A DNA stretch of 34,000 nucleotides, taken from NCBI GenBank assembly GCA_021776675.1, contig JAJFFM010000214.1, positions 1-34,000 of the forward strand, read 5' to 3'. The translations under genes were made by a program, and so were the position numbers. This document shows, piece by piece, positions 1 to 34,000 of this stretch; position 1 is the stretch's first letter, and every line of letters begins with the position of its first letter. This DNA is from Robiginitomaculum sp. GTDB lineage: Bacteria; Pseudomonadota; Alphaproteobacteria; Caulobacterales; Maricaulaceae. The notes below the pieces were generated by a model. The model was not told the origin of the DNA. It made no database searches and was given only the letters and a program-made list of their open reading frames with translations.

Positions 1-225
1 AATCCCGACGACTTGGATGCACGCTTAGAGCTTGCCAAAGCGTTGGCGGGCAGCGGGGATAACGCAGGCGCGGTTGAACACTTGCTGGTCTCTATCGCCA
101 GCAACCGTGCCTTTGATGAAGAAGCGGCGCGTAAATTTCTGCTGACTATATTCGAAGCCGAAGGTGTCGAGTCTGAAATATCCATCGAAGGCCGCAAACG
201 GCTTGCAACCATTTTGTTTGCGTGA
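1..225 (+). CDS. C-terminal end of a thioredoxin/TPR co-chaperone (YbbN/CnoX-like), truncated by window edge
   Basis: Frame open from base 1: NPDDLDARLELAKALAGSGD...ARKFLLTIFEAEG...GRKRLATILFA*, resembling the YbbN C-terminus; followed by the Lon-substrate-binding gene as is common in alphaproteobacteria. Confidence 0.7.
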   Translation, partial: NPDDLDARLELAKALAGSGDNAGAVEHLLVSIASNRAFDEEAARKFLLTIFEAEGVESEISIEGRKRLATILFA

Positions 226-229
226 AATA

Positions 230-937
230 ATGGGCACTCACCTCAAAGCTCTGGCCAGCCGTACCAACCCTAAAACTGTGGCCTTATTTCCATTGTCGGG
301 AACAGTGCTTTTACCGGGCAGTGATTTACCACTCAACATTTTCGAACCGCGTTATCTCAACATGATTGACGATGCCCTTAAGGGCGAGAGGTTAATCGGC
401 ATGGTGCAAGAACTTGAAGGTGAGAACTCAACTAAAACTGATGGGCTTTATAAAATTGGGGGCCTTTCTAAAGTTGGCGGGCTGGGACGCATTATCCAAT
501 TCGCAGAGATGGACGATGGTCGTTATATGGTTGTCTTGCGCGGCTTAAAACGGTTTCATCTCGGCGCAGACATCAATGTCACCACTCCCTATAGACAGGC
601 AAATATAAATTACGAAGGCTTCGAAACCGATATCGATATCCACGAAGACAACACAACCCCCGAAGCCCTCAGCGCCACCAAAGGTGAGCGCGGTGCCCTG
701 ACTATGGCCATGAAATCCTATGCTAAAACTTTGGGGGTGCAGCTCGATTGGGATAACCTCAAACAAATCCCCTTGGATAGGTTGGTCGACCAAGCCGCTA
801 TGATTAGTCCGTTCGGCCCAGCCGATAAACAATCGCTCCTCGAAGCCAAAACCCACGAAGACAGGCGCCGCTTACTAATAGGCTTGATGCATTTATATTC
901 CGACACACCAGACGGCGATAATGAAACGATACAGTAG
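230..937 (+). CDS. LON peptidase substrate-binding domain protein
   Basis: ATG at 230 in frame with the ORF at 164; [34 protein letters not shown] and [24 protein letters not shown] motifs. Confidence 0.88.
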
Positions 938-945
938 GATTTGAC

Positions 946-1170
946 ATGAGCAAGAAAACCAAAACAGACACTGTAGCCGATACAACTGCTCACGAGACGA
1001 CAACTATAGATCCGCGCCTACTGGAAATCCTAATCTGTCCTGTCACAGGCGGTCCGCTCGATTATGACAAAAAAGCGGGTGAACTTATTTCCAAAAAAGC
1101 AGGGCTTGCCTACCAAATACGCGAAGGCGTCCCGATTATGTTGGCGGACGAAGCGCGAGAGTTGGGTTAG
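946..1170 (+). CDS. Trm112-like / UPF0434 family protein
   Basis: [17 protein letters not shown]...[21 protein letters not shown] signature. Confidence 0.9.
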
Positions 1171-1171
1171 G

Positions 1172-1774
1172 ATGCCTAATCTATTTAGTAATTTATTTGA
1201 TAAAAAAACGGTACCGACAAATCCTGAAACCTTTAATATTCCTCACATAGGGATTGTTCAGCTTCATCCTGAGTATTCTTGGTATGAAAGTAAAGAATTT
1301 AATATTGCCGTACTAGGTGGCAAAGCTTGTCGATTTATTATTTCTGGTTACGCAGATGATCAGAATAAAGAAAATTTTCACGATGCAATCGCTAATTTCT
1401 TATCCATTGACCAAAATGTCCTAAAAGCTTCAGGACAGTATGTATTAGCCTATTATCAGGATATTTGCGAGTGGACAGATGCGGTTGAGCCACCCTTTAT
1501 TACAGATGAAAAAGACATTTGGGACGAAGTAACCTTTCCAACTGATATACATATTGGCAGACGGCATTACGGTGATAAGAAAATCTACCTTTCTTTAGAA
1601 TGTGAATGCAGTTGGGAAATTGAACATGGTATGAGTATTGTGTTTAAGGAAGGAAAACACGTAAATATGATTGGATCAAATTGCGGACATTACACGCATT
1701 CGGATGGTTATGCTAAGCCTGAATATGAAAATAGAGTATATATTGAAACAGCGGAATTATTTAAAACGAGTTAA
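1172..1774 (+). CDS. Hypothetical protein, possibly DUF6985-like
   Basis: ATG at 1172 directly after the Trm112 stop; in frame with the ORF at 1064; AT-rich relative to neighbours; family assignment is tentative. Confidence 0.6.
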   Translation: MPNLFSNLFDKKTVPTNPETFNIPHIGIVQLHPEYSWYESKEFNIAVLGGKACRFIISGYADDQNKENFHDAIANFLSIDQNVLKASGQYVLAYYQDICEWTDAVEPPFITDEKDIWDEVTFPTDIHIGRRHYGDKKIYLSLECECSWEIEHGMSIVFKEGKHVNMIGSNCGHYTHSDGYAKPEYENRVYIETAELFKTS

Positions 1775-1833
1775 GCAGTAAGTTCAAGGGATACAAATGT
1801 TTTGAATAGGGCTGAATCCATACAAACATCCCA

Positions 1834-1969
1834 TCCCCTCACCACGCTGTCGCGCGCCTCTCCCCTAAGGAGAGGCTAAGTATAGCGAATGTTCACAATA
1901 TTATCGGTATATCACAGACAGTCGAGCCAACGTCTCCTCTCCCATGGGGAGAGGAACAAGGTGAGGGGC
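1834..1969. repeat. Intergenic palindromic repeat element (nested hairpins)
   Basis: Outer arms cccctcacc (about 1835) / ggtgagggg (about 1960); inner hairpins ctctcccctaaggagag and cctctcccatggggagagg. Confidence 0.75.
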
Positions 1970-1976
1970 TGTGATA

Positions 1977-2318
1977 CTAAAATAACAACCTATCTTTAGT
2001 TTCTGCCGTCCACGCGACCAAAACCTCACTGCCTACTTCAATAACCGGACGTTTAATCAGGGTTGGGTTTGCGGCCATTAGGGTGATTGCTTTGGCCGCG
2101 TCTATGCCGTCCTTATCGCTTGCGTCTAAATTTCGCCATGTGGTGGAACGAGTATTCAGCAGTTTTTTCCAGTCTACCTTGCCCGTCCATTCACCGAGTT
2201 TATCTGCACTAACACCATCTGCACGCACGTCTACGGTTTCAAACTCCACGCCCGCAGCACGAAGTTCTTTTTGCGCCTTGCGGCAGGTATCACAGGTTTT
2301 CAGACCATAAAACTTCAT
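1977..2318 (-). CDS. ArsC/Spx/MgsR family thioredoxin-fold reductase-like protein
   Basis: MKFYGLKTCDTCRKAQKEL...VDWKKLLNTRSTTWRNL...NPTLIKRPVIE. Confidence 0.9.
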   Translation of the reverse strand: MKFYGLKTCDTCRKAQKELRAAGVEFETVDVRADGVSADKLGEWTGKVDWKKLLNTRSTTWRNLDASDKDGIDAAKAITLMAANPTLIKRPVIEVGSEVLVAWTAETKDRLLF

Positions 2319-3589
2319 GAGTATTTCTCTCCGCGTAGCAGGGGCGGCAGGTCACCAACCTGCCCGGACGCTTCTTTCATAAAGAACTGACGCACGGGCG
2401 GAAGTTTATCGACCACAGTTAACCCAATACGCCGCGCGTGTTTTAGCGGGCCAAAATTATTAGAGAATAATTTATTGAACACATCACACGCGTGGGTCAG
2501 CACGGTGTTGTCAAATTTACGCCAGCTTTCAAACTGCGCCAATGTAAAGCCATCGCCGAGGTCTCGGCCTTCCGCGCGGGCTTGTACCAAAATTTCGGCC
2601 AAAGCCGCCGCGTCGCGTAGGCCCATATTAAATCCTTGCCCCGCAATGGGGTGGATTGCATGGGCGGCGTCCCCGACCAAAACCAGTCTATCACCTATAT
2701 AGGTTTTGGCATGTTGGAAGCTTAGCGGATAGCACCAACGCTGTGCCACAGGTTTGACCCAGCCCAGAAAATCGCCAAACCGTCTGGCCAATTCCGCCGC
2801 AAATTGGTCGTCGTCCAGTGCCATAGCCGCATCGGCGGCGCGAGGGGTCTCCGTCCAGACAATACTGGCACGGTTTCCGGTAAGCGGTAGGATAGCGAAC
2901 GGCCCGGCGGGTAAGAACAATTCATGAGCTATACCGCCGTGGGGCAATTCGTGTTCGACCGTCGTTACAATAGCTTTTTGGTTACACGGCCATCCGGTCA
3001 CACCAATTCCGGTCATCTTGCGGACAAATGAATTACGGCCATCTGCGGCGACCAAAAGAGATGCGCTAAGCGTCTTACTCTCACCATCAGAGGCATCAAA
3101 TGTAATCGTGGTTTTATCCGCACTCGCCGCAATGTCGCTGACCCGCGCGGGGGCTATCCATGTAATATTGTCTTGCTTCTTGGTTTGCTGATGCAGCGCA
3201 TGGCGCATGCGGCGGTTCTCTACCATATAACCAAGAGGCTCGCCTGCGTTGGTCTCGGCTATCCCAGCCGCATCGAAAAATAAATTAAGCGGCGAAGGTG
3301 CTTGCCCCGCCTGCCCGTCGCTGACCAAAATCTGATTAATCGGCCCTGCGTGGGTGTCTTGATCTTCTATTAGCGCATCGGCAACACCAAGCGCCCGCAT
3401 CATACGAAAACTTGCCGTAGCAATGGCAGAAGCACGCCCATCGTGGCTATCTGCTAATTGATCGGACGGTTTAGCAATGTCTATAACACCAACGCTGAAC
3501 CCCGCCTGCCCGCAGGCCAAGGCAACGGTTAAACCTACCAGGCCGCCGCCGACAACTAAAATATCAAAATCGGTTTGTTTCGTTTTCAT
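2315..3589 (-). CDS. UbiH/UbiF/VisC/COQ6 family FAD-dependent hydroxylase
   Basis: DILVVGGGLVGLTVALACGQAG dinucleotide motif; GDRLVLVGDAAHAIHPIAGQGFNMGLRDAAALAE; overlaps the next gene by 4 bp. Confidence 0.9.
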   Translation of the reverse strand: MKTKQTDFDILVVGGGLVGLTVALACGQAGFSVGVIDIAKPSDQLADSHDGRASAIATASFRMMRALGVADALIEDQDTHAGPINQILVSDGQAGQAPSPLNLFFDAAGIAETNAGEPLGYMVENRRMRHALHQQTKKQDNITWIAPARVSDIAASADKTTITFDASDGESKTLSASLLVAADGRNSFVRKMTGIGVTGWPCNQKAIVTTVEHELPHGGIAHELFLPAGPFAILPLTGNRASIVWTETPRAADAAMALDDDQFAAELARRFGDFLGWVKPVAQRWCYPLSFQHAKTYIGDRLVLVGDAAHAIHPIAGQGFNMGLRDAAALAEILVQARAEGRDLGDGFTLAQFESWRKFDNTVLTHACDVFNKLFSNNFGPLKHARRIGLTVVDKLPPVRQFFMKEASGQVGDLPPLLRGEKYS

Positions 3590-3707
3590 TACGGCAAGTT
3601 ACCACATATTTATTGGTGCGCTATAGGTAAAACCAATATGGACTATAAACTTGCCCCTTAGTCCAAACCCCTATAGAGCGGCATCAAATTAGCCAAATAG
3701 AATTATT

Positions 3708-5372
3708 ATGCCAGATACGACCAAAACAACATTTGCCGATACAGGCCTTTGCTCACCGATTTTAAAAAAACTGGAACGACAAGGTTACATTCATCCAACC
3801 CCTATTCAAGCAGGCGCAATCCCGCCTATTCTGGCAGGCAAAGATGTTGTTGGTCTGGCGCAGACAGGTACGGGTAAAACCGCCGCTTTCACACTACCGC
3901 TTTTACAGCGTGTTGACGCGGCGCTCGCACGCGACAGCGGCCACGAAAATATCAAACGCGTTATCCGCGTGCTTGTCCTATCCCCGACCCGCGAGCTCGC
4001 CGTACAAATCGATAAGGCCGTACGAAATTACGGCGAGAACCTAACCACGCGTTCGACCTGTGTGGTCGGTGGGGTCAATTTAAAGCGCCAAATTAAACCG
4101 CTTAAGCAGGGCGTTGATTTTTTGGTGGCGACACCGGGACGGCTTGAGGATTTACTGGGTCAGAAAATCATCACACTTGATTGGATCGAAACCGTCGTCC
4201 TCGATGAAGCCGACCAAATGCTTGATATAGGCTTCATGCCTGCCATCAAACGGATTTTGGCCTTAACGCCCAAGGATCGCCAAACACTATTATTTTCGGC
4301 GACCATGCCGAAGCAAATCCGCGAATTGGCCAGCCGCTATATGAATAAACCAGTGGAAATTTCCGTTTCCCCCCAATCTAAAACCGCCGAAAATGTTTCC
4401 CAAAGCGTGATGTTCATCGCCCAACCTGATAAAACCAAAGCGGCGATTGCCTTATTGAAAGCCTATAAGGGTAAACGGGTGATTTTGTTTTCAAGAACAA
4501 AACGCGGATGTGACCGGATTGCAAAACGACTCAACGGTCATGGTCTCAGCGCCCAAGCCATTCATGGCAACCGCTCGCAAAACCAACGCACCCGCACACT
4601 CGAAGCCTTTCGCGGCGGCGATGTTGATATTTTGGTGGCCACAGATGTGGCAGCGCGGGGGATTGATATTCCGGGCGTAGAATTGGTTTTAAATTTTGAT
4701 TTACCGCAAGTGGCCGAGGCCTATGTTCACCGCATTGGCCGCACGGGTCGGGCAGGTAAATCCGGCACAGCCATTGCGTTTTGTAATCCGGATGAGAACT
4801 CACTTCTACGCGATATTGAACGCATCATCAAAATACGCATTCCCCTACGCACAGACGACGGCAAAGTTGAAGCCGAACCGGAATGGGACCCCACTAAAAA
4901 CCCCAATGCAGAACGCACATACAATCATGTAAACCAGCGCGAAACCGAAGACTATGTACCGGACAGACATCAAGGGGCGCCTGTACAAAGTTCAAACAAG
5001 CGTAGCAAGAGAAAACGGGGAAAAGGCCAAAGTCAGAATCAAAATCAAAGCCAGAATCAGGGACATGGTCAGAATCAAGGACATGGTGAAAAACGTCCCG
5101 CCCAAAACACGGACGACAATTTCCAGAAACGAAAACAGAAAAAACGCCAACAAAAACAGCCATCAGCCAATGCGGATAACACTCAAGATAACAAAGCTAT
5201 AGGCGGCGCTCAAAGCGCGGCTAAAGGCTCAGCAGCAAAACAAGGCGGCGGCAAACGCACAGCATCTAGGCCGTCCGAAAGCAATCCTAACGCAAACAAA
5301 TCCAAAAGATCACGCCGCAATCGCCCCGGCTCCCGTGCGAGAAAACGTCACAGAGCAGACCGCGAAAACTAG
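3708..5372 (+). CDS. DEAD-box ATP-dependent RNA helicase (RhlE-like) with a basic, N/Q-rich low-complexity tail
   Basis: AQTGTGKTAAFTLPLLQ, PTRELAVQ, VLDEADQMLDIGF, LFSATMP, HRIGRTGRAG; C-terminal tail with QSQNQNQSQNQGHGQNQGHG. Confidence 0.95.
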   Translation: MPDTTKTTFADTGLCSPILKKLERQGYIHPTPIQAGAIPPILAGKDVVGLAQTGTGKTAAFTLPLLQRVDAALARDSGHENIKRVIRVLVLSPTRELAVQIDKAVRNYGENLTTRSTCVVGGVNLKRQIKPLKQGVDFLVATPGRLEDLLGQKIITLDWIETVVLDEADQMLDIGFMPAIKRILALTPKDRQTLLFSATMPKQIRELASRYMNKPVEISVSPQSKTAENVSQSVMFIAQPDKTKAAIALLKAYKGKRVILFSRTKRGCDRIAKRLNGHGLSAQAIHGNRSQNQRTRTLEAFRGGDVDILVATDVAARGIDIPGVELVLNFDLPQVAEAYVHRIGRTGRAGKSGTAIAFCNPDENSLLRDIERIIKIRIPLRTDDGKVEAEPEWDPTKNPNAERTYNHVNQRETEDYVPDRHQGAPVQSSNKRSKRKRGKGQSQNQNQSQNQGHGQNQGHGEKRPAQNTDDNFQKRKQKKRQQKQPSANADNTQDNKAIGGAQSAAKGSAAKQGGGKRTASRPSESNPNANKSKRSRRNRPGSRARKRHRADREN

Positions 5373-5388
5373 AGTGTCTTTATAAACT

Positions 5389-6693
5389 CTATTCTCCGCC
5401 CTTATAAACCACCCCGTTTTTCATGACGAAATCTACATCATAAAGCTGTTCGATATGGGTGAGAGGGTTGCCGTCTACGGCTATGATGTCGGCAAATTTT
5501 CCAGGCTCTAGCGAACCGATAACTTCGCCCATTTCTATATGTTTAGCCGCAGTAACAGTGGCCGCTTTAATAGCGTCCATTTCGCTCATACCTGCCTCGA
5601 CCATATAGCCAAATTCACGCGCATTTTCACCGTGCTTCGAGACGCCTGTGTCCGTACCAAATGCGATAGTGACACCATTTGCATAAGCTATGCGGAGCAT
5701 TTCTTGCATTTGTGGTCCCACTTCTAGGGCTTTGGCTTTGGATGCGGGCGGTAACCAGTTTTTATTTTCCGCCCAATCTACTACGGTCATGCCCGCAAGC
5801 ACAGTCGGCACCAAAACTGCATCATGTTTCTTGAATAACTCCGCAGTTTCTACATCCAAATATGTGCCGTGCTCGATGGATTTCACACCAGCATTAAGCG
5901 CGCTATCAATCCCGGTTTTACCGTGGGCATGGGCCGTAACTTTGCGGCCCATTTTCTTGGCCGTCTCGACAATGGCTTCTAATTCGTCGTTGAAAAATTG
6001 CTGTTCTGTCCCCGCCGCAGTATTGGAAAGCACCCCGCCCGTCGCCGTAATCTTGACTATATCCGCACCCTTCTTGATGGCGGCACGGGTGGCACGGCGA
6101 CAATCAGCTACGCCGTCGCATATGGTTGGGCTGTGGAACAAATCCAAAACTTCCTGCCGGTAGCCATGCGTATCCCCGTGACCACCCGTGGGGGATACGG
6201 GGCGCCCGGCCGCCCGAATGCGCGGACCTGCAACTTTACCTGCATTAATAGCATCGCGCAGAGCAAAAATTTCTTCGGGACCACCAACATCCTGCACAGA
6301 GGTAAAGCCAGCCATCAAAGTTTTACGGCCATTGACCAAAGCATCATAGGCCGTATCGCCGGAACGTTTAGTCACCGCTTCAAGGCGGATATTGGGATTA
6401 AATTCAGAGCGTAAATGCACATGACTATCGATGAGACCGGGGAGAACAAAACTGTCGGTTAGGTCGATTACTGATGCGCCCTTTTCAAGTTGATAACCGG
6501 CGACGATTTTAACAATTTTATTATCGCTAATATAAATGCTCTGTTCGCTCAGCGGCTTTGCACCCGGCACTGCCAAGACTTGGCCTGCATGAATAATGGT
6601 TGTGGTTTTCATATCACCATATTCATTTGCAAATGCGGAATTTGAAAGCACGAGTGCTACGCTACCCACTAAAATTGATTTTAGATGTTTCAT
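5389..6693 (-). CDS. Exported metal-dependent amidohydrolase (Xaa-Pro dipeptidase/imidazolonepropionase-like)
   Basis: N-terminal signal peptide MKHLKSILVGSVALVLSNSAFA; VLPGLIDSHVHLRSE, VTAHAHGKTGIDSALNAGVKSIEHGTYLD, AFGTDTGV. Confidence 0.88.
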   Translation of the reverse strand: MKHLKSILVGSVALVLSNSAFANEYGDMKTTTIIHAGQVLAVPGAKPLSEQSIYISDNKIVKIVAGYQLEKGASVIDLTDSFVLPGLIDSHVHLRSEFNPNIRLEAVTKRSGDTAYDALVNGRKTLMAGFTSVQDVGGPEEIFALRDAINAGKVAGPRIRAAGRPVSPTGGHGDTHGYRQEVLDLFHSPTICDGVADCRRATRAAIKKGADIVKITATGGVLSNTAAGTEQQFFNDELEAIVETAKKMGRKVTAHAHGKTGIDSALNAGVKSIEHGTYLDVETAELFKKHDAVLVPTVLAGMTVVDWAENKNWLPPASKAKALEVGPQMQEMLRIAYANGVTIAFGTDTGVSKHGENAREFGYMVEAGMSEMDAIKAATVTAAKHIEMGEVIGSLEPGKFADIIAVDGNPLTHIEQLYDVDFVMKNGVVYKGGE

Positions 6694-6709
6694 ATTATTC
6701 CCCTAATGT

Positions 6710-7993
6710 TTATTTAAGCGCTTGCTTGGCGATGTCCCGCCGCACAAATCCGCCCGGCCAATCTATGGCTTCGTCTATGGCAGCATAGGCACGCTTTACC
6801 GCTTGCGCAACTGTCTTGCCCTCGGCCGTGATATTGAGCACACGACCACCTGCGGACAATAAAGCACCGTCTTCAGCCCTTTTGGTGCCTGCATGAAAGA
6901 CCTGCACCCCGTCCATGAGATTAGCCGCCTCAACACCTTTTATGGTTTCGCCTTTAGCATAGGAACCGGGATAGCCTTTCGCGGCGACAACAACATTAAC
7001 CACAGCATTTGGCGACCATTCGACCTTACCAACATCTGCGAGTTTACCTTTGGCAGCAAATATCATCATTTCTAGTAAGTCCGAGTTTAGCCTACGCATT
7101 AATACCTGACATTCAGGGTCGCCAAAGCGCACATTATACTCAATCAGCTTTGGCCCCTCCTTCGTCATCATCAAGCCAGCAAATAACACACCTGTAAATG
7201 GATAGCCTTCGCTAGCCATTCCAATTACTGTCGGGATCAAAATTTCGTCCAGTATGCGCCGCTCATCGTCAAAACCCGGCACCGGAGAATAAGCCCCCAT
7301 ACCGCCCGTATTGGGGCCTTTGTCGCCGTCATATGCGCGCTTATGATCTTGGGCGGCAATCAGAGGCAAAACCGTTTTCCCATCGGCCAGCGCAAAGAAA
7401 GAAATTTCGTGGCCGGTCATAAATTCTTCGATTAAAACGCAATCACCCGCGTCCCCGAATTTGCCCCCCCCTGGCTCATCTGAAAAGAATTCGTCCAGTT
7501 CGGTTTCGGCTTCGGCTTTTGTCTCCGCGATGACCACGCCTTTGCCCGCCGCAAGACCGTCAGCCTTAATTACAAAAGGCGCAGTCATGTCGCCCAAATA
7601 AGCTTTGGCCTCTAGGGCATTGGTGAACACATCATATTTCGCCGTCGGGATATCGTGGCGGGTACAGAAATCTTTGGTGAAAGCCTTGGAGCTTTCCAAC
7701 ATTGCGGCGGCCTCGGTCGGGCCAAATACGGCTATGCCTTGCTGCGTAAGCTCGTCAACCAAGCCTAGCGCCAAAGGCACTTCGGGGCCGACAACCACAA
7801 AATTAACGGCTTCGCGTAATGCAAACTTCACCAGCGCGCCCACATCATCAGCTTTGATATTTACACAGTCAGTGATTTCGCAAATGCCGGCATTACCCGG
7901 CGCACATATGAGCTGATCGCATAATGGGCTTTGGTTTATTTTCCAAGCCAGCGCATGTTCACGCCCGCCGCTACCGATAAGAAGAATTTTCAT
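6710..7993 (-). CDS. purD: Phosphoribosylamine--glycine ligase
   Basis: MKILLIGSGGREHALAWKI...VGPEVPLALGLVDEL...FVIKADGLAAGKGVVIA...EYNVRFGDPECQVLM. Confidence 0.97.
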   Translation of the reverse strand: MKILLIGSGGREHALAWKINQSPLCDQLICAPGNAGICEITDCVNIKADDVGALVKFALREAVNFVVVGPEVPLALGLVDELTQQGIAVFGPTEAAAMLESSKAFTKDFCTRHDIPTAKYDVFTNALEAKAYLGDMTAPFVIKADGLAAGKGVVIAETKAEAETELDEFFSDEPGGGKFGDAGDCVLIEEFMTGHEISFFALADGKTVLPLIAAQDHKRAYDGDKGPNTGGMGAYSPVPGFDDERRILDEILIPTVIGMASEGYPFTGVLFAGLMMTKEGPKLIEYNVRFGDPECQVLMRRLNSDLLEMMIFAAKGKLADVGKVEWSPNAVVNVVVAAKGYPGSYAKGETIKGVEAANLMDGVQVFHAGTKRAEDGALLSAGGRVLNITAEGKTVAQAVKRAYAAIDEAIDWPGGFVRRDIAKQALK

Positions 7994-8051
7994 ACTTCAA
8001 CTTTCATTTTGGACTTTCTTAAAGTGATTCCGTCTAATAATTTTGACACTT

Positions 8052-9434
8052 ATGACGGAATCGCCCACAAGAGTAAACATGAACAATCCGACTACAAATG
8101 CACCCAGTAATGCTCACGAATACTCGGTCTCTGAACTGGCATTTTCTCTCAAACGCACAGTCGAGGAAACCTATGGCCGCGTGCGGGTGCGCGGTGAACT
8201 TGGCCGCGTGGTTATCGCCAAGTCCGGCCATATGTATGTGGACGTCAAAGACGACAAAGCGGTCATCGCCTCTATCATGTGGAAGGGCTCGGTTTCGCGC
8301 CTACCCGTGCGCCCCGAAGAAGGCATGGAGGTCATTGTCGAGGGCAAATTGACCACCTATCCCGGCCGCTCACAATATCAATTGGTCATAGACAGGTTAG
8401 AGCCCGCAGGCGTCGGCGCGCTCATGGCCATGCTGGAAAAGCGCAAGAAAATGTTGGCCGCGGAAGGTCTGTTCGAGGACCATCATAAACAAGAACTCCC
8501 ATATCTGCCTAGGACCATCGGCGTCATCACATCACCAACAGGTGCCGTTATCCGCGATATTTTACACAGGCTTGAAGACCGTTTCCCGGTGCGTGTTTTG
8601 GTCTGGCCCGTATTGGTACAAGGAGACGCGGCGGCGGCGCAAATATCTGCGGCCATTACCGGATTTAATCATTACGGCGAAACTGCGGACTTACCACGCC
8701 CGGATGTGCTGATTGTGGCGCGGGGCGGCGGTTCTATCGAAGACTTGTGGTGTTTTAACGAAGAAAATGTTGTCCGCGCGGCCTTTGCATCTGACATCCC
8801 TATTATTTCTGCGGTTGGGCATGAAACCGACTGGACGCTCATCGATTATGTAGCGGATGAGCGCGCACCGACACCTACGGGCGCGGCGGAGATCGCTGTG
8901 CCTGTGCGCGCGGAACTTATTGATACGGTGGATGATTACGGCTTGCGTTTGAAACGTGGTTTAAACCGAACCGTCGAGAGCAAGAAGCTAAGTTTTGCAG
9001 CGGCGAGATTGCCGAAACTCGATGCTGTGCTTTCTAACCCTCGGCAACGGTTTGATTTGGCGGCCGCCCGTTTGCGACCAGACGCCTTGGTGCGCGATAT
9101 CGCCCGCAAAAGCGAGAGCGTTGAAAATGCAAGCCGCGAGGCGGTGCGCTCTATGGGCAGGTATTTGCAAAAATCCCGCGACACGTTAATGGGCGCAGGC
9201 AAGTTGCTGGACGCCTACTCCTATCAAGGTGTGCTGGAGCGAGGGTATGCTTTGGTCAGTGATGTGGACGGCAAAGTCGTGCGTAAGGGCAAGCCGCTAA
9301 CATCTGGTCAAGCCGTCAACTTAACATTTAGTGACGGTAAACGCGGTGCGGTGATTGACGGAAAACCTGCCGTTCAAAGACGTAAAAAGAAACCAATACA
9401 ACCAACTGAGAAAATACAGGGTGACCTCTTTTGA
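8052..9434 (+). CDS. xseA: Exodeoxyribonuclease VII large subunit
   Basis: EYSVSELAFSLKRTVEETYGRVRVRGELG; IGVITSPTGAVIRDILHRL; VARGGGSIEDLWCFNEE; SAVGHETDWTLIDYVADERAPTPTGAAE. ATG at 8052 preferred over the TTG at 8043. Confidence 0.96.
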   Translation: MTESPTRVNMNNPTTNAPSNAHEYSVSELAFSLKRTVEETYGRVRVRGELGRVVIAKSGHMYVDVKDDKAVIASIMWKGSVSRLPVRPEEGMEVIVEGKLTTYPGRSQYQLVIDRLEPAGVGALMAMLEKRKKMLAAEGLFEDHHKQELPYLPRTIGVITSPTGAVIRDILHRLEDRFPVRVLVWPVLVQGDAAAAQISAAITGFNHYGETADLPRPDVLIVARGGGSIEDLWCFNEENVVRAAFASDIPIISAVGHETDWTLIDYVADERAPTPTGAAEIAVPVRAELIDTVDDYGLRLKRGLNRTVESKKLSFAAARLPKLDAVLSNPRQRFDLAAARLRPDALVRDIARKSESVENASREAVRSMGRYLQKSRDTLMGAGKLLDAYSYQGVLERGYALVSDVDGKVVRKGKPLTSGQAVNLTFSDGKRGAVIDGKPAVQRRKKKPIQPTEKIQGDLF

Positions 9435-9495
9435 TTTAACTATTTCTAGTGTAGCATGACCATAATTTAGAAAGCCTATTGTTTAGAGAGCAAGT

Positions 9496-9705
9496 ATGTT
9501 AAACTTTACCCAAGCCAACCGTGAAGCTAAACTTAGCTATGGTTCATCCGATTACCTTATTTTGGAATCCGGAAGCTATGTCCTGTGCGCCGTCACAGAA
9601 ACCCGCATATCACTCGAAGAACTTAAATACTGGAGCGAAGATTTACAAGAAGCCTATGTAGACGCCGTGGCAAGTTTGAAACGCTGGCAAGAGAGCCAGT
9701 CTTGA
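9496..9705 (+). CDS. DUF2093 domain-containing small protein
   Basis: AKLSYGSSDYLILESGSYVLCAVTETRISLEELKYWSEDLQEAYVD. Confidence 0.8.
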   Translation: MLNFTQANREAKLSYGSSDYLILESGSYVLCAVTETRISLEELKYWSEDLQEAYVDAVASLKRWQESQS

Positions 9706-10616
9706 GGATAGGTTTTAAGATATTTGCATCCATATTTTGCACACTCATTTTGCCCGCCTACGGTCAAGCCGAGAGCGAAGCACAAATAACATCTCATAGA
9801 GATTTTCCATCCATAGGACGAGATATGGGAGGGCTCTTATCACCCATAAAATGCGAGGGCATTTATGAACAAGGCGGGACGGCTCTTTGTACCACAATGC
9901 CAGGCGCGCATCTAACTCTTGGTGATATTGCATTGCGCGCTGATGAGAACGGTAAGTTTATCATTGGTTTTGATAGGGACGCGCCAAGACAAGAAAAAAT
10001 AACGTTTAAAATCGACGGCATAAAAATTCATGAAAAGAATCTAAATTTAGCCCCCCGCGAATATGCTATATCCCGTATTGACGGCCTGCCGCCTTCACAA
10101 GTCTCTACATTCTCCGACGCCGAACTCGTTCGTATCCGTGCCTCCTCTGCCCGTAAAAAGGTCGGCTTTGCATCGCGGGAGCAAACCCTCTGGTTTGAGG
10201 ACGGGTTTGATTATCCGCTTAAGGATTTCACCAAAACGTCGCCGTTTGGCGCACAGCGGATATTGAACGGCGAGGCCAAAAAACCTCATTACGGGGTCGA
10301 TATTGCCGCACCTGTTGGCACACCTATTTACGCGCCTGCGGACGGGGTGATTTCAATGGCGGATGATGATCTGTATTTTGAAGGCGCTATGGTGCTGATT
10401 GATCACGGCCAAGGCCTGATTTCTATGTATCTGCATATGAACGATATTGATGTGAAGCCGGGGCAAGTCGTCAAACGAGGCGAGAAAATCGGCGAAGTTG
10501 GCTCAAAAGGCCGCTCCACTGGTCCGCACTTGTGTTGGCGTTTAAAATGGCGTAATCGCCATCTCGATCCGGAACTCCTGACCCAGTGGCCAACAGAAGA
10601 ACACACACATGACTAA
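9702..10616 (+). CDS. M23 family metallopeptidase (TTG start, signal peptide)
   Basis: Signal peptide MRIGFKIFASIFCTLILPAYGQA; FGAQRILNGEAKKPHYGVDIAAPVGTPIYAPADGVI; GQGLISMYLHM; GSKGRSTGPHLCWRLKWR. Confidence 0.9.
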   Translation: MRIGFKIFASIFCTLILPAYGQAESEAQITSHRDFPSIGRDMGGLLSPIKCEGIYEQGGTALCTTMPGAHLTLGDIALRADENGKFIIGFDRDAPRQEKITFKIDGIKIHEKNLNLAPREYAISRIDGLPPSQVSTFSDAELVRIRASSARKKVGFASREQTLWFEDGFDYPLKDFTKTSPFGAQRILNGEAKKPHYGVDIAAPVGTPIYAPADGVISMADDDLYFEGAMVLIDHGQGLISMYLHMNDIDVKPGQVVKRGEKIGEVGSKGRSTGPHLCWRLKWRNRHLDPELLTQWPTEEHTHD

Positions 10617-10932
10617 ACCTGCTCCCATTATTGAAGCAAAAGACTGCATGACGATGACCGAAGTCCGTTTGGGCGTCGATGCACTTGACCGTGAACTGGT
10701 GGCTCTGATCGTCCGCCGCCAAGCCTATATGGAAGCCGCCGCGCGCATTAAAACTGACCGCGCCGCCGTTTATGACAGTGTGCGCATCGAAGACGTTGTC
10801 AGCAAGGTTAAAGCCGAAGCGGTGAAACAAGGTCTAAGCGTAGATATTGCCGAACCCGTCTGGCGCGAAATGATCAAGCAGTCCATTGCCTACGAATTTA
10901 AAGCTTGGGACAAATTGCGGGACGCTGGTTAG
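10609..10932 (+). CDS. Chorismate mutase (AroQ-type)
   Basis: MTEVRLGVDALDRELVALIVRRQAYMEAAARIKTDR...VSKVKAEAVKQGL...VWREMIKQSIAYE. Confidence 0.87.
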   Translation: MTKPAPIIEAKDCMTMTEVRLGVDALDRELVALIVRRQAYMEAAARIKTDRAAVYDSVRIEDVVSKVKAEAVKQGLSVDIAEPVWREMIKQSIAYEFKAWDKLRDAG

Positions 10933-11068
10933 CAAATTAGTACTTTCTAAAACTCATCTTTTCGTATCCATTATTCCTTTGGCCAACATTCCTACAAAGC
11001 GAAGCCAATTCCCTCTTTTCAATTGCGTATGAGGGCGTATAAACAAAACAAATCAGTTGGAGAGTATA

Positions 11069-11881
11069 ATGGTTGAACTGGCACTGCCGAAAAATTCCAA
11101 AATCGGAAAAGGCAAAGCTTGGCCCCTTTCTGCTAGTGTTGGGGCTGCTAGTGTTGGGGCAGGCAAATCCGGGCGCACAAAGACGTTTAAAGTCTACCGC
11201 TATAGTCCTGACGACGGCGAAAATCCAACATGGGACAGCTATACTGTTGATCTGGATGATTGCGGGCCAATGATCTTGGATGCTCTTCTGAAAATAAAAA
11301 ATGAAGTTGACCCAACAATAGCCTTTAGGCGTTCATGCCGCGAAGGCGTGTGCGGGTCTTGTGCCATGAATATTGGCGGGCAAAATACACTGGCTTGCAC
11401 CAAAGGTATCGACGAATTTAAAGGCGGGACGATTACTATTTCGCCTCTGCCGCATCTCCCGGTCGTGCGCGATTTGGTGCCTGACCTTTCCAACTTTTAT
11501 GCGCAATACGCAGCGATTGAACCGTGGTTACACACAACCTCGCCGACACCTGAAAAAGAATGGCGTCAAAGCGAACAAGACCGCGATAAACTGGACGGGC
11601 TTTACGAATGTATATTGTGTGCGTCTTGTTCAACGTCCTGCCCGAGCTATTGGTGGAACGGCGACAAATATCTCGGCCCTGCAGTTTTGCTACAAGCTTA
11701 CCGTTGGCTCATCGATAGCCGCGATGAAGCGACAGGTGAACGTCTCGACGAGCTGGAAGATCCATTTAGGCTCTATCGTTGTCACACCATTATGAATTGC
11801 ACCAATGTCTGCCCCAAAGGCCTAAACCCGGCCAAGGCGATTGCAGAGGTCAAAAAAATGTTGGTGGAACGGGTGATTTAG
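11069..11881 (+). CDS. sdhB: Succinate dehydrogenase iron-sulfur subunit
   Basis: [62 protein letters not shown] at 11069 behind ttggagag. Confidence 0.96.
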
Positions 11882-11915
11882 CACGGGTCGTTTAAACCTA
11901 GATTTACGTCCAATT

Positions 11916-12710
11916 TTAAAGAGTTTCGACAATATCACGAACCGCCCCAGTGGCTTGGGCTGAGCCTTTGGGCAATGTAGAAGGGTCTATGGGCGGGCCG
12001 AATGTGAGCTCTGGTCTTGAGCCGCTTTTATTGAACAATTCATGGAACAGAGTAATATCGCGCAGTTCATTATTGAGGAGCGCAAATAAATAATACATAG
12101 CCGAATTACGAGCGTTAATGCGCAGTGGTATAATCGGCACATCGTTTTTGCGTGCCACACTAACGGCGGTCGGATTCCACGGTTTATCCTTAAGCCCGCC
12201 CCATGTCATTTTGGCCAGTACGCCCGAGGGAAATATTACCACGGCACGTTCATTATTAATCGCAGCTTTTAAAGATTTTAAAACCGCGCGGGTTTTGGCG
12301 GGCGTGCGCTTTTCGGTGACCCACTCCACCGGAATAATGATGTCCGTGCAGTTTGGCGCAACCCGCACTGCGTCGGCATTGGCCATAAACATATGGTCAC
12401 GGCGGTGGGCTTTGAGCGCATCATAAACAAATACGCCGTCTGCCAATCCCGTCGGATGATTGGAAATTATCATAACCTTGCCGCTCTCAGGTACGTGCTC
12501 TAACCCGCTTACCAAGGGCGGCAGGTTGAGCATCGCGCTGACATGGGCAAAGGCATCCCAACCGCTTAAATCTGCCATAATATCGGCCATTTTTACGGCT
12601 TTTTCATACCCCAGCGCTCTGTACAGGGTCGGACGGATAGCCCGCCAGACCTGCTGACGTTTCATCAATTTTTGTGCGCGTTCCGCGATTAACTGATCGA
12701 TTATATGCAT
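11916..12710 (-). CDS. PlsC-like acyltransferase (1-acyl-sn-glycerol-3-phosphate acyltransferase family)
   Basis: VMIISNHPTGLADGVFVYDAL (NHxxxxxD-like), VVIFPSGVLAKMTWGGLKDKPWNPTAVSVA. Confidence 0.8.
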   Translation of the reverse strand: MHIIDQLIAERAQKLMKRQQVWRAIRPTLYRALGYEKAVKMADIMADLSGWDAFAHVSAMLNLPPLVSGLEHVPESGKVMIISNHPTGLADGVFVYDALKAHRRDHMFMANADAVRVAPNCTDIIIPVEWVTEKRTPAKTRAVLKSLKAAINNERAVVIFPSGVLAKMTWGGLKDKPWNPTAVSVARKNDVPIIPLRINARNSAMYYLFALLNNELRDITLFHELFNKSGSRPELTFGPPIDPSTLPKGSAQATGAVRDIVETL

Positions 12711-12761
12711 AACCGTATTTTGTGGATTTATGCGTAACTGTAAAGCGCAAAGAATAGGAAG

Positions 12762-13208
12762 TTAATTTTTGAACGCCCAGAACTTTAGCATCAAATATTG
12801 GGCGGTGGGCGTCAGGACGATGGCTATGAAAACGTTGAGCGCGAACGGCACAGCGTAGAGGCTGAGCAATGTTTGAAACAGCCCCACATTAATCGCGATA
12901 CCAATCAACCAGACCAAAGCGAAGCGCGGTAAAGAACGTGTGTGGCTACCATTATGTCCATTTGCATTCTTGAAGGTAAAATAATAAGAGCCAAAATAAG
13001 AAATAAATGCACCAGCAACAAAGCCTGAAAAATTACTAGGGGTCGGTGCGATTGTTAGAATATGAAATACAGTAAATGCCACCAGAGCATGGGTCATTGC
13101 CGCACAAATACCAACAACACCATAACGCAGTATTTGAGACACATTATATTTTTCAAACAGATCCACGAGGCGAGCCATATAAGGTTTTTGCAAAATCATG
13201 TATCCCAC
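12762..13208 (-). CDS. GtrA family membrane protein
   Basis: LRYGVVGICAAMTHALVAFTVF...NFSGFVAGAFISYFGSYYFTFKN, four predicted TM segments. Confidence 0.85.
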   Translation of the reverse strand: MGYMILQKPYMARLVDLFEKYNVSQILRYGVVGICAAMTHALVAFTVFHILTIAPTPSNFSGFVAGAFISYFGSYYFTFKNANGHNGSHTRSLPRFALVWLIGIAINVGLFQTLLSLYAVPFALNVFIAIVLTPTAQYLMLKFWAFKN

Positions 13209-13244
13209 TTAGCCCATAGAGATTGAAAAAACCTGAATCGTTTA

Positions 13245-14423
13245 TCAAGGATTAGTGAGTGCCAATGCATGCTCTTGACCGATATATTCGCCCGAGCGCA
13301 TTTCCGTCAGACGCGAAGCCGTGCGTTCAAATTCGAAAGCGCCGTCCCCTGCGTCGTATAATTGTTCGGGGAGTGCATCTGCCGATAAAACCAATTTGGT
13401 TTTATTTTCATACAGCGCATCAATCAAGGTGACAAAACGTTTGGCTTCATTGCGGTTATGCGGTCCCATTTTTGGTACATTTTCTAAAATCAGTGTGGTA
13501 AAGTTTTTAGCAATTTCCAGATAATCCGCCGCCCAAAGTGCACGACCACACAAATCAGAAAAGTTTGCTCGCGCTGTGCCGGACGCCGACAATAGTTTTA
13601 TCTCTCGCCCTTGCACCCGTAATGTCTGCAAGTTTGGTTTGTTCGGCTTAATCAAGCGCTGCCAAATTGCTTCAACCCCAGCATCCGCATCTGCGCCGAG
13701 CGGGCTATAATACATGGGAGCTTTTTGCAATTTTCGCAGCCGGTGATCTTCATCCCCATCAAAAGCCAATATATCTAGTTTTTGTTTCAGCAGTTCAATA
13801 AATGGTAAAAACAATTGCCGGTTAAGCCCGTCCTTATAAAGATCATCAGGGGCACGGTTTGAAGTCGCCACTACGACTACGCCCCGCGCCAACAATGCAG
13901 TGAACAAGCGGCTTAATATCATGGCATCGGTAATATCCGTGACATGGAACTCGTCGAAACATAGTAATGTGGCCTCTTCTGCTATGGCTTTGGCTGTAGG
14001 GGCTATGGGGTCATCACCTGCGCCCCACACATAATTGGGTTGACTGCGGCGTTCTTTAGGTGAGAGCTTACGCCAGTTTGCGATGCGTTTATGAATGTCT
14101 TGCATGAAGGCATGAAAATGCACACGGGATTTTCGCTTGGTGGTAGCTTGTTCAAAAAACATATCCATCAACATGGATTTCCCGCGACCGACACTGCCCC
14201 ATATATAAAGACCGTTCGGCACGCTTTTAACTTGATGGGTTCGCCCACGTAACGTCCGCTTCGGCTTATAATCTTTCAACCGCCCTAGTAAATCATCCAG
14301 CTTTTTCGCAGCTATTAATTGCTCGGCGTCTGTACGCAGCGCACCCGCTTGCACCCGTTTTAGTAGCTCCGTCTCAACCCCCACTTTGAATAGCCTCTTG
14401 TTGGGTTTCTGTAGGACGGCCAT
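13245..14423 (-). CDS. zapE: Cell division protein ZapE / AFG1-like ATPase
   Basis: GLYIWGSVGRGKSMLMDMFFE Walker A; LLCFDEFHVTDITDAMILSRLF Walker B; VVVATSNRAPDDLYKDGLNR. Confidence 0.95.
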   Translation of the reverse strand: MAVLQKPNKRLFKVGVETELLKRVQAGALRTDAEQLIAAKKLDDLLGRLKDYKPKRTLRGRTHQVKSVPNGLYIWGSVGRGKSMLMDMFFEQATTKRKSRVHFHAFMQDIHKRIANWRKLSPKERRSQPNYVWGAGDDPIAPTAKAIAEEATLLCFDEFHVTDITDAMILSRLFTALLARGVVVVATSNRAPDDLYKDGLNRQLFLPFIELLKQKLDILAFDGDEDHRLRKLQKAPMYYSPLGADADAGVEAIWQRLIKPNKPNLQTLRVQGREIKLLSASGTARANFSDLCGRALWAADYLEIAKNFTTLILENVPKMGPHNRNEAKRFVTLIDALYENKTKLVLSADALPEQLYDAGDGAFEFERTASRLTEMRSGEYIGQEHALALTNP

Positions 14424-14532
14424 CTTCCGTAGACTTTGGATGCACGGACAATGTGTATGAGGCCAGTGCCAACATTAAAAACGCGCTTAAAGTTAGGACA
14501 ATGAACAATCCTCGATTTTTAAAATTGTTCAT
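14374..14532 (-). CDS. Putative 52-aa single-TM membrane protein overlapping the zapE 5' end
   Basis: Hand translation: MNNFKNRGLFIVLTLSAFLMLALASYTLSVHPKSTEDGRPTETQQEAIQSGG*; below the ORF-track length cutoff; overlaps zapE by 50 nt in another frame. Confidence 0.5.
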   Translation of the reverse strand: MNNFKNRGLFIVLTLSAFLMLALASYTLSVHPKSTEDGRPTETQQEAIQSGG

Positions 14533-14768
14533 TTTTGGCACTTATCCCTGCTGCTTTACCTTGGTCATTAAAACGTCATTATGTATTTTGCTTGTAGCTT
14601 ATCTCCCATAACAAGACAGCTTTTATTTAGACTATGTTCATGTTAGATTATCTAAATGTTCTCGTGGACATAGATTCGCGGTAAGTGATTTGTGGCGGAG
14701 CACTAAGTTTGGCGGGCATCTATCCGAAAGCAGATAGACGTCTAGAACTATATTTAGAGGGTTTAAAC

Positions 14769-15995
14769 ATGGAACAGATTGAAAATTATATGAGTTGGAT
14801 GCCTAACTGGGCAATTGGCCCCGTACTCGCAGCTATTACTATCATAGTCGGTTATTTTATTTCAAAAATTGCAGGCTTAATTGTATCGGGTGCGATAAAC
14901 AAAACTGGGCTTGGCCGCAAAGCCAAAACCACGGGCGGCAATATAGGTAAATCATTATCCAAGGCCATATTCTGGGTGCTGTGGCTGTTCTTTATCATGC
15001 TTGGTCTATCGCGCTTTCCTGCACTTGCGGAGCCCTTAGAAGGCATACGCAGCATGCTTGATGATATTTTTGCCTATGTACCGCGTATCGTGTCAGCAGG
15101 GTTTATATTCTTCATTGGCTGGATTTTAGCCAAAATATTTCGAGAGGCTGTTACCTCTACGTTGGAAGCGGCGCAAGTTGATAGTTTAGCTTCACGTCTT
15201 GGTGCTGAAGACGATTCTAAGGATACGTCCAATACTATTGCCAAAACGGTTGGCGGTGTGGTCTTTGCCTTTGTTTTGTTCCTATTCGGTGTCACCGCAT
15301 TAGGTGTTCTTGATATCGAAAGTATCACAGGTCCGCTAACGGGTATGTTGGATCAAGTCATGAGCTATATCCCACAGCTAATATCTGCTTCGGTTGTCTT
15401 TGGTCTGTCGGTTACGATTGGTAAATTTGTAGCCAACCTAGCTCGTAACACTTTGCCTGCAATGGGTATTGATACGGCACTAAGCTCAATCGGCGAGCTA
15501 GACGGCGAAACTAGCTCTAATATTATCCCTTCAAACATCATTGCAACAATTTCCTTCATCGGCATTTCTTTGATGGGCGCAATCGCTGCTATGAACATTC
15601 TCGGCATTGACCAATTGACCGAGATATTTAATCAACTCTTGAGCCTAGGCGGTAGCATTACGCTTGGCGCTATTATTATCGGCGTCGGGTTTTTCATCGC
15701 CAATGTTATCTCACGCATTGCCACGCAGGCTATGGGTGAAGTCGTCGGAAAAATCATTAAATACGTGACCATCTTAATTGTTACATTCATGGGCTTAAGC
15801 CAAATGGGTATTGGTGATGAAATCGTAAACACCGCGTTTAAGTCCTTCGTCTGGGCAGCAGCGTTTGCGGCAGGTGTTGGTGGTGCGGTTGCATTTGGTT
15901 GGGGTGGTCATAAATGGGCTGGCTTCAAATTAGAACAATGGTTCCCGAGCAAACCTAAAGCAAAGGCTAGGCCAAAGCCGCGCGCTAAAAAGTAA
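14769..15995 (+). CDS. Mechanosensitive ion channel family / conserved TM-helix repeat protein
   Basis: Repeated TM-helix units (YVPRIVSAGFIFFIGWILAKIFR; YIPQLISASVVFGLSVTIGKFVANLAR), Gly/Ala-rich C-terminal TM and basic tail; ATG at 14769 preferred over the upstream start at 14685. Confidence 0.82.
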   Translation: MEQIENYMSWMPNWAIGPVLAAITIIVGYFISKIAGLIVSGAINKTGLGRKAKTTGGNIGKSLSKAIFWVLWLFFIMLGLSRFPALAEPLEGIRSMLDDIFAYVPRIVSAGFIFFIGWILAKIFREAVTSTLEAAQVDSLASRLGAEDDSKDTSNTIAKTVGGVVFAFVLFLFGVTALGVLDIESITGPLTGMLDQVMSYIPQLISASVVFGLSVTIGKFVANLARNTLPAMGIDTALSSIGELDGETSSNIIPSNIIATISFIGISLMGAIAAMNILGIDQLTEIFNQLLSLGGSITLGAIIIGVGFFIANVISRIATQAMGEVVGKIIKYVTILIVTFMGLSQMGIGDEIVNTAFKSFVWAAAFAAGVGGAVAFGWGGHKWAGFKLEQWFPSKPKAKARPKPRAKK

Positions 15996-15998
15996 GCT

Positions 15999-16142
15999 TT
16001 TTCCTTCCCCCATATTTATGGGGGAAGTGCCGAAGCGTAGCGAAGGCGATGGGGGAAATCCTACCAATCTTGCGCAAGACTAGAGTTTACCCCCATCGAG
16101 CGCCAAGAGGCGTCCACTTCCCCCGTAAAAACGGGGGAAGGC
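15999..16142. repeat. Long imperfect intergenic palindrome built from nested hairpins
   Basis: Left arm ccttcccccatatttatgggggaagtgccgaagcg...gcgatggggg pairs with the reverse complement of tacccccatcgagcgcc...cacttcccccgtaaaaacgggggaagg; each arm has its own inner hairpin. Confidence 0.8.
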
Positions 16143-16147
16143 TTTGG

Positions 16148-16194
16148 AAAAAGGTCGCCCCAAGCAAAGCAACTCGGTGGCCTTTTTTGTTTTT
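16148..16194 (+). terminator. Rho-independent terminator for the MscS-like gene
   Basis: aaaaaggtcgcc / ggtggccttttttgttttt: 7-bp GC stem with two GU pairs, extended by A-U pairs, then a T tract. Confidence 0.7.
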
Positions 16195-16306
16195 ATTATC
16201 CGTTTTTATTGTCGCATGTCACCTAACAGTTATTGCGCTTTGTTTTATACAGGCGTAAACCATTTTTATAGGCCTACCCCACGGCTAAATAAATTCACTT
16301 ACTTAG

Positions 16307-17284
<978 letters not shown>

Positions 17285-17289
17285 TCCGT

Positions 17290-17826
17290 ATGACTAAAAC
17301 CGGTCCAAGATTAGAAACAGAACGATTAATCCTTCGCCCCATTGACGGGGCGAAGGATTTTCCTTTTTGGGCCGAGATGATGGCCGATGCGGACAGTGTT
17401 AAATATCTGTGGAACAACACACCGTGCGACGAAGATGCTGCGTGGCAAAATTTGGCTATGAACATCGGTCATTGGCAAGTTCGCGGTTACGGTTTTTTCT
17501 CGGTCATCCTTAAGGACACCGACGAATGGGTTGGCCGCATTGGCCCGTATTATCCTCATGGTTGGCCAGCACCGGAAATCGGTTGGGCCGTGCATCCGGC
17601 GCACACCCGTAGGGGCTATGCATACGAGGCCGCCAAAGCCTGTCTTCCATTCGTCTTTGATACGCTTGGTTGGGACCGTGTCACCCATGTTATTGTAGAG
17701 GGAAACATCCCCAGTATTGCTCTTGCGGAAAAACTCGGCTCGAAGCTATTGGAAACACGGATTGACAAACAGTCAGGCAATCGGGGAGGCCGTACCCGCT
17801 TGATTTATGGTCAAGAAAAGTCCTAA
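17290..17826 (+). CDS. GNAT (RimJ/RimL-type) N-acetyltransferase, copy 1
   Basis: LETERLILRPI...GYGFFSVILKDTDEWVGRIGPYYPHGWPAPEIGWAVHPAHTRRGYAYEAAKACLPF. Confidence 0.88.
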   Translation: MTKTGPRLETERLILRPIDGAKDFPFWAEMMADADSVKYLWNNTPCDEDAAWQNLAMNIGHWQVRGYGFFSVILKDTDEWVGRIGPYYPHGWPAPEIGWAVHPAHTRRGYAYEAAKACLPFVFDTLGWDRVTHVIVEGNIPSIALAEKLGSKLLETRIDKQSGNRGGRTRLIYGQEKS

Positions 17827-17835
17827 TGAGGACTT

Positions 17836-18363
17836 ATGGAACCGATATTAGAAACTAAGCGCTTGATCTTGCGCGAAATAGACCCTGACCATGATTTTGA
17901 AAACTGGGCACAGGCTTTTGCTGATCCTGATACGGTAAAGCATTTGGGCATTGAGGTCATGAACCGGCAACAAGCTTGGCGCTCTATGGCGGTCAACATG
18001 GGCCATTGGCAAATTCGCGGTTACGGATTTATGTCTGTCATTGAAAAGGCCACGGGTAAATGGGCGGGGCGTATTGGGCCGTGGAATCCCGAAGGTTGGC
18101 CACAGCCAGAAATTGGTTGGACATTGCACCCTGATTTTACCGGGAAAGGGTATGCCACAGAAGCAGGCGCGGCTTGTATCCAATATGCTTTTGAAACATT
18201 GGGCTGGGACGAAGTAATCCACGTCATTGCCCCAGAAAACATTGCCAGTATCAATGTGGCCGAAAAGCTCGGCTCACGATACTTACGCACCATCCCGAAC
18301 ATTCCCGGCATGTACGACAAGCCTTGCTTGATTTATGGCCAAAGTAAGCAGCATAATCGCTAG
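17836..18363 (+). CDS. GNAT (RimJ/RimL-type) N-acetyltransferase, copy 2
   Basis: LETKRLILREI...GYGFMSVIEKATGKWAGRIGPWNPEGWPQPEIGWTLHPDFTGKGYATEAGAACIQY; clearly paralogous to the preceding gene. Confidence 0.88.
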   Translation: MEPILETKRLILREIDPDHDFENWAQAFADPDTVKHLGIEVMNRQQAWRSMAVNMGHWQIRGYGFMSVIEKATGKWAGRIGPWNPEGWPQPEIGWTLHPDFTGKGYATEAGAACIQYAFETLGWDEVIHVIAPENIASINVAEKLGSRYLRTIPNIPGMYDKPCLIYGQSKQHNR

Positions 18364-18372
18364 GCTCACAAC

Positions 18373-19116
18373 CTAAAACTTATATTCAAGTCCTATCCAA
18401 GGCTGTGGCGGCTGATCGTCTTCAGGGTCAAATGGTGTATAGTCATAATCCAGTTTAAGCTTGAAACCGTCCATGTCGTATTTGAGACCATTTTTCCAAT
18501 CAAGTTTTCCTTTAAACCCTGAATAATCAACAAATTGCGGATCGGTCCAATATTCTTTTCTGGGCTCATAAATCGGTGGTTTTTCCCCGTCTTTAAGAGG
18601 ACAACATTTCTCGTTATGGATTTTACGGCGGTAAAACATGTATTGGTCTGGCACTATAATGCGAAAACTGGCCATACTATCGCCCTTAGGCCATGTCACT
18701 TTATCCAAGGTTAAATCCTTACTCGCGACCGCGTCTATGGTCAGGATTTTACTGCGGACTTGCACCGTGATCTTCACATCAGCACATTTATCGGGCTTAC
18801 GCCATTTTTGCGGAATTTTTTTAAGGTCAATTTGCAGTGGTTTAATTTTAAACGCTGCTATTAATTCTTGTTGAGCCGTCTTTATGGGCAATATTTCCCC
18901 TGCTTTTGCGGCAAACTTTTCGATGCGTTTGATTTCATCGGGCTGTAAGAATTTGTTTGGCTGAAACGGTGAATATTTCAAAACCGGATTTGCCCCTTGT
19001 CGCGTACCTTTCGGCGGCGGGAAGCAGGAAAACATTTCCACCACATCTTCGCTACCGTCTATGGTTCCAGCAGCCTTGTGCTCAAATTGTATATCACCTC
19101 GTTTATAGTGCGGCAT
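18373..19116 (-). CDS. Hypothetical protein, family not recognised
   Basis: Start chosen at MPHYKRGDIQFEHKAAG behind a ggagg SD; long ORF with no recognised motif. Confidence 0.65.
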   Translation of the reverse strand: MPHYKRGDIQFEHKAAGTIDGSEDVVEMFSCFPPPKGTRQGANPVLKYSPFQPNKFLQPDEIKRIEKFAAKAGEILPIKTAQQELIAAFKIKPLQIDLKKIPQKWRKPDKCADVKITVQVRSKILTIDAVASKDLTLDKVTWPKGDSMASFRIIVPDQYMFYRRKIHNEKCCPLKDGEKPPIYEPRKEYWTDPQFVDYSGFKGKLDWKNGLKYDMDGFKLKLDYDYTPFDPEDDQPPQPWIGLEYKF

Positions 19117-19246
19117 AAAGCGCCTCCTTTGCCCAAGTTGAGCAAAACCATAGCACAAATTGCGCGCAGAGTCTAACCAACCAGAAATACAGCCTAGCTC
19201 AGCAGTTTAAGCGCGACAAAATCATACCATAGCGTTAGTGTAATGT

Positions 19247-19927
19247 ATGAACCAAAAAACCGTTATTGTTGATATCGTCTCTGACATTGTTTGTCCTTGG
19301 TGTTGGCTGGGCAAACAGTATTTTGATAAGGCCGTCGCCGCTACGCCGGATATAGATGTGCAGATTAATTGGCGTCCCTTTATGTTGGACGCAGGCATTC
19401 CCAAAGACGGCATGCCCTACCCCAATTATATGAAAGCCAAGTTCGGAACTGGCCGCAGTGATAAATTCAAAGCCATGCGCAAACATCTGGAAGCCGCTGC
19501 AGGAGACGCGGGCATAGAATTTCATTTTGACGACATACCCATGCGGCCCAACACGCTTAAAGCGCATCTCCTCATCAAATGGGCATCTGGACAGGGTAAA
19601 GCTCACGCGGCCTCAGGGGCTTTGTTCAAGGCTGCCTTCCAAGACCTAAAGGACGTGGGTGACAACAAAATCCTTGCAGCCACCGCAGACGAAATAGGCA
19701 TGGACGGTAAGCTTGTGACAGAGCTTCTGGAGACGGGGCGGGACGTTGACAAAATAAAAACCGAGCTCGCCTATTTTCAAAAACTGGGCGTTACTTCTGT
19801 ACCGACATTTATCTATAACGGCACATTTGCTGTCTCTGGGGGACAACCACCCGAAGCCCATATTAATGCACTGGAAAAAGCCTCGACCATAGAGGCCAAA
19901 GACATTATGACAGTGCTGAATTCATAG
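19247..19927 (+). CDS. DsbA family oxidoreductase (FrnE-like)
   Basis: VDIVSDIVCPWCWLGKQYFDKAV; GVTSVPTFIYNGTFAVSGGQPPEAH. Confidence 0.92.
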   Translation: MNQKTVIVDIVSDIVCPWCWLGKQYFDKAVAATPDIDVQINWRPFMLDAGIPKDGMPYPNYMKAKFGTGRSDKFKAMRKHLEAAAGDAGIEFHFDDIPMRPNTLKAHLLIKWASGQGKAHAASGALFKAAFQDLKDVGDNKILAATADEIGMDGKLVTELLETGRDVDKIKTELAYFQKLGVTSVPTFIYNGTFAVSGGQPPEAHINALEKASTIEAKDIMTVLNS

Positions 19928-19951
19928 CAAAAATAATCCAGGGAAAACATC

Positions 19952-20344
19952 ATGGCATTAATCGAAATCGCGACGTTATTTACGGCAATCAACATACTTA
20001 TACTTTTCGTTTTGACATACCTTGTCGTTCGTCAACGGCATTCACGGTCAATTTCTATGGGACACAACGATAATGAAGACATGCAGCGCGCAATTCGGGT
20101 TCACGGTAATTTTACGGAATACGCGCCCCTTGCCATGATCGGCCTATACGGCATGGCGGCGTGCGGAGCATCAGCTTATTGGATGTACGGGATTGGCGGT
20201 GCATTTACTTTGGGTCGCATCATGCATGCATTTGGCTATTCCAAATTTAAAGGCAAAAGCATTGGCCGCTTTTACGGCATGGTAATAACAGCCACGAGCC
20301 TCCTCGTTATGGCTCTATATTTATTGTTCCTAGTCGCGACATAG
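19952..20344 (+). CDS. MAPEG family membrane protein
   Basis: QRAIRVHGNFTEYAPLAMIGLYGMAACGAS...FTLGRIMHAFGYSK. Confidence 0.88.
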   Translation: MALIEIATLFTAINILILFVLTYLVVRQRHSRSISMGHNDNEDMQRAIRVHGNFTEYAPLAMIGLYGMAACGASAYWMYGIGGAFTLGRIMHAFGYSKFKGKSIGRFYGMVITATSLLVMALYLLFLVAT

Positions 20345-20382
20345 CGCTTGCGGGTCGCGTCCTATTTGTTAAAAGCGCACCC

Positions 20383-21747
20383 ATGAAAAAACCTGCTACA
20401 TCTTACCTTAGTCCCGACACTTTAAAACCTACCCTCGAAACCCTCTTACGCTTGGCCAAAAAACATGGCGCAAATGAAGCAGAGGCCGTAGGTGCTTATG
20501 GGCGTTCACTGTCTATCGGGGTGCGCGGCGGTGTTCTTGAAGACATCGATAATTCAGAGGGTAAAGATATTGGCCTGCGGGTTTTTGTCGGACAACGCCA
20601 AGCCTGTGTCTCCAGCTCTGATCTTTCGGGTGACAGTCTGGATAAATTGGCGGAACGCTGTGTCGCCATGGCAAAATTAGCCCCCGAAGATGCGTATTGC
20701 GGTTTGGCGGACAACGATAAATTAGCCAGATCTGAACCGGAATTGGACATTTATGATCCGGCTGATTTGGACGCAGGTGAACTCCTTAGCCGTGCCCAAG
20801 AATTAGAAGCCGCAGCGCTCAGTATAAAAGGCGTTAGCCAAGCCGAAGGCGCCAATGCCTATTGTGTTAAGGGGGCTACTTATTTGATGACATCTGGCGG
20901 GTTCTCAAACGGTTGGAAATCCTCAAGCCACGGTCTTTCGGTCGCGGCCTTTGCCAGCGACGGTGACAATATGGAGCGAGATTATGATTATAAATCTACC
21001 CGCTGGCTAGAAGACCTGCAAGCCCCCGAGAGCATAGGCATCAAAGCCGGAAAACGGGCAGTTTCCAGACTGGGTGCCAAGCAAATGGTATCGAGTAATT
21101 TGCCCATATTGTTTGAGCGCCGGGTGGCCAATAGCCTGCTATCATCATTTACCAACGCGATTTCCGGATCTGCGATTGCCCGCGGTGTTTCGTTTCTAAA
21201 AGACAGCATGGACACGCAAGTGTTTCATGAAAGTATCAATATAACTGACGACCCATATATCGTCCGCGCAGGTGGCTCCCACCCTTGGGACGGCGAAGGT
21301 GTGGCAGGTAAAGCTTTACCGCTTATCGAAAACGGTGTCTTAAAAACATGGCTGATGAATAGCGCTGCGGCGCGCCAGCTCGGACTATCCACAACTGGCC
21401 ACGCCCATAGAGGCATGTCTTCACCACCGGGTATTGCCTGTTCAAATGTCTGGATGGATACGGGCAAAAAATCACCTGATGCACTGATGCAAGATATGGG
21501 CGAAGGCTTGTTTATTACAGAAATGTTCGGCCCATCCCTGAACCCCAATACCGGTGATTACAGCGTCGGCATTGCCGGGTTTGCCATAGAGAACGGCGAG
21601 CGGACTTATCCGGTTAGCGAAGTAACTATCGCCGGTAATTTGCTCGATATGTTCAAAACCATTACCGCTGCTGACGACCTTATTATGGACAACCCTGTGA
21701 CCTGCCCTAGCCTTTTGGTCGAGAGCATGGTGATTGCCGGTGCGTAG
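20383..21747 (+). CDS. pmbA: PmbA/TldE family protein
   Basis: GRSLSIGVRGGVLEDIDNSEGKDIGLRVFVGQRQACVSSSDLS; TGHAHRGMSSPPGIACSNVWM; FGPSLNPNTGDYSVGIAGFAIENGERTYPVSEVTIAGNLLDMF. Confidence 0.92.
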   Translation: MKKPATSYLSPDTLKPTLETLLRLAKKHGANEAEAVGAYGRSLSIGVRGGVLEDIDNSEGKDIGLRVFVGQRQACVSSSDLSGDSLDKLAERCVAMAKLAPEDAYCGLADNDKLARSEPELDIYDPADLDAGELLSRAQELEAAALSIKGVSQAEGANAYCVKGATYLMTSGGFSNGWKSSSHGLSVAAFASDGDNMERDYDYKSTRWLEDLQAPESIGIKAGKRAVSRLGAKQMVSSNLPILFERRVANSLLSSFTNAISGSAIARGVSFLKDSMDTQVFHESINITDDPYIVRAGGSHPWDGEGVAGKALPLIENGVLKTWLMNSAAARQLGLSTTGHAHRGMSSPPGIACSNVWMDTGKKSPDALMQDMGEGLFITEMFGPSLNPNTGDYSVGIAGFAIENGERTYPVSEVTIAGNLLDMFKTITAADDLIMDNPVTCPSLLVESMVIAGA

Positions 21748-22897
21748 CACCAAAAAGGATAATGTGCGTAGCACCAATAAAGATAAAGTGCGTAGCAGCA
21801 ATAAAAATAAAGCGCCTAGCACCAAAAGAAACGATGTGCGTAGCAAAGATTTAGCCCTACTCATAGAAACGGCCCGCACCGCAGGCGCTATCGCGCGGGA
21901 CTATTTCCACAAGGGCAACACCAAAAGTTGGAACAAATCAGAAAACCATCCCGTAACCGAAGCCGATATTGCGGTAAATAATTATCTGGAAAAAACCTTA
22001 CAGAAAGCCCGCCCCAATTATGGCTGGCTATCCGAAGAGACGAAAGACGACGCATCGCGCATAAAATCCAAATATAGTTTTGTTGTTGACCCCATTGACG
22101 GCACCCGCGCCTTTATGGACGGCAGACCACATTTCACAATATGTCTAGCGGTGATTGAAAACGGCAAAGCGATTACCGGTGTTGTCTATAATCCTATTTT
22201 AGATGAAATGTTCGAAGCGGGCCTCGGCGCAGGCGCACGGCTTAACGGTAAGACAATATCACCAAGCAAATGTGCTTCTATTAAGGGCTGTTCCATGATC
22301 GGCTATCCGCGCAAGTTTAGACGTCTTGGCTGGCCCGATATGAAAGTATCCATCCGTAATTCTATGGCTTACCGGATAGTATTGGTCGCAGCTGGTATCC
22401 ATGATGCGGCGGTATCCTTTACACCAAAATCCGATTGGGACCTAGCCGCCGCCACGATTATTGCCAACGAGGCTGGTGCCACGACTACTGATTTAGACGA
22501 CAATGCCTTTTATTTTGCCAAAGACCATATTACCGAAAACGGCGTCATTTGTGCTAGCCCGCATCTGCACGATTTGTTATTAACAAAAATAAGAGAGCAG
22601 GATAACACCCTAAACTCACAACAATTGGAGACTAAAATGTCCGACCGAAAATCCGACAAAAAAGCATCAAAGCAACTTTTACATATCGTCATTGGCGGTG
22701 AGTTAATAGACCCGATGAAAACGGAGTTTATCGATCTGGACAACATGGCATATATTGGCGCTTATCCGAATTATGCCAAAGCTTATGATGCGTGGAAAAA
22801 CGCGGCGCAAAGCACTGTTGATAATGCCCATATGCGGTTCTTTATTTTACATGCGCATGACCTTATCGATCCTGATAATGACGGCATTATAGGGTAG
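21734..22897 (+). CDS. CysQ-like 3'(2'),5'-bisphosphate nucleotidase/inositol monophosphatase fused in frame to a DUF4170 domain
   Basis: IMPase motifs WLSEETKDD, VVDPIDGTRAFMDGRPHFTICLAV, SDWDLAAATIIANEAG; C-terminal LHIVIGGELIDP...FIDLDNMAYIGAYPNYAKAYDAWKNAAQSTVDNAHMRFFILHAHDLIDP resembles DUF4170; no stop between them. Start uncertain: TTG 21734 or a GTG at 21740/21764/21788/21836. Confidence 0.85.
   Translation: MPVRSTKKDNVRSTNKDKVRSSNKNKAPSTKRNDVRSKDLALLIETARTAGAIARDYFHKGNTKSWNKSENHPVTEADIAVNNYLEKTLQKARPNYGWLSEETKDDASRIKSKYSFVVDPIDGTRAFMDGRPHFTICLAVIENGKAITGVVYNPILDEMFEAGLGAGARLNGKTISPSKCASIKGCSMIGYPRKFRRLGWPDMKVSIRNSMAYRIVLVAAGIHDAAVSFTPKSDWDLAAATIIANEAGATTTDLDDNAFYFAKDHITENGVICASPHLHDLLLTKIREQDNTLNSQQLETKMSDRKSDKKASKQLLHIVIGGELIDPMKTEFIDLDNMAYIGAYPNYAKAYDAWKNAAQSTVDNAHMRFFILHAHDLIDPDNDGIIG
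21740..21853 (+). repeat. 24-bp tandem repeat, four units plus a partial fifth
   Basis: gtgcgtagcaccaaaaaggataat / gtgcgtagcaccaataaagataaa / gtgcgtagcagcaataaaaataaa / gcgcctagcaccaaaagaaacgat / gtgcgtagcaaaga. Confidence 0.93.
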
Positions 22898-22908
22898 AGA
22901 AAAACTAA

Positions 22909-24726
22909 ATGGCCCAACCCAAAACAAATATAAAGTCCAAAACAAACATCCTGAAACTACAAGGCAATGATAAACGCCTAGTTGGACGTTTGTGGCAAGA
23001 TTATATCCGTCCCTTCAGAGGTCGGTTATATTTGGCTTTTGTATTTATGATTATCCTAGCGGCGGCAACCGCAGCTTACGGGTTTTTGATCAAACACATA
23101 ATAGATGTCGCCCAAAATTTAGGCGGTGATATCGTGGCATCTGACGCAGGTGCACAAGCCAAACGCTTTGCATGGGCGGTCGTACCCATCATTATTGCGG
23201 TGACAATTATTTCCGGTGTCTCTATGTTTTTGCAATCCATTTTGGCAAATTCCGTAGCGCTCAACACTATTGGTAATTTGCAGAAATCTATGTTCGCCAG
23301 CATACACCGCGCCGACTATGCCCGCTTTGGCAGAGAGCCGATCGGCACACTAATATCTCGCTTCACCAATGACGTGACGGTACTTACCAATGCCATGTTA
23401 CGCACTATGACAAACCTTGTGCGTGATGTGCTCACCGTGGTTTTCTGTATTGGCATGATGTTATGGCTTGATTGGCAAATGTCCTTTTTAATCCTGATCG
23501 TCTACCCCATAGCCATCTGGCCTATCCTCAATATTTCAAAAAAATTACGCGGCAATGCTAAACATGCGCAGGAGCAAATCGGGGTTATTACATCCCAATT
23601 GGGCGAGAGTTTTTCCGGCGCTCGCATGGTGCGCACTTACGGCTTAGAAGATTATGAAAACGCAAGGCTCGGCGCATCCTTTAGCGAACGGGTGCGGCTA
23701 TATCTGAAACTGGTCACCAACCAAGCAAGAGTTGACCCTATTTTAGAAGTCCTCGGCGGTATCGCTATTGCTGGCGTATTTGCGCTTGGTGTCTACCGGG
23801 TTGTCGGCGGGCACACGACGGCGGGGGCTATTGCGGGAGTCTTAACAATGCTAATAGCCATGTCGCCGCGCGTGCGGGCTCTTGGTACGCTCAACAATGT
23901 CGTACAAGAAGGGCTCGCGGCACTGCACCGGATATTTGAAGTGATAGACGAAAAGCCGACCATTACTGAAAAAACGAATGCCGTAGAGCTCGGCGAAGTA
24001 AAAGGCGCACTTGAGTTTAGCAATGTGAACTTCACCTATGAAGACGGCACACGGGCTATTTCTAGTTTAAATTTTAAGGTAAAACCGGGGCAAACCATAG
24101 CCCTCGTCGGCCCTTCAGGCGGTGGTAAATCCACCATTATAAACCTGATTGCACGTCTATATGATGTGACGGACGGCAGTATTACAATCGACGGTATAGA
24201 CATTCGGGATATCGCGCTCACTTCACTGCGAAATTCTATGGCATTGGTGTCCCAAGACATAACTTTGTTCGATGATACAGTGGCAGCCAATATCGGGTTT
24301 GGCAAAGAAGATGCATCCGCAGAAGACATCGAAACCGCTGCCAAAGCCGCCGCCGCTCACGGCTTTATCACGGAATTAAAGGACGGTTACCAAACCCGTG
24401 TCGGCGAAGCGGGTAGTAAATTATCAGGCGGTCAAAGACAGCGCATCGCCCTCGCCCGTGCTATGTTACGCGGTGCACCTATATTATTGCTCGACGAAGC
24501 CACGAGTGCACTCGACGCCGCTGCTGAGGCCAAGGTACAATCGGCTCTGGATGTACTCACGGCTGGTCGCACGGTCTTTGTCATTGCCCACAGATTATCC
24601 ACGGTCAAAAATGCTGACAAAATTTTCGTATTGGACGAAGGCAAAATTGTCGAAAGCGGCAAACATACGACACTGATGAAAAAAAACGGTCTGTACGCAA
24701 AATTACGGGCATTGCAATTTTCGTAG
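22909..24726 (+). CDS. ABC transporter, fused permease/ATPase (MsbA-like)
   Basis: Six-TM N-terminal domain; TIALVGPSGGGKSTIINLIARLYD, KLSGGQRQRIALARAMLRGAPILLLDEATSALD; located next to lipid A genes. Confidence 0.92.
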   Translation: MAQPKTNIKSKTNILKLQGNDKRLVGRLWQDYIRPFRGRLYLAFVFMIILAAATAAYGFLIKHIIDVAQNLGGDIVASDAGAQAKRFAWAVVPIIIAVTIISGVSMFLQSILANSVALNTIGNLQKSMFASIHRADYARFGREPIGTLISRFTNDVTVLTNAMLRTMTNLVRDVLTVVFCIGMMLWLDWQMSFLILIVYPIAIWPILNISKKLRGNAKHAQEQIGVITSQLGESFSGARMVRTYGLEDYENARLGASFSERVRLYLKLVTNQARVDPILEVLGGIAIAGVFALGVYRVVGGHTTAGAIAGVLTMLIAMSPRVRALGTLNNVVQEGLAALHRIFEVIDEKPTITEKTNAVELGEVKGALEFSNVNFTYEDGTRAISSLNFKVKPGQTIALVGPSGGGKSTIINLIARLYDVTDGSITIDGIDIRDIALTSLRNSMALVSQDITLFDDTVAANIGFGKEDASAEDIETAAKAAAAHGFITELKDGYQTRVGEAGSKLSGGQRQRIALARAMLRGAPILLLDEATSALDAAAEAKVQSALDVLTAGRTVFVIAHRLSTVKNADKIFVLDEGKIVESGKHTTLMKKNGLYAKLRALQFS

Positions 24727-24751
24727 ACAGTGCGTCTATCATTAGCATTTT

Positions 24752-24843
24752 TGTCATCCCGGCCAAACCACTCTTGCGGTGCTGAGCTGGGGCCTCAATG
24801 TTTCGACTGAAGTACGAGGTCCCGAGTCAAGCCCGGGATGACA
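24752..24843. repeat. Intergenic palindromic repeat (gtcatcccgg...cccgggatgac)
   Basis: Outer arms tgtcatcccgg / cccgggatgaca; inner pairing ggggcctc / gaggtccc. Confidence 0.75.
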
Positions 24844-24865
24844 GGTGTAGTAACAGTTAAAAACC

Positions 24866-25540
24866 CTATTCCCGCCGGAATATTTTCTCGCTGATGATAT
24901 TGCCGATCCAGCCAGACATGAACCGAGCTTTGACGTCCGCAGGATCGTAAATCTGATCAACCCAATCCATGAAACCTAGATCACCGACTTTCGCATATTG
25001 TAAATAATCATCAAAAAAGAAATCGAGCATGCCCGTCTTGCCGGCTTTCATATGTAAGTATTTTATTTTCAGTTGTTCCACCGCGTCCGCAATAGGTTCA
25101 CCGAGATGAAAATGCTTATACAGAACGCCCGTAATGCCCGTCCTGTCGGCACCTGATTTACAGTGCATCAAACACGGATACTCTATTGTCTCAAACAATG
25201 CCTTTAGCCCGTGCAGGCTTTTCTTTTTTGGCGTATCGCGGGAATACATACGAAAATCTATCAGTGTAATGCCGTGTTTTTCGCAGGCTTCTTTTTCGAG
25301 CGCATAATAGCCTTTATCGCTTTGCCCGCGTAGATTCAGGATGGTTTTAATGCCGTCCTTGGCCAATTGCTCGATGCGCTTGGGCGAAGGTTGATTGGCA
25401 CGGTACATGACATCACCACTATCTTCTGGCCCAATCCTGTGTTGATTATTAAACCAGACACGCAAAAAGCCGTGATCACCCCAAATAAGGTCTTTATAGG
25501 CCTGTTTACGGCCTTGGGGTGTGCTTAAATCTAGTGCCAT
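24866..25540 (-). CDS. Dual-specificity/tyrosine phosphatase-like protein
   Basis: CX5R active-site motif in CLMHCKSGADRTGITGVLYKHF; upstream TILNLRGQ. Confidence 0.85.
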   Translation of the reverse strand: MALDLSTPQGRKQAYKDLIWGDHGFLRVWFNNQHRIGPEDSGDVMYRANQPSPKRIEQLAKDGIKTILNLRGQSDKGYYALEKEACEKHGITLIDFRMYSRDTPKKKSLHGLKALFETIEYPCLMHCKSGADRTGITGVLYKHFHLGEPIADAVEQLKIKYLHMKAGKTGMLDFFFDDYLQYAKVGDLGFMDWVDQIYDPADVKARFMSGWIGNIISEKIFRRE

Positions 25541-25603
25541 ACCAGCCCTTTTTAATCCATCTCTTGTAAAATGATGTTAAATACCCAATATTCAATATTC
25601 GCC

Positions 25604-25631
25604 AAAGTGCAATATATAAAGTGCAATATAT
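25604..25631. repeat. 14-bp AT-rich tandem repeat upstream of the lipid A acyltransferase/waaA operon
   Basis: aaagtgcaatatat repeated twice exactly, head to tail. Confidence 0.85.
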
Positions 25632-25658
25632 ACTGACGCCATAGCAGGGAGAAAAGGT

Positions 25659-26435
25659 TTGTTCAAACGGTTCATGAACCTAAAATTTGTTCAAGTCATC
25701 CTCGCCCTATTCCTTCGGGGTTATATGGGTTTGGTAAGGTGGACAACCCGTTGGCAGGTAGAGGGTTTGGATGTGTCCGTACCTTTACAAGAAAGCGGTG
25801 AAGGCTTCATCGCCTGTATTTGGCACTCACGGTTTTTAATGGCCAATGCGGGCTGGACCAAGATGAGCCAAAAACCACATTTTCTTATCTCTAAATCCCG
25901 AGACGGAGATCTGGTTGCGACTATTGCCAAGTTTTTCGGGATAAATGTTATTCGTGGATCGCGGCGCGCAAAGTATAAAGATAAAGACAAACGCGGTGCA
26001 GGTGCACTGCGCGAAATGATTGATGTCATAAACAACGGCGATTGTGTCGTCATGACACCGGACGGCCCACGCGGACCCCGCATGCGCATGGGTGAAGGGC
26101 CAATTCGGTTGGCAAAATTATCCGGTGCGCCCATAGGCGCCTACGCTTTGTCCGTGTCCAACAATAAAGTGTTTGGTTCGTGGGACAGGTTTATGTTCCC
26201 ACTGCCTTTTGGCCGCGGGAAAATGATATTTGCCGGGCCGGTATATGTTGCTAAAGATGCAAACAGTGCCGATATTGAGGAGGCCCGTCTAGGGTTGGAA
26301 GAAATACTTAATCAAGCTTCGCAAGACTGTGATCGGGCTATGGGCAGTGAAATAATTCTACCCGCAGACAAAGTAAAAGGCCATGCTAAAGGCCAGATTG
26401 ATAACCAAGTAGAAAAAAAAGTGCGCAAAACGTGA
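25659..26435 (+). CDS. DUF374 / lysophospholipid acyltransferase family protein
   Basis: ACIWHSRFLMANAGW; SRDGDLVATIAKFFGINVIRGSRR; VVMTPDGPRGPRMRMGEGPIRLAKLSGAPI; TTG start at 25659 or ATG at 25674. Confidence 0.88.
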   Translation: MFKRFMNLKFVQVILALFLRGYMGLVRWTTRWQVEGLDVSVPLQESGEGFIACIWHSRFLMANAGWTKMSQKPHFLISKSRDGDLVATIAKFFGINVIRGSRRAKYKDKDKRGAGALREMIDVINNGDCVVMTPDGPRGPRMRMGEGPIRLAKLSGAPIGAYALSVSNNKVFGSWDRFMFPLPFGRGKMIFAGPVYVAKDANSADIEEARLGLEEILNQASQDCDRAMGSEIILPADKVKGHAKGQIDNQVEKKVRKT

Positions 26436-27751
26436 AGAAAACACCGCTCCTAAAATCCTATAGCGCTGCGACACGCATAGTGGCTCCGGCTTTGCCTTTT
26501 TGGCTGAACAAGCGGGCTAAAAAAGGCAAAGAAGACCCGATACGACTTAGTGAACGTAAAGGTATTGCGAGCCACCCACGCCCGAGCAGAAAAATAATTT
26601 GGCTACATGCGGCTAGTGTCGGTGAGTCCCAAATGTTGATGCCTGTGATTTTACGCATATTATCTGAGCATCCAAAATTTTATATTGTCGTGACAACGGG
26701 CACTGTGACCTCGGCTGAATTATTGGCCGAACAACTTCCGAAAGATGCCGTACATCAATATGCACCCGCAGATCACCCCAAAGCCGTAACAGCTTTCCTT
26801 GACCATTGGCGGCCAGATCTGGCTATATTCGCAGAAAGCGAGTTATGGCCCAATATGATTATGCAGACCCATGCCCGCAAAATCCCCTTGGCTCTGGTCA
26901 ATGCCCGCATGAGCGCCGCCTCTATTGAACGTTGGGCGAAGCGCGGTAAAAATTCCGGCAAAGCTTTACTAAATTGTTTTGATTTAATATTGGCTGCTGA
27001 TACCGCCACTGCCAACGGCTTAACATGGTTGAGCGGACGCGAAATTGAAGCTTCGGGCAACCTCAAAGATGCGGCGCCTGCATTGCCCGTCAATGCTACC
27101 GAGCTGGCAAAACTTAAAACCGCCATAGGCAGGCGGCAAGTTTGGTGCGCCGCCAGCACCCATAAGGGCGAAGAAGAATTAATCGCACAGACCGTTTTAG
27201 AGATAAAAACCAAAAAGCCAAAATCACTGCTTATATTGGCACCGCGCCACCCGGAGCGGGCGGCAGAGGTTAAAGCTATATTCGTTAAGGCGGGACTTAA
27301 AGTCGTAAGGCGGTCTTCTAACCGACTGCCCACCGCAGAAACTGACGTCTATATTGTCGACCGTATCGGGAAAATGGGGCTTGTGTACAGCCTGTCGAAA
27401 ATCGCTTTTATCGGTGGCTCTCTCCTAGAAGGCCTGTCAGGCCATAACCCGTTGGAACCTGCACGGCTCGATTGTGCCGTGATAACGGGTACGCATATTT
27501 CCAGTTTCGCCGATACCTATATGTCTATGTTTGCGTTCGAGGGTGTCGACAGAGTGTTGGCCCCAGAAGAGCTCGCGCCTGCCGTGCTTAAATATATGAC
27601 AGACACCAAAGCCCGCCAAGCCAAGGCAGACGCCGCCCTTAAATATGCGCAGAGCCGCGACGCCGTACTGGATTATGTCTGGGCACAACTTGCGCCCCTC
27701 ATGACGCCTCTCTCTGGCCAACTCTCTCATCACAAAAAGAAGAATAAATGA
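26432..27751 (+). CDS. waaA: 3-deoxy-D-manno-octulosonic acid transferase
   Basis: IIWLHAASVGESQMLMPVI; ELWPNMIMQTHARKIPLALVNARMS; APRHPERAAEV; KIAFIGGSLLEGLSGHNPLEPARLDCAVITG; GTG start. Confidence 0.95.
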   Translation: MKKTPLLKSYSAATRIVAPALPFWLNKRAKKGKEDPIRLSERKGIASHPRPSRKIIWLHAASVGESQMLMPVILRILSEHPKFYIVVTTGTVTSAELLAEQLPKDAVHQYAPADHPKAVTAFLDHWRPDLAIFAESELWPNMIMQTHARKIPLALVNARMSAASIERWAKRGKNSGKALLNCFDLILAADTATANGLTWLSGREIEASGNLKDAAPALPVNATELAKLKTAIGRRQVWCAASTHKGEEELIAQTVLEIKTKKPKSLLILAPRHPERAAEVKAIFVKAGLKVVRRSSNRLPTAETDVYIVDRIGKMGLVYSLSKIAFIGGSLLEGLSGHNPLEPARLDCAVITGTHISSFADTYMSMFAFEGVDRVLAPEELAPAVLKYMTDTKARQAKADAALKYAQSRDAVLDYVWAQLAPLMTPLSGQLSHHKKKNK

Positions 27752-28770
27752 TACGCGCTCCTGAGTTTTGGAACCATAAATATGGCCGCGAAGCCGCGCC
27801 GTTTATCCGCACAGTGCTCAGCCCATTTGGTTGGGTCTACGGCAAAGTCACAGCACGCCGCATTGCCACCACTATACCGTACGACCCGCAAATTCCGGTG
27901 ATCTGTGTAGGCAATGCCAGTGTCGGCGGGGTTGGTAAAACCCCTATCACAGCATATCTGCTCGAGAGTTTGACCCGTATGGGCATCAAGGCCGTGGCAC
28001 TGACCCGTGGGTATGGCGGCAGAGAAAAAGGGCCGGTATTGGTTAAAACCAAACACACATTCAAAGACATAGGCGACGAGCCAATGTTATTGGCACGTAA
28101 AGGCCCCGTTTGGGTATCTGCGGGCCGCGACGACGGAGCGCGCGCTGCCGTAGGGGCTTTGGTTGGGTTTAACAAAACCGGCGCCGAAGTCATTATTATG
28201 GACGACGGCCACCAAAATCCTTTGGTGAAAAAGACGCTGTCTTTGTTGGTGGTGGATGCTGAAATAGGCTTTGGCAATGAGCACGTCTTCCCCGCTGGTC
28301 CTCTGCGCGAGCCCCTAGAGGCGGCGCTATCCCGTGCCGATGCGGTGATTTTGATGAAGCCAACGCCGGACTATGAGGTGAGCGCAGACCTTTTGGCGCA
28401 GCTTAAACCCCTTCCGGTTGTTGCTGCGCATCTTATACCCTATGCTCAACTGCCTAAAGGTAAGCTTTATGCCTTTGCAGGTATTGGTCGGCCCAATAAG
28501 TTTTTTGATGCCCTGATACGGGCGGGTGCAGATCTGGTCGAGGGGCAACCTTACCCCAATCATTATGCCTATAAAGATACGGATATGAAAAACCTGATCG
28601 ACTTGGCCCGCGAAGATGAAGCCACCTTGATCACCACTGAAAAAGACTATGTTCGCATCCCCAAGGGCTTTCAAAAACATGTAGCCGTCTGGCCTGTATC
28701 CGTTCAGTTCGAAGATGAGCTTACGCTGCGCCGTATCTTGCATCCTATTGTCGCAGTAACAAAAAACTGA
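27748..28770 (+). CDS. lpxK: Tetraacyldisaccharide 4'-kinase
   Basis: PVICVGNASVGGVGKTPITAYLLESL; GYGGREKGPVLV; IIMDDGHQNPLVKKTLSLLVVDAEIGFGNEHVFPAGPLREPL. Confidence 0.95.
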   Translation: MIRAPEFWNHKYGREAAPFIRTVLSPFGWVYGKVTARRIATTIPYDPQIPVICVGNASVGGVGKTPITAYLLESLTRMGIKAVALTRGYGGREKGPVLVKTKHTFKDIGDEPMLLARKGPVWVSAGRDDGARAAVGALVGFNKTGAEVIIMDDGHQNPLVKKTLSLLVVDAEIGFGNEHVFPAGPLREPLEAALSRADAVILMKPTPDYEVSADLLAQLKPLPVVAAHLIPYAQLPKGKLYAFAGIGRPNKFFDALIRAGADLVEGQPYPNHYAYKDTDMKNLIDLAREDEATLITTEKDYVRIPKGFQKHVAVWPVSVQFEDELTLRRILHPIVAVTKN

Positions 28771-29693
28771 TGGCAGTATTTTTTAAGCATATAGGATGGC
28801 GGTTAGAAGTGTTGGCCTATGATTTTATCCGCTTGCTGATGGTACCGTTCACCTTAAATCAAATATCTGGTTTTGCCGGATGGTTAATTGGGGTTATCGG
28901 CCCCAAAACATCAAAACACCATATAGCCAAGACCAATATGAAATTGGCATTTCCAGACGCGGATGATGCACAAATAGATACCTGGCTTAAGGAAAGCTGG
29001 AACCGTATGGGACGCACATTTGGCGAGTTTCCCTTGCTGGGTCGTATTAAGGTATTTGATAAAAACTCCAATGTCGAGGTCGTCGGGCTAGAAATACTGG
29101 AGAAATTAAAGCGCGACAAAAAAGGGGCGGTCTTAATCTCAGGTCATTTCGCCAATTGGGAATTGATGGCGGCAGTATTTTCTCAAGCCAAGCTGCCCGT
29201 GCGTGTGACTTACCGCCCGACCAATAATCCGTATTTCGATAAGCGTATCCGCGCACAAAGAAAAGCATATGGTATTGAACTTATGGTCGCCAAATCTGGC
29301 CCCAAAGGTGCCAAAGAGCTGATACAAGCATTGCGCATGGGCGATAGTGTAGCGCTGCTCAACGACCAGAAATTTAACGAAGGCATCGAGATTCCATTTT
29401 TCGGTCACGGCGCTATGACCGCCCCCGGCCCGACCCGTCTTGCCATGCAGACCGGCGCACCCCTCATCCCCATGTCAATCGTGCGCACAAGCGGCACAAA
29501 TTTCCGCGTGACCATCCACGAAGAAATTAAACCCGTGGATACAGGCAATAGCCCAGAAGATAAAAAGGCCGACATCCGCGCCACGGTCATAAAAATCACG
29601 CAGTTCATAGAAGACCAAATCCGCCAAAACCCTACCGACTGGTTCTGGGTCCACAGACGCTGGCCGAAAAATATGTATAAGCGGGAGCCTTAA
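28770..29693 (+). CDS. Lipid A biosynthesis lauroyl acyltransferase family protein
   Basis: SWNRMGRTFGEFPLL; VLISGHFANWELMAAVF; TYRPTNNPYFDKRI; DQKFNEGIEIPFFGHGAMTAPGPTRLAMQTGAPLIPM; C-terminus NPTDWFWVHRRWPK. Confidence 0.93.
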   Translation: MAVFFKHIGWRLEVLAYDFIRLLMVPFTLNQISGFAGWLIGVIGPKTSKHHIAKTNMKLAFPDADDAQIDTWLKESWNRMGRTFGEFPLLGRIKVFDKNSNVEVVGLEILEKLKRDKKGAVLISGHFANWELMAAVFSQAKLPVRVTYRPTNNPYFDKRIRAQRKAYGIELMVAKSGPKGAKELIQALRMGDSVALLNDQKFNEGIEIPFFGHGAMTAPGPTRLAMQTGAPLIPMSIVRTSGTNFRVTIHEEIKPVDTGNSPEDKKADIRATVIKITQFIEDQIRQNPTDWFWVHRRWPKNMYKREP

Positions 29694-29749
29694 CCGCATT
29701 GCGGAAATTCGCTTAAAGCTCAAAAACGCACACTGGAAAGTCGAGTTTA

Positions 29750-30172
29750 CTACAGCTGAGTAAGCTGTTGGAAAACACTTAACCTATCAGCAACTTGCCA
29801 ATGACCAGATATACGACTTCCTTCAAACTCATACATTGTTAGCCCTGACATTTTAATTTTCTTCCCTGTTGCAGGAATTCCCGGAATATCCCCTAAGTGC
29901 GTTCCGTGCCACGTCCAAGCAACGGCTACGCACCCATGTTCTTCAATCATCTTAACGACCGTGAAGACCTGATCAGGCGCCATAGCTCTTGATTGAACGA
30001 GACGTTCTTTGAAGCCCTCAACCGTTAGAACCTTACCGTCCCATGGATCACCGGGGTCATGTTTGATTGTGTATGTATCAGCTAGGTATTTACTGACACA
30101 TTCCACACGTCCGTCAGTCCATATATCTTTGAGGAAGTTTGCCAATATTTCTTTATTTGACGTATTGGTCAT
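29750..30172 (-). CDS. SnoaL-like / NTF2-fold polyketide cyclase-like protein
   Basis: NFLKDIWTDGRVECVSKYLADTYTIKHDPGDPW...VAVAWTWHGTHLGDIPGIPATGKKIKMSGLTMYEFEGSRISGHWQVADRL. Confidence 0.85.
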   Translation of the reverse strand: MTNTSNKEILANFLKDIWTDGRVECVSKYLADTYTIKHDPGDPWDGKVLTVEGFKERLVQSRAMAPDQVFTVVKMIEEHGCVAVAWTWHGTHLGDIPGIPATGKKIKMSGLTMYEFEGSRISGHWQVADRLSVFQQLTQL

Positions 30173-30618
30173 ACGGCACCCCCCAACACCATATGAGGCT
30201 GTTCATTGGATGTTTTCTCTCTTGAGATACCGCCTTCATCGACCCTGCATGTGATACGTTTGCGCATATTTGAGAAACTATCGAAACTCACAACGTCGAT
30301 AGGTTTTTCTAATTCCAATGTGAGTTGGTAACGGTTTCCTTTAGACTGCTTTTGCAGCCCAATAATTTCACCAACAATTTTTTGGCCAAGATAGACACCG
30401 TCTACGGTCTGGCCTATTTTTAACGTCGACAACATGGAGTTTGTTTGGGCGGCAGCATATAGACCGTTCCAATCTTTAAACCCGTGTTGATGGGCAAGTA
30501 TTTCCAGGGACTTACTATGATTGATTAAAACACCATTGTCAGTTAGCTCTGCTCTCAATCGTTTTGCTTGTTTTTTTAGCGTGCCGATTTGCGGCACTTG
30601 GGTATGGCTATCACTCAT
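30169..30618 (-). CDS. Glyoxalase-superfamily-associated protein (hypothetical)
   Basis: LKKQAKRLRAELTDNGVLINHSKSLEILAHQHGFKDWNGLYAA; 4-bp overlap with the downstream SnoaL-like gene suggests an operon. Confidence 0.65.
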   Translation of the reverse strand: MSDSHTQVPQIGTLKKQAKRLRAELTDNGVLINHSKSLEILAHQHGFKDWNGLYAAAQTNSMLSTLKIGQTVDGVYLGQKIVGEIIGLQKQSKGNRYQLTLELEKPIDVVSFDSFSNMRKRITCRVDEGGISREKTSNEQPHMVLGGAV

Positions 30619-30819
30619 CTTTGACCTTGTTCAGTTGAACATACACGGTTTGAATGGAGCTTGCATTGCCATCTATGCGCATGTTGCTGACATGAAAAGA
30701 TGATTAGAATTTAATGGACTTCACCATAGCTAAAAGCTTGCAAGCGGCAGGTGCCATAACCTTGCTGTCACCTAATATCTTCCGCGCAAAGTGTCAACCT
30801 TCGAATAACCTACGATATT

Positions 30820-30918
30820 GGCTCAACACCAACACCTTTATTTAGGTGCGAGTACCACGGTCATAAAAATCACAGAGTTCATAGAAGAGCAAATCCGCCA
30901 AAGCCCAACCGATTGGTT
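30820..30918. pseudogene. Chimeric remnant: divergent infC 3' end (minus sense) fused to a divergent lpxL 3' fragment (plus sense)
   Basis: 30820-30864 resembles 31259-31302 (infC stop region); 30855-30918 matches 29581-29644 with 6 differences in 64 nt. Confidence 0.88.
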
Positions 30919-31204
30919 ATTTCGTTGGTTTGTACTCTGCCGCAGCTTTCAAGGCTTCTGGTGTTGGAAACCATTTCTTTTTGCGGCTTCTTATGGGTAA
31001 GCATGTGACAATTACCGCTAAGATACCGGGAACATATAATATTGCTGCAGGATATTTTCCGGAAGGCAAATACTGAAAAACCAAATAACCCCCAACCAAG
31101 CCAACAATAATACTAATAACAAAGGCTTTAATTGCTGAACGTATTAATTGCTTAAAGCGTTCATGGTCTCTCGCTAAATCTTGTTCATCAATAATTTTGT
31201 TCAT
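30917..31204 (-). CDS. Small hypothetical membrane protein (two predicted TM helices)
   Basis: MNKIIDEQDLARDHERFKQLIRSAIKAFVISIIVGLVGGYLVFQYL...AAILYVPGILAVIVTCLPIRSRKKKWFPTPEALKAAAEYKPTK*. Confidence 0.65.
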   Translation of the reverse strand: MNKIIDEQDLARDHERFKQLIRSAIKAFVISIIVGLVGGYLVFQYLPSGKYPAAILYVPGILAVIVTCLPIRSRKKKWFPTPEALKAAAEYKPTK

Positions 31205-31275
31205 TGCGTCCCCTTTGAAGATTATTGTTGTAGAGTTTTATAACAGATGCAGCAGCACGGCTCAACACCAACACC

Positions 31276-31812
31276 CTATTTAGGCGCCAACACCATAGTC
31301 ATCAACCGTCCTTCGGTCTTGGGGGCGAATTCTACTTTGGCCGTTTCTTCGAAGTCTTCTTTGACACGGGTGAGCAAATCACGGCCTAGGTTCATATGGG
31401 CCATTTCGCGGCCACGGAAGCGGATAGTAACTTTTACCTTGTCCCCACGATCAAAGAATTTCTGCATGGCTTTGGTTTTAACCTTATAATCATGCACGTC
31501 GATATTTGGACGCATTTTAATTTCTTTGAGCTGTTGTTTCTTTTGGCGTTTTTTATTTGCAGACTTTTTTTTCTGCTCTTCAAACCGCATTTTACCATAA
31601 TCCAGAACTTTGCACACAGGCAAATCAGGGCTAGGCGCAACCTCAACCAAATCAAGCTTTACGGAACGGGCATAACCTAAGGCTTCGTCAACAGCGACGA
31701 CACCTTTCTTTTCACCGGTTTCTGTAATGAGTAAAACTTTGGACGATGTAATTTCATCGTTTATGCGCGGGCCCCGTTTTTTGGGCGGCGCGGCGTGTGG
31801 TCTTCGGGCTAT
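31276..31812 (-). CDS. infC: Translation initiation factor IF-3 with a non-canonical ATA start
   Basis: Hand-extended N-terminus (ATA)[81 protein letters not shown]; aggag SD five nt upstream of ATA. Confidence 0.93.
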
Positions 31813-31954
31813 GCTGGTCTCCTAAATAACTGCATTCATGTATCCTTTATTACGGTACGGCAAGAATATGGCGGTTTGCTACCGTTAATTCAAGAACTGA
31901 ATCAGGGTTTGCGGCGATTTTACGCAACTAGAGAAGTTTATTTGGCAGCGTGGT

Positions 31955-33112
31955 TTATTTACCACCAGCGTTTTTCAATGCCCGCTCATAAACGGCTAAT
32001 GTAGCGGATTTAAGGGCGGCGGCGGAATACTCTGTCTCTATGCGCTTACGCGCCGTCTTGGCGCGGGCCGCGTATTTGGTTTTAGGCAGAGCCAAAACCT
32101 TAGCTATTCCCTCCGCCAGTGCTTGACTATCGCTCGGTGTCACCAGATAGCCCCCTGCCCCGTCTATAATTGTCTCGCGCGCACCGCCGTGGTCGCTGGC
32201 CACGACCAGCCGTGCCATTGCCTGCGCTTCTGCCATAACCCGCCCAAAAGCTTCGGGATCAGTAGAGGCAGAAATCACCACATCCGCAGCCATGAGAGCC
32301 GCAGGCATAGAGCGGCTATGTCCGGCGAGGATGAGGCGGTTGCTAACACCGAGGGCTTCTGCTTTGGTTTCTATTTCTGCCACATAGTCGTCGCGCCCTT
32401 GCGCATCGCCGAGCAAAACCAGTACGGCTTTACCGCCAAGCAATTTAAGAGCTTCCACAGCTACCAACTGCCCTTTCCAGCGCGTTAACCGCCCCGGAAG
32501 CAGGATAGTCTTGTTGTCGCCAACTCCCCATTCTTGGCGTATGGCCGCAACATCCTTAACGGTCACCAATTTAGGATCAAACACTGACATATCGACGCCG
32601 CGCGGAATGACCACGATATTCCCCTCACCTTTACCTATGTCTACGCCGTGCTCTTTCAGGATATGGGCTTTGGTAAATTCTGAATTGGCGATGACAATAT
32701 CACCCTTGGCCATAACGGCATTGTATCTGCGTTTCAGCCCTGATTTCGCATTATAGATACCGTGATAGGTAGTGATAAACGGCGTATTGGTAGCTTTGGC
32801 CGCCGCCTTTGCCGGCCAAGCGGGTGCACGGGAACGCGCATGGACGATGTCTATTTTGTTGGTTTTGATAATGTCTATCAATGCTTTGGTGTTACCGCGA
32901 AGGGACATAGGGTTTTTACTGCCGACATTCAGCTTGTGCAGGATACCGCCTGCCGCCCGCAGTTCATCTTCTAACCGTCCACCGTTACAGACTACATGAG
33001 CACCATGCCCCGCCGCACCATGCCCAGCCTCGCTAAGCGCTTGCGCGACCTCAATCGTGGTGCGCTCAACCCCGCCTGCATTTAATTCCGGTAAGACTTG
33101 AAGAATGTTCAT
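31955..33112 (-). CDS. Glycosyltransferase family 4 protein
   Basis: MNILQVLPELNAGGVERTTIEVAQAL; ILLPGRLTRWKGQLVAVEAL; VISASTDPEAFGRVMAEAQAMARLVVASDHGGARETI. Confidence 0.93.
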   Translation of the reverse strand: MNILQVLPELNAGGVERTTIEVAQALSEAGHGAAGHGAHVVCNGGRLEDELRAAGGILHKLNVGSKNPMSLRGNTKALIDIIKTNKIDIVHARSRAPAWPAKAAAKATNTPFITTYHGIYNAKSGLKRRYNAVMAKGDIVIANSEFTKAHILKEHGVDIGKGEGNIVVIPRGVDMSVFDPKLVTVKDVAAIRQEWGVGDNKTILLPGRLTRWKGQLVAVEALKLLGGKAVLVLLGDAQGRDDYVAEIETKAEALGVSNRLILAGHSRSMPAALMAADVVISASTDPEAFGRVMAEAQAMARLVVASDHGGARETIIDGAGGYLVTPSDSQALAEGIAKVLALPKTKYAARAKTARKRIETEYSAAALKSATLAVYERALKNAGGK

Positions 33113-33156
33113 AACTGCCTTTAAAATACGTCAGATAGTTTGGAAAGTCACAAATC

Positions 33157-33984
33157 ATGTCAAATGCGTATAAAGTAAAATATTTATTATCCCCTGCTCT
33201 TGTAGGGCCTGCATTTGGCGGGCTTGATAAAAACCAAATTGCTTATAAGCAAAGTGTTGGCGTAAAACCCGGCATCAAGCCCGGTATCAAACCCGGTATC
33301 ATATGGTGCGGTGGTCTGAAATCCGACATGGACGGCAGCAAGGCCAGCGCCTTGCACGCATGGGCAGATACACAAGGGCGCACATTTACGCGGTTCGATT
33401 ATTTTGGCCACGGTAAATCCAGCGGCAGGTTCAGGGACGGCACGATTTCGCGCTGGGCGGCGGATACGGTACAGGTTATCGACGAGCTGACCCCCACCCA
33501 AAAATATGGCCCACAAATCATCGTCGGCTCATCCATGGGTGGTTGGACTACACTCCTCGCCGCTCTCGCGCGCCCCGAGCGTATTCACGCCCTCGTCTTG
33601 CTCGCACCTGCGCCGGACTTTACCGAAAAATTAATGTGGGCAAATTTCGACGAAGAGATACGCAGCACCATAATGCAAGATGGTATCTATTATGAACCGT
33701 CCGATTACGACGAACCTTACGAGATCAGCCGCGAGCTGATTTTAGATGGCCGCAATAACCTGCTCTTGGACGCGCCCATAAACATCACATGCCCCGTGCA
33801 CATCATCCAAGGCATGAGGGACACAAGCGTCCCCTACGGACACGCCCAGAAAGTCGCAGATGCTCTGGTGAGCGAAGACGTCAAACTAACATTGGTAGAA
33901 AACGGCGACCACAGTTTGTCAGGCGCGGCGGATTTAGAGCGTTTGTTCGAGACCATTATTGCAATTTCTCATACCATAATTTAG
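33157..33984 (+). CDS. Alpha/beta hydrolase
   Basis: IIWCGGLKSDMDGSKASALHAWADTQGRTFTRFDYFGHGKSSG; IIVGSSMGGWTTLLAAL nucleophile elbow GSSMGG. Confidence 0.9.
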   Translation: MSNAYKVKYLLSPALVGPAFGGLDKNQIAYKQSVGVKPGIKPGIKPGIIWCGGLKSDMDGSKASALHAWADTQGRTFTRFDYFGHGKSSGRFRDGTISRWAADTVQVIDELTPTQKYGPQIIVGSSMGGWTTLLAALARPERIHALVLLAPAPDFTEKLMWANFDEEIRSTIMQDGIYYEPSDYDEPYEISRELILDGRNNLLLDAPINITCPVHIIQGMRDTSVPYGHAQKVADALVSEDVKLTLVENGDHSLSGAADLERLFETIIAISHTII

Positions 33985-34000
33985 GCCAAACCCAAACAAC

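Follow-up and report, generated by a model that had tools for sequence, protein, structure and literature searches.

A fused infC/lpxL remnant between lpxL and infC in a Robiginitomaculum-type genome, probably left by unequal recombination between two divergent alleles

How did 99 bases lying between lpxL and infC, both of which are whole, come to contain a piece of each? The question was examined in a window of 34 000 nt (the whole stretch of DNA analysed), which is contig C129 of a 2.36 Mb draft genome consisting of 239 contigs. The genome is probably a metagenome bin, as its relatives are; within the named genome set these are bins of Hyphomonadaceae of the Robiginitomaculum type. The interval begins with a full-length resident lpxL (lipid A acyltransferase; 28770–29693, plus strand; Pfam PF03279, E = 9.7e-55) and ends with an intact infC (IF-3; 31276–31815, minus strand; PF00707, IF3_C, and PF05198, IF3_N), which is 96% identical to that of genome G003. 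The codon at the start position of infC, placed by working back from the IF3_N domain, is ATA (31813–31815, minus strand), a rare start codon; the first in-frame ATG, GTG or TTG, at 31650, would remove the N-terminal domain. Between the two genes lie, in order, two minus-strand genes here called X, the 99-base scar and a third minus-strand gene, Y. Gene 1 of X encodes a Glyoxalase_8 (Glx8) family protein (30169–30618; PF20066, E = 7.8e-53) and gene 2 a SnoaL-like protein (29750–30172; PF07366, E = 5.5e-27). Y (30917–31204) encodes a 95-residue protein with hydrophobic stretches that belongs to no Pfam or PADLOC family. Elsewhere in the window, at 21742–21845, a 24-base unit (GCGTAGCACCAA...) is repeated four times head to tail.

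The scar (30820–30918) is a genuine fusion of the leftover ends of both genes. Its first part, infC' (30820–30857, minus strand), comprises the last codons, the stop codon and the 3' flank of an infC allele: 17 nt (30820–30836) repeat the resident flank (31259–31275) exactly, and the coding end reads VLAPK* with five silent differences. The second part, lpxL' (30855–30918, plus strand), corresponds to lpxL codons 271–291 and is a direct repeat of 29581–29644 in the resident gene (plus strand; repeat D1), with 58 of 64 positions identical (91%, without gaps; E = 4e-19 when the whole genome was searched); against genome G008 the count is 57 of 64. The original prediction had described such a chimera, including an lpxL copy with six differences in 64 nt and the frame MTVVLAPK* in the scar against MTMVLAPK* in infC, and both repeats and both readings are present; on the lpxL side the frames read VIKITEFIEEQIRQSPTDW in the scar and VIKITQFIEDQIRQNPTDW in the resident gene. 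The chimera is unique in its own genome, where the scar used as a query matched itself and the resident lpxL and infC ends and nothing further. A repeat scan of the whole 34 kb returned the 64 nt pair as the sole two-copy repeat of such size, and the 17-mer, with one mismatch allowed, occurs at only its two sites in the 14 genus genomes. No second chimera was found across 137 family genomes, in which the scar matched resident lpxL genes or short chance stretches. No RNA family or terminator was detected in the scar, terminators being not above chance.

The two parents meet at ccacggtcat (30855–30864), where 8–9 of 10 bases are identical between them; random 10-mer pairs drawn from both gene ends match equally well at a frequency of 4e-5 to 6e-4. 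The Val codon of the scar falls within this joint. Since the infC genes compared have Met at this position and the C comes from the lpxL strand, the apparent Met-to-Val change was probably created by the joint and is not a substitution. The exact shared sequence would therefore be CCA, within the 10 nt stretch; an exact microhomology of 10 nt holds only if infC' truly had GTG. A second joint (30916–30919) connects lpxL' to the 3' end of Y: at about 30918 lpxL' passes directly into the stop codon of Y, and by comparison with the congener G006 approximately 125 nt are missing, comprising approximately 50 nt of the lpxL end and approximately 75 nt of the lpxL–Y spacer.

Relatives indicate what the interval may have looked like without the scar. 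lpxL and infC are adjacent in three of the 14 genus genomes (our own, G006 and G008), so that the adjacency itself is a trait of few genomes. G006 has the order lpxL–Y–infC with a gap of 434 nt, without X and without the scar, and is the only one of 98 relatives in which Y was found (77%). In G008, the nearest relative by DNA identity over lpxK–lpxL (84.5%), the gap holds three other genes, which by sequence reading encode a 295-residue protein, an XRE-like protein and a RelE-like protein. The content of the gap is variable and, because G006 has lpxL–Y–infC and G008 other genes, Y was probably in the gap before X and the scar were inserted. The prediction of variable cargo in this interval is thereby borne out, but its extension to a hotspot recombining through conserved flanks says more than the data do: no more than three of 14 genus genomes have lpxL and infC side by side, and it is the downstream side of lpxL that is variable in general. 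The remaining genus genomes carry several different kinds of sequence 3' of lpxL. The RelE-like and XRE-like genes of G008 lie at L048:2687–3300. By reading, an XRE-type sequence similar to that of G008 seems to lie directly 3' of lpxL in G004 and G009; a toxin–antitoxin-like pair seems to recur near lpxL.

X and Y are unrelated to each other. X resembles a locus in G011 (83% over 590 nt); as the similarity reaches 145 nt upstream of Glx8, to 30763, the boundary of the X segment lies between 30763 and the scar at 30820. Glx8 also adjoins SnoaL in three of 99 relatives (G012, G044 and G020), so the pair co-occurs in scattered genomes. The GC3 of X is 40–42%, against 54% for lpxK and lpxL, and both X and Y lie below lpxK, lpxL and the glycosyltransferase gene. 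A plasmid origin of X found no match in PLSDB, and no PADLOC family indicated a defence function for the cargo.

The gene order led to the prediction of a tandem duplication of the lpxL–infC interval. In its plain form, the genome's own lpxL–Y–infC would have been duplicated through the microhomology, X would later have taken the place of one of the two Y genes, and the fragments would have decayed where they lay. The gene order and the match at the joint fit this reading, as does the 17 nt infC flank, which is the same as that of the resident. The coding end of infC' does not: outside the joint it differs from the resident at five of 18 bases, all silent, a pattern with a probability of 0.00035–0.0017 under simulated neutral change, the range depending on transition bias. 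Because such a pattern is improbable under neutral decay, infC' is taken to have diverged inside a working infC gene and not as a decaying local duplicate. The six changes in lpxL', three of which alter the amino acid, fit neutral change when taken alone (P = 0.13–0.19) and by themselves cannot tell an imported from a decayed origin; the two pieces taken jointly give P = 0.0009–0.0025. The claim that the fragments diverged while functional hence holds for infC', with lpxL' uninformative on its own. Nevertheless, lpxL' encodes Glu, like the lpxL genes of G004, G008, G011, G002 and G007, at a position where the resident lpxL has Gln, which argues that the scar is not simply a decayed resident copy, and lpxL' is as distant from the resident (58 of 64) as the resident is from G008 (57 of 64), a species-level distance. 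A tree of the 64 nt lpxL' and a comparison of the 18 nt infC' gave no placement, the fragments being too short. A plain duplication is disfavoured since the related cargos and neutral differences that it would leave are both unseen: no second whole interval with its cargo is present, and X in place of Y requires an additional event. What stands of the predicted duplication is the order, which is that left by an unequal exchange; a plain duplication of the resident interval is rather unlikely, given that the Y arrangement is shared with G006, that X and Y have no relationship and that infC' does not look like a product of neutral decay. The accompanying proposal, of alleles from a related strain instead of simple decay, is favoured by the silent-only divergence of infC'. 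The 17 nt past the infC stop codon (GGTGTTGGTGTTGAGCC) are identical in scar and resident; G006 matches this flank in its first 11 bases only.

A different origin of the two pieces would be short filler, templated by lpxL and infC when X was inserted by end joining. That they are short and adjacent would suit such filler, yet they stand in the orientation and order expected of an allelic exchange, neither is identical to its resident gene, and no Ku was found in this genome (bin 82% complete). We give this account hardly any weight.

The best explanation, and in our judgement the probable one, is that two lpxL–infC alleles carrying different genes recombined unequally, homologously on one side and illegitimately on the other (homology-facilitated illegitimate recombination, HFIR), the scar being the new joint. 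One allele would have been lpxL–X–infC' and the other lpxL'–Y–infC. We infer that DNA of one entered a cell carrying the other and paired homologously on one side, at lpxL or infC or at sequence beyond either gene, while on the opposite side the 3' part of lpxL was joined to the 3' end of infC at the short imperfect match CCA...GGTCAT. The product would be lpxL–X–[infC' end/lpxL' piece]–Y–infC, in which both cargos are retained and both housekeeping genes are whole, the overlapped ends remaining as a dead scar with a joint like that of a tandem duplication. The end of lpxL', as far as the Y stop codon, would have been lost in a deletion, later or simultaneous. The infC'/lpxL' joint has the short match of an HFIR product (CCA exact, 8–9 of 10 identities).

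In favour of such an exchange are the X relative elsewhere in the genus (in G011), the lower GC3 of X, the uniqueness of the joint, the gap contents of G006 and G008, the species-level distance of lpxL' and a match at the joint better than random. Two further points may be listed on the same side, neither of them proof: a ComEC gene is present in this genome, as in most control genomes, and Ku was not detected. Against it, the second parent is hypothetical, the arrangement lpxL–X–infC having been found in none of the 14 genus genomes or 99 relatives; infC' is uneven, with an identical 17 nt flank against five of 18 bases differing in the coding end; an extra deletion is needed at 30918; and the window comes from a metagenome assembly. 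Because Y occupies the same place in G006, a recipient lpxL'–Y–infC and a donor lpxL–X–infC' are slightly preferred. The preference is no more than slight, since no breakpoint is visible in lpxK–lpxL against five congeners, and G008 has many N in lpxL, which inflate identity. A breakpoint after 29198, suggested by an apparent drop in identity to G008, was discarded as confounded by these N.

Two strains living side by side and joined by error in the library or the assembly would also bring two alleles together, and the scar halves do resemble different alleles, in a draft that is fragmented, 82% complete and probably a metagenome bin. The overlap at the joint (at most 10 nt) is nevertheless too short for usual assembly overlaps, further joints exist (X/infC' and lpxL'/Y), the flanking gene order is that of G006 and G008, and comparable lpxL tails occur in two other assemblies. 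An artefact of this kind is improbable.

These tails were found by self-comparison of 47 lpxL loci of the named genomes, which yielded two further tail pieces, both downstream of lpxL, on the same strand and with other genes between. One, in G010 (L095), is 49 nt long (94%, three in-frame silent changes) and lies 2.3 kb downstream; the other, in L113, is 59 nt long (85%) and lies 2.4 kb downstream. The extra tails, at L053:3616–3669 (G010) and L113:5467–5523, are in frame with mostly silent differences, and the genes between are unrelated. No head or middle pieces of lpxL were found in the scan, and among 419 ORFs of the same loci one case of a tail piece of another gene was seen. With the window, which prompted the search, three lpxL cases are suggestive of a preferred landing place, although the counts are tiny, and the downstream side of lpxL may be a recurrent one. 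It is a tentative, rather doubtful extension that in Hyphomonadaceae and their relatives the lpxL 3' end captures genes repeatedly, incoming DNA pairing in lpxL and being pasted downstream, with tail remnants left beyond each cargo. If true, the order in which genes were gained could be followed from lpxL remnants and, should the tails prove a common marker, such events could be counted and dated across genomes.

Tails of this kind also resemble the att sites of islands, and site-specific insertion of a small integrative element or gene cassette at the lpxL 3' end, with the distal fragment as its displaced attachment site, might be considered: the repeat in G010 and L113 is the lpxL 3' tail, and GTTGAGC in the infC flank fits, by sequence reading, the integron core GTTRRRY. 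But the cargo has no integrase, with only SnoaL, Glyoxalase_8 and the 95-residue protein between lpxL and infC; the repeated codons are 271–291 here and 289–306 in G010, i.e. there is no common core; and the infC' piece is left unexplained. Such an element is very improbable. The integron reading of GTTGAGC was dropped, as no integron integrase scored above the TIGR02249 cut-off in the 14 genus genomes (our own bin being 82% complete); weak integron-integrase matches also occur in 13 of 14 control genomes.

The one-sided exchange preferred here has precedents. HFIR, homologous on one side and illegitimate on the other, is an established mechanism (PMC3240628; PMC2884548), described in Acinetobacter, Streptococcus pneumoniae and Pseudomonas stutzeri, and at a low level in Escherichia coli conjugation (PMC3240628; discussed in PMC2884548). 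The scar is a clear and unusually readable trace of a process already known and does not represent a new system: most likely, foreign DNA from a sister lineage was pasted in imprecisely, and the divergent-allele reading is favoured over plain duplication. Once species-level divergence has set in, the joints left by imprecise gene import can rarely be read; in this instance both parent genes, the cargo and a relative lacking the scar are identifiable, which provides a natural example of one-sided recombination among uncultured Alphaproteobacteria. As in HFIR, one conserved flank would anchor the incoming DNA, a short match would make the other joint, and new genes are gained between housekeeping genes. 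Unlike the described cases, the event is read from one fossil joint with an unseen donor, and both cargos are retained, so that the product resembles a tandem duplication. HFIR has also been invoked for parts of old alleles behind new inserts in the T6SS and Rhs loci of Vibrio cholerae (PMC5361080), where, as here, genes are inserted beside a conserved gene and parts of the old allele are displaced downstream and kept; in contrast to those leftovers, the lpxL and infC pieces are 38–64 nt long and unlikely to have a function, and the cargo is of a kind other than toxin/immunity. In S. pneumoniae transformation merodiploids, unequal pairing likewise yields a tandem-duplication joint (PMC3784515), but over approximately 100–900 kb and through long repeats, compared with approximately 1.3 kb and a short match here.
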